DNA from: Microcaldota archaeon
Lineage (GTDB): Archaea; Micrarchaeota; Micrarchaeia; Micrarchaeales; Micrarchaeaceae
Reading direction: 5' to 3'
Assembly: GCA_021834785.1 (NCBI GenBank)
Contig: JAKBRJ010000005.1
Location: forward strand, 1 to 43,984
Length of the DNA stretch: 43,984 bases
Shown: positions 1-43,984 of the stretch, in pieces
How the letters are laid out: the number at the start of each line of letters is the position of its first letter
How positions within the stretch are numbered: position 1 is the stretch's first letter
Position numbers and translations under genes: made by a program
Notes under the pieces: generated by a model
Told to the model about the DNA's origin: nothing
Database searches by the model: none
Seen by the model: the letters and a program-made list of their open reading frames with translations, nothing else

Positions 1-11
1 TTTTCAAGGCT

Positions 12-791
12 TTATGCGCAATGGTACTCTTTTAGTATGGCAAGCATATTTTTATTGCCTGCGAAACGGGCTGAGGCTATCGATGCCATCATCTCGATAG
101 TAAATGTTTTTGAACATATTATAAGCCTATTTCCCGAGTGCATCGGACTACCAGTGATGCACACTTTGAAATATTTTGACAGAATGTTAACATAAGCGTC
201 TAGCATGCGGATGCCCTTGGCATTTAGTATGTAATTTATTGCCATTATGCCGTCATCTTTCAGTGCCGCATGGGCGTCTGCTATAAACCGTTCGCCAAAG
301 AACACATCTGGAATATTGTCGTTGACATACGCATCCAAAAGTATTATGCTGTATTTCGATCTTGAGGATTGAACATATGACTCGCCATTGTCTTTTATAA
401 GCATGAAATCGATCGCTTTACCTATGAACGCCTCTGACGCTTTTATTATTTCGCTATCATTTTCCACCACATCTATGCTTATTTCCTTTCCATAGATGCT
501 CCTCAATTGGAATGGCGTAGTCCCGCCGCCCAGGCCTATCAAAAGTATGTGTGGATCCCAGTATAACGAAGGAAGGGGCAGCATATAATCCCAATATCCT
601 CCAGTATATATCGAACCAGAAACCACCCTAGAGAATGTGATGCCGTTGAACATGAGTATCCTTTCATTGCGCTTCTGCAGTATCCTTATTGTAGATGTAG
701 ATGATGCTCCATTAGAGTATACTACCTTCCCAAAAAAGAAATCTTTTACCTTACCTGCAATGCCCCTTAACGACATGCTACCACGGAACAT
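12..791 (-). CDS. Spermidine-synthase-like SAM-dependent methyltransferase fold protein
   Basis: A 259-residue class I SAM-binding protein. A glycine-rich motif I (LLIGLGGGTTPFQL) is followed by an acidic end of strand 2 (DVVENDSEI), then IILLDAYVND and a FFGERFIADAHAAL segment. This order matches the spermidine synthase family, in which an aminopropyl group moves from decarboxylated SAM to a polyamine. The N-terminal beta-hairpin region seems short, so the substrate is uncertain. It is the last gene of the leftward exo5-like, alaS, carS operon. The first ATG lies inside the end of carS, a 14-base overlap. A second ATG at 776 falls one base after the carS stop and is an equally likely start. 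The fold is fairly sure; the exact reaction is not. Confidence 0.7.
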   Translation of the reverse strand: MFRGSMSLRGIAGKVKDFFFGKVVYSNGASSTSTIRILQKRNERILMFNGITFSRVVSGSIYTGGYWDYMLPLPSLYWDPHILLIGLGGGTTPFQLRSIYGKEISIDVVENDSEIIKASEAFIGKAIDFMLIKDNGESYVQSSRSKYSIILLDAYVNDNIPDVFFGERFIADAHAALKDDGIMAINYILNAKGIRMLDAYVNILSKYFKVCITGSPMHSGNRLIICSKTFTIEMMASIASARFAGNKNMLAILKEYHCA

Positions 792-1296
792 CCTTGAGTT
801 TCAGCTTGTGGGCACCTCTATTTGTAAGTACATGAAGAAAGCCAGTAAGCAGCACAAGAAATACGAGCCCGTATGCATCTGGAAGGTGACCCAAAGGTAA
901 TGCAAAAAGCAGAGCAAAAACAAAGAAGCCGTATTGGTCCAGTATAGGTATGCTTGCACCTGATTTTACCGACATCCTGCGCTTTATGAAGCTCCCGAAA
1001 AGATCGCCTATGTTAGCGCCAATTGTAAGCAATACGGCTACCGCAAGCATATAATGTAGGAAAGGGTATTCAATTATGCCGACTATCAGTCCTGCGGCGA
1101 TACTTGACGCCGTGCCCTTTATTGTCTTGTGGTTGCCGAAAATCCTCTTCCCTAAGAACATCTTTCCTAAATCCAAAGGCTTGCCTCCGCCAAACAGCAC
1201 GGGTGCGCCGTTTGCCGCATATGCTGGGAATATGTATATTATGGGAAATATTACTATCGAATATATCAAGTACATTAAATTTGGAAGCATGCTCAT
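778..1296 (-). CDS. carS: CDP-archaeol synthase (CarS, DUF46 family)
   Basis: Membrane enzyme of 172 residues that joins CTP to unsaturated archaetidic acid to give CDP-archaeol, the activated precursor of archaeal phospholipids. The family signatures are visible: ANGAPVLFGGGKPLD (about residues 28-42), GKRIFGNHKTIKG (49-61), and later GANIGDLFGSFIKRR and SIPILDQYGF. Four to five hydrophobic segments fit the known topology, and the length is normal. It lies 46 bases after alaS in the same direction and overlaps the methyltransferase-like gene, so all are probably co-transcribed. Confidence 0.93.
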   Translation of the reverse strand: MSMLPNLMYLIYSIVIFPIIYIFPAYAANGAPVLFGGGKPLDLGKMFLGKRIFGNHKTIKGTASSIAAGLIVGIIEYPFLHYMLAVAVLLTIGANIGDLFGSFIKRRMSVKSGASIPILDQYGFFVFALLFALPLGHLPDAYGLVFLVLLTGFLHVLTNRGAHKLKLKDVPW

Positions 1297-1342
1297 CCCT
1301 TGCGCTCGGTGGCAAATTTTATCGTCTCTGCTCCCACATGCA

Positions 1343-4015
1343 TCATCTCGTTATCTTGCCTTCTGCAAACTTCTTTGTGCCTCCACCCTTGAAGATTCCA
1401 CCTTTGATTATGCTGCCAATCTTTTCCTTTACATAATTCAGCGCATCTATGCCTGAATCTTCGCCTGATATGCATACTACGTCCATTTGCATGTTGTATA
1501 GGAGCACAACAGAGGATCTGTTCGCTTCCGTTATCGATGTTGCAATTCCCCTCAATTGCCTTTTATCATAATCCAGCTGCTCTATTATGGTGTTGCCCTT
1601 TGCGGCAAGCACCTCTGCTTTGGATGAGATGCTCTTTTCGCTGAATTTTTCCAGCTCCTTTTTGTACCTCTTTGACTCTTCCATTACCGCCATCAGGCTC
1701 TCTACCGATTTGGCCTGGTCTACCCCAAGTATTGATGACATCCTCTCGAGCTTGGACTGCTGCGCTTTTATGTAGTCAAATGCGGCTGGGCCGGCTACGA
1801 ATTCAATCCTGTTTATCCCATCGTGAATCTTTGACGCACCCGTAATCTTTATCATGCCTATGCTTGATTCCCTGTTCATAAGGTGCAATCCGCCGCACGC
1901 TTCCGCATCTATAAGATTGCCTTTTATGTCGTGTATCTCGACTATGCGCAGCTGGCTTGCCGGAACCCCGTGGCCCTGATAGATGGAGAATCCAAATTCT
2001 GATTCCGCAAGACTCCTAGGCATCTCTTTCATCTCAACTTTTATCCCGTTGAATATGTATGAATTGGCTTTGTCTTCTATCGCGCGGACTTGTTCTTCGT
2101 TTAGCCGCTCATAGTGTGCAACGTCGATGTGCGCTTTTGAAGCGCTCTTCTTTGCGCCCTCCTGCCATGCGTGCTGCCCCAGAATCTCCCTTGCTGCTGC
2201 GCTCACGAGATGCGTAGCAGTATGGTGTGCCATTAAGCGCTGCCTCCTCTGGACGTCTATGCTGCAATGCACCTCTGTGCCTGCCTTTATGTGTTTGCCT
2301 TTTTCCAGCACATGCACTATTACACCTTCGATGCTTTTGACATCTTCGACTTTGGCATCATCTATCGTGCCATGATCGGCTTCCTGGCCCCCGCTCTCGG
2401 CATAGAACGGTGTCTGCGATAGCACTACAAGGTTGTTCTTCGATGCTATGACTTTTGCATACGCTTCTTCAACGAAATTGTAGAACAGCTTCCTTGTTTT
2501 TGGAAGTCCATCAGTCTCTATGTCAAGTATTTCGGCATGCTTGCGTTTTTCTACGAAATCGCTCTTTAGGATTTTTGAATAGAAGTCTTCAGGCAGATGG
2601 ATATCTACGCCTTTTTGCGCAGCCATTGAGGATATCATCTCAGGCGATATGCCATTGCTTTCGTACATTACCTTCATCCTCTCAGAGGTTATTGCTTCAC
2701 CTTTGTCTATTATTGAACTTACAGTCTTCATCGCTGACCTCTTTGTGTCATCGTACCTGCGCTTTTCTACTTCTATGATTCGCGTGATCTCGTCTATGCT
2801 CTCCTCAAGGCCAAAATAGAGGCCTGCAAGGTCTTTCGCATGCATCTCGAAAAGCTTGACTAGGTCTATGTCGATGCCATAGGTGCTTATAAAATCGAAC
2901 ATCCTCCTTAGCAGTACGCGCAGGTTGTAGCCACCGCCTACGTTGCTCGGAAGCGCCCCGTCGTTTATGGCAAAGAGCAATGTCCTTGAGTGATCAGCCA
3001 TGGCGTATATCGCTTGCGTAGGTTTTATGATGTCAAAATATTCCTTCTTTGTTATGCCTGCTTTTTTTATTATCGCAAGCTCCAATTCCGCAGGATTTGA
3101 AACCTCGGTTGCATCAATCGAGCTGAACATGGACGACGCCTTTGCATAAAGCTTGCGGTCGGGTTTTATCCCTGCGCTTTTGAAAGCATACTTCAATTCG
3201 TTTCCGAATGCCGCATCGTATGCGGTCTGCGAACCGGACTTAAACCACATGAGTCGTTCGAAGCCCCATCCGACATCCACCACCTTGCTCTTCAGCTCAG
3301 ATCTCTTGCCGTTGTTGTATTCGAACTGCGTGAACACGCTATTGACAAGCTCCAATCCATTCGAGAAGCTCTCTAGGCATGGTCCAAATTCGGAGAAATC
3401 ACCCATCGCCCATACATCTTCTATATAGGTCAAATCCTTCTTCTTGACTCCAACTATTTTCGTCAGCAGATTGTAATTCAGCTCTATCGTCCTGTCGCGC
3501 CAGTATCCTTCTTTAGGATAGTTGAATGCAAGCTGACCTGCCATCATGAACGAGGTCATATGCCTTCCGGTAACGCCGACGTTCGGTATGTCGTTGAAGC
3601 GCAGGCATATCTGCGGAACTATGATGGGGTTCGCATTGTATTCGAAGCTCATCTTCCCGTTTTCTATGCGCTGGAAATCCTGTATGCTCGCTATAGTAAA
3701 ATACAGATCCTGGCGCCACCTGCTCACTACCGGATATTTAGGTATTTCCGTGTGCCCTTCCTTCTTGAAGAAATCTGAAAACCTTTTCCAAAATTCAACA
3801 TACTTGATGCTTTCGCTTGGCTTGTCCTTTATGAAAGAATATGGTTCGTGCTCTGAATCTCCGCACAGCTCCCGTTTGGAGTCCGACGTCCAGAAATGCT
3901 TGCCGCATGCGCTGCACTGCTTGCGGATGAATCCCTCATCCTCGAAAAGCTTGACTGAATAATATTCACCGCTTTTGGCAGAAAATTCCTTTCTCAATTC
4001 TTCCTTGCTCAACAT
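1343..4015 (-). CDS. alaS: Alanyl-tRNA synthetase, archaeal type
   Basis: An 890-residue class II synthetase that charges tRNA-Ala with alanine. The archaeal N-terminal extension has a zinc-type cysteine pair (CSACGKHFW) followed by the catalytic core. The editing domain shows the metal-binding HHTATH motif and the CGGLHL motif, both needed to clear Ser- and Gly-tRNA-Ala. The C-terminal coiled-coil/DHHA1-like region contains a GGGTKKFAEG end. Full length for archaeal AlaRS. It starts 9 bases after the Exo5-like gene stop, so the two are co-transcribed. Confidence 0.97.
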   Translation of the reverse strand: MLSKEELRKEFSAKSGEYYSVKLFEDEGFIRKQCSACGKHFWTSDSKRELCGDSEHEPYSFIKDKPSESIKYVEFWKRFSDFFKKEGHTEIPKYPVVSRWRQDLYFTIASIQDFQRIENGKMSFEYNANPIIVPQICLRFNDIPNVGVTGRHMTSFMMAGQLAFNYPKEGYWRDRTIELNYNLLTKIVGVKKKDLTYIEDVWAMGDFSEFGPCLESFSNGLELVNSVFTQFEYNNGKRSELKSKVVDVGWGFERLMWFKSGSQTAYDAAFGNELKYAFKSAGIKPDRKLYAKASSMFSSIDATEVSNPAELELAIIKKAGITKKEYFDIIKPTQAIYAMADHSRTLLFAINDGALPSNVGGGYNLRVLLRRMFDFISTYGIDIDLVKLFEMHAKDLAGLYFGLEESIDEITRIIEVEKRRYDDTKRSAMKTVSSIIDKGEAITSERMKVMYESNGISPEMISSMAAQKGVDIHLPEDFYSKILKSDFVEKRKHAEILDIETDGLPKTRKLFYNFVEEAYAKVIASKNNLVVLSQTPFYAESGGQEADHGTIDDAKVEDVKSIEGVIVHVLEKGKHIKAGTEVHCSIDVQRRQRLMAHHTATHLVSAAAREILGQHAWQEGAKKSASKAHIDVAHYERLNEEQVRAIEDKANSYIFNGIKVEMKEMPRSLAESEFGFSIYQGHGVPASQLRIVEIHDIKGNLIDAEACGGLHLMNRESSIGMIKITGASKIHDGINRIEFVAGPAAFDYIKAQQSKLERMSSILGVDQAKSVESLMAVMEESKRYKKELEKFSEKSISSKAEVLAAKGNTIIEQLDYDKRQLRGIATSITEANRSSVVLLYNMQMDVVCISGEDSGIDALNYVKEKIGSIIKGGIFKGGGTKKFAEGKITR

Positions 4016-4024
4016 GCGAACACC

Positions 4025-4891
4025 TTATAATTTCGTTTGGGGCCACCATTTTTTGCATTCCTTGCCGAAAAATACGCAGTAATTGCACTTCCATTTCTCT
4101 TCGAAAGGCACAGGAAGCGCGTCCCTGTCCCCATTCCAGTATTTCATGGAAAATGCAAGCATCTGGTCGATCTCTTCTTGCGAATATTCAAATTTATAAA
4201 GTTTTATCTCCTTTCCGGTGAACTGATTTATGTACCTTATGCACATGGTGTTGCTGAGTTTATTTATCCCGGAAAATTCGTTGAAGAATTCTTTTGCAAC
4301 TGCATCCAGGGACTGAAGCCCTGATTCTATGCCTAGCGCGTCAAGCTGCCTTTTAAATTCGTCGGTCATGGCAAGCCGATTTATGCCGTATATCCTGCTG
4401 AAATTCTGGTATGTGTAGAGCTTGTCCTTTATGTCGCCTACAAGCTTGTGGTATAGCAGGACTTGCACCTTGTGGGAGAGCATCTGTGGTTCTGAAGGCA
4501 GATTGTCATTGGCTTTTGTCTTGTCTTCATATATGGTGACCATGCCGTCCTTTGCGCTTAATTCATCTATCTTGCCGACAATCTTATAGCCGTTCACCGA
4601 CCCGTATACCTGTATCTCGCGCGCCCTTCCATTGTTCGGGAGCTGCTTCAGCGCCATATAACTTGTATACAGAGATTTGTATACCGAATCAGAGTAGCTT
4701 TTTGGTTGAAGCAATATAGGTACATTGACCTCCTGCTCCATCACTTCGTGCATCATCCTGCCCTTCCTTATCTCTGCGGTTATCTTAGGGCCTTTTGTAT
4801 AGTTAAGCTCCATCTGTCTCTCGCACCAGTATTGTGCGGCTACGTCGGTCGCCCTTATACTGGTTTTATGCAATCTCTCCAATGCGTTCAA
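4025..4891 (-). CDS. PD-(D/E)XK nuclease with Fe-S cysteines, Exo5/Cas4-like
   Basis: 288-residue RecB-family nuclease. H49, D109 and the E122-x-K124 pair form the PD-(D/E)XK active site. C23 together with C269, C272 and C279 form the four-cysteine set that holds a 4Fe-4S cluster in Cas4, AddB and exonuclease V proteins. The length and the far-apart cysteines fit the single-strand DNA exonuclease Exo5 or stand-alone Cas4. No cas1, cas2 or repeat array is seen nearby, so a repair or recombination role is more likely than CRISPR adaptation. It is the first gene of the operon with alaS and carS. Confidence 0.8.
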   Translation of the reverse strand: MNALERLHKTSIRATDVAAQYWCERQMELNYTKGPKITAEIRKGRMMHEVMEQEVNVPILLQPKSYSDSVYKSLYTSYMALKQLPNNGRAREIQVYGSVNGYKIVGKIDELSAKDGMVTIYEDKTKANDNLPSEPQMLSHKVQVLLYHKLVGDIKDKLYTYQNFSRIYGINRLAMTDEFKRQLDALGIESGLQSLDAVAKEFFNEFSGINKLSNTMCIRYINQFTGKEIKLYKFEYSQEEIDQMLAFSMKYWNGDRDALPVPFEEKWKCNYCVFFGKECKKWWPQTKL

Positions 4892-5056
4892 TAATATCAG
4901 CCCGCCTACTTGTCTTCACAGCAAATGCTCAGCGATCATCTCAGTCATCACAGATACTTTTTTCATGCAATATCTATTAATCCTTTCCATTGCTGCACTT
5001 GACGCAGAGCATGCCCATGCAGAAAGGCTTAAAAACATAGAAACCGCTATACTCTT

Positions 5057-5587
5057 ATGACAGGAATGCAGGTCTTCGGTGACAACAATAATCCATTGCA
5101 GGGAACGGCAGATGCCAACACGGACAAGCCACAAGGAGACATTGGGATTGCAGGACCTTTGGCTTTTTGGATAATAATGCTACTGGCGGGGCTTGCGCTT
5201 CTCATCCTTTTTCCAAATGGCATTGCATACGCAGCAGGGAGCACGAGCCTTATGCTGTATAATATAGGCTCGTACATAATCTACATGCCAGGCGCGATAA
5301 TATTCCCATTGATCGTTGCATTGTGGATAGGCATGCGCACAGGCGTAAATACGCAGAGCATAAAGAAGGCTATAGACGTTGGCGTTATAAATGCAGTTTA
5401 TACGAGTGTGATATATGCTATAAGCATATTCATAATATACCTGATAGCGATATATTCATCGGTGGAATTGCTTAAGGCCCTTCCGACCGACACATTTGTA
5501 GTATACCTTGTAATTGTACCTGTGGCCACATTGCTCATACTGACGCCATTGATAGGGCTGCTTAGGAGGGCTAGGAGCCAGGCTTAG
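5057..5587 (+). CDS. Four-helix membrane protein of unknown function
   Basis: I do not recognise this 176-residue protein. A polar, Asn/Gln/Asp-rich N-terminus of about 30 residues is followed by four hydrophobic helices at roughly 33-59, 64-93, 113-135 and 146-169, and it ends in a basic tail (RRARSQA). The positive tail suggests a cytoplasmic C-terminus. It stands alone between two leftward operons. A T/A-rich box (cttaaaaa, about 5030) lies about 25 bases before the ATG, consistent with a short or absent leader. Confidence 0.7.
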   Translation: MTGMQVFGDNNNPLQGTADANTDKPQGDIGIAGPLAFWIIMLLAGLALLILFPNGIAYAAGSTSLMLYNIGSYIIYMPGAIIFPLIVALWIGMRTGVNTQSIKKAIDVGVINAVYTSVIYAISIFIIYLIAIYSSVELLKALPTDTFVVYLVIVPVATLLILTPLIGLLRRARSQA

Positions 5588-5618
5588 GTATAGGAAGCGA
5601 AATGCATTGCAAAAGTTC

Positions 5619-6794
5619 CTATTTAGGTTTTATTGCGCTGACTATTTTTATTATGTCGTTGCTCTGCAGTACATAGTCCTTGGCCAGCCGCCTCTTGGTT
5701 ATCGCGTCTACCGCGTACAGCATATTCTTTGCTATGTCCGTATGTATCATCCTCGCCAGGTCCATCGCAGTTGATCCTTTTTTTATCAGTATAGCATCGG
5801 GCAGTATGTTTCCGAAGTGGTCCGTATATTTGTTTTCATCTTCTACAGGATATACCACTATGTTGCCGAGCATGCTGAATGCCGCGTAATCTACCGCTTC
5901 CTGCACATTGGTGCCTTTCGAAGAGATGAAAGACCCCATGTAGGACAAGGCGGATTTTTGCTGCGCATCTATAGCCCCATCCAATATCCTGAAGCTCCTT
6001 GCACCAGGAGAATAGGTTATAATGCCCTTTTGCGCTGCTTTCCTCAGCGCCAATTCGACAGCTGCAGAGGTAGGGATTATTTTGCCGGTGTATTTTTTAC
6101 CCAGCGCTTCGAGGTTCTTGTCAGCGTTAGGCGCGTCGCTCTTGTTTGCCACAACCAGCAAAGGCTTTGCTTTTTCTATTATGGCCGACGAAAATGCTGT
6201 TATTTCTGCGTCGCGCCAATTTATTCTGGTTTTTGGGAGGGAAAGCATGCCTATCACATCTTCAACAATCGACATGTCCACGTGTATGCCGTTGAATATG
6301 TCTGCCAGCACAGCCATGCTGTCTTCGCACTTATACATCGCAGGCATGTGCTTCTTCAATATCCCAAAAAGCCATTTTGCCATCTCGCGCTTTACCATCG
6401 CAATGTCTTCGCTAGGATCGCAATCCTCGCATGGATTACCTGACTTATCCGTCTTCCCGCTTATGTCTACGACTACAAGCAAGGCATCTGCCGCAACTGC
6501 ATCGTTGAGGAACTGGTTGCCCATGCCCTTCCCCGAACTTGCATCGTCAACCAGCCCAGCAACATCTACAACATTTATCGGTATGTGCCTTATCCCGTCT
6601 GTGCACGTTGAATTCCTTGGATTGCATTTAATGCCTATGCGCTTCTCTGCACACTCCATATTGGCGTATGCGACACCCAGATTAGGGTCTATTGTTGTGA
6701 ATGGATAGTTGGCTATGCCTACCTCGTTCATAGTCATGGCTGAGAAAAGCGTGCTCTTGCCTTTGTTCGGCGCACCTATCAGACCTATAAGCAT
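5619..6794 (-). CDS. Obg/YchF-family GTPase with C-terminal TGS domain
   Basis: 391-residue P-loop GTPase. G1 is GAPNKGKST (residues 7-15), G3 is DVAGL and G4 is NKSD, which predicts GTP rather than the ATP preference of YchF proteins that carry NxxE at G4. A helical insertion separates the G domain parts. The last 75 residues form a TGS domain, an RNA- or ribosome-binding module found in Obg, Drg and YchF. This architecture matches the archaeal group related to yeast Ygr210, thought to act on ribosomes. Its ATG lies 4 bases after the stop of the upstream permease gene, so they share a transcript. Confidence 0.88.
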   Translation of the reverse strand: MLIGLIGAPNKGKSTLFSAMTMNEVGIANYPFTTIDPNLGVAYANMECAEKRIGIKCNPRNSTCTDGIRHIPINVVDVAGLVDDASSGKGMGNQFLNDAVAADALLVVVDISGKTDKSGNPCEDCDPSEDIAMVKREMAKWLFGILKKHMPAMYKCEDSMAVLADIFNGIHVDMSIVEDVIGMLSLPKTRINWRDAEITAFSSAIIEKAKPLLVVANKSDAPNADKNLEALGKKYTGKIIPTSAAVELALRKAAQKGIITYSPGARSFRILDGAIDAQQKSALSYMGSFISSKGTNVQEAVDYAAFSMLGNIVVYPVEDENKYTDHFGNILPDAILIKKGSTAMDLARMIHTDIAKNMLYAVDAITKRRLAKDYVLQSNDIIKIVSAIKPK

Positions 6795-6798
6795 TTTG

Positions 6799-8118
6799 TC
6801 ACTTGAAAAGCCTTATTCTTATAATTTTTTTGCCCCTGAGCTCCCTAAGGAAATAGTATATTATCATAAGAGACATTATTATTCCTGTGCCTATCACGAG
6901 CGCCTCCTTTGGCATGCCTATGAGGAATGCAAGGATTGCAACTATCGCAATTACGGGCAGGGCGGGATAGAACGGTATATGCATGGCCTCTTTTTTTATC
7001 CTCTTGAAATGTATCACTGCAAAGCTGCCCATAAGATATGAGAATAGAAGCCCGAAGTTGCTTATTGCCGCAATTACGTATATGTTACCTGAAAATAGCA
7101 TCACCACGCCGATTATCGAGGATATAATTACGCCGTTCACAGCTACATCCTTTTTCTTATCGTATTTGCGGAATATCTTTGGAAGGAGCTTGTTGTCGCT
7201 TATCTGGTAAAGTATTCTTGATGAGCTCAATATCATAGCTAGGGTTGCAGAGGTAGTCGCTATCAGTGCGCCTATGTCGACTACAATGAATAAGAGCACC
7301 GGTGCGTGCGCAAACTTTAGGGCGAATGATAACGGATCTGCTGATATTGTATATGCGCTGGCAGGGGCAAGAAACATGAGTGCCAATGCTACAAATACGT
7401 ATACTATTATGCTTATAATAACAGCAGATATTATGGCTTTTGACGCACCCTTCGCCTTGCCTTCCACGCTAGATGTTATTGTAGATATAGATTGGAATCC
7501 GGAATATGCGAAGAATATTGCCACGCTTGCGGCAAATATTGCAGCTATGCTTGATTGATCTTTTAGGATTGAGAAATGTCCTGACACAGAGTAGTGCCCT
7601 AATGTCACTATACCCAACGCAAAGGCTATGAATATGCCCAGTATAGAGAGCTTTAGCATGACGAGCCAGAAATCTGCTTTCGCGGCTTTCTTGACCCCAA
7701 TTATATTCACAAGGGTGAGCACGAATATGAGCATTATGGCAAACAATATCGAAAACTGCGACAGCGGAAGGCCGAGCATGCTCGCCATGTATGACCCGAA
7801 TCCAAGCGCTATCGCCGATATCGCAGTGGCGAAACTGAAGTATGCGAGTATGCCGGTTATGAATCCTAGCTCGCTGCCGAATGCTTCGTAAACATATGAA
7901 TACGCTGCGCCTTTGGCATTAGGCATTATGAACCCCAATGCACCGAATTCAAATGCTATGAGCAATGCGACTATGCCGACCAAAAGGAAGGCTATCAGCG
8001 CATCTGGTCCGGCGATTGCAATAGCTGTACCGCTAAGCACGAATATACCTGCGCCTATAATGGCGCCAAGACCCACAGCAGTAGCAACCTTTACGCTTAT
8101 GCCTTTGCCTTCAACCAA
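6799..8118 (-). CDS. APC-superfamily amino acid permease
   Basis: Polytopic membrane transporter, about 440 residues with roughly twelve hydrophobic helices. The first helix has the APC signature GLGAIIGAGIFVLSG, which binds the amino acid carboxylate. An open frame continues upstream to an ATG at 8202, but that would run into tRNA-Leu on the other strand and add a non-membrane tail absent from the family. A TTG at 8118, preceded by GGGGA and followed by EGKGISVKVATAVG, gives the usual N-terminus, and an AT-rich promoter-like stretch lies just upstream. The substrate cannot be told from sequence. First gene of the permease-GTPase operon. Confidence 0.88.
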   Translation of the reverse strand: MVEGKGISVKVATAVGLGAIIGAGIFVLSGTAIAIAGPDALIAFLLVGIVALLIAFEFGALGFIMPNAKGAAYSYVYEAFGSELGFITGILAYFSFATAISAIALGFGSYMASMLGLPLSQFSILFAIMLIFVLTLVNIIGVKKAAKADFWLVMLKLSILGIFIAFALGIVTLGHYSVSGHFSILKDQSSIAAIFAASVAIFFAYSGFQSISTITSSVEGKAKGASKAIISAVIISIIVYVFVALALMFLAPASAYTISADPLSFALKFAHAPVLLFIVVDIGALIATTSATLAMILSSSRILYQISDNKLLPKIFRKYDKKKDVAVNGVIISSIIGVVMLFSGNIYVIAAISNFGLLFSYLMGSFAVIHFKRIKKEAMHIPFYPALPVIAIVAILAFLIGMPKEALVIGTGIIMSLMIIYYFLRELRGKKIIRIRLFK

Positions 8119-8189
8119 ACAATCCCCAAGATTATAATAGATAAGATAAGCATTACAATTATAAATCTGATTCGGCAAATAGGATGCAT

Positions 8190-8275
8190 GCAGGGATAGC
8201 AAAGCCTGGCCAAATGCGACAGGTTCAGGGCCTGTTCCCGTAGAGGGTTCGAGAGTTCAAATCTCTCTCCCTGCA
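8190..8275 (+). tRNA. tRNA-Leu (anticodon CAG)
   Basis: All arms fold. The acceptor stem is GCAGGGA with TCCCTGC, and the discriminator is A. The D stem is GCA/TGC. The anticodon stem is ACAGG/CCTGT around loop TTCAGGG, giving anticodon CAG for codon CUG. A long variable arm (CCC/GGG) marks it as a class II tRNA, as required for Leu. The T arm is GAGAG, TTCAAAT, CTCTC. There is no intron and no encoded CCA. Its 3' end marks the left edge of the accessory island. Confidence 0.95.
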
Positions 8276-8286
8276 TTTACGATTTC

Positions 8287-8328
8287 ATGGAATACGAAGA
8301 GGCACTAGAGGAATTCAGGCGAATCTGA
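8287..8328 (+). pseudogene. Truncated reading frame stopped at an IS-like end
   Basis: Thirteen codons open with ATG just after tRNA-Leu (MEYEEALEEFRRI) and end at a TGA that is itself part of the motif CTGACATCCTCCCAC (8325-8339). The peptide looks like the start of a normal helical protein cut off by an insertion. Too short to name, and it could be chance. Confidence 0.25.
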
Positions 8329-8493
8329 CATCCTCCCACGAATAAATTCGTCGTCTCCACTCACGTTTCCAAGCTTTAATAAGAGCAATTCAAGATTTTC
8401 CTTTCTCAAAGCTGCAACATCCATTAATAGGGAGATCAATTTATCTTTCTCCAGTTTTTTCAATTCCTTTCTCAGGTTCTCTCCTTTCATCAT
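8305..8493 (-). CDS. Small helical protein, possibly truncated third gene of the toxin operon
   Basis: 62 residues. The first 45 form a charged amphipathic helix pair (KLEKDKLISLLMDVAALRKEN, then ELLLLKLG), loosely like the start of DUF6155-type proteins. The tail from about residue 46 is encoded by the IS200/IS605-like end motif at 8325-8360, so the original C-terminus may have been replaced. The ATG lies 8 bases after the stop of the RelE-like gene. Function unknown. Confidence 0.5.
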   Translation of the reverse strand: MMKGENLRKELKKLEKDKLISLLMDVAALRKENLELLLLKLGNVSGDDEFIRGRMSDSPEFL

Positions 8494-8501
8494 CTCAGTA
8501 C

Positions 8502-8867
8502 CTACTTTTTCCTGTAGCCTAATATTCTGTCATATCCCTTGTGGTCTATTATGTACAGGATAAAACTCACTATCTCGACTTCATTAGTCCTTATCGTATA
8601 TATCATTCTCCAATAGTGAGTAAGTTCTATTCGGAACAGATTATCAACATCAAGGCCTTTCGGTATCTGTTCTTTTGCTATGCCTTGTCCATACGCCTGA
8701 TTATACTTCAAAATCTCTACTTTCTTGTTTATTGATTTCAGTAATTGTATCTCTTCGGAGTTTGTCCTGCCCTTGCTTCTCTGCTCTTCTACAACTTTGC
8801 ATAGCATTTCATATGCCTCTTTGGCTTGGTCTTTGAGAATAACCCTTATGACTTTTGGAGTCTTCAT
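8502..8867 (-). CDS. RelE/ParE-fold toxin-like protein
   Basis: 121-residue basic protein. The C-terminal half reads LFRIELTHYWRMIYTI, then EVEIVSFILYIIDHKGYDRIL and GYRKK. This is the beta-sheet and closing pattern of archaeal RelE-superfamily proteins, which act as mRNA interferases or gyrase inhibitors in toxin-antitoxin systems. The N-terminal half is helical, as in this group. Its start overlaps the end of the winged-helix gene by four bases (ATGA), the usual translational coupling of antitoxin followed by toxin. Toxicity is inferred from family and layout only. Confidence 0.7.
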   Translation of the reverse strand: MKTPKVIRVILKDQAKEAYEMLCKVVEEQRSKGRTNSEEIQLLKSINKKVEILKYNQAYGQGIAKEQIPKGLDVDNLFRIELTHYWRMIYTIRTNEVEIVSFILYIIDHKGYDRILGYRKK

Positions 8868-9142
8868 AGCTCTAATCCCCCTTTCTTAAGTCTACTCATC
8901 AAATTGCTTGGCGTGTATGTCCACACTACACCTTTTGTAGTTATCAGTACCTTACCACTTTCTTGTAGGTAATTTAGAATTTCAAGAAGAGTTGCGTGCA
9001 TCACTTTTCTCGGTAGCCTCCTTTTCAATTCTGATATTTTGATAACTTCTTTGCTATCTCTTAAAGTTTGTTCCACCATAAGTACAGTGTTCAAAGTAGG
9101 CGAATGTTGAATCTGCATCTGAACTTGGGTTTTTGAAGCCAT
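8864..9142 (-). CDS. Winged-helix protein, probable antitoxin or autoregulator
   Basis: 92 residues from the ATG at 9142; a TTG at 9151 in frame is a weaker start. The sequence from VEQTLRDS through ISELKRRLPRKVMHATLLEIL to YLQESGKVLITTKGVVWTY is a winged helix-turn-helix with the beta-wing at the end. It heads the small operon with the RelE-like gene. Small winged-helix proteins paired with RelE-like genes are common in archaea, and the wing protein is expected to repress the operon. The palindromes at 9159-9186 sit where its operator would be. Confidence 0.72.
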   Translation of the reverse strand: MASKTQVQMQIQHSPTLNTVLMVEQTLRDSKEVIKISELKRRLPRKVMHATLLEILNYLQESGKVLITTKGVVWTYTPSNLMSRLKKGGLEL

Positions 9143-9158
9143 ATTTATCAATAATATT

Positions 9159-9186
9159 TATATCAATTAGATATATAAATATATCT
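9159..9186. promoter_or_regulatory. Overlapping palindromes, probable toxin-operon operator and promoter
   Basis: Three half-sites alternate in direction: TATATC (9159-9164), GATATA (9170-9175) and TATATC (9180-9185). They form two overlapping inverted repeats just upstream of the winged-helix gene, and they overlap the TATA-like sequence for leftward transcription. This arrangement is typical of an autorepressed toxin-antitoxin promoter. The AT-rich context weakens the case. Confidence 0.45.
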
Positions 9187-9254
9187 TTTAGATTTATATA
9201 TATTCATTCTTCGTATATCAAACCTCCACCTGTCTTTTCTACATCACTTAGGTT

Positions 9255-9596
9255 TCTCTACATGAACTTAGCAATTCATGTAAAGAAAATCTCCCTCGTA
9301 AATCTCTGAGAAGGTTATTTTTTCCCCGTGCTACTGCACATCAATATTATAGCCGTCCATGTAGAGATTACCCCATCTTACAGCCTACACCCGCCTTTAA
9401 GACATCTTTGGATGTCGCACGGCGGACTACGGCTGCTGCGGCTACTTTGTAGGACATGGCGACGTAAGGCTGATTTTGACCTCCCGCAAAATCAGCCGCT
9501 TGCTAGGTTGCTAGCTTGCAGATCGTTGGGACGTTAGCCCACGTGAATCCAAAGGATGAACGTGCTGGCGTAGTTTAAAGGGCTAGGGTTACCTAG
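9255..9596. other. Hairpin-rich non-coding stretch, possible IS605-type tnpB end or structured RNA
   Basis: No convincing complete gene lies between 9187 and 9657, but hairpins follow one another: 9259-9282 (8 bp), 9401-9416 (GACATC/GATGTC), 9468-9497 (11 perfect bp, GGCTGATTTTG/CAAAATCAGCC), 9502-9515, 9532-9570 (6+5+4 bp with a tandem G-A internal loop) and 9583-9596. A 10-base inverted repeat also joins 9255-9264 with 9358-9367. One forward frame (about 9400-9518) reads GHGDVRLILTSRK before a stop, which looks like a decayed coding end. I read it as the remnant of an IS200/IS605-type element or its guide RNA, or as an unknown structured RNA. Confidence 0.4.
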
Positions 9597-9657
9597 AAAA
9601 GATAGGAATAAAAACACATAGTTAGAATTGATAACATAGTAATTATTGGTAAGTATA

Positions 9658-10182
9658 ATGGCATCTACAATATCGGATTTTATACACAAAACATTTAGCA
9701 ATAAAAATTATTGTGCAAAATGTGCTAAAAGGTATCTTGAGCGTACAGATAAACACCAATGTAAGTTCTGCAATAAATATTTTTGTTCTAGGCATATAGC
9801 ACCAGAAAGGCATAATTTTGAATGTTCTACCATGGAAAAAGATTATATTCAAATAAAGAAATCAGAAAATAATTATTCAGTTCCATACGAAAAATTCAAT
9901 GTTGAAAATTTCGCTAAAATGAAGAAATCAGAGAAAATTGTGTATCTTAAAAAGAAGCAGTTAGAGTTTAAAAAATATCATACAGATAATTTTTGCTCCT
10001 ATTGTGATAAGAGATATAATAGTTGGACAGACGTTCATCAATGTAGATATTGTAATAGATACTTTTGTGTTAGACATTGGGTTCCAGAAACACATAAGTG
10101 CAATGGAAATCCTTTAAGACCGCCCGGAGGCATGATAGAGGTTCATCACGTTGGCGGTAAAATAGATGTGTATGGCAATTAG
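9658..10182 (+). CDS. Protein with two AN1-type zinc fingers
   Basis: 174 residues from the ATG at 9658; an in-frame TTG lies at 9646. Finger 1 uses C19, C22, C35, C38, C43, H46, H52 and C56. Finger 2 uses C113, C116, C129, C132, C137, H140, H146 and C148. Both match the C-x2-C...C-x2-C-x4-C-x2-H-x5-H-C pattern of AN1 fingers, which in eukaryotes bind ubiquitin-linked or proteasomal partners. A basic linker of about 55 residues rich in Lys and Tyr separates them. Codons are strikingly AT-rich compared with the core genes, suggesting recent acquisition. Function in archaea is unknown. Confidence 0.8.
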   Translation: MASTISDFIHKTFSNKNYCAKCAKRYLERTDKHQCKFCNKYFCSRHIAPERHNFECSTMEKDYIQIKKSENNYSVPYEKFNVENFAKMKKSEKIVYLKKKQLEFKKYHTDNFCSYCDKRYNSWTDVHQCRYCNRYFCVRHWVPETHKCNGNPLRPPGGMIEVHHVGGKIDVYGN

Positions 10183-10217
10183 GCAACCTTTTCTTTAACG
10201 GTACTTTCGAATGGTAG

Positions 10218-10361
10218 TTAGCCTCGATAAACAAATATCCTTGTTCTTCTCCTAAATTTATAACCTACATAAACAGCAGGTAAAATTATTACCAAAGCAG
10301 CCGCATCTCCGCCAAACCAAAATAGAATGGCTGCGAAAACGACACATAATAAACCTACTTT
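10218..10361 (-). pseudogene. Remnant of a small membrane protein gene
   Basis: An open leftward frame without a start codon encodes about 47 residues: a hydrophobic pair of segments (GLLCVVFAAILFWFGG, then AALVIILPAVYVGY) and a basic end (KFRRRTRIFVYRG). The peptide looks genuine, but a stop precedes it. Shifting one frame upstream continues into a basic stretch (KISKHRK), which suggests a frameshift in a once longer gene. Confidence 0.45.
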
Positions 10362-10410
10362 CTATGTTTTGAAATCTTAACACTAGCTGCTTAAATAGAT
10401 TGCTCGGATA

Positions 10411-10473
10411 TTATGGCTTTCTAGGTCTACCTTTGATGTAGAATTTGCCATTCTCGAACCAAGCTTTTGACAT
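10411..10473 (-). other. Possible 20-codon peptide or gene remnant
   Basis: A leftward mini-frame starts at an ATG with AGGA 7 to 10 bases upstream and encodes MSKAWFENGK followed by a basic GRPRKP end, similar to an AT-hook-like tail. It lies in the 365-base gap between the AN1 gene and the metzincin gene, which otherwise holds only broken frames. It may be the end of a decayed gene. Confidence 0.2.
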
Positions 10474-10547
10474 ATTAATTTTCCTGAGCCAATCTATTTA
10501 TTACCAATTCATTTTCAACCTTTCTGTATTTAGATGGGTCTCAATTA

Positions 10548-11378
10548 TTATTCGATTCTCAAAGCATCTTTTATTCTTCCAAGCAAGCCTTTCTTCTTTT
10601 TAGTCCAGCGGTTTTCTCCATGTTTATCACCGAAGTCTGTGTTCATGTTTTCATAAGCTTTGTTTATCAGTCTTTTATGTTCCTTATCATCCAGTTTTGA
10701 CGTTGGCTCATCTTTTTCTGTTTTGATGCCTAACTTTTTGCGAGCTTCTTCTATGTCCGTTTTGCTCATGGATTTATATGGAGTTGAAGTGTGCTCTTTG
10801 TGTGGAGCCTTCTTTCTCTTTGTTGTTTTTGGCTTTTGTTTTTCACTTTGCTCTTTCATGTTGCTGATCGGCCTGCCCTCTATGAATTTTATGTAGTTGC
10901 TGTCCTCATTTATTTCAGCGAGCCTTTTTGGGTCTTGCCTGATGCGTTCGTCTGCCTTCCTGTTTTGTTCGGCAGTGATAAATTGTGAACCTCCAGCTTG
11001 AGGTTTCCAAACATTTGGTTTCACATAGTTTTTGATTCTTTCAAAATAAGCTTTCTCATCGGACGAATCGTGCAACAATCCTAGATGATGTATCACTTCA
11101 TGTATGCATGTGCTTTCCAGTTCGTTCATACTTTGTCTTTTCATCTGCCTTTCGGAAATGCAAATTTTGTTCACTCCGCCAGTATGATAGTGTCCGTTTT
11201 CGGGCCCGTTGACTCCTTCCAAAGGGCATCCGTCAAAGTTTACGTAAGGTTTTGGCAACTTGCAGTATTCACATGCCAAGTAGACTGTTTGAATTACCTT
11301 GTCCTTTTTGTATTGCAACTGCCTTTTCTCAAAATCATTGCTGTTCATCCCTGTTTCCCATTCGACCTTAAACGGCAA
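10548..11378 (-). CDS. Metzincin-like zinc metalloprotease with charged tail
   Basis: 276 residues. HEVIHHLGLLHD (H93, E94, H97, G100, H103, D104) is the full metzincin zinc-binding motif HExxHxxGxxH, including the family-marking third histidine and the following acidic residue. Upstream lie CEYC (36-39) and a Cys/His-rich segment around 51-72. Downstream, about 150 residues are highly charged and Lys-rich, probably disordered or nucleic-acid binding. It is not archaemetzincin, because that family's C-terminal cysteine cluster is missing. The start is unclear: TTG at 11378 or ATG at 11348. No signal peptide, so it probably acts inside the cell. Confidence 0.7.
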   Translation of the reverse strand: MPFKVEWETGMNSNDFEKRQLQYKKDKVIQTVYLACEYCKLPKPYVNFDGCPLEGVNGPENGHYHTGGVNKICISERQMKRQSMNELESTCIHEVIHHLGLLHDSSDEKAYFERIKNYVKPNVWKPQAGGSQFITAEQNRKADERIRQDPKRLAEINEDSNYIKFIEGRPISNMKEQSEKQKPKTTKRKKAPHKEHTSTPYKSMSKTDIEEARKKLGIKTEKDEPTSKLDDKEHKRLINKAYENMNTDFGDKHGENRWTKKKKGLLGRIKDALRIE

Positions 11379-11446
11379 AAACAGCTACGCACTTCTTTCC
11401 GCCCATGATTGCGCATTGCTGCAGTGTGGCGCACTGCTTATAGTGC

Positions 11447-12235
11447 CTACACCTCTCCTAAGTACAAGGAGCCAGTCTCATTGAACTTAGTCTCATTGAA
11501 ATGGAAGTTTACAACTTGGCCGCTAGACATTTTTGCGTAGCCGTTTAAATTTAACGGCAGGTTGTACTGGGCAGATATGCATGTGTTGAAGTATACGGTA
11601 GCTGGGATAAATCCTAATGAATCTGCAATGGATCCGTTAACCATGACGGTTGCCGTGCCATTCATGCTATAGCATAGTTGCCCTTTGTAAATCTGCAATC
11701 CGTATGAGTTTGTGGACACGTTGCCAATGGTGCTGAAATTTGCTATTTCATCTGCAAGCTCAAGCATAGGAATGTAAGGCTTCCTGTATACGCAGCTTGG
11801 GAGCGCGTATGGCTGGCCGTTGTACACCGGTTCATGATAAGTAGTGCATACTAGCCCTGGAGCTGATATGTTTGCCAGTCTCGCCGTGACTTCATTATAG
11901 CCATTGCTATACAGTATGTACAGCGCAAGGTATGTGCTGCTACTGTTCTTATTATATGAAAATTGTACATAGGGATCAGAGCCATTAATCGCAATGCTGC
12001 CGTTGTAGCTTAGGTTAAGAGTCTTTGCAGAATTTATCCTTGAAAGCATTATCGATTGCAAGGTACTCGCATTGAGCTGCTTTACCGTTAGCAGCGAATA
12101 TGGCAGCGACCCGTAAACCAAGACAAGGTATGCTAATACGGCTATAATGACTACAGATATGATAAGCCCAATATGCCTGCTCTTTCTCTTATCCGGATAA
12201 GTGCCGCTGCGCTTGCTGTTATTTGCCTTGTACAT
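11447..12235 (-). CDS. Membrane-anchored surface protein, Ser/Asn-rich
   Basis: 262 residues. A basic N-terminus (about 20 residues, rich in Arg and Lys) precedes a single transmembrane helix at about 24-45, giving an N-in, C-out topology. The exterior part is rich in Asn, Ser and Tyr with many N-x-S/T sites for archaeal N-glycosylation and four cysteines that could pair. I recognise no domain. It diverges from the small gene at 12303, and a TATA box lies about 26 bases before its ATG, so the mRNA is probably leaderless. Confidence 0.7.
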   Translation of the reverse strand: MYKANNSKRSGTYPDKRKSRHIGLIISVVIIAVLAYLVLVYGSLPYSLLTVKQLNASTLQSIMLSRINSAKTLNLSYNGSIAINGSDPYVQFSYNKNSSSTYLALYILYSNGYNEVTARLANISAPGLVCTTYHEPVYNGQPYALPSCVYRKPYIPMLELADEIANFSTIGNVSTNSYGLQIYKGQLCYSMNGTATVMVNGSIADSLGFIPATVYFNTCISAQYNLPLNLNGYAKMSSGQVVNFHFNETKFNETGSLYLGEV

Positions 12236-12255
12236 AGATAGATTTTGATGTTGAA

Positions 12256-12275
12256 GGTTTATAAAGGTTTATAAA
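12256..12275. promoter_or_regulatory. Tandem TATA boxes of a divergent promoter
   Basis: GGTTTATAAA occurs twice back to back (12256-12265 and 12266-12275). The TTTATAAA core is its own reverse complement, so it can serve either strand. The left copy lies about 26 bases from the leftward ATG at 12235, and the right copy about 31 bases from the rightward ATG at 12303. Both spacings suit leaderless archaeal transcripts. Confidence 0.55.
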
Positions 12276-12302
12276 TGATATATCCAGTTGAGCAGAACTA
12301 AG

Positions 12303-12461
12303 ATGGCAGATGCCAGTGCGATATACGAGTGCCCCACTGGGAGCTGCATAAAAGAAGGATACCTAAGATTATATATCTCGATAATAGAAAAATTCAGTTC
12401 CAGGTTGTTCGAAGCAGAGATAAGGAAATATGGCATAGAACCAATGTTTAGTAGATTGTAG
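12303..12461 (+). CDS. Small protein of 52 residues, unknown
   Basis: Starts ATG with MADASAIYECPTGSC and continues as an amphipathic helix (YLRLYISIIEKFSSRLFEAE) to a short end. Amino acid use looks like a real protein. The promoter repeat lies about 31 bases upstream. It could be a complete small protein with a Cys pair, or the N-terminal piece of a gene cut by later events, since it ends about 60 bases before the IS200/IS605-like end. Confidence 0.4.
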   Translation: MADASAIYECPTGSCIKEGYLRLYISIIEKFSSRLFEAEIRKYGIEPMFSRL

Positions 12462-12523
12462 CATCCACAAGTGATATATAGTATAAAATGTATCACAAAA
12501 CACTTTATAGGGAACTTATTGCT

Positions 12524-12600
12524 CTGACATCCCCCAACCGCTGAAGGTAAAGAACTTCTACCACAATTGGAAATCGTGGGCTTTCTGCTAGTATTTTTGT
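12524..12600 (+). mobile_element. IS200/IS605-type element end (remnant)
   Basis: CTGACATCCCCCAAC (12524-12538) is followed by TTCTACCAC, a short spacer, GTGGG and CTTTCTGCTAG. The CCAC/GTGG hairpin followed by GGGCTTTCTGCTA resembles the right ends of IS605-family elements. A close copy of the first 15 bases (13 of 15 identical) lies at 8325-8339. No transposase gene remains. The rest of 12461-12797 holds only short broken frames, such as one beginning MDMICNALPRYQ. Confidence 0.45.
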
Positions 12601-12736
12601 ATTAACTGTGCATCTCCTTATATGAGACCTGTTTCCTGATGACTAGAGACGACCAATCCGCATTCGGAAAATGGATATGATTTGCAACGCCCTGCCCAGA
12701 TATCAGATTCCATTCGCCAAGTCATGCATTCTACAT

Positions 12737-12795
12737 GCAGCGGACCTTATTCGAGAACTCGTACATTAAGGCTTTGGGAGTTCAGATTCCCTGCA
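12737..12795 (+). other. tRNA-Leu-like fragment, possible degenerate attachment site
   Basis: GGGAGTTCAGAT followed by TCCCTGCAT (12777-12796) resembles the last bases of tRNA-Leu (GAGAGTTCAAAT, a four-base gap, TCCCTGCAT). GCAG at 12737 can pair with the CTGC end, as in an acceptor stem. Elements that integrate into tRNA genes leave such partial copies at their far side. The match is imperfect and no integrase is present. Confidence 0.3.
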
Positions 12796-12797
12796 TC

Positions 12798-13592
12798 TTA
12801 ATCTTTTTTAAGCTCTATATTGAATGTGCCTGTAGGAAGCTGCTGCATTATCACATCTAGATCGGAGTAATGCAAAAGCGCAGAAAGGCGTTTTGCCGCA
12901 TCTGATTTTTTCATTTTTCCCTGCACAATTGTGGCGCAGGGAGTTTCAATCTTAAGCTTCTCCAATGTTGCTTTCGGCACAACCTTCAGCTTATCCACTT
13001 CTACAAAAGCGAACAGCTCCAATTCCGTGTTCCTGTACCAGTCCCTTTCGCCCTTCAGCATAAAGCTTCCAGTGCCAAGGGATCCCTGGCTTGTCGACTT
13101 GCTTACCTGATCCCTATTCATTGCATATACGTCGACAGATTTCTGCATCTTCTGCCACGCGCTCGAAAAGCATGCGGCGAACTGCGCGACCTCGTTGCGT
13201 ATCTCATGCGGGGCATCAGCACCGCCCTGCAATATCACAACAGACGCCCCGAATATGTCCGAATGAAAGAACAGGTCGTGCTCCGAGAAATGTCTTGAAT
13301 TCAGGAATTCGTTCTGATGCGCGTCCCTGCCACCTATTGCCAGCATGCCGTTGCTTGTGAAGAACCAATGGAACTTCTCATACCAATCCTTGCTGCGCAC
13401 CTTGATTATCTTGCGCTCCTTCACTACATCATTCTTCCTTGCTTCCTCTAAGCGCGCTTCCAAATCCTTTATGACCTCTTTTATTTTTTCACGTTTGTGC
13501 AGAAGCCGTTTGGATTTTTCGTAATATGCGCTTGCGTTCTCCTGTGCGCTCTTTGTAAAATCCACTTTTATTTCCATGGCGACATCCCTCAC
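12798..13592 (-). CDS. NFACT-R domain protein, shortened RqcH-like
   Basis: 264 residues. SAQENASAYYEKSKRLLHKR starts a coiled coil (about 15-55), followed by the NFACT-R (DUF814) domain: WYEKFHWFFTSNGMLAIGGR, DAHQNEFL, FHSDIFGASVVI and later QVSKSTSQGSLGTGSFMLKG. In RqcH/Rqc2 proteins this part contacts tRNA and the 50S subunit during rescue of stalled chains. The NFACT-N and HhH parts (about 350 residues) are absent and the gene begins cleanly. Either ATG at 13592 or 13577 could be the start. The reduced protein might bind the ribosome without catalysing tailing, or work with a separate NFACT-N gene. Confidence 0.85.
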   Translation of the reverse strand: MRDVAMEIKVDFTKSAQENASAYYEKSKRLLHKREKIKEVIKDLEARLEEARKNDVVKERKIIKVRSKDWYEKFHWFFTSNGMLAIGGRDAHQNEFLNSRHFSEHDLFFHSDIFGASVVILQGGADAPHEIRNEVAQFAACFSSAWQKMQKSVDVYAMNRDQVSKSTSQGSLGTGSFMLKGERDWYRNTELELFAFVEVDKLKVVPKATLEKLKIETPCATIVQGKMKKSDAAKRLSALLHYSDLDVIMQQLPTGTFNIELKKD

Positions 13593-13631
13593 ATCTGGGC
13601 AATGCAGAGTTCAACGTCCACAGCAATGGCA

Positions 13632-13829
13632 CTATATAAAGGATAGATTCCCGGCTATGAGCAGTGATATTATTATAGCCATAATGAAGCCTATGAACCC
13701 GACTAGAAGTATGCCTATGATTATTATCTTCGCACTCTTGTTGAACTCCGGAGCATTAGGCTTGTAGCTTATGCTCATTATATGCCGCGAATTTTCAATA
13801 AACCTTTTGAAGTTAGATATTATACCCAT
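13632..13829 (-). CDS. secE: Preprotein translocase subunit SecE/Sec61-gamma
   Basis: 65 residues with the family pattern: an amphipathic helix (FKRFIENSRHIMSISYKPNA) then one transmembrane helix (IIIIGILLVGFIGFIMAII). SecE clamps the SecY channel. In many archaea secE sits next to nusG and the L11-L1-L10-P1 genes. Here it stands alone, diverging from thiI, so the usual cluster is broken. Confidence 0.93.
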   Translation of the reverse strand: MGIISNFKRFIENSRHIMSISYKPNAPEFNKSAKIIIIGILLVGFIGFIMAIIISLLIAGNLSFI

Positions 13830-13943
13830 ATGAACCAGACTTTTATTTTATTACTTAATATAGCTTGTAAGCTTATATTTATTTAGTTATTGATGAAAGA
13901 TTTTAAAATACAATGCCAGAGTGCCGCATTGGATGATGGTCTA

Positions 13944-15098
13944 ATGGATTTTAAAGAATTTGATTGCATAGTAATCCATTTTGGAGAGATATCTATAAAG
14001 GGGAATAATAAGCCGGATTTTACGAAGAGGCTTTACGCCAACATAAAGCAGATGCTTGAAGGCATAGAATATGAAAAATTCGAGATGCTTAGGGACAGGT
14101 TCGTTTTATATCCCAAAAACAACGAAGGGTATGCAAGGTCGCTGGAACGCCTGGGTCGCGTGTTTGGGCTCTCGTGGTATGCCCCTGCTTTGATATCGAA
14201 GAGCAATATAGATAGCATAATCAGGAATTCCAAAAAGATAATCGGAAATGAGGAAACTGTAAAGATAATAGCGCATAGGAGCTACAAGGAACTTGATTTT
14301 ACATCTACTGAATTGATAGGGGAATTCATAAACAGAGAAAAAGAACTCAGATTCTCGATAGATAAGAATTCCAATTCAAAGCTTTACATAAACATTACAA
14401 GGGAAAGGACTTACATGACAAGAGAAAGGCGTGCAGGATTGGGAGGACTGCCAGTCGGGTCGTCCGGAAGGGCTATATCACTTTTTTCCGGAGGCATAGA
14501 TTCGCCGGTAGCTTCGTATTTCGCGATGAAGAAGGGCCTAGGACTTGTATATGTGCATGTGCATGCATTCAGTGACAATGAAGAGGCCGCTGGCTCTAAG
14601 ATAAATGGATTATTGCAGATATTGGGAAGGTACTGCAACAGCATTAGGGTATATTATGTTCCTGCATACCCTTTTCAGAGCGCTGCCATGCGCATACCTC
14701 ACAGATTCGAGCTTGTACTGTTCAAAAGATTTATGTTCAGGCTGGCAGAAAGAATATCTGATATCGAAGGCGCAGACGCAATAGTCACCGGAGAGAGCCT
14801 TGGGCAGGTGGCATCGCAAACGCTGAAAAATATGGCATCATCCCAAAGCGGCGTTGACCAATTTATCTTCAGGCCGCTTATAGGATTCGACAAAAATGAG
14901 ATAATAGAATGCGCAAAAAGTATTGACACGTTCGATATATCTATAAAAAAATACAAGGATGTCTGTTCGATAAGCTCTATAAAGCCCGCAACCGGCACCA
15001 GCATCAGCCTAATTGACAGGTTATCAGAAAGCATTTCAATGGACGATGTGGTTGACAAAGCGCTAGAGCTTGCCATGAAAAAGGATTATAAATTTTAG
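13944..15098 (+). CDS. thiI: tRNA 4-thiouridine synthetase ThiI
   Basis: Adenylates U8 of tRNA and replaces its oxygen with sulfur. The N-terminal ferredoxin-like region starts DCIVIHFGEISIKGNNK, a THUMP domain follows, and the PP-loop ATPase has SLFSGGIDSPVAS. No rhodanese domain is present, as is usual in archaea; a cysteine in DVCSISSIKPATG may take part. Frames open upstream at 13890 (TTG) and 13893 (ATG), but homology begins at the ATG at 13944, which also has GGATGATGG before it. A TATA box lies near 13873. Confidence 0.92.
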   Translation: MDFKEFDCIVIHFGEISIKGNNKPDFTKRLYANIKQMLEGIEYEKFEMLRDRFVLYPKNNEGYARSLERLGRVFGLSWYAPALISKSNIDSIIRNSKKIIGNEETVKIIAHRSYKELDFTSTELIGEFINREKELRFSIDKNSNSKLYINITRERTYMTRERRAGLGGLPVGSSGRAISLFSGGIDSPVASYFAMKKGLGLVYVHVHAFSDNEEAAGSKINGLLQILGRYCNSIRVYYVPAYPFQSAAMRIPHRFELVLFKRFMFRLAERISDIEGADAIVTGESLGQVASQTLKNMASSQSGVDQFIFRPLIGFDKNEIIECAKSIDTFDISIKKYKDVCSISSIKPATGTSISLIDRLSESISMDDVVDKALELAMKKDYKF

Positions 15099-15155
15099 AT
15101 TTTTTCATGCAGGTTTTGGGCAAACTATTAATATTTACAGCACTAGATTATATCC

Positions 15156-16172
15156 ATGCACGAAAAGATAGTTAAACCTAGAGCGCTCAAGCCAGGGGAC
15201 ACAATAAAAATAATAGCGCCGTCATCTATGCTGACAAGCGAATACAACCTGTCACAGGCATTGAAATTCCTTAAGGACAAGGGATTCAAAGTCAGCCTTT
15301 CCAAGAGCATGACCCAAGTTTCAAATGCGAGATATTTCACAGCTGGAGACCATATAAGAACCGCAGAAATAGAGAACGCATTCAAGAGCGATGATATAGA
15401 TGCCATAATAGCGCTCAAGGGAGGTGCAGGCGCCATAGACCTGATAAACATGATAGATTATGACATAATAAAGGATCACCCGAAAATATTTATAGGCTCA
15501 AGCGACATAACTCTTCTGCAGTTGGCGTTCCTAAAAAAAGCAGGTCTCGTTACTTTTCAGGGGCCCATGTTAATAGATTTAATGGAAAATAATAGCAGCA
15601 TTCTGAAGCACAATTGGACGGCATTGATAGACATAATACAAAACGGGTCCGAAGCAGTATTGCGCAATCCAGAAGAAGGCGCGCAGGCGCGTACGCTCAT
15701 AGAAGGCACAGCCAAAGGCAGGATAATAGGCGGTAATTTAAGCATGATCGCACTTATAGCCAATACGGGATATATGCCAAAGACTGATGGCAGCCTCCTA
15801 TTCCTTGAGGATGTCAATGTGGAGCCATGGGTGCTTGACAACCTGCTTACCTCGCTTTTCATAAGAGGGGTAATACAAAAGGCAAGGGGCGTGTTCTTTG
15901 GCGGGTTTCCCCATTACGGAGTGAAAAACGCAATAGATACGCAAACTTCGACATCTTACATAATGGAAAGCATATTTACAGAGGACTATCTTACCGCGGC
16001 AATACACAACACCATACTGGATATAATGACAAGGAAGGCGAAAATCCCTTCGTTCGTGGAGTTTGCATGCTGCCACGGAGAATACGTAACTACGGTACCT
16101 ATAGGCGTGAATGGGGAATTGGATTCAGAAGAAAAAACAGTTACCATGCTCGAAAGCGCGGTTGAGCTGTAA
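15156..16172 (+). CDS. Peptidase S66 family (LD-carboxypeptidase / MccF-like)
   Basis: 338 residues, normal length. S116 in GSSDIT is the nucleophile, E218 in LFLEDVNVEPW and H307 in CCHGEYVTTVPIG complete the Ser-Glu-His triad. Bacterial members trim muropeptides or destroy microcin C7. Archaea have no murein, so an MccF-like role (cleaving acyl-sulfamoyl or peptide-nucleotide toxins) or scavenging of partner-cell or bacterial wall peptides is more likely. Follows thiI by 57 bases. Confidence 0.88.
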   Translation: MHEKIVKPRALKPGDTIKIIAPSSMLTSEYNLSQALKFLKDKGFKVSLSKSMTQVSNARYFTAGDHIRTAEIENAFKSDDIDAIIALKGGAGAIDLINMIDYDIIKDHPKIFIGSSDITLLQLAFLKKAGLVTFQGPMLIDLMENNSSILKHNWTALIDIIQNGSEAVLRNPEEGAQARTLIEGTAKGRIIGGNLSMIALIANTGYMPKTDGSLLFLEDVNVEPWVLDNLLTSLFIRGVIQKARGVFFGGFPHYGVKNAIDTQTSTSYIMESIFTEDYLTAAIHNTILDIMTRKAKIPSFVEFACCHGEYVTTVPIGVNGELDSEEKTVTMLESAVEL

Positions 16173-16284
16173 ATCGCATCCGCTTTTGCATTTCCTTTGA
16201 AAATATAGACGGATGTTTATTTAACACAGAATGCAAAAACCTTTTAAACCTTAATACATTAATTAATCTGAATAAGGTGAAAAC

Positions 16285-16551
16285 ATGGCTGAAAAGAAAA
16301 CAGTTATAACAATAGATCCAAGCTTAGAGTATTCTAGGCGCCTGCATTATAACGAAAAGCATTCTGGATGGCAGATATTCAAGTCGATATACTGGAGCAT
16401 CTATATATTTATCATGGGTGTGATATTATATGCAGTGCCTATGTCAACGAGCCAGTTCTTTGGATGGGCTCTAATGCTGTTTGCATTGTTCTTCATAGTC
16501 TATGGGTTTAGCACATCGCTGCACCTGAAACTGATGAAGAAATATGCATAA
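16285..16551 (+). CDS. Small two-helix membrane protein
   Basis: 88 residues, not recognised. A polar N-terminus (MAEKKTVITIDPSLEYSRRL) precedes helices at about 34-52 and 58-77, with a basic end (LKLMKKYA), so both ends probably face the cytoplasm. AAGGTGA lies just before the ATG and a TTTTAAACC box about 35 bases upstream. A long T-rich tract follows the gene. Confidence 0.65.
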   Translation: MAEKKTVITIDPSLEYSRRLHYNEKHSGWQIFKSIYWSIYIFIMGVILYAVPMSTSQFFGWALMLFALFFIVYGFSTSLHLKLMKKYA

Positions 16552-16559
16552 ATATTAGG

Positions 16560-16605
16560 AAAAGGATTTCTTTTTCTTTTTTCTTCATTTTTCATTTTTT
16601 ATTTA
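16560..16605 (+). terminator. T-rich archaeal terminator
   Basis: Just after the stop of the small membrane gene, the + strand holds repeated T-runs (TTTCTTTTTCTTTTTT and more) without a hairpin. This is the common archaeal termination signal. Confidence 0.6.
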
Positions 16606-16686
16606 TTCTTTGATGTTTATTAAATAATTTGTTATATTCAATATATTTGCCTTGGTAAAGAGCAGGTCTAGCACTAGGTTGATTTG

Positions 16687-17856
16687 ATGCAGCTGGGAAA
16701 TTTCTATGAAAGCAAGCACTACAAGCTATTCGTACTGATACCTATCGCACTTCTTCTGATAAGCATATATTTTATACCTAAGATACAGTTGGACTCGTCT
16801 TTGACTGGAGGCACGCAGATACAGATGTCCGCGACATCAAATTTCAGCGTTGCAAATTTCACTTTAATGATCAACTCTAAATTTCCGCATGCGCAGATAC
16901 AGCGCTCAACCCTGAATGGCGTCACCAGCCTTTCAGTAACCATACCTTCCAATACAAGCATAACTTCTGGATACGGATATCTTTTACAGATATATGGCTG
17001 GGACAGCAATTATTCGATTGCGCAGAGCAATGCTGCGGTCTTCGGCACCGAGCTTGGAACAAATCCATCCAACGCGAGTGCAAAGGCAGGGCTGGCAGGG
17101 GCAAACAGGAACATGACCAAGGCCATGGGCGCCATGGATTCCTTGATATCGAGCGAACTGATTTCACTAAAACCACTTCTTGGCAGCACGCCATACCTGT
17201 ACAATTCTAGCAGCGCGGCTTCGATAGTGCGCACGGGCAGAAACGCATACGACAACGCCTCGTCAATTTACAAAAACAGTGTTGTATCATACATGCACAA
17301 ATACATAGATTTTGTCACATATTCGTACAACGACGTGACGCCAACGCTCGGGGCTTTCTTCCTTACAGAGGTGCGCAATATCATAATAATAGCATTCATA
17401 TTAGTGGCGATAGCCGTGTTCTTCGTATTCAGAACCCCGATTCCGTCATTGGCGCTCGTGTTCGGTGCGGCTAACGATATAATAGTAGCCCTGGGCGCCA
17501 TGGGTGCTTTCGGAATACCTCTTGGAGTCGCGTCTATAGGCGGGTTGCTGATGCTCATCGGATATTCTATAGATACCGAATTGCTATCGGCAATAAGGAT
17601 ATTGAAACGTTCTGAAGGCACGCCTTCGGAGCGCGCAATCGGCACCATGAAAACGGGCGTTACAATGACAAGCGCAGCAATAATATCTTTCACTACGCTT
17701 TTTATAATTGCATATATAGTATTCATACCTACCTACATCGAGATTGCAGGCGTGGTCATATTTGGATTGATAGCAGACGTATTCACCACATGGTTCGGCA
17801 ACTCTATAATGATATTGTGGTATAAGGAAAGGAGGGATAAGAAATGGCAAAGATAA
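16687..17856 (+). CDS. secF: Protein-export membrane protein SecF
   Basis: 389 residues from the ATG at 16687. Helix 1 is followed by the family motif LDSSLTGGTQIQM. A periplasmic-side domain of about 180 residues comes next, then five helices including GAFGIPLGVASIGGLLMLIGYSIDTELL, matching the conserved SecF region. SecDF helps late steps of translocation. The exterior insert is rich in Ser, Asn and Ala. SecD begins 13 bases before SecF ends. Confidence 0.93.
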   Translation: MQLGNFYESKHYKLFVLIPIALLLISIYFIPKIQLDSSLTGGTQIQMSATSNFSVANFTLMINSKFPHAQIQRSTLNGVTSLSVTIPSNTSITSGYGYLLQIYGWDSNYSIAQSNAAVFGTELGTNPSNASAKAGLAGANRNMTKAMGAMDSLISSELISLKPLLGSTPYLYNSSSAASIVRTGRNAYDNASSIYKNSVVSYMHKYIDFVTYSYNDVTPTLGAFFLTEVRNIIIIAFILVAIAVFFVFRTPIPSLALVFGAANDIIVALGAMGAFGIPLGVASIGGLLMLIGYSIDTELLSAIRILKRSEGTPSERAIGTMKTGVTMTSAAIISFTTLFIIAYIVFIPTYIEIAGVVIFGLIADVFTTWFGNSIMILWYKERRDKKWQR

Positions 17857-19433
17857 AGGATTACCTGCTTGACAGGCGCATACTTACGCTTATAGTAATA
17901 GCCGTAGCCCTCCTTGCGCTAGACCTGCATTACGGATTGCACTTGGGCATAGAGTTCATAGGAGGCACGCAGATACCTGTGACGCTGCAGCACGGCCTTA
18001 ACCAATCCGAATTCAGCGGGCTGCTTTCCACACTGGACCAAAGGGTTTCCACATTCGGGCTAAAGCAGGTCACCGTGGAGGGCATAGGCAACTCAGAGGT
18101 TTATGTTGTGGTGCCTACGGTCTCGTCGAGCGAGATAAATGATACCATATCCATAATAGAAAGCCAGGGCAGGTTTGACGGCATCGTGAATGGAAAGATT
18201 GCGGTAAACGGGAGTGACATACTGCACAGCAGCATAGGAGCATTACCCCCCACTTCGGTAAACGGGTCAGTTTCATGGGCCGTGTCTTTTTTTATCACCC
18301 AGAATGCAGCGGAAAACTTTGCAAAGGTGGTTTTAGGCCAGGCCAACATGCCGCTATATATGTTCTTGGACAGGCCGAGCAACACAACCATACTCATAAA
18401 TGCTTCTGAATTGGGAAACATAACCAGCGGGCTTACGGCTTCTGCTGCGCTTGCAGCGATGAAAAATGCGTTGGCCCTTGACAACAATTCAATACCGGTA
18501 ATAGCGGTTTACAACAACAATGCGAGCATACAGAACGCGGAGAACTTCCTTTCTTCGAAGAAAGGATATTATAAGACGATCTTGGCAAGTTCAAACATTA
18601 ATCCGGCACTGCTTGATTATATAAGATCAAACAATTATACATTGAAGCTTGAAAGCAAAGCGAATATGACGCCTACCTATTTCAACAACGGGCTAAACAA
18701 CACCACATTGGAGACATGGCCGCTCGTAGGGCTGCTTTCAAGCCCTCTCCTAAATCCTTCAATAACAAACGGCAGCATAGGCGACAGCTATGAGATATCA
18801 GGCATCGCCCCGCTCACGCTTCCACAACAGCAGAGGCTCGTATACGCCAACAACCAATCCAAGAACATTGCAAGCATATTGAGCGGCGGAGCACTGCCGG
18901 TCGGGGTTATAGTTGGCACACCAACACAGACGTCGCCAACTTTGGGTAAGGGAGCATTGGACGTAAGCGTGCTGGCACTCACAATGGCGTCCATATTCGT
19001 ATCCCTGTTCATAGTGCTAAGATATAGGAAGGCATTCCTCATAGCCCCCATAATAATGACCACGCTCATGGAGCTTTTCATAATAATCTCGATAATAGGC
19101 TTGATAGGCACGATAGACATAGCAGCGGTTGCTGGCATGATTGCAGTAGTAGGTACTGGCGTTGACGCACAGATAATAATAACGGACGAGGTACTGAACA
19201 AGGAGGGCACGAGCGGCGCAACGAAGGTGCTGCTTGGAAATGCATTTTATATAGTGTGGGCGGACGCATCGCTGCTTATAATAGCCATGATGCCGTTGCT
19301 TTTCTCAACTGCTTTGGTTGACATAATAGGCTTTTCAGAGTCTACAATAATAGGCGCCCTTATGGGCGTGCTGATAACAAGGCCGGCATATGGAGCGATA
19401 GTCGGAAAGCACTATGCAGAGGCAGGTAGTTGA
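17844..19433 (+). CDS. secD: Protein-export membrane protein SecD
   Basis: 529 residues. After helix 1 comes LHLGIEFIGGTQIPVTLQHG, the D1 motif region. A large outward domain (about 40-360) and five C-terminal helices follow, with AVVGTGVDAQIIITDEVLN matching the conserved D4-D6 part. GGAGGGAT lies 6 bases before the ATG, inside secF. Gene order F-D is the usual archaeal one. Confidence 0.93.
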   Translation: MAKIKDYLLDRRILTLIVIAVALLALDLHYGLHLGIEFIGGTQIPVTLQHGLNQSEFSGLLSTLDQRVSTFGLKQVTVEGIGNSEVYVVVPTVSSSEINDTISIIESQGRFDGIVNGKIAVNGSDILHSSIGALPPTSVNGSVSWAVSFFITQNAAENFAKVVLGQANMPLYMFLDRPSNTTILINASELGNITSGLTASAALAAMKNALALDNNSIPVIAVYNNNASIQNAENFLSSKKGYYKTILASSNINPALLDYIRSNNYTLKLESKANMTPTYFNNGLNNTTLETWPLVGLLSSPLLNPSITNGSIGDSYEISGIAPLTLPQQQRLVYANNQSKNIASILSGGALPVGVIVGTPTQTSPTLGKGALDVSVLALTMASIFVSLFIVLRYRKAFLIAPIIMTTLMELFIIISIIGLIGTIDIAAVAGMIAVVGTGVDAQIIITDEVLNKEGTSGATKVLLGNAFYIVWADASLLIIAMMPLLFSTALVDIIGFSESTIIGALMGVLITRPAYGAIVGKHYAEAGS

Positions 19434-19434
19434 C

Positions 19435-20121
19435 ATGGTAAGGTTCTGCCCGACTTGCAACAGGTCGAGCGATGAGGTCGGATTCATAGGCGAATTCTGC
19501 GAAGTATGCACAGCCGACAGGATAAGCAAGACCTTGCCAGATGTAGTATCAATAAAAAGATGCAAAAACTGCATGAATATAAAGGCCGATGTAGACTACG
19601 AACCGCTCAGCAAGGATTCCATAGAGCGCGCGATAAAGCATGAGATGCATGCGAAGGAGTTCAGGCTGAAGATGCTAGAGTATGATGAAGTAAAAGGCAC
19701 AGCAGACATGCTCTTTAAGACTGATATAGACGGCAATAAGCTGTCGTTCACTAAAAAACTGCACATAAAGATAGAAATGGGCTACTGCCCGAAATGCTAC
19801 AGGATGAAAGCAGGATATTATGAAGCAGTAGTGCAGCTGAGGGGCAGGAGCGCAGATGTGGAAAATTTCGTTACAAAGCTGCTAAAGTTCATCGAATCAA
19901 GAAACGGATTCGTATCGAAGATAGATGACATGCCAGACGGATGCGACATATACGCGAGCGACAAGGCAGCGGTATCGGCATTCTTCGACAGCAAGGATAA
20001 CCTTAAGCCTAAAAAATCATACGAGCTTTATGGGATGAGAAGAGGGAAGAAGCTTTACAGGCACAAGTTCTTCATAGACCTGCGGGACCCTAGAGGGCTC
20101 TGGAACAGGAAGAAGCACTGA
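19435..20121 (+). CDS. nmd3: Nmd3-family ribosome-associated protein
   Basis: About 228 residues from the ATG at 19435, which lies one base after the secD stop; an upstream ATG at 19414 overlaps secD. CPTC, CEVC, CKNC and CPKC form two treble-clef zinc sites, followed by the OB/eIF5A-like segments seen in Nmd3 and ending in a basic tail. In eukaryotes Nmd3 exports 60S subunits; in archaea it probably binds the joining face of 50S. The stop lies one base from the convergent thrS stop. Confidence 0.88.
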   Translation: MVRFCPTCNRSSDEVGFIGEFCEVCTADRISKTLPDVVSIKRCKNCMNIKADVDYEPLSKDSIERAIKHEMHAKEFRLKMLEYDEVKGTADMLFKTDIDGNKLSFTKKLHIKIEMGYCPKCYRMKAGYYEAVVQLRGRSADVENFVTKLLKFIESRNGFVSKIDDMPDGCDIYASDKAAVSAFFDSKDNLKPKKSYELYGMRRGKKLYRHKFFIDLRDPRGLWNRKKH

Positions 20122-20122
20122 G

Positions 20123-21820
20123 TCATTTCTTTAATTCCAACCCTGCAGTCCTATTGGCTATCTTCTCCTTGAGTGCAGATGCAAAATCTTCCACGCGTTC
20201 GCCCTGCATCTGGATGCCATCTCTGGTCCTTATGGATATGAGGCCCTTCTCTTTCTCCTTCTTACCAAGTATAACGATATACGGTATCTTTTGCATCTGT
20301 GCTTCGCGTATCTTGTAATCTAGAGTCTTGTCAGATATGTCCAATTCTGCCCTTATGTGCGCTGACTTAAGCTTGGAGTATACATTTGAGGCATAATCAT
20401 TGGATGCCTCCGATATGGATATAACACGTGCATGTATCGGTGAGAGCCATAGAGGGAATTTGCCGCCATAGTGCTCTACAAGCACGCCAGTGAATCTTTC
20501 AAGGGAACCGAGTATCGCCCTGTGTATTATCACAGGGGTATACTGCTTGCCGTCCTCTCCAGTATATTCGAGGCCAAAGTTCAATGGCAACTGGTAATCC
20601 AGCTGTATGGTAGCGCATTGCCATGGACGCCCTATCGAATCGTATACGTCAAAATCTATTTTTGGACCGTAGAACGCCCCCTCCTTCTCTTTTATCTCGT
20701 AATCTATGCTGTTTTCGGAGAGCGCAGATTTCAGCGTGGCTTCAGCGCGCGTCCATAATTCTTCGCTTCCCATATGATCATCGGGCATTGTGGAAAGCTT
20801 TGCTACGAACTTCATGCCAAATACAGCATATGTCTCCTTCACCATCTTCAATAGCGCTGCGATTTCGCCGCCTATCTGGTCCTCCCTTGCAAATATATGG
20901 CCATCATCCTGGGTCATTTGCTTTACCCTGAATAATCCGGTTACCACGCCGCTCAACTCGCTCCTGTGCAGTTTGTCGAATATTGCAGTCCTGAAAGGTA
21001 ACTCCCTGTAGCTCCATCGCTTGGACTTATATATGAGTATGGTTGATGGGCAGTTCATAGGCTTTAACCCTACCTCCCCAAAAGCCGAATCAAAGATGAA
21101 CATGTCAGCTTTATAATGGTCAAGATGTCCGCTTACCTGCCATAGAGCTATATTGGCTATCAACGGCGTGCTTATCTCTTTGTAATCGTATTCTTCTTCC
21201 TTCTCCCTCATTAATTTAACCAATTCATTATAGATGGTGAGGCCTTTGGGGTGCCAGTATACCATCGCTGGCGATACCTCCTGGAAGCTGTAAAGGTCCA
21301 ACTGCTCGCCTATGGTCCTGTGGTCCCTTTCATGGAGGCCAGACCAATCGCTCTTCTTGACTATCGATATGTCGAGCTTGCGCGCAGGCTTCTTTAACGC
21401 ATGCGTATCTGCACTACCATAATGGTGCGATTGCTCTGCAAGCGGATGCCCTTTTATTGCTATGCTGAGGCGCTTGTTCCAGCCGAATGGCGCGTCTACA
21501 ACGTTTATGCCGCTCTGCTTGGCAAGGCTGCGCATATGCTTCAATATATCTAGGGCTTTAGCTGGCTCTTCCAAATCGTCGCTCAGGTGCGCGAATGGGT
21601 ATATCACGATGTTTTCTGATTTCTGCTGCTTGGCGAACTTTACAGCATCGGTTATAGCTTTGGATGCAGATTCATTGGTATCCCCATTCTCTATCGTGAC
21701 CAGAAGGGCGATGGCATTCTTCACCGTTTCTATTTTCTTAGCGGAATCTTCATACACCTTCGACTCCGGCTTTATCAGTTCATATTCTATTGAGTTTACA
21801 TCAAGTTGAAGGATCCTCAT
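20123..21820 (-). CDS. thrS: Threonyl-tRNA synthetase, archaeal type
   Basis: 565 residues. The first 135 form the archaeal D-aminoacyl-tRNA-deacylase-like editing domain that clears Ser-tRNA-Thr (MRILQLDVNSIEYE start). The class II core has KPMNCPSTILIYKSKRW, FRTAIFDKLHRSELSG, TQDDGHIFAREDQIGGE and the motif 3 region HRAILGSLERFTG. The HGTP anticodon-binding domain ends the protein. Somewhat shorter than most archaeal ThrRS. A TATATA box lies just upstream, about 21832. Confidence 0.95.
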   Translation of the reverse strand: MRILQLDVNSIEYELIKPESKVYEDSAKKIETVKNAIALLVTIENGDTNESASKAITDAVKFAKQQKSENIVIYPFAHLSDDLEEPAKALDILKHMRSLAKQSGINVVDAPFGWNKRLSIAIKGHPLAEQSHHYGSADTHALKKPARKLDISIVKKSDWSGLHERDHRTIGEQLDLYSFQEVSPAMVYWHPKGLTIYNELVKLMREKEEEYDYKEISTPLIANIALWQVSGHLDHYKADMFIFDSAFGEVGLKPMNCPSTILIYKSKRWSYRELPFRTAIFDKLHRSELSGVVTGLFRVKQMTQDDGHIFAREDQIGGEIAALLKMVKETYAVFGMKFVAKLSTMPDDHMGSEELWTRAEATLKSALSENSIDYEIKEKEGAFYGPKIDFDVYDSIGRPWQCATIQLDYQLPLNFGLEYTGEDGKQYTPVIIHRAILGSLERFTGVLVEHYGGKFPLWLSPIHARVISISEASNDYASNVYSKLKSAHIRAELDISDKTLDYKIREAQMQKIPYIVILGKKEKEKGLISIRTRDGIQMQGERVEDFASALKEKIANRTAGLELKK

Positions 21821-22022
21821 TTTTACACCTAAGGGTTATATATGGCTCTTCCAGTTATATTAGAAATCAAAACGTTTAATAGCATATGCGGCGCAACGAA
21901 AAGCTTCCACGCTATTAGCACGCTCCATGCGATTATGCTGTTTGGAATAATCTACCGCACACCATTTACTCACAAGATTGAAACCGTATCAATGAATTTA
22001 AGCCTTTTGTGCAATGCGCAAT
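21821..22022. other. Intergenic gap without clear content
   Basis: Two hundred bases between thrS (leftward) and the end of the class III signal-peptide gene. Apart from the thrS promoter at its left edge I see nothing. A forward frame from 21842 exists, but its product has no recognisable features and it runs into the end of the next gene. Confidence 0.4.
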
Positions 22023-22514
22023 CTACTGCGAAGGTATCATGTACACGCATGAAACGCCTGCGTTTGTCGGGCATGATGACTGTGCGCTTACATTAACCAG
22101 GTACGTGCCGGTAGACGTTATGCTTGCAAGGTTTCCGCTTACATTCACGGGCGTGTATGCGGTAACATAATCTAGGCCAGCATTGGTTCTAACCTCGAAT
22201 ACTATCTCATGGCCTACAGTATTGTTAAGGCTGCCGACCAGTATATTCTCGACATCTGGCGGGACGTTCAACAATATCAGCTGCTTAGCAGGGAAGCCTT
22301 GGCTTCCGACGGATGTAGCTATGCCTGCCATCTTGCTTGCAGACTGCTGCGCTTCGGTAGTTGAAAGAGTAGAAGATGACGATGATATTTGTATGAATGC
22401 AAGTACGACTATGGGCAGTAGTATTATCAATCCAAAAGACAGCGTTATGAGCAATTCAAGGCTTGATTGCGCGGCCTTCCTTTTATGTAATTCATACCTT
22501 CCTATTATATCCAT
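22023..22514 (-). CDS. Pilin-like protein with class III signal peptide
   Basis: 163 residues. A short basic leader (HKRKAA) is followed by QSSLELLITLSFGLIILLPI. This is the class III (type IV pilin-like) signal, cut after the leader by an EppA/PibD-type peptidase, with Q+1 and a hydrophobic helix for assembly. The rest is a Ser/Thr/Val-rich exterior domain with two cysteines near the end (SSCPTNAGVSC). It may build a thin pilus or a surface fibre. Its ATG overlaps the CBS gene stop by one base. Confidence 0.75.
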   Translation of the reverse strand: MDIIGRYELHKRKAAQSSLELLITLSFGLIILLPIVVLAFIQISSSSSTLSTTEAQQSASKMAGIATSVGSQGFPAKQLILLNVPPDVENILVGSLNNTVGHEIVFEVRTNAGLDYVTAYTPVNVSGNLASITSTGTYLVNVSAQSSCPTNAGVSCVYMIPSQ

Positions 22515-23650
22515 TACAATACATCCTTGTAGTGTTCGTAAGCATTCCTTTTTTCCTTCAGCCTTATTATCTCTTTCTTTAGCTTCTCGAGTGCCTCTGC
22601 AAGAGTTCTGTCTAGCAGGAAATCGGTCTCGTGCACCTGCAGCGTGCCGAAAGACTTCAGCGATGCCCTTATCTTTATTTCATATTGGTCTGATTTTATA
22701 GGCCTTACTCTAATAGATATATAATTTATGTCTGCGCCCCTTATCTTTTCGGTCTTGCTTAGAAATTCCTTGACAGAGTCGCGCACTTCACCCATATACT
22801 GGTATGTCTTTTCATCAAATCCTGACAGCAGTATCCTGTTTTCTTCTATCCCTCTCTGCGATATTAGATATTCCAGAATGTCTGAAACGGTCAATATGCC
22901 GACCGGGGCATTATGCCTCATAATTATCAGGGAGGATATGCTCCGCTCTATCATACGCCTGATGGCGTCTTTGATGGATGCATCAGCATTAATCACTACC
23001 GGGTCCTTGTTGTATATGCCAGATATTGATATGTTTGATGGGTTGTATATATTTTTCCTTATCTCCGGAGCGCGTTCGTTTGTAGATGCATATTTCATCA
23101 CCATATCGGAATGCGTCAATAATCCGGAAAATTTGCCGTTATCCAGCACTACAAGGCGCTTCACCTTGTTCTTTTCCATTGCCGCTTTTGCCTGAGAGAG
23201 ATTGGCATCAGAGGCTATCGCCAATATCGGCGATGTCATTATGCTGCCGGCCTGGACATCATTCTCGACCAATGAAAGCGATAGCATCATCTTAAGCAGG
23301 GTTGAGCGCTTTATGACGCCCATTATCTTGCCATCAGATACAAATGGAAGAGCTTTGGCCTGAATCTTGTAGAAATAGGATATCAGGTCGTTTATGCTAG
23401 TGCTTTGGAAGACTTTAGGCACCCGCACTGCGAACCTTTCGGCAGACATGTCCTTTGAAATCTTCAAACGCATGCCTGATTTATATATTGCTCTCGTATC
23501 TATTACGCCGTAGAACGTCCCCTGCTTATTTATCAGTACAGCTTCGCTTTTTTGTATAGCCGGAATGACCTTAGTTATAGGCATCCTTGAATCGAAAACA
23601 GGAACTTTGGATACGAGCTCTTTTGGTATTGAATCGGATTTGTTTGCCAT
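22514..23650 (-). CDS. Four-CBS-domain protein with C-terminal HPF-like region
   Basis: 378 residues. Four CBS repeats start near residues 12, 78, 138 and 204, the last two with clear SDMV/SDIL ends (TGLL-type and GILTVSDILEYL). These pairs form adenosine-nucleotide sensors. The last 85 residues (RGADINYISIRVRPIKSDQY onward to LAEALEKLKKEIIRLKEKRN) resemble the fold of ribosome hibernation factors (HPF/RaiA), a combination known in archaeal CBS proteins. An energy-sensing ribosome factor is a reasonable inference. It is the first gene before the class III signal-peptide gene. Confidence 0.78.
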   Translation of the reverse strand: MANKSDSIPKELVSKVPVFDSRMPITKVIPAIQKSEAVLINKQGTFYGVIDTRAIYKSGMRLKISKDMSAERFAVRVPKVFQSTSINDLISYFYKIQAKALPFVSDGKIMGVIKRSTLLKMMLSLSLVENDVQAGSIMTSPILAIASDANLSQAKAAMEKNKVKRLVVLDNGKFSGLLTHSDMVMKYASTNERAPEIRKNIYNPSNISISGIYNKDPVVINADASIKDAIRRMIERSISSLIIMRHNAPVGILTVSDILEYLISQRGIEENRILLSGFDEKTYQYMGEVRDSVKEFLSKTEKIRGADINYISIRVRPIKSDQYEIKIRASLKSFGTLQVHETDFLLDRTLAEALEKLKKEIIRLKEKRNAYEHYKDVL

Positions 23651-23720
23651 GATTGCACCTTACATAGTTATTTTCCAAGAAATATATAAATAGTAAAGCA
23701 TGAGAAATATAAAAGCATAA

Positions 23721-23807
23721 GCCAGGATGGCAGATAGGCCATGCGGCCGCCTGCAGAGCGGCAAAGGCGGGTTCGATACTATTATTGCGAAAATCCCGCT
23801 CCTGGCT
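23721..23807 (+). tRNA. tRNA-Cys (anticodon GCA) with a 16-base intron in the T-loop
   Basis: Acceptor GCCAGGA pairs with TCCTGGC; discriminator T, as tRNA-Cys requires. D stem GCA/TGC. The anticodon stem GCCGC/GCGGC encloses CTGCAGA, so the anticodon is GCA. The T stem GCGGG/CCCGC encloses 23 bases instead of 7. Removing about 16 bases (23777-23792) leaves the perfect loop TTCGAAT. In the precursor TTCG pairs with CGAA, with a three-base AAT bulge on one side and a loop on the other, a relaxed bulge-helix motif for the splicing endonuclease. The intron edges may shift by a base. A TATA-like box lies upstream (about 23690). Confidence 0.93.
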
Positions 23808-23835
23808 TATGTTGCATTGAGTCATTATCGCGTTG

Positions 23836-24270
23836 TCATACATCTAGGACGACATTGGCTTTAAAGCCGTTTGAAGTCTTTGACACTGATAGCGCATACC
23901 TTGACACTCCCTTTATATCAAGCTTCGAAACTTCAGGGTATTTATGCCTGCTTATAAGGGATGCTTCGAATGAGAATCCAGATGTGCGCTTGCGCACATC
24001 CACCTCTTCAGCCATATATGTATATACCCCTTTTGCATCGCTCAAGGAAAGTATGTCCTGAAGGAAGTACCACAGCAACGTCTCTATCGAAGGCGCTTTG
24101 TCCTTCACCTTGAGCCGTATTTTTTTACCAGCAGTTTTGGAAAGTACATCAGTATCGGCATTGACTCCGGACATTGCAAGAAGCGCATTTGAAAAAAGTT
24201 CCGGCAAGGTGCGCCCATATGCTACGAATTCCACGTCAGCGGTATGATTCTTATATATGTATCTTCTCAT
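23836..24270 (-). CDS. Archease (RtcB tRNA ligase activator)
   Basis: 144 residues. Starts MRRYIYKNHTADVEFVAYGR, with the D of TADVEF as conserved metal ligand, then SIETLLWYFLQDILSL and the C-terminal D of VVLDV. Archease helps guanylate RtcB so that it can ligate tRNA halves after splicing. It lies 28 bases from the intron-containing tRNA-Cys, on the other strand. Length is normal. Confidence 0.93.
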   Translation of the reverse strand: MRRYIYKNHTADVEFVAYGRTLPELFSNALLAMSGVNADTDVLSKTAGKKIRLKVKDKAPSIETLLWYFLQDILSLSDAKGVYTYMAEEVDVRKRTSGFSFEASLISRHKYPEVSKLDIKGVSRYALSVSKTSNGFKANVVLDV

Positions 24271-24370
24271 ATGTTCGTCACATTGCTTAATTAATATAAA
24301 ACCAAAAATTATATAATTGAAATGATAATAAACTATGTCCTGTGAAGAGAAGAGTAACTACTGAATTGTG

Positions 24371-25972
24371 ATGATGCCCATTTCGGCTGAGGACATTGGT
24401 GTTTGTGTGGTCTTATTTGGTTCTTATAGGCTGAGGGTTGTCGGCATATCGGCACTACTGGCCGGGTTCATATTAGCTGCAATGAACTCGATACGCATAA
24501 CAGGGCTAAGCGTATCAGATTCAGATCCCTCTACATACATAATCGTAGTAATGCTAATGCTGCTTGTAGCAATAGTGCTATCGGTAAAATATGCCCCAGA
24601 TCCTGAGCTGAAGAAATCTAATGTGGCCATTGGGCTGTCGCTTCTGGCAATCTATGTGCTTGCCATCTCATATGCAAGAGGCGCGATGTCTTTCCTTTTT
24701 ATTTCTTACAGGATAGATGCATTGCTGTTTCCAATAATCCTAGCATCGCTCATAATACTTATATTTGGGATAAAAGGGCTTAAACGCATGAAGTTCCTTG
24801 TCATATACTCCATTTTTGCATCGCCTTTGCTTCTGCTCCCTACCTTCCAGATAAGCTCGCCATTTACGGCATTCAATGCCTATGTAGTTTTTGACACGCT
24901 TAAAGCGATAGGCATCCCGGTCCTGAAAAGCAATCTCACCATAATAGCACCATCTTCGGCGCAGATATCCATAGCGCAGACATGCGCAGACATAGGTGCA
25001 TTCATAGCGCTTATCATGTTCCTGCTGCCAATAGCATATTTTTATTCAGGAAAAATAACCAGCAAGATCAAATGGATAGTATCAGGGGTTGCACTTATGC
25101 TCCTGCTTAATGTGCTTAGGATGTTCAGCATAGCCATAGTATGGGCATATTATGGCATAGGAGCTGCAGTTGGCACCATACACGTGTTCATCGGAGAGGT
25201 GCTCTTTGACATAGCCATAGTGGTAATGATATTGATATCTGGCAGATATGGGCTTAGGATACGCGTTGGCACAGGAAAGCACAGCAAAAATACTGCAAGA
25301 GCCCATCGTGCATATAAGGAGAGGAATAATGCAAACCCTGGGCACATCGCGATGGCTGTATTCGTGCTTGCAGTAGCCTTTGGCTCCATAGCCTATTATG
25401 CAGCAAGCCCATATATCAGGCTTGCAGACGCACCTATATCTAACTTCACCCCCAGTGTGAATATTTCCAATTTCACCGCAAGCGTAAGCCTGATAAGACA
25501 ATTAGAGGCAGGCAGGGGCAACATAACGGTCGTTGGAAGCGGGAGGGATGCAGTAGTGGCGGCAGTGCATATGAATAGCAGCCTGAATGGAAGCACATAT
25601 GTAGTAATAGGAAAGGCTTATCCATATGCGAACAATAGCATCATACAGGAATTTACCGGCAATTCCACACGCTACTCCGGAATGCATGCGCTGATATTAA
25701 AAAATGGCGTGGTGGTACATGCGCTTGAAGGCATATCCAATGGCAGCCTATTCTATGTAAATTATTTTTCATTGCCATATTTCACTGGGGGCAGATACAT
25801 AACCCTGAGCTACGAAATCATATCAAATGATACGGCAGCGTATGGCAGATGCATGGGCAATGATGATGGAGCGGATTACCTTGAATCGGCATTGTATGAT
25901 TATGAGGCGGGTTATTTCGGAGACCCTTATAAATATGTTTTGTGCCCTTCATATCTCATAGCATCGGGATGA
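24371..25972 (+). CDS. Exosortase/archaeosortase-family transpeptidase
   Basis: 533 residues from the ATG at 24371 (a GTG at 24368 is also open). About eight to nine helices. Catalytic cysteine near 205 (AQTCADIGAFIAL), arginine near 250 (NVLRMFSI) and histidine near 271 (GTIHVFIGEVLF) match the exosortase/archaeosortase triad. These enzymes cut C-terminal sorting signals and attach proteins to lipid. After a final helix (about 327-347), 190 residues face outside and are rich in Asn, Ser, Tyr and Gly, an extension that most family members lack. No sorting-signal substrate is seen in this window. Confidence 0.85.
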   Translation: MMPISAEDIGVCVVLFGSYRLRVVGISALLAGFILAAMNSIRITGLSVSDSDPSTYIIVVMLMLLVAIVLSVKYAPDPELKKSNVAIGLSLLAIYVLAISYARGAMSFLFISYRIDALLFPIILASLIILIFGIKGLKRMKFLVIYSIFASPLLLLPTFQISSPFTAFNAYVVFDTLKAIGIPVLKSNLTIIAPSSAQISIAQTCADIGAFIALIMFLLPIAYFYSGKITSKIKWIVSGVALMLLLNVLRMFSIAIVWAYYGIGAAVGTIHVFIGEVLFDIAIVVMILISGRYGLRIRVGTGKHSKNTARAHRAYKERNNANPGHIAMAVFVLAVAFGSIAYYAASPYIRLADAPISNFTPSVNISNFTASVSLIRQLEAGRGNITVVGSGRDAVVAAVHMNSSLNGSTYVVIGKAYPYANNSIIQEFTGNSTRYSGMHALILKNGVVVHALEGISNGSLFYVNYFSLPYFTGGRYITLSYEIISNDTAAYGRCMGNDDGADYLESALYDYEAGYFGDPYKYVLCPSYLIASG

Positions 25973-25994
25973 TTATTTTTGTATCGGGGATGCG

Positions 25995-26975
25995 ATGAAG
26001 TTCGAATTTAGCGCAGGCATAATAGTATATGCAGATATGGATGGTGAACGTAAGTTTTTATTCCTGAAAAATCCGCATGGTTGGTGGGACCTGCCGAAAG
26101 GGCACATAGAAAAGGGGGAGAATGCCATCAAGGCCGCGCTAAGGGAAACAAAGGAGGAGGCCAACCTGGTATTGAAGCCATATAGATCGTTCGTTTACAG
26201 TGAAGACTACTGGTTCATCAGCGCTGGCGAAAAAATAAAGAAAAATGTCAAGATGTTCATAGCAAAAGCGGACAACGTGGGGGATGTGAGGATATCCGAA
26301 GAGCATAGCGGATACGCGTGGATGTCTTATAAAGTGGCACTGAATGAGCTTAGGTATAAGACGCAGAAGCAGATGATATCTTCTGCGAACAGCTATATAT
26401 CGCGATTAGAAAAAATCGATGCGATTAATGCAGAATATGCCAATCTGCCGAATATTGCGGCAGACTGGAAGCTCAGCCGAAGATTCGTCCCGGGGGAAGG
26501 CAGATTGAACGCAAAGGTGATGTTCATAGGGCAGGCGCCCGGGGCAGAGGAGGATATGAAGCTTAGGCCATTCATAGGTAGAAGTGGGAAGCTGCTAGAC
26601 AGGCTGATTAAGTCCGCAGGGCTTGTAAGAAGGAATGTTTACATAACCAGCGTGGTCCAGTTTTTCCCGCCTGAAAACAGGGTGCCTACTGACGATGAGA
26701 TAATACTATGCAAACCATTTTTGGATAGGCAGATCGCAGAGATAAATCCAGAAATAATAGTTTTGCTCGGGTCGGTAGCTGCAAAGGCGGTAGTCGGGTT
26801 GGACGGCATCAAGTCAATACACGGGAGGGTGATATCTGGCAAGCCTACTTATCTCGTCACTTTGCACCCTGCAGCTGCAGTCAGGATAAAATCCAATATG
26901 CCGCTTATAGAAGCGGATTTCAAGATTCTAAAATCCCTTTTAAAAAATAGAAAAAGGTTTGGAACCCGCCAGTAG
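25995..26975 (+). CDS. Nudix hydrolase fused to family 4-like uracil-DNA glycosylase
   Basis: 326 residues. Residues 1-135 are a Nudix domain with box GHIEKGENAIKAALRETKEE (36-55, final Gly replaced by Ala), close to Ap4A hydrolases. Residues 150-326 match uracil-DNA glycosylase family 4: GQAPGAEED (179-187), RPFIGRSGKLLD, VYITSVVQFFPPENRVP and HPAAA (291-295). Of the four cluster cysteines of this family only C239 remains; the third position is F223 and the N-terminal pair is absent. Motif 1 has Gln where Glu is usual. The hairpin terminator overlaps its stop. Likely joins nucleotide cleanup and uracil repair. Confidence 0.85.
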   Translation: MKFEFSAGIIVYADMDGERKFLFLKNPHGWWDLPKGHIEKGENAIKAALRETKEEANLVLKPYRSFVYSEDYWFISAGEKIKKNVKMFIAKADNVGDVRISEEHSGYAWMSYKVALNELRYKTQKQMISSANSYISRLEKIDAINAEYANLPNIAADWKLSRRFVPGEGRLNAKVMFIGQAPGAEEDMKLRPFIGRSGKLLDRLIKSAGLVRRNVYITSVVQFFPPENRVPTDDEIILCKPFLDRQIAEINPEIIVLLGSVAAKAVVGLDGIKSIHGRVISGKPTYLVTLHPAAAVRIKSNMPLIEADFKILKSLLKNRKRFGTRQ

Positions 26976-26984
26976 GTTGGCGGG
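26965..26984. terminator. Hairpin terminator between convergent genes
   Basis: CCCGCCA (26965-26971) pairs perfectly with TGGCGGG (26978-26984) around GTAGGT, and CTCCTCTTT follows. It overlaps the last codons of the Nudix-UDG gene and lies 8 bases from the end of the convergent winged-helix gene, so it could serve both. Confidence 0.55.
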
Positions 26985-26991
26985 CTCCTCT

Positions 26992-27537
26992 TTACTGTGG
27001 GGGTGAAACAATTAGTGTATTGGTCGCCTTGCCAGCATCATATTTGTAATAAACCTTGTGACCCAACTGGTATCTTTCTATCATGCCCAGCTTGTATAAC
27101 CTGTTTAACCTAGATGAAGCAGCATTATTGCCTTTATAATTCATGTATTTCTTCAAGTCATTCGCGCATGCCATGCCATTTGGCGAAAGCTGCAGGAATT
27201 GTATTATCTTTGCATCAGTGCCTGAAAGCAGGACCTCCTTGGCTTTCTCCATAAGCTTGGGCTGGGAGTACTGCATGGGCTGCTGATCCTCGTACGAATC
27301 GTCGCCTAACTCCTCCTCGAGTTTTGATATTGCATTTGCTATGCTGTTCAACACCATCGTTGTTTTCTTGTTCTCATCTATCATGTATCTTAGGAGGGAG
27401 AACATCTGGCTGCTCGTCTGGTCGGACTTATCCTTTTCTGTAACAACACTCTTCAAGTCCGAGGCTTTTAGGGATATAGAATTGAGCTGCCTTTTCAATG
27501 TAAGCAACTCTTTTTCAATCGCTTTTTTCGAGCGCAT
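26992..27537 (-). CDS. Winged-helix DNA-binding protein with coiled coil
   Basis: 181 residues from the ATG at 27537 (MRSKKAIEKELL). An open frame runs further upstream to 27606, but that part is Cys/His-rich and unlike the rest. Residues 1-80 form a long coiled coil (ELLTLKRQLNSISLKASDLK), for dimerisation. Residues 105-165 form a winged helix (TDAKIIQFLQLSPNGMACAN, SSRLNRLYKLGMIERYQLGH). Likely an archaeal transcription factor; target unknown. Confidence 0.72.
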   Translation of the reverse strand: MRSKKAIEKELLTLKRQLNSISLKASDLKSVVTEKDKSDQTSSQMFSLLRYMIDENKKTTMVLNSIANAISKLEEELGDDSYEDQQPMQYSQPKLMEKAKEVLLSGTDAKIIQFLQLSPNGMACANDLKKYMNYKGNNAASSRLNRLYKLGMIERYQLGHKVYYKYDAGKATNTLIVSPPQ

Positions 27538-27723
27538 GCATATCAAACCTTTTATGATCCTGGCACAATGGTTACATGAATGTATTGCATAACAATCATA
27601 TAACAATCATGATTCAATCAAGATTATTGTGCAATGATATATATTTAAACCTTCTTGAAAAACCGCTTAAAAAATAGGCGATTAGCGGAACAAAAGGTAC
27701 GCGCATCAGGATGAACGCATTTG

Positions 27724-28647
27724 TCAATGCTGGTGCCTTTTATTGGAGCCATGCATCTTTGGGCCTCTCTTGAAATTAGGCTTTCTGCCATCGAAGCGAT
27801 TAAATCGGCTGTGCCCAAAATTGCGGTTTTCCTTCTGCTTCACAGGACTCTTTTGTATCCTGGAAATGCTCTCATCTAAATCCTTCTTGAGTTTTTCTGC
27901 TATGAAGTTCTTCGAGAAATAATCTGCCTTTAAGGCTATTGCTATTTTTGCCGCGTATGCCCTTGCTATCCTGCCCCGTGTATCCTTTCTGGCGTTGCCT
28001 ACTGCCGGAAACTTGAATAGGGTGCCGTATTTAGGCGGCTTGCTACCAAACTTTATATGTTTGAACAGGGCCTTCTCTGCTCCAAGGAGCTGTATTGTGC
28101 TGGCAGGCATTACTGCGAGCCTCTCCATAGAGCCCGCCTTGCTCAAGAGCTCGGCAGCTATCTTTTCGTCTGTTAAATAAGTAGTATTTGGAAGAATTCT
28201 CTTTGAAGCAAGCTTAAGATATTTTTCTAGCTCTTCCAGCATGGAGTTGGTCTCTAAGCTAAGCCTTGCATATGATTTTATCGCGGCCTTCTCGTCGCCG
28301 TTCATCTCCCTCCCTATTGACGCTTTGGCTTTCTGAATTATCGATTGCACTTGGCCATCGTCTTTTATGGCCTTTTTTATGTCTTCCTCGCTTACTTCGT
28401 TCCTGTTTGTAAATACGAGAACCAGATTCGCCAGTGTTGCAGGGTTTGTGAGTTTTATTTCCGGAAAATATAGCCCATACCATTCACTGAGCCTTTCATA
28501 TAGCAGATTGTATGCCCTGCTCATCTCGTTATAAGCGTTGATGGCCTGCATCAGGGCGTATTCTTCGTTCGTATACGCTTCTTTTATCCCGCTTCTAGCT
28601 GCCTTAAGCATCTTTTCCCTTAACTCGACACGCTTGTCATTTTCCAA
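27724..28647 (-). CDS. nop5: Nop5/Nop56-family box C/D RNP core protein, lacking N-terminal domain
   Basis: 307 residues, compared with about 400 in typical archaea. It opens at the coiled coil (LMQAINAYNEMSRAYNLLYE, LSEWYGLYFPEI) and contains the whole Nop domain (MPASTIQLLGAEKALFKHIK, PPKYGTLFKFPAVG, RGRIARAYAAKIAIALKAD) and a basic tail rich in Arg, Lys, Asn and Gly. The domain of about 120 residues that binds fibrillarin is missing. TTG at 28647 with GGTG upstream is the start, and a stop lies 14 codons further upstream, so the loss is not a miscalled start. Confidence 0.88.
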   Translation of the reverse strand: MENDKRVELREKMLKAARSGIKEAYTNEEYALMQAINAYNEMSRAYNLLYERLSEWYGLYFPEIKLTNPATLANLVLVFTNRNEVSEEDIKKAIKDDGQVQSIIQKAKASIGREMNGDEKAAIKSYARLSLETNSMLEELEKYLKLASKRILPNTTYLTDEKIAAELLSKAGSMERLAVMPASTIQLLGAEKALFKHIKFGSKPPKYGTLFKFPAVGNARKDTRGRIARAYAAKIAIALKADYFSKNFIAEKLKKDLDESISRIQKSPVKQKENRNFGHSRFNRFDGRKPNFKRGPKMHGSNKRHQH

Positions 28648-28733
28648 ATAAACACCAGAATACGAAGTATATGCTGCCGTTAAATTCTAAATATCTTGCC
28701 TTTTGCAAAGGATTTGTATATGATTCAGATTAA

Positions 28734-28752
28734 GCCGGGCTTTCCACCCGGC
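28734..28752 (-). terminator. Hairpin terminator after the RHH gene
   Basis: GCCGGG (28734-28739) pairs with CCCGGC (28747-28752) around a 7-base loop. It lies about 25 bases after the leftward stop of the ribbon-helix-helix gene and before nop5, and TTAATCT follows on the minus strand. Probably separates the two transcripts. Confidence 0.5.
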
Positions 28753-28776
28753 CTTTTCTGAAATGCTTGCACGCAC

Positions 28777-29136
28777 TCATTTCTTTGTTATGCTCTTGAA
28801 AATCTCCTTGCTTTCCGGCACTTTGCCCGTGCCTATCTTTGTAGGGGATACGTTCGAATTGAACGATATGCTAGACGAATACCACGCCCCTAACATGCCG
28901 TCTTCTGCCGGGAATTTAGATTCGCTTGTATTTTCACTTATGCTCAGGTTCAACCTGCCCTTTATCCCTGCGCCGTATTCCTTTTCTATGTTGCTTATTG
29001 CACTGTCCGACTTGCTGACAACCTTGACGAAAGATTCTATGCTCTTTTTTGCTATATTGCTCCAGTTTATCTCCGGATGCATTTTTATTACGGCATACAG
29101 TTCTTCAGGTATTGCCAAAGTTATATTTTTCGCCAT
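28777..29136 (-). CDS. Ribbon-helix-helix DNA-binding protein
   Basis: 119 residues from the ATG at 29136 (MAKNITLAIPEELYAVIKMH). This is the beta-strand and two-helix pattern of CopG/Arc-type regulators (PEINWSNIAKKSIESFV). Upstream in-frame codons add a non-homologous tail. The last 70 residues are Ser-rich with no domain I know. Such proteins are often VapB-type antitoxins, but no toxin gene is beside it, so a plain regulator is as likely. Confidence 0.68.
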   Translation of the reverse strand: MAKNITLAIPEELYAVIKMHPEINWSNIAKKSIESFVKVVSKSDSAISNIEKEYGAGIKGRLNLSISENTSESKFPAEDGMLGAWYSSSISFNSNVSPTKIGTGKVPESKEIFKSITKK

Positions 29137-29258
29137 ATTCACACCTATATATATAGGGCGAGTAAGATATTTATAGTTTTGCACATATTACACAGATTCT
29201 TGTGTAAAATGATTGCATGAAAAGTATAAATATCTCTTAGGGCGCTAGTATGTAATTT

Positions 29259-30077
29259 ATGGCAGGAAGTTTTACGCAGCGAAGATATGACTACCCAAAG
29301 GCGGTTGTAAATATTGATTACTCCAAACTGGATAGGACTGCACATGCAGAACTCAGGCCCAATACCTTCGAGGAGTATAGTGGACTTACCTTGAAAAATG
29401 CGCATTGCGTATCTTATCCGTATACTAATGAGCACGCGTATGATGGCAGGTTCTCAAAAATAGAAAATAAATCAAAATTTACCTTCATAGTTGGAGGAGG
29501 GTTGGCTTTGAACCTGATATCTGAGCTTTTGCCTAAAAATCATTTCGAATCGCTTACCGGCATAGACGTGTCTTATGCCCAGCTGTTGAACTTCAAGCAT
29601 CTGTGCATACAGCATAGAAAGGCGGCAGAAAACAACCTCAAAGTATTTCTGAGGCGCGATGTCGAGTTGTCTAAGACGGTAGCAAATGCCACCCACATAA
29701 AGTTGGAGAGCACAGTTATAGATGGCGGCATATTTGGACTGGAAGGGAACATCCGTATAGAACCGCAAAAAAGAGGTGAGCTTTCAAAATTTCTGATACC
29801 TACGCTGAAATTCAGCGATATACCCGTAATGAATCTTTACGCAAAAGACATTTATGGGTATTTGGCCGAAGTCACAACGGAAAACGCGCCAGACCTTATA
29901 TATTTTTCTAACGTCTTCCATTGGATGGACAATGATTCAACTAAAAGGATTGTTTCGCTTATCCTGAAAGATGCGAAGTTCGCCGAGGGCACCACACTCA
30001 TATTTGACAGGCAGATAACAGCTAAAAATGATAAAACAATTGCAGTGAAGAAAGGCTCCTCCTTTGTATTACTTTGA
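29259..30077 (+). CDS. SAM-dependent methyltransferase-like protein
   Basis: 272 residues. A GGGLAL motif I (FIVGGGLALNLISELLP) and LTGIDVSYAQLLNFKHL with an acidic end of strand 2 suggest a class I Rossmann fold. Later LIYFSNVFHWMD matches a motif IV-like loop. The first 65 residues and the middle are unlike known families; it loosely resembles DUF3419-type aminocarboxypropyl/methyl transferases. It is not fibrillarin, although nop5 is near. A TATA box (AGTATAAATA) lies about 35 bases upstream. Confidence 0.6.
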   Translation: MAGSFTQRRYDYPKAVVNIDYSKLDRTAHAELRPNTFEEYSGLTLKNAHCVSYPYTNEHAYDGRFSKIENKSKFTFIVGGGLALNLISELLPKNHFESLTGIDVSYAQLLNFKHLCIQHRKAAENNLKVFLRRDVELSKTVANATHIKLESTVIDGGIFGLEGNIRIEPQKRGELSKFLIPTLKFSDIPVMNLYAKDIYGYLAEVTTENAPDLIYFSNVFHWMDNDSTKRIVSLILKDAKFAEGTTLIFDRQITAKNDKTIAVKKGSSFVLL

Positions 30078-30157
30078 TCTGATGCGGGCAATCAAGCATT
30101 AGGTTTTTATACTTCCAATGATAAAAAAATTTACCAAAAGAGAAGGGAGTGTTTGTA

Positions 30158-31684
30158 TTGAATATAGAAGATGTTATGGCATTGGCCAAACGCAAAGGGA
30201 TATTTGCGCCAACCGCCGAGATATATGGAGGCGCAGCGGGACTGTATGATTATGGTCATGTAGGGGCTGCTATCAAAAGGAAGTTCGAATCGGTATGGAT
30301 GGCTTACTTTGTAGAACGCATGGAGAACTACCATATGATAGATGGATCCACAGTATTGCCTGAAAAGCCGTTGGTTGCATCAGGCCATGCAGCACTGTTC
30401 AATGACATACTTGTAGGATGCACCAAATGCAACACATATTTTAGGGCCGACGTGCTATTGAAGGATTCAGGTATAGATGTATCTGAAGGGGCCAGCGCAG
30501 CAGAATTGGATGATGCCATATCAAAGAATAAGGTGATCTGCCCAAAATGCAAGGGCGCATTTGGAAAGGCAAGGGCATTCAACATGATGTTCGACCTTTA
30601 TTTGGGACCTGAGAGGAATGAAAAAGCATACCTTAGGCCCGAAACTGCCCAGTCGGTATACCTTAATTTTTTCAGGGAATTCTCGATATCAAAAAAGAAA
30701 CTTCCACTTGGGCTTGCAATAGTCGGCAAAGCGTACAGGAATGAAATATCCCCAAGGCAGGGCTTGTATAGGTTGAGGGAGCTTACGCAAGCAGAACTCC
30801 AGATATTTTTTGACCCGGACAACTGGAATTTGAGTATAGAAGGCATGCGCGACATGAAACTCAATGTAGCCATGTACGCGAACGGGGGCAGGCAGGAGAG
30901 CATCTCAATCAAGGATATGATTGAGAGATACAGCATACCGCAGTTCTATGCATTTCACATGGGCTTGATAAACACATTCTACACAGACGTAATAGGCATA
31001 AGCAGCGAACACATAAGGTTCTATGAAAAAGGGGGAAATGAAAAGGCATTCTACAACAAGCTGCACATGGATATAGAAGTTGACGTAGAAAGTTGGGGCG
31101 GCTTCAAGGAGGTTGGAGGCTTGCATTATAGGACAGATTATGACTTGAAGGCACACTCCAAGGGCTCTGGACAAGACCTATCAGTGATGGTAGGCAGCAA
31201 GAAGCTGATGCCCAACGTATTGGAATTAAGCTTTGGCGTAGACAGAAATGTATGGATGATGATAGATCGCTTATATGAAAAAACCGAAGCGCGCTCAGTA
31301 TTGAGGCTGCCCAAGTTTCTAGCCCCGACAATAGCCGGAATTTTCCCGTTGCAGCATGAAGAGGCATTGGTTCACAAAGCGCGTGAGTTATATCTGTCGC
31401 TTAAACCAATCCTGAACGTAGAATTTGACATGTCCGGGTCAATAGGCAGACGATATGCAAGGATGGACGAGATAGGAACCCCTTTCTGCATAACAATAGA
31501 TTATGACACGGTCGACAAGAGCTCAGAGAGGTACGATACCGTAACATTGAGGAATATGGAGGATAAAAGCCAAACCCGCATGAAGATAAGCGATATAGCA
31601 GGGGTGCTCTTGCAGGCGTCAAGATTCGATCCGTCAAGGTTCAGCAACATATCGAATTATGCGCAATATGCAGATGATGATTAA
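30158..31684 (+). CDS. glyS: Glycyl-tRNA synthetase, alpha2 type
   Basis: About 508 residues. LAKRKGIFAPTAEIYGGAAG with LYDYGHVGAAIKRKFES is the N-terminal signature, CTKCNTYFRADVL is the zinc insert, RPETAQSVYLNFFREF is motif 2 and SFGVDRNVWM near the end of the core is motif 3. The HGTP anticodon domain ends the protein. Start is uncertain: GTG 30149, TTG 30158 with GGGAGTG upstream, or ATG 30176; I prefer 30158. ogg1 begins on the base after its stop. Confidence 0.94.
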   Translation: MNIEDVMALAKRKGIFAPTAEIYGGAAGLYDYGHVGAAIKRKFESVWMAYFVERMENYHMIDGSTVLPEKPLVASGHAALFNDILVGCTKCNTYFRADVLLKDSGIDVSEGASAAELDDAISKNKVICPKCKGAFGKARAFNMMFDLYLGPERNEKAYLRPETAQSVYLNFFREFSISKKKLPLGLAIVGKAYRNEISPRQGLYRLRELTQAELQIFFDPDNWNLSIEGMRDMKLNVAMYANGGRQESISIKDMIERYSIPQFYAFHMGLINTFYTDVIGISSEHIRFYEKGGNEKAFYNKLHMDIEVDVESWGGFKEVGGLHYRTDYDLKAHSKGSGQDLSVMVGSKKLMPNVLELSFGVDRNVWMMIDRLYEKTEARSVLRLPKFLAPTIAGIFPLQHEEALVHKARELYLSLKPILNVEFDMSGSIGRRYARMDEIGTPFCITIDYDTVDKSSERYDTVTLRNMEDKSQTRMKISDIAGVLLQASRFDPSRFSNISNYAQYADDD

Positions 31685-32560
31685 ATGGTTTATGATGAAA
31701 TATTCGCAAGCAGGATAAAAGTTGCTGATTTCAGCCTTAGGCATACATTTGAAAGCGCGCAGCCGTTGACGTTCTACGGCCATTATAACAATGCCAGCAA
31801 TACGCTCACATATGCGGACGGGCAGCATATGCTTAATGTAGGCTTTGAAGGGAACGCAGAAAGCGGGCAGATTGTAGTTGCAAGCAGGTATGCCAATGCG
31901 ATTGAAGACGTCAAAAAGAGGTTCAGATTGGAGGACGACATGAATGGTATGTATGCATCAGTATCGACTGACGCGTTTATGAGGAAGGCCATAGGCAAAT
32001 ACCGCGGCATGCGCGTAACGCTTAATGACCCGTGGGAGACTACAGTATGCTTCATAATTTCACAATTCAATAACGTAAAGAGGATACGCGGGATCGTACT
32101 TAAATTGATTGGAACTTTTGGCTCTGACATAAAGGACGATAATGATAGGGTTATAGGCAGATCATTCCCGAAGAGCGCAGACTTGCTCAACGTTACGGAA
32201 TCTGATTTTAAAAAGATAGGTGCGGGATTCAGGGCCAGATATTTAGCAGAAGCGGCGCAGTACTGCACGCATAACCTTGATCTGTACAAACTGGATCCTA
32301 ATGATTACGAAGGCCTTAAATCTGAGCTGACAGGAATAACAGGAGTAGGGGATAAGGTCGCAGATTGCATAGCTTTAATGGGATATGGCAATATGCATGC
32401 TTTCCCGATAGATGTCTGGGTAAAGAGGACGCTTGAAAAATTTTATTTCAAGGGCAGGAAAAAATCAGTTAAGGAATTGCATGCTTTTGCGGAAAAAAAA
32501 TGGGGTAGATATGCAGGCTTTGCGCAGCAATATCTTTTTTATCAGGGCATGAATATATAA
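31685..32560 (+). CDS. 8-oxoguanine DNA glycosylase/lyase, Ogg1 type
   Basis: 291 residues. CFIISQFNNVKRI matches the OGG1 helix that places the NNN asparagines. GITGVGDKVADCIAL has the Schiff-base lysine K224, and PIDVW gives the catalytic D243 of the HhH-GPD fold. It removes oxidised guanine and cuts the backbone. Archaeal Ogg of the OGG1 type is less common than AGOG. Its ATG immediately follows the glyS stop and translin follows 16 bases on. Confidence 0.88.
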   Translation: MVYDEIFASRIKVADFSLRHTFESAQPLTFYGHYNNASNTLTYADGQHMLNVGFEGNAESGQIVVASRYANAIEDVKKRFRLEDDMNGMYASVSTDAFMRKAIGKYRGMRVTLNDPWETTVCFIISQFNNVKRIRGIVLKLIGTFGSDIKDDNDRVIGRSFPKSADLLNVTESDFKKIGAGFRARYLAEAAQYCTHNLDLYKLDPNDYEGLKSELTGITGVGDKVADCIALMGYGNMHAFPIDVWVKRTLEKFYFKGRKKSVKELHAFAEKKWGRYAGFAQQYLFYQGMNI

Positions 32561-32576
32561 TGTATATTGTGATATT

Positions 32577-33155
32577 ATGGATGGTCTTGCAGAGGACATT
32601 GAGAATGTAGGAAGCCACTTGGTTAAGAAGCAGGAGAACTTCGATAAAGTTGCGAAATTATCGCGGGATATAATAAGAAATTCAGGAAAAATGATAACGA
32701 TGCTGCACAACGGTAAAATCGCTGATGCATCCCAGATAGGATCGCAACTGCATGATGAGATAATTGAACTAAAGCGCATAGACGCAGGAATGGAATATTA
32801 CTCCTTGCAGGCATACCAGGAGTATGCTGAAGCTATGATTTTTTCCTCGATCAAAAACGATGGAGCCATATTGCGCATGCAGGACACTGGCGTCTCCGAG
32901 GATGCCTATATTTTGGGGCTCCTGGACGTTGTCGGAGAGCTGAAAAGGGAGATCTTTGAGGCGCTTAGAGAACGCAAGATTGATTTGGCAAATAAGTTCT
33001 TTGACAAAATGAAGGATATATATGATACGACAAGAAGCCTTAGGTTTGCTGAAGCCACGCTCCAAGGGCTCAGGAAGAAGCAGGATGTAGCTAGGATACA
33101 GATAGAAAACGCAGGCAATGAAATACTCTATTTCAATGCTGCCAAGCAGGGTTAA
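32577..33155 (+). CDS. Translin-family RNA-binding protein
   Basis: 192 residues, all helical. EYYSLQAYQEYAEAMIF, ILGLLDVVGELKREIFEAL and IYDTTRSLRFAEATLQGLRK follow the translin pattern, including the acidic residues that form the ribonuclease site in TRAX-type subunits. Archaeal translins form octamers that cut single-strand RNA or tRNA pieces. Third gene of glyS-ogg1-translin. Its stop overlaps that of the convergent HTH gene by four bases. Confidence 0.85.
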   Translation: MDGLAEDIENVGSHLVKKQENFDKVAKLSRDIIRNSGKMITMLHNGKIADASQIGSQLHDEIIELKRIDAGMEYYSLQAYQEYAEAMIFSSIKNDGAILRMQDTGVSEDAYILGLLDVVGELKREIFEALRERKIDLANKFFDKMKDIYDTTRSLRFAEATLQGLRKKQDVARIQIENAGNEILYFNAAKQG

Positions 33156-33547
33156 TTCCTAAAGGACGATATGCGCCCTTTTCTCTTGGAATCGTTTATA
33201 TGCCATCCCAATTTTGATGCTTCATTAAATATCAGTTTGCTTGTTGCAATCGAATCCATTTTTTTTGATACTGCTGCAGCGCTTTTTTTTGATATTATCA
33301 TGTCTATTATCTCTTTTTCTGCCTTGGTCTTCTCGATTGCGCCCTTGAGTGAATTTATGTTGCTTGAATACCTGTTGTTAACATATTTGCTTACAGCTGA
33401 TTGTGTGATGCCCAGATGCCGTGCTATTTCGAATTGCGTAAAACCGTAATTTGAAATCAATTGTTCAGCTATTGCTGCGCGTATGGCAGGTATGGCTAAT
33501 TTTATTACGTTTTCGCATGACATTCTCATGATATCATTCAATCCCAA
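33152..33547 (-). CDS. HTH transcriptional regulator
   Basis: 131 residues. AIRAAIAEQLISNYGFTQFEIARHLGITQSAVSKYVNNR is a helix-turn-helix typical of an archaeal regulator group in which the first helix carries a cysteine (SCENVIKLAIPAI). The helical C-terminal half (about 70-131) has no named domain. The first ATG overlaps the RpiB-like gene by 14 bases; ATG 33529 or 33523, after that gene's stop, are alternatives. Co-transcribed with the RpiB-like gene. Confidence 0.78.
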   Translation of the reverse strand: MGLNDIMRMSCENVIKLAIPAIRAAIAEQLISNYGFTQFEIARHLGITQSAVSKYVNNRYSSNINSLKGAIEKTKAEKEIIDMIISKKSAAAVSKKMDSIATSKLIFNEASKLGWHINDSKRKGRISSFRN

Positions 33548-34094
33548 ATATGTCTTTTAGATTTTTCTTTACGCCTTTTTGCGGATTCCAGAATGGCTCT
33601 TTCTGCCCATTTTCATTGCTTTCGGGATTCGCAAATTTCTTTTGCGGTTTTTGGCGCGTTTGCACATTGGCATATGTCTGCTTCAGCGGCTGGAGTGCAG
33701 GTTTTTGCTGTTGCGGCCTCCTTTCTGTGATTGGCGCATGGATGTATTTTTCGAACAGATCGCAGAGCTCATCACCATCAAATGAGCTGTCTAGAAGCAC
33801 AGTATTGACGCCAGCTTCATCTATAGAGTCAAGATCATCTGCAGTTTTGCAGAGCACCGCCCTTATGCCATCCAATTTATTTGCCTCGATTGTAAGGACT
33901 GCGGGCTTTGAGGTTATTATTATATTCAGGTCAGAATCCCCGCTATGGGATATGAGGTCCTTGAGCTGTGTGCGGTAATCGCTTTCACTCTCTTCTGAAA
34001 TTATGGCCTTATTGCCATTTCGATTGAGGAAATTGGCCAAATGCACCCCCATGTGCAGGTCTTCGGCTATTATATAAGCTTCCATAGTGTCCAT
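33534..34094 (-). CDS. RpiB/LacAB-fold protein with disordered tail, degenerate
   Basis: 186 residues. Residues 5-110 follow ribose-5-phosphate isomerase B: AYIIAEDLHMGVHLANFLNR for the DHAG segment, DLNIIITSKPAVLTIEANKLDGIRAVLC for GTGIGMSIAANKVPGIRAALC, then VNTVLL for NVLAL. The isomerase residues (DH at the start, catalytic Cys in CGTG, HN) are changed to ED, TSK and AG, so it is probably not an isomerase. The last 70 residues are rich in Gln, Pro, Lys and Asn and end in a conserved-looking KKNLKDIFGIE. Upstream of and overlapping an HTH gene, it may be a sugar-phosphate sensor. Confidence 0.6.
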   Translation of the reverse strand: MDTMEAYIIAEDLHMGVHLANFLNRNGNKAIISEESESDYRTQLKDLISHSGDSDLNIIITSKPAVLTIEANKLDGIRAVLCKTADDLDSIDEAGVNTVLLDSSFDGDELCDLFEKYIHAPITERRPQQQKPALQPLKQTYANVQTRQKPQKKFANPESNENGQKEPFWNPQKGVKKNLKDIFGIE

Positions 34095-34181
34095 AGTATC
34101 AGTTTTATATTATTATTTTAAATATAATGAATATTAATCTTTTTATTGTTTCTTAACCATATATAATTGCAGGTGTTTAGT

Positions 34182-34415
34182 TTGAGAGGAAAAGAGACCA
34201 TAGTAATATGCGAATCATGCGGGAGAAAAGTGCCAAGAAACAAGGCCATAGTGTTTGAAAAAGCGATAAGCTTTAGTACTGACCTTAAGACAACGAACGA
34301 CGTAAGATTCTTTGAGAAGAGGAAGGTTTATTATTGCATAAGCTGCGCAAAGCACAGAGGCATATTCGAAAAGAAAAAGAGGCAAGCAATTGAGCGCTCG
34401 AAGAAGCTGATGTAA
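34182..34415 (+). CDS. Ribosomal protein eS26-like zinc protein
   Basis: About 77 residues. ICESCGRKVPRNKAI and YYCISCAKHRGIF match the two CxxC pairs of eS26 with the usual spacing, and the end is basic (KKKRQAIERSKKLM). eS26 binds near the mRNA exit on the small subunit; among archaea it is patchy. A frame opens earlier at 34167, but TTG at 34182 has GGTG upstream and begins at the family start (LRGKETIVICESCG). The next gene starts on its stop codon. Confidence 0.78.
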   Translation: MRGKETIVICESCGRKVPRNKAIVFEKAISFSTDLKTTNDVRFFEKRKVYYCISCAKHRGIFEKKKRQAIERSKKLM

Positions 34416-35392
34416 TGGCAATAGACCCCGAGGATATGCTCATATTCAAGGTACGGGAGGAGAAAGGAGAATTACCAATGCTTTCGAATGCAAAAAACCG
34501 GACGTCTAATCCTAGCACAACAGCTACGCCAAAAAAGAAGGTTGAGGCGCGCAATGAGGCAAAAAATGGCACCATTGTGCAGGCGCAGAAGACCAATGCA
34601 GCTACGTTCAATCCTGCAGCAGTAAATTCAAGTGTAGGGTATGTATCAAATGCGTCATCCTACAGGGAGGTAGCGGATGCGCTTATCACGGAGGGGGAAA
34701 ACGTAAAGGATTATATAGGGCATGGAACCAAAGGAGGGGAGACCAGATTTGAAACCGAAAGCAAAGAAGCAGCTATAGGATTGTCATGCGTATGGCACCC
34801 ATGGAGGCCTGCGTATGCCATATGCAGCTATTGCCATAGACCATTTTGTTTCGAGGATATAGTAGAAAGGAATGGGAGATATTACTGCTTGGAAGATGTT
34901 GACAAAGCAGAACCAGCAAAGGGATTGGAAAATATAACTTATAACAGATTGGGAATCATATCCGCAGCTATGTTTTCTGCGGCATTTGTGGCGTTCTTAC
35001 TGCTTGGGAGCAGCCAATTGGGATATGTGATAAATTTTGCGAATAAACTTGGATTTTTCACTTTCATGTCAAACATAAAGTTTGACTACATGTTTCCGAT
35101 TATAGCAGCCATAGTGGCATTTTTCGAATTGATTACAGGATTTATGGTTTTAATGCAGGCGCGCAAGGGTTTCGCCATAGGCATAGTTTCAGGATTCATA
35201 GCTGTCGCACTTTTTACCTACCAGTTTCTAGCTACAACCACACCGTACCTGCTTATTATAGATATATTGACTTTTGCAGGCATATTTTCCTTAGTGTATT
35301 CTAGGACCATAGACACAACAGCATCCGATGCATTATTGAGTGCGGAAAGCGCACCTGTACCTATGGAATTCGCCAATGTGGGAAGATTCTAA
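34415..35392 (+). CDS. B-box-like zinc protein with four membrane helices
   Basis: 325 residues. Residues 1-110 are polar and probably disordered (rich in Lys, Asn, Thr, Ala). Residues 125-165 hold CVWHPWRPAYAICSYCHRPF and FEDIVERNGRYYCLEDV, a B-box-like zinc fold. Four helices follow at about 180-200, 225-250, 255-275 and 280-300. This order, zinc module then membrane, recurs in archaea and suggests a membrane-tied binding protein. Start overlaps the eS26-like stop (TAATG). Its stop overlaps the bud32 stop. Confidence 0.65.
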   Translation: MAIDPEDMLIFKVREEKGELPMLSNAKNRTSNPSTTATPKKKVEARNEAKNGTIVQAQKTNAATFNPAAVNSSVGYVSNASSYREVADALITEGENVKDYIGHGTKGGETRFETESKEAAIGLSCVWHPWRPAYAICSYCHRPFCFEDIVERNGRYYCLEDVDKAEPAKGLENITYNRLGIISAAMFSAAFVAFLLLGSSQLGYVINFANKLGFFTFMSNIKFDYMFPIIAAIVAFFELITGFMVLMQARKGFAIGIVSGFIAVALFTYQFLATTTPYLLIIDILTFAGIFSLVYSRTIDTTASDALLSAESAPVPMEFANVGRF

Positions 35393-36006
35393 CGTAATGC
35401 ATGGTCCAACGACCTGTTTTGGTATCTGCCCCTTTGTTCTATCTCTTCAAGCTTTGCGATTACCTTGCCGGCACCCTTGAGATGGCGCCGGTAGCTTTCG
35501 ATGAATGCATGGTAATCTTTTTCAACAAGCGATCGTTTCATTAGAAGCAAATCTATTGCCTTGTCTTCGAGTGAAAATGTATATTCTGATAGCCCAAAAT
35601 CTATTACATGGACCTTCATGTTTTTATCGACAATTATATTTGCAGGGGTGTAATCCCCATGGGCTATCATAGACGAGTGAAGTATTGCAAGCTCAACGCC
35701 TATCCCATGCATTGCCTTGATGCTGCCTGCATGCCGCATCGCCAATATACGATCCAACCTTGTACCGGTTATTGCTTCCATGCATATGGCATACCTGCTT
35801 ACAAAGATGGGCTTCGGAGCTGATGCACCTCCAGATACTGCAAGATACAGCATTTTAGCCTCGTTTTTTGTGCGCGAAGTTCTTATGTTTTCGTATAGGC
35901 TCTTTTCCAGATATGGCTTTGCACGCCTGTATTTCAGGACAGCATCCAACCCCATAAATTTTAGCTTGAAGATATCAGCCTCTGCGCCTTCTGCAATCTT
36001 CTTCAT
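35389..36006 (-). CDS. bud32: KEOPS kinase/ATPase Bud32
   Basis: 205 residues. MKKIAEGAEADIFKLKF is the glycine-loop part, VLKYRRAKPYLEKSL has the lysine and R-K-x-Y-R-like stretch, AHGDYTPANIIV is the catalytic loop, and VIDFGLSEYTFSLEDKAIDL has the DFG and the ED-K-A-D segment of this family. It switches Kae1 on in making t6A on tRNA. It begins one base after the kae1 stop; in many archaea the two are fused, here they are separate. Confidence 0.93.
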   Translation of the reverse strand: MKKIAEGAEADIFKLKFMGLDAVLKYRRAKPYLEKSLYENIRTSRTKNEAKMLYLAVSGGASAPKPIFVSRYAICMEAITGTRLDRILAMRHAGSIKAMHGIGVELAILHSSMIAHGDYTPANIIVDKNMKVHVIDFGLSEYTFSLEDKAIDLLLMKRSLVEKDYHAFIESYRRHLKGAGKVIAKLEEIEQRGRYQNRSLDHALR

Positions 36007-36007
36007 T

Positions 36008-36985
36008 CTACCACGTTATACGTACAGTGTCTGCACGATATCTTTGCTGCACGTTGCAATCTTTATCCTTTATTTTAGCTCCTGACATGTGCATTTTTTC
36101 AGCGACAAGGGCTATCATTGCACCATTATCAGCATTATACTCGTTTGAGGCAACATAGAATTTAGCTTTGTGCATATGCGTCATTCCTTTAAGCATAGCT
36201 GCAAGCCTGGCACTTTGAGCCACCCCTCCGCACACCGTCAATTCCTTTTTTGACGTCAACATCAATGCCCTTTCGGTTGCCTCTGAAAGCATTGAAAAGG
36301 CGGTTTCCTGCAGGGAAAATGCTACATCTTTACTGCTTTCCTTATCCAGCATCTTTACAGCGTTGGTAAGCAATCCGGTAAACGTGAAATCCATGCCCTT
36401 TACATTATATGGCATGCTTATGTATTTACCTCCTTCTGCAAGTTTTGCGACGCTTGAGCCCCATGCGGGGTTCAGATTAGCAGCTCTGGCAAAATTGTCA
36501 AGCATATTCCCTACGCCTATATCGAATGTCTCTCCGTATACCGTATAATGCTTGAATGGAGATGCAACAACACCTAGAATCTGCGAATTGCCCCCGCTCA
36601 CATACAATGCCAGCGGATCCTTGAATCTAGATAGATGTTTTGTAACCTCTATGTGCGCTATGGCATGGTTGACAGGATATATAGGTATGTGGAGTTTGTT
36701 TGCCAATGTTTTGGCAGCAAGTTCGCCGACACGGAGGCATGGCCCTATCCCAGGCCCTTTGGTATATCCTATCGAATCGATATCATGCAGCGATATGCCT
36801 GCATACGTTAAGGAATCTTCTATCACAGCGTAAGAGGCATCGGAATGGTGGTCTGCAACTTTCCTAGGTATCATGCCTTTATCGGATATTGCATACATGT
36901 CCTTTTTGTTGGATAGGAACTTTCCATTATCAACTATGCCTACCCCAAATGTATGCGCACTGCTTTCTATGCCCAAAGTGACCAT
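36008..36985 (-). CDS. kae1: tRNA threonylcarbamoyladenosine synthase Kae1
   Basis: 325 residues from the ATG at 36985 (MVTLGIESSAHTFGVGIVDN); a few earlier codons are open. HAIAHIEVTKH has the metal-binding HxxxH, YVSGGNSQIL is the ASKHA phosphate loop, and VCGGVAQSARL and the NADNGAMIALVA end are typical. It moves the threonylcarbamoyl group to A37 of ANN-decoding tRNAs. Operon with bud32. Confidence 0.95.
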   Translation of the reverse strand: MVTLGIESSAHTFGVGIVDNGKFLSNKKDMYAISDKGMIPRKVADHHSDASYAVIEDSLTYAGISLHDIDSIGYTKGPGIGPCLRVGELAAKTLANKLHIPIYPVNHAIAHIEVTKHLSRFKDPLALYVSGGNSQILGVVASPFKHYTVYGETFDIGVGNMLDNFARAANLNPAWGSSVAKLAEGGKYISMPYNVKGMDFTFTGLLTNAVKMLDKESSKDVAFSLQETAFSMLSEATERALMLTSKKELTVCGGVAQSARLAAMLKGMTHMHKAKFYVASNEYNADNGAMIALVAEKMHMSGAKIKDKDCNVQQRYRADTVRITW

Positions 36986-37057
36986 GCATAAGGATTGCAT
37001 TGAGCATTTTTATATTTTTTGCTGTCCCATAAACGAATGCGAAAGAAAAAGAATGTG

Positions 37058-37339
37058 CTATTTCTTATTCAAGGCCTTTTTTATTTCGGCAAATTGTTCA
37101 TCTATGTTTTCCAGCGCCTTTTCTACCGCTTCCATTGCCTTTTTCTTGTTCGTCTTTACAACAAGTATGGGCTTGCCAACTTCAGGGTGGTCTTTCTTAA
37201 CGCCTGCAAATTCCACATCCGGGTTGTTCAGAAGCTCGCTCGCAATTAGATCAGGCATTGTGAGGTCGCCAGACTGGAATTCTATCATAAGTTCCTTGTT
37301 TTCATTCTTTATTATTTGTAGTTCCATCTTCTCACTCAA
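37058..37339 (-). CDS. rpoL: RNA polymerase subunit L (Rpb11-like)
   Basis: 93 residues with the alpha-type dimer fold: MELQIIKNENKELMIEFQSG, LIASELLNNPDVEFAGVKKDHP and a long C-terminal helix. Partner of RpoD in RNA polymerase assembly. ATGA overlap with csl4 couples polymerase and exosome expression. Confidence 0.92.
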   Translation of the reverse strand: MSEKMELQIIKNENKELMIEFQSGDLTMPDLIASELLNNPDVEFAGVKKDHPEVGKPILVVKTNKKKAMEAVEKALENIDEQFAEIKKALNKK

Positions 37340-37947
37340 ATCTTAGTATTTTCTTCCAATATCCCTTTTATTTTGTTGAAATCGCCATATGCTGAGCTTA
37401 CCTTTCTAAATTCGGTATGCTTGCATTCTTTGCATTGGAGCACATTCCTTTTACTTCCCAATGACAGCGGATTGTTGCATACCTCGCAATTTGAATATAC
37501 TACGCCGGCGATATCCTCCATTATGCCCATGGTATATACGTCGGGATCATTGAAAAGGATCTTTGCTAGGACTATGTCGCCGAGCTTGCACGGCTTCATT
37601 ATCTCGTCATTTCGCGGCGGCCTTGGGCCCCTTCTTGGAAGCACGATTTTTCCATCCTTTGGAGCGAAGAATTCCTTATCATCGAATTCCAAGTCGTCAA
37701 GCTTTAGGAATATGACGCTCTTCAAATCGCCCACTACTGAACCTATGGCGTACATACCCTTCTTCAATTTTTTTATCTTGCGTCCTACTACCCTAACGGC
37801 GATCTTGCCCTCAGCTATTTCCTTTACGCCTATTCCTGATGAGTACACTATCCCTTCTTCTGCGAATGCGTTGCCGGCAGGCAAATATTCTTCCTCTGTA
37901 GACAGCCGGTCTCCAGGCATTAACAACAATTTTTCATCTTCGCTCAT
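37336..37947 (-). CDS. csl4: Exosome RNA-binding subunit Csl4
   Basis: 203 residues. N-terminal MPGDRLSTEEEYLPAGNAFA, the S1 domain (CKLGDIVLAKI to VVYSNCE) and a zinc ribbon CEVCNNPL...CKECKHTEF. It caps the phosphorolytic exosome and can bring in partners. First gene of the csl4-rpoL pair; a palindromic CTCTTTATAAAGAG at 37954 may hold its TATA box. Confidence 0.93.
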   Translation of the reverse strand: MSEDEKLLLMPGDRLSTEEEYLPAGNAFAEEGIVYSSGIGVKEIAEGKIAVRVVGRKIKKLKKGMYAIGSVVGDLKSVIFLKLDDLEFDDKEFFAPKDGKIVLPRRGPRPPRNDEIMKPCKLGDIVLAKILFNDPDVYTMGIMEDIAGVVYSNCEVCNNPLSLGSKRNVLQCKECKHTEFRKVSSAYGDFNKIKGILEENTKI

Positions 37948-38115
37948 TATCTCAACTCTTTATAAAGAGAAATATTAAGGATTAATCAACATTAAGGAAT
38001 ATAATTGTTTTTGTTTTGCACCTTTTTAAGCCTTTCCAGGCATCTGCAAAAAGGGCATGCAAAAATCCCATGCCGTTCCAATGCCATTTATACTTATTTG
38101 GGCAAATAATGGTTT

Positions 38116-38844
38116 ATGGAAGGCAAGCAGTCAGTGGAGATAAATGGGAGGAATTTTGGCGTTAGGCTCATAAGGGCAAAACTGAGGAACTCGTATGCCA
38201 AGGTTGATGGGGATTGCATAGTAATAAAAATACCTTATATGATGGATGCCGTGACTTCCGAAAAGACTGCAAACGGGCTATATAAGCGAATTGTAAAGGC
38301 GCTGCAAAGGAACCCAGGAAGGTTCCTTGAAAATAGGCTGGAATTCTGTGATGGGCAGGTTACGCGCGCACTGGGGCGCGAATTTTTAATAAAGGTAGAG
38401 CCCAAAAAAGCAAAAAATGGATCTGTAAAGGTGGATGGCAACAGATTGGCGATAAAGATACCGCAAAACATGGAAGCGCATACTGAAAGGGATATGGTAT
38501 CAAAACTTGCGGTAAAAGGCATAAGCATGGCTGTCCTTCCGCTCGTAGATGCAAGAATAACTGCTTTGAATGACGCGCATTTCAATTCCATACTGAAAGG
38601 CACGCGCATCAACAATAGCAAACGGGTATGGGGATCGTGCTCGCCTGAAAACGTGATAACCTTGAACTTCAAACTGCTGTATTCCCCTCCTGAAATAATG
38701 GATTATGTAATAGTCCATGAATTATGCCATACGAAGATAAAGTCCCACTCAAAAAGATTTTGGAAAGCAGTAGCTAATGTGATCCCTGATTATAAGAAAA
38801 AGAAAAAATGGCTGCGCGAATCCTCATACCTGATAAAAAGCTAA
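38116..38844 (+). CDS. YgjP-type (DUF45) zinc metallopeptidase-like protein
   Basis: 242 residues. VWGSCSPENVITLNFKL and VIVHELCHTKIKSHSKRFW give the HExxH motif plus the third His of this SprT/WLM-like family. The first part is a beta-rich domain split by a Lys-rich linker. Its role is not settled; some relatives act on nucleotides or unknown proteins. A TATA-like ATTTATACTTA lies about 30 bases before the ATG. Confidence 0.85.
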   Translation: MEGKQSVEINGRNFGVRLIRAKLRNSYAKVDGDCIVIKIPYMMDAVTSEKTANGLYKRIVKALQRNPGRFLENRLEFCDGQVTRALGREFLIKVEPKKAKNGSVKVDGNRLAIKIPQNMEAHTERDMVSKLAVKGISMAVLPLVDARITALNDAHFNSILKGTRINNSKRVWGSCSPENVITLNFKLLYSPPEIMDYVIVHELCHTKIKSHSKRFWKAVANVIPDYKKKKKWLRESSYLIKS

Positions 38845-38846
38845 AA

Positions 38847-38863
38847 GGTGCATTTAATGCACC
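38847..38863. terminator. Hairpin terminator between YgjP and the stalk operon
   Basis: GGTGCAT (38847-38853), TTA, ATGCACC is a perfect 7-bp hairpin between convergent stops. On the minus strand TTTTAGCTTTTT follows, so it most likely ends the uL1-uL10-P1 operon. Confidence 0.65.
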
Positions 38864-38873
38864 TCTAGGCGAT

Positions 38874-39173
38874 TTAACCGAAAAGGCTCGCTAGTCCTCC
38901 CGCTGCTTCTTCTTCATTTTTCTTTTCTTCCTTTGCTTCCTTCTTCGGCGCGGCTTCAGCATGATGTGCCGGAGCAGCTGCAGCTTGTACCTGCATGTTC
39001 TGCGCGTTCTTTATTATGTCCTTTATGTCTACATCCTTCAAGGATGCCACTACTGCTTTGGCCCTAGCTTCATCTGGGGTAAAGCCCGCTGCTTTCACTA
39101 CGTCCATCAGTTCTTGCTCTGTTACAGGTTTTCCTGCTGCATCAATAAGCAATGCTGCATATACATATTCCAT
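38874..39173 (-). CDS. rpl12: Ribosomal stalk protein P1 (aL12)
   Basis: 99 residues from the ATG at 39173 (MEYVYAALLIDAAGKPVTEQ). Helical dimer domain, Ala/Lys/Glu hinge (AAAPAHHAEAAPKKEAKEEK) and the conserved end GGLASLFG that binds translation GTPases. Last gene of the uL1-uL10-P1 operon. Confidence 0.96.
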   Translation of the reverse strand: MEYVYAALLIDAAGKPVTEQELMDVVKAAGFTPDEARAKAVVASLKDVDIKDIIKNAQNMQVQAAAAPAHHAEAAPKKEAKEEKKNEEEAAGGLASLFG

Positions 39174-39210
39174 GTTTTTCACCTACATTAGTATCATTTA
39201 TTCAATAGAC

Positions 39211-40044
39211 TTATTCAGGCACAATGTTATTTATTGTTGACGCTTGAAGCACCGCGTTGGCAAGGAGCTTGTCGATTATGCCTGAATCGTAAAGCTTTGC
39301 CTCTACCCCTACGTGCAATGCACTCAGGTATGCGTCTGTAACTAATTTCTTTATTGTATACTTGTTAACTATTTTTGCCTTGAAGCTCAATTCAAGCGCC
39401 TCTGCAAATGCATGCGCAATGTCTTTCGACAGTTGCTCCGCATTCATGCTCAATGCGTCCTGCCTGAAGATCAAGCCCCCTGAAAGCAAAGCTTTCGGAG
39501 CTATATATGCAGTGAACGGCATTACTTCGAGCGTATGAAGCGCCTTTGCTATCGACAAGCTTATCTGGCTGCCTTTTGCCACCAGCACCTTGTCCTTGGC
39601 TATAAGCACCTTACCTTTATCCATCTTTACATCTATCCCTGCACTCTTTAGCTCTGTTACTGCCTGCCCGGGCTGAAGCGATGTCTCTCCTGCGCTTATC
39701 ACTATATCTTCCGGCGCTATCTGCTTTGGCTTTGCAGCTAGCTTAAGCGATTTCGACTTGAATAACTTATTCAGCTCGAACGGGTCCTCATTGCTAAGCA
39801 ATATTGCAGATGTGCCTTTGAGTTCTTTGACCAACGGCTTTGTCCTTTCGCTGCTTTCCAATATCATTTCCATAAAATTTTTCCTTCCCGTCATAAACCT
39901 GACCTTCTCCCTCATCGAGTTCCTAGACGACTGCAACAGCCTGTCAGGTATGTGGTCAAGTTCGACTACGCCTATAACCTTATAGGCATCAAGCGCCTTC
40001 TTCCCCTCATCAACGAATTTGATTTTCTGTTCTTTTGTAAGCAT
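39211..40044 (-). CDS. rpl10: Ribosomal protein uL10 (P0), C-terminally short
   Basis: 277 residues; most archaeal P0 proteins have about 310-340. The RNA-binding part (LLQSSRNSMREKVRFMTGRK), domain II and the first spine helices that bind P1 dimers (YTIKKLVTDAYLSALHVGVE, LANAVLQASTINNI) are present. The last spine helix, the acidic hinge and the GLxxLFG end are absent and a stop follows directly. It should still anchor fewer P1 dimers. Confidence 0.92.
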   Translation of the reverse strand: MLTKEQKIKFVDEGKKALDAYKVIGVVELDHIPDRLLQSSRNSMREKVRFMTGRKNFMEMILESSERTKPLVKELKGTSAILLSNEDPFELNKLFKSKSLKLAAKPKQIAPEDIVISAGETSLQPGQAVTELKSAGIDVKMDKGKVLIAKDKVLVAKGSQISLSIAKALHTLEVMPFTAYIAPKALLSGGLIFRQDALSMNAEQLSKDIAHAFAEALELSFKAKIVNKYTIKKLVTDAYLSALHVGVEAKLYDSGIIDKLLANAVLQASTINNIVPE

Positions 40045-40054
40045 AAAAACACCT

Positions 40055-40687
40055 TCAGACTATGCGCAATGGTTTGCTCATCGTGAGCTTTACATACGCA
40101 GATTTTATATTTGCCTTTCCTACCTTCTTCGCCAGAGCATTTATTACCTCATCTATATTCGATGAAATGTCTTCCGGCTTCATGCCTTCTGTGCCGACCA
40201 GGCAGTGTATCGTAGGAAGATATTTGCCTTTGCTCCTTAAGTATATTGATTTGCTTATGTTGCTTATCACTGCAGATACGTCTTCGCCTATTAAAGGCCT
40301 TGGTATCTTGTTCTTCGGACCGAGGAACTGTCCCAACGATTTAGCTATTTGGGGCATCATGCTGGGCTGCGCCACGAGTTCGTAGTTCAGCAGGTCTGCC
40401 ATCTGCGCCTTATTTGAGCTCAACGATTGCAGCTGCGAACTTGGTATAACCCTTGCACCGGCAGCAGTGGCCTTTTCAGCCAGTTTTGTATCGTCTGCAA
40501 ACACTATGGCCTTGCTGTCCCTTCCTTTTCCATGTGGTAATTTTACCTCAAGATTTAATCTGTTATCCTGCTTTGTAAAATCTATGCCCTTGAAATTCAC
40601 GGCAAGCTCTACGCTCTGGGTGAACTTTCTCTTTCCTTTATTTTCTTCGATAAAGGTTTTCAATTTGCTTAAAGACTCTTCTTCCAT
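40055..40687 (-). CDS. rpl1: Ribosomal protein uL1
   Basis: 210 residues. FTQSVELAVNFKGIDFTKQD, the central VAQPSMMPQIAKSLGQFLGPKNKIP and the C-terminal IKSAYVKLTMSKPLRIV fit uL1, which forms the movable L1 stalk. It starts the operon with a strong GGAGGG. In several archaea uL1 also binds its own mRNA. uL11, its common neighbour, is not here. Confidence 0.96.
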   Translation of the reverse strand: MEEESLSKLKTFIEENKGKRKFTQSVELAVNFKGIDFTKQDNRLNLEVKLPHGKGRDSKAIVFADDTKLAEKATAAGARVIPSSQLQSLSSNKAQMADLLNYELVAQPSMMPQIAKSLGQFLGPKNKIPRPLIGEDVSAVISNISKSIYLRSKGKYLPTIHCLVGTEGMKPEDISSNIDEVINALAKKVGKANIKSAYVKLTMSKPLRIV

Positions 40688-40698
40688 AATAATCCCTC

Positions 40699-40712
40699 CT
40701 GCAATGCTGCAG
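40699..40712 (-). promoter_or_regulatory. Hairpin next to the uL1 ribosome-binding site
   Basis: On the minus strand CTGCA, GCAT, TGCAG forms a 5-bp hairpin whose last bases run into GGAGGG. A TATA box at 40733-40745 predicts a leader of about 28 bases that contains this hairpin. It could control access to the start. Confidence 0.35.
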
Positions 40713-40760
40713 TAACTGCGGGAAAAGCAGTAGATTATTTATATAATGAAAATTTAAAAA

Positions 40761-40781
40761 GGTTTGCATGCATGGCAAACC
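40761..40781 (-). terminator. Hairpin terminator of the DUF302 gene
   Basis: GGTTTGC (40761-40767) pairs with GCAAACC (40775-40781) around ATGCATG. On the minus strand it is followed by TTTTTAAATTTT, a classic stem plus U-run about 55 bases after the DUF302 stop. Confidence 0.65.
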
Positions 40782-40835
40782 AAATTGCGATGCTGCCATC
40801 TATTGCATATGCGTTGCTGCAAAATAATGCCTGCC

Positions 40836-41207
40836 TTAATCGGTCACCCTAATGACACCCATTATTTTATTGAATATGCTGTCAAGTTCGTTTAGTACGT
40901 TTATGTTCCACTTGGAAAATATTTCTGAAGGCTTATAATATTCAACATGCGTCCCATCGTTATCATCGAATATGTATATCCTTAAAGGCGGCTCTATCCC
41001 TGCCTTTATATTCGCATTGAAAAGCATTTTTGCATACTTTGGAGAAAATACTTCAAGTATTGCGTTGCCACGTATGTCCATGCCTATTTTCTTCAGGTTT
41101 GCCTGTGCGTCTATTTTTGAGACTATCCCAAGACCGTTAGCCTTTACGGCATCTTCCAATGCATCCATTGTTTCTTTAAAACCAAACTTTGATTTTATTA
41201 GTTCCAT
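40836..41207 (-). CDS. DUF302 family protein
   Basis: 123 residues. FGFKETMDALEDAVKANGLG, ILEVFSPKYAKMLFNANIKA and PPLRIYIFDDNDGTHVEYYK match DUF302, a small alpha/beta fold common in bacteria and archaea with no settled function, often linked to metals or redox stress. It has its own promoter and terminator. Confidence 0.85.
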   Translation of the reverse strand: MELIKSKFGFKETMDALEDAVKANGLGIVSKIDAQANLKKIGMDIRGNAILEVFSPKYAKMLFNANIKAGIEPPLRIYIFDDNDGTHVEYYKPSEIFSKWNINVLNELDSIFNKIMGVIRVTD

Positions 41208-41395
41208 TGAATCTATTTCAAATCAGGTTAAAAGTATTTAATATTTGCAGGGATATTTCGATAACGCAGTAAATGTCAGATAGTTTACGATTATGGTGCA
41301 TTTTTCGAGCAGGGCGCTTAGGTCTTGCATTGTCAATGCCGTAAAATTCCGTTAGGATAATGTTTTTATATCTTTAAGTTAAGAATATAGTTGAG

Positions 41396-41605
41396 GTGCT
41401 TATTATTAACGCAAAAGACATGCGAGCATTGACAAGCGATAACCTGAAGTCAAAACTTGACGAGTTAAGGATAGAGTTAGCCATAGAGAAAAGAAAGGTC
41501 GCGTCAACTGGAGTTGCCAGCAAAGTAGTCAAGACCAAGGATATAAGGAGGACCATAGCTAGGATAAACACTATCCTTAATGAAAGGGGTGCATTGGGTA
41601 AATGA
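41396..41605 (+). CDS. rpl29: Ribosomal protein uL29
   Basis: 69 residues, two helices (NAKDMRALTSDNLKSKLDEL, DIRRTIARINTILNERG). No ATG fits: GTG at 41396 is the best start, about 27 bases after the TTTTTATATC box, so the mRNA may be leaderless. In most archaea uL29-sui1 sits inside the S10 cluster; here the pair stands apart. The aSUI1 start overlaps its stop (ATGA). Confidence 0.92.
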   Translation: MLIINAKDMRALTSDNLKSKLDELRIELAIEKRKVASTGVASKVVKTKDIRRTIARINTILNERGALGK

Positions 41606-41907
41606 CAGAAATTTGCCCAAAATGCGGGCTTCCTAAAGAAATATGCGTTTGTGATGTTTTAGACAAAGAAACGGAGGGCAGGATAAAGGTTTATACGAAG
41701 AAGGCCAAGTTCAACAAGATAGTCACTATAGTTGAAGGCATAACTCCCGATGATATAGAGAATATAACAAAGGACCTTAAGCGCACCCTGGCATGCGGAG
41801 GCACACATAAGGACGAGGTTATAGAGCTTCAGGGCGCACACAAGGACAAGGTAAAGAAGGCTCTTATAAACATAGGCTACAAAGAGATGAACATAGACGT
41901 ATCTTGA
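41602..41907 (+). CDS. Translation initiation factor aSUI1 (aIF1)
   Basis: 101 residues. N-terminal CPKCGLPKEICVC zinc-type ribbon, then the SUI1 domain: KKAKFNKIVTIVEGI, LKRTLACGGTHKDEVIELQG, IGYKEMNIDVS. It checks start codons on the 30S subunit. Coupled to uL29. Confidence 0.95.
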   Translation: MTEICPKCGLPKEICVCDVLDKETEGRIKVYTKKAKFNKIVTIVEGITPDDIENITKDLKRTLACGGTHKDEVIELQGAHKDKVKKALINIGYKEMNIDVS

Positions 41908-41962
41908 TTTTCTTTATGCTTATGCTTCTATGGATTTTATATAAGCAATCCAGCCTGATTTT

Positions 41963-42511
41963 ATGAAGGAGGGCATACGCACTATAGGCATAGCAAGCGG
42001 ACCGATAGGCAGAAAGAGCACTGTCGTCTTCGGCATAATAATAAGGAGCGGCATAATAGAGGGCGCGCTTTCTACCCGCGTAGATGTAAACGGATGCGAT
42101 GGTACGCGGAAGATACTGCACATGATATCCAGATCCCGATTTAAAGCCCAGATAAAAGCGATAGCATTGAATGGCATAGCCATAGCTGGCTTGAATATCA
42201 TTGATGTTAAAAAGTTGGAGGACAAATTAGGCATTAGGGTATTTGTAATAACTAGGAAGAAGCCACGAGTTGCGAAGCTTGTCCACGCACTTGAAAAATT
42301 TTCTGCTGCAAATGGGTTAGAGAGCGGAGCGCAGGTAAAAATAATAAAAGACTTCTCTAAAAACAACCCCAGAAGATTAGGAGCATTTTATGTGCAAGGA
42401 AGTTCTATTGACGATGCAAAAAATATAGCCCCGATGCTTTTTGAGGCCGTAAGGGCATCGCACATAATAGCAAGGGCAGCAGCTGCCGGAGAATCGAAAG
42501 GCAGGATATGA
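41963..42511 (+). CDS. DUF99 family protein
   Basis: 182 residues. GIRTIGIASGPIGRKSTVVF, VDVNGCDGTRKILHMI, ALNGIAIAGLNIIDVKKL and VITRKKPR follow the archaeal DUF99/UPF0215 family, which is related in fold to endonuclease V. The usual D-G-x-D-A-T is N-G-C-D-G-T here, so catalysis is uncertain. Shows a TATA-like TTTTATATAA about 30 bases before the ATG. Confidence 0.82.
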   Translation: MKEGIRTIGIASGPIGRKSTVVFGIIIRSGIIEGALSTRVDVNGCDGTRKILHMISRSRFKAQIKAIALNGIAIAGLNIIDVKKLEDKLGIRVFVITRKKPRVAKLVHALEKFSAANGLESGAQVKIIKDFSKNNPRRLGAFYVQGSSIDDAKNIAPMLFEAVRASHIIARAAAAGESKGRI

Positions 42512-42525
42512 AGTTGCGGTTTGAC

Positions 42526-43731
42526 CTATAGGAATAGCGATGCAAAAACCTTTGCGTCGCCCACCATATTGCTTATCTTGCAATACTCGTTTGGCACATG
42601 TGCTATATCGTCGCACGTGCTCCACACGGCTACAGGCATGCCAATGTCTCTGAAGTATTTAGCCACTGTACCACCCCCGATGCCTGCGAATTTCGGCTCA
42701 ATGCCTCTTAATTCCTTTATCTTCTGTGAGAGCAGCACCACTACCTCTGAATCTCTAGCAGTAGGTGCAGCCGGATCCTCCCTATTGAATATCTCCAGCT
42801 TTATCTCAGCTCCAGTATCTTTAGATACTCGATTTGCTATGTCTTTAAGATATCCCAATATGTCGTCTATTTTGTATTCTGGAAGAATCCTGCAGTCCAT
42901 ATATGATACTTCAAGCCCGGGAATTATGTTTGTGCTGTCGACGTTCTTTTCGTGCTTTGTCATTTCAAACGTTGAAATTTTGGGATCGAATAGCGTATTT
43001 TCAGCAGCATACTTTTCATGCAGCTTTATATCTGCCTCGTTTAGGAATTTGACTAATGCTCTATATGCATTAATGCCAATATCTGGGGTACTTGCATGGA
43101 CTTGCTTTCCTTTTACGCTTATTTTCAGCCACAGTATGCCCTTCTCGGCTATTTCTATGCTACTACCGTCAGAAGTCCCCCAATCGGGCACTATGACCAT
43201 GTCCCTGCTTCCGAATATGCCCTCTTTCATCAATGCCTGCACGCCGTATGTGCTCCCCACTTCTTCGTCTGCCACCAGTGCCAGGCCGAAGTTGTATTTC
43301 AGATTAGCTTTGGAATCCATCAGGGCTTTCAGCGCGTATATGCTGGCTATCGCGGATTGGCCGTTATCTATTGTTCCACGCCCGTATATTTTATCCCCAT
43401 CGATGTACGCCTTAAACGGATCGCGCTCCCAAAGGGACAGATCGCCAGGAGATACCGTATCGATATGGGAAAGTATCCAGATGGTGGAATCCCTATTCCC
43501 GTATTTTGATATAAGGTTTGACCTCGTAAAATTACCGTCCTTGTAATCGTATCTTTTCACTTGCATTCCGAAGCGTTCCAAAAGCGACCCGAGCATGTCT
43601 GCCCTTTTTGCCTCTCCCTCGCCGCCGCTGGATGGAGATATTGAAGGTATCGCAATCATTTCTGACATCGATTTGATCATGTTTTCTCGGTAAGAATTGA
43701 TATTATCCGTTATGCTATCTAAAGCCCGCAT
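42526..43731 (-). CDS. M20 family metallopeptidase
   Basis: 401 residues. Zinc ligands and active-site residues are visible: ILSHIDTVSPG (His, Asp), YGRGTIDNGQSAIAS (bridging Asp), VADEEVGST (Glu pair) and IAHVPNEY (last His). A lid domain sits at about 190-310 (KGKQVHASTPDIGINAY). Substrates in this family include N-succinyl-diaminopimelate, acetylornithine and dipeptides; I cannot choose between these. It stands alone. Confidence 0.88.
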   Translation of the reverse strand: MRALDSITDNINSYRENMIKSMSEMIAIPSISPSSGGEGEAKRADMLGSLLERFGMQVKRYDYKDGNFTRSNLISKYGNRDSTIWILSHIDTVSPGDLSLWERDPFKAYIDGDKIYGRGTIDNGQSAIASIYALKALMDSKANLKYNFGLALVADEEVGSTYGVQALMKEGIFGSRDMVIVPDWGTSDGSSIEIAEKGILWLKISVKGKQVHASTPDIGINAYRALVKFLNEADIKLHEKYAAENTLFDPKISTFEMTKHEKNVDSTNIIPGLEVSYMDCRILPEYKIDDILGYLKDIANRVSKDTGAEIKLEIFNREDPAAPTARDSEVVVLLSQKIKELRGIEPKFAGIGGGTVAKYFRDIGMPVAVWSTCDDIAHVPNEYCKISNMVGDAKVFASLFL

Positions 43732-43984
43732 ACAACCACAACATAACTTGTATGAAAAAAACTAAAATATATGCATGCAGTTTTTTGTTCCAAGAATAAC
43801 GATAGGAATAAATACCTTATTGTGAAAATGATATTGCTTATTTGTTTTCTGAGCATGTTGTTGTTTGAAGTGCTTAGTGTGTTATATCACACTTTATTGT
43901 GAAAATTCCTGCTTGGAATTGGATGTAGTCTTGAGGAGTGCAATACGATACCGACAATTGCAAAATTAAGGCCGTGTTAGATTC
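43732..43984. other. Intergenic end of the window with a short direct repeat
   Basis: TTATTGTGAAAAT occurs at 43817-43829 and again at 43894-43906. A 43-codon forward frame (43771-43902) would give a one-helix peptide (YLIVKMILLICFLSMLLF), with little support. No RNA gene is seen. Confidence 0.25.

Follow-up and report, generated by a model that had tools for sequence, protein, structure and literature searches.

Does the tRNA-Cys(GCA) gene on this Micrarchaeota contig carry an intron in its T-loop and, if so, where is it cut and by which enzymes? We addressed this for the 43,984-nucleotide stretch of DNA analysed here (the window), and compared it with other genomes; the nearest is G001 (88% complete, 98% of sampled 31-mers in common), to which all genome-wide statements refer. 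Parsing of the gene resulted in a T-stem, GCGGG/CCCGC, in which all five pairs form, and in an AAAG variable region. The loop within this stem, TTCGATACTATTATTGCGAAAAT, has 23 nt, versus 7 in a standard tRNA. ARAGORN did not detect tRNA-Cys in the unspliced window gene, whether introns were allowed or not. After removal of 16 nt the same program recognised tRNA-Cys(gca), and the standard tRNA is restored, with a 7-nt T-loop of the same length as in 115 intronless loops from relatives. The positions of the elements are collected in the table.

Table. Elements of the intron-bearing tRNA-Cys gene in the window, its neighbour, and related loci in the nearest genome.
Feature	Position in window	Strand	Details
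tRNA-Cys(GCA) gene, intron-bearing precursor	23721..23807	+	T73 at 23807, no encoded CCA
5' acceptor strand GCCAGGA	23721..23727	+	7/7 pairs with TCCTGGC at 23800-23806
Anticodon arm GCCGC-CTGCAGA-GCGGC	23746..23762	+	anticodon GCA at 23753-23755
5' half of T-arm: GCGGG and T-loop bases 54-59, TTCGAT	23767..23777	+	TTCG forms the exon side of the BHB central helix
16-nt T-loop intron ACTATTATTGCGAAAA, most likely at 59/60	23778..23793	+	BHB geometry in 30 distinct loops; minimum-energy fold
3' exon: T60, T-stem CCCGC, acceptor TCCTGGC	23794..23806	+	
Archease (PF01951)	23836..24270	-	E 6.8e-22; convergent neighbour of tRNA-Cys
Further T-loop-intron loci of G001			L094 Ala GGC, L095 Arg TCT, L096 Ser GGA, L097 Lys CTT, L099 Arg TCG, L025 Leu CAA

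An Rfam scan of the whole window at gathering thresholds returned nothing. This blank says little, since a tRNA-Leu at 8189-8276, detected by ARAGORN, was likewise missed. A reading of the gene as tRNA-Sec was rejected, as the long T-loop accounts for the Rfam score of 16.4 bits (gathering threshold 47) and the anticodon is GCA. The T-loop intron pattern described below was matched once in the window and never in 100 shuffles.

We examined how the precursor could present the insert for splicing. TTCG at positions 54-57 pairs with the intronic CGAA at 23787-23790, extending the T-stem, and the resulting 4-bp central helix, 4/4 pairs in the window, has a 3-nt bulge on either side. The T-stem, the 4-bp helix and the 3-nt 3' bulge all appear in the minimum-energy fold of the precursor. 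Thus, two elements described in the earlier note, a T-stem enclosing 23 bases and a TTCG/CGAA helix with a three-base bulge, are both present. In register past the 5' bulge, the inner helix of the window copy consists of a single C-G pair, whereas 20 of the 30 loops compared have 2 bp or more; so short a helix makes the 5' side nearly a relaxed bulge-helix-loop.

Next, we compared tRNA-Cys genes across the phylum. The gene was parsed in 75 of 85 genomes of family f1, in 67 genomes of family f2 (70 loops, three genomes giving two) and, beyond the two families, in five of 27 genomes with a match. Left out were the 132 of 301 phylum genomes with no match at E 1e-6 (including 10 of the 85 from f1), 22 of the 27 matching genomes outside f1 and f2, and G015, from which no tRNA-Cys was obtained. 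An insert lies at the same T-loop site in 34 of the 142 parsed f1 and f2 genomes (32/75 in f1, 2/67 in f2) and ranges from 13 to 31 nt across relatives. The window and G001-G003 share the same tRNA-Cys exon sequence, the genes differing only within the intron, and G019, of the same family, has a 13-nt intron at the same position. Among 30 distinct loops, counting that of the window, Watson-Crick pairs make up 117 of the 120 in the central helix (mean of 35.6 and maximum of 54 in 5000 shuffles, kinship ignored). All four pairs form in 27 of the 30 loops, and in none when the partner is slid by 1-3 bases. The 20 loops with an in-register inner helix of at least 2 bp (G-T allowed) compare with a shuffle mean of 4.2, with 0/5000 shuffles reaching 20, again ignoring kinship; the inner-helix sequences differ between genera. 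Every one of the 115 intronless loops has the standard 7 nt, with Y59 and T60.

Three further observations came from this survey. Locus L193 of G137, outside f1 and f2, encloses 41 nt in its T-loop, which departs from the TTCG/CGAA motif; it was excluded from the counts and is perhaps an independent intron. The tRNA-Cys of G269 (L161) is intronless, while the 7 other parsed genomes of genus g6 are intron-bearing, and its sequence resembles genus g16, which hints at gene replacement or contamination. One public record labelled Candidatus Marsarchaeota (L031, G002) shares a genus with a Micrarchaeota-labelled record, and one of the two labels looks wrong.

The motif bears on where the intron is cut. 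By the BHB rule, cleavage follows the second base of each 3-nt bulge, which in the window precursor gives AT^A on the 5' side and AA^T on the 3' side. The intron would most likely sit at 59/60, in the T-loop and outside the 37/38 position, leaving a mature TTCGATT loop. The earlier note had taken about 16 bases to be removable, and this part stands; the TTCGAAT product that it expected is the less likely outcome. The same intron could be cut at 57/58 or 58/59 to yield TTCGAAT, which is also a well-formed T-loop that ARAGORN detects equally well, and the G001 tRNA-Leu(CAA) gene, read by eye, seems to restore TTCAAAT with a register shifted by one (58/59). For tRNA-Cys we consider these earlier cuts improbable. 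They would place A before T60 in 23 of 30 loops, versus 0 of 115 intronless loops, whereas 59/60 splicing leaves Y59 in 25 of 30, the exceptions being the five loops of genus g6, with A59; the cut rule likewise points to 59/60. The 59/60 register is therefore favoured, since Y59-T60 is found in 115/115 intronless loops.

We then looked for another gene that could supply tRNA-Cys. In G001 the search gave no second intact tRNA-Cys gene: BLAST at E 0.001 returned a single match, and each of the 42 tRNA-model hits was inspected. The single-contig genomes G011 and G012 each have one tRNA-Cys match at E 0.001, and both are intron-bearing. ARAGORN named one other G001 locus, L017, as tRNA-Cys(gca) with an anticodon-loop intron. 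We rejected it as a second tRNA-Cys and read it as tRNA-Ala(TGC), because of G3-T70 and its close likeness to L006, a tRNA-Ala(CGC); the anticodon of L017 moves by one depending on where the intron is placed. Given the single intron-bearing match in G001, G011 and G012, and exons that are identical from the window to G003 with differences in the intron only, the window tRNA-Cys is very probably the working gene. A pseudogene or an assembly artefact would agree with the escape of the unspliced gene from ARAGORN, with the 88% completeness of G001, which makes an unseen second tRNA-Cys possible, and with the f2 genomes G192, G038 and G207, which have two tRNA-Cys genes or copies each, all intronless. 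We regard it as very improbable, since a single tRNA-Cys was detected in each of G001, G011 and G012, every one with the intron, the exons do not differ between the window and G001-G003, and the insert recurs in 34 genomes. Equally improbable is a tRNA that functions with the insert retained in a 23-nt T-loop: the BHB helix persists across insert lengths of 13 to 31 nt, 115 loops parsed from relatives are of the usual 7-nt size, and G001 encodes a matching endonuclease.

To place this gene among the other tRNAs of the genome, the 42 tRNA-model hits of G001 were read by eye, with ARAGORN names for most. They represent 39 distinct tRNA genes, one contig-end duplicate (L024), one non-tRNA (L101) and one 3' half (L342). 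T-loop introns are present in 7 of the 39 genes: Cys, Leu(CAA), Ser(GGA), Ala(GGC), Arg(TCT), Arg(TCG) and Lys(CTT). The same motif fits all of them except Leu(CAA), which is apparently shifted by one base. The six non-Cys spliced loops read TTCAAAT, matching the Leu (L022-L024), Ser (L029) and Lys(TTT) (L003) genes with intronless T-loops. The loop is TTCGAAG in a further Lys(CTT) hit, L004, which lies on a 3.4-kb contig. The Ser(GGA) gene seemingly has an anticodon-loop intron as well, and apparent D-loop introns were seen in L098, L100 and L102 (Gln CTG, Leu TAA and Ser GCT by eye). In two other genomes, tRNA-His(GTG) genes (L339 in G003, L340 in G020) have T-loop introns of the same TTCG/CGAA type.

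We scanned 41 genomes with a pattern that allowed any purine at position 57 and any pyrimidine opposite. This returned 112 matches, 90 in 25 f1 genomes and 22 in 16 f2 genomes, versus 11 and 9 for the reversed pattern; in G001, 5 of 6 matches lie within tRNA. Among the 108 distinct matches of the 41 genomes, the position-57 pair is A-T in 88, G-C in 13, G-T in four and A-C in three. Thus, position 57 covaries with its intron partner across tRNA species (Fisher 5.7e-11, kinship uncorrected).

Removal of such an intron calls for a suitable endonuclease. The 388-residue endonuclease of G001 aligns end to end with ARMAN-2 EndA (PDB 4fz2; E 1e-174, 258/387 identical) and keeps the equivalents of the catalytic residues Y236, H251 and K282 and of the specificity-loop residue K161, numbered as in PMC6379350. 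From this alignment the enzyme is assigned to the epsilon2, broad-specificity type. The need for a broad-range endonuclease, raised in the earlier note, is in this way answered in the nearest genome. The endonuclease family is present in 40 of 41 genomes, and a 4fz2 match in 82 of the 85 f1 genomes. An intron-bearing genome that counts against the scheme is G017 (92% complete, 80 contigs), in which neither the family search nor the 4fz2 search gave an endonuclease match. RtcB was identified in five of six genomes checked, whole in G001 and as a 55-residue piece in G017, and archease in 41 of 41. RtcB carries out exon ligation, and archease is its helper, a cofactor of the ligase.

An archease gene lies on the opposite strand beside the window tRNA-Cys, with a gap of 28 bases as previously described (ORF end at 23836, minus strand). 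This adjacency was rejected as support for the intron, because archease also adjoins intronless tRNA-Cys genes, for example in G007 and G029. Other genes of the window were noted in passing. An ORF at 22514-23650 encodes CBS domains, and its C-terminal part weakly matches the S30AE ribosomal-protein family at a score below the cut-off. An Exosortase_EpsH-family membrane protein is encoded near the archease gene at 24368-25972, and a single ORF at 25995-26975 matches NUDIX (N-terminal) and uracil-DNA glycosylase (C-terminal), an apparent fusion. The archaeal-type threonyl-tRNA synthetase of the window has no match at E 1e-40 in G005, G006, G007, G017, G024, G025 and G036, and in G016, G022, G023 and G032 the match is limited to the first 139-150 residues of the enzyme and lies within a longer frame. 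Two types of threonyl-tRNA synthetase may exist in the family.

The BHB fit, the conservation, the covariation and the epsilon2 endonuclease together identify the insert as a noncanonical BHB intron, as the earlier note had suggested for this tRNA-Cys, and 34 relatives share its anatomy, as do other tRNAs of G001. We propose, with high confidence, that the tRNA-Cys of this genome contains a 16-nt BHB intron at 59/60 that would be excised by the epsilon2 endonuclease, with the exons joined by RtcB. In the transcript, TTCG (54-57) and the intronic CGAA would pair atop the T-stem and leave the AT^A and AA^T bulges, both of which the endonuclease would cut. RtcB with archease would then join the exons into the TTCGATT loop, which would allow a normal T-loop and elbow to form. 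Anatomy, conservation, covariation, the enzymes of the nearest genome and its single tRNA-Cys are observed; from these we infer cleavage and ligation, and their order. The A59 that 59/60 splicing leaves in genus g6 (5 of 30 loops), unlike the intronless tRNA-Cys loops, counts against the proposal; a T-arm common to tRNA-Ala, seen in one genome and discussed below, may account for it.

Comparison with known systems indicates what is shared. Noncanonical BHB introns elsewhere are found in the D-arm, T-arm and acceptor and are best known from Thermoproteales; excerpts of PMC12397907 and PMC6379350 place them in the T-arm or T-loop. The window intron resembles these introns of archaeal tRNAs in its BHB motif, small size, T-arm site and predicted removal by a broad-range endonuclease. 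It differs from the Thermoproteales case in its Micrarchaeota host, in an endonuclease of the epsilon2 and not the (alpha-beta)2 type, and in the one-pair inner helix of the window copy. The closer likeness is to the tRNA introns and epsilon2 EndA of ARMAN-1 and ARMAN-2 (PDB 4fz2, 9w2k), given the alignment of the G001 endonuclease with 4fz2, and a passage of PMC4033280 lists both organisms among archaea with multiple-intron tRNAs. The EndA of G019 is 100% identical to 4fz2, but the window intron differs from the tRNA-Cys intron of G019 in both sequence and length. We place the lineage of the window within Micrarchaeota, close to Micrarchaeum. PMC12397907, which presents an epsilon2 endonuclease RNA complex published in 2025, states that species whose enzymes have specificity loops tend to have introns at a variety of tRNA sites, and that the archaeal enzymes recognise RNA secondary structure and not the L-shape; removal of a T-loop intron would call for such recognition.

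The noncanonical BHB intron models of tRNAscan-SE 2.0 come from Crenarchaeota, Euryarchaeota and Thaumarchaeota, according to an excerpt of PMC8450103. The review PMC4090602 makes no mention of T-arm, T-loop or Micrarchaeum, PMC6125680 names Micrarchaeota and introns, and the titles and opening lines of abstracts among the matches listed contain no report of Micrarchaeota T-loop introns as a class. We claim no priority for a T-loop intron; the kind is already known and this instance is an added example.

Finally, we investigated the history of the intron on an eIF2-gamma tree of 52 of 56 chosen genomes; G007, G025 and G247 had no match, the G124 fragment was left out, and the G237 and G256 inputs are partial proteins (217 and 221 aa). 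On this single-gene tree, where gain and loss are indistinguishable, the intron is clustered (3/500 shuffles score as low) but patchy, with at least 11 changes of intron label, 7 of them forced by well-supported branches. These changes led us to reject one gain with plain inheritance. Copying between tRNA genes is suggested by one genome of genus g6, G266, where the second BLAST match to the tRNA-Cys query is the T-arm of tRNA-Ala(GGC) (L338, minus strand of C11:47994-48026). This gene carries TTCGAAACTTTCATTGCGAAAAT on a GCGGG/CCCGC stem, and 30 of its 33 T-arm bases, intron included, equal those of tRNA-Cys. The tRNA-Ala(GGC) of G001 has a quite different T-loop intron. The T-arm and intron would thus have been copied between the two tRNAs in g6, in either direction, and the A59 of g6 could be explained by such copying because A59 fits tRNA-Ala (TGCGAAT in L006). 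Large-scale intron transposition between tRNAs is described for Thermoproteales in an excerpt of PMC4033280.

A broader picture, which we put forward tentatively as possible rather than probable, is that T-loop position 59/60 is a hot spot in Micrarchaeales, where introns would be gained and lost repeatedly and T-arm and intron may be copied as a cassette. For about one fifth of tRNAs (7 of 39 in G001), splicing by an endonuclease that recognises the BHB alone would come first in maturation, because the T-loop elbow cannot form until the intron is out. This would reverse the order of eukaryotes, whose enzyme acts on relaxed introns only once the elbow is complete.

A T-loop BHB intron is thus ordinary for this Micrarchaeota lineage and uncommon at large. 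As the Rfam tRNA model scores the G001 copy below its cut-off and ARAGORN misses the window gene, automatic annotation could call tRNA-Cys absent from such genomes. The lineage provides dozens of natural epsilon2 substrates in which one site either holds an intron or lacks it, and lets one study how T-loop introns come and go.
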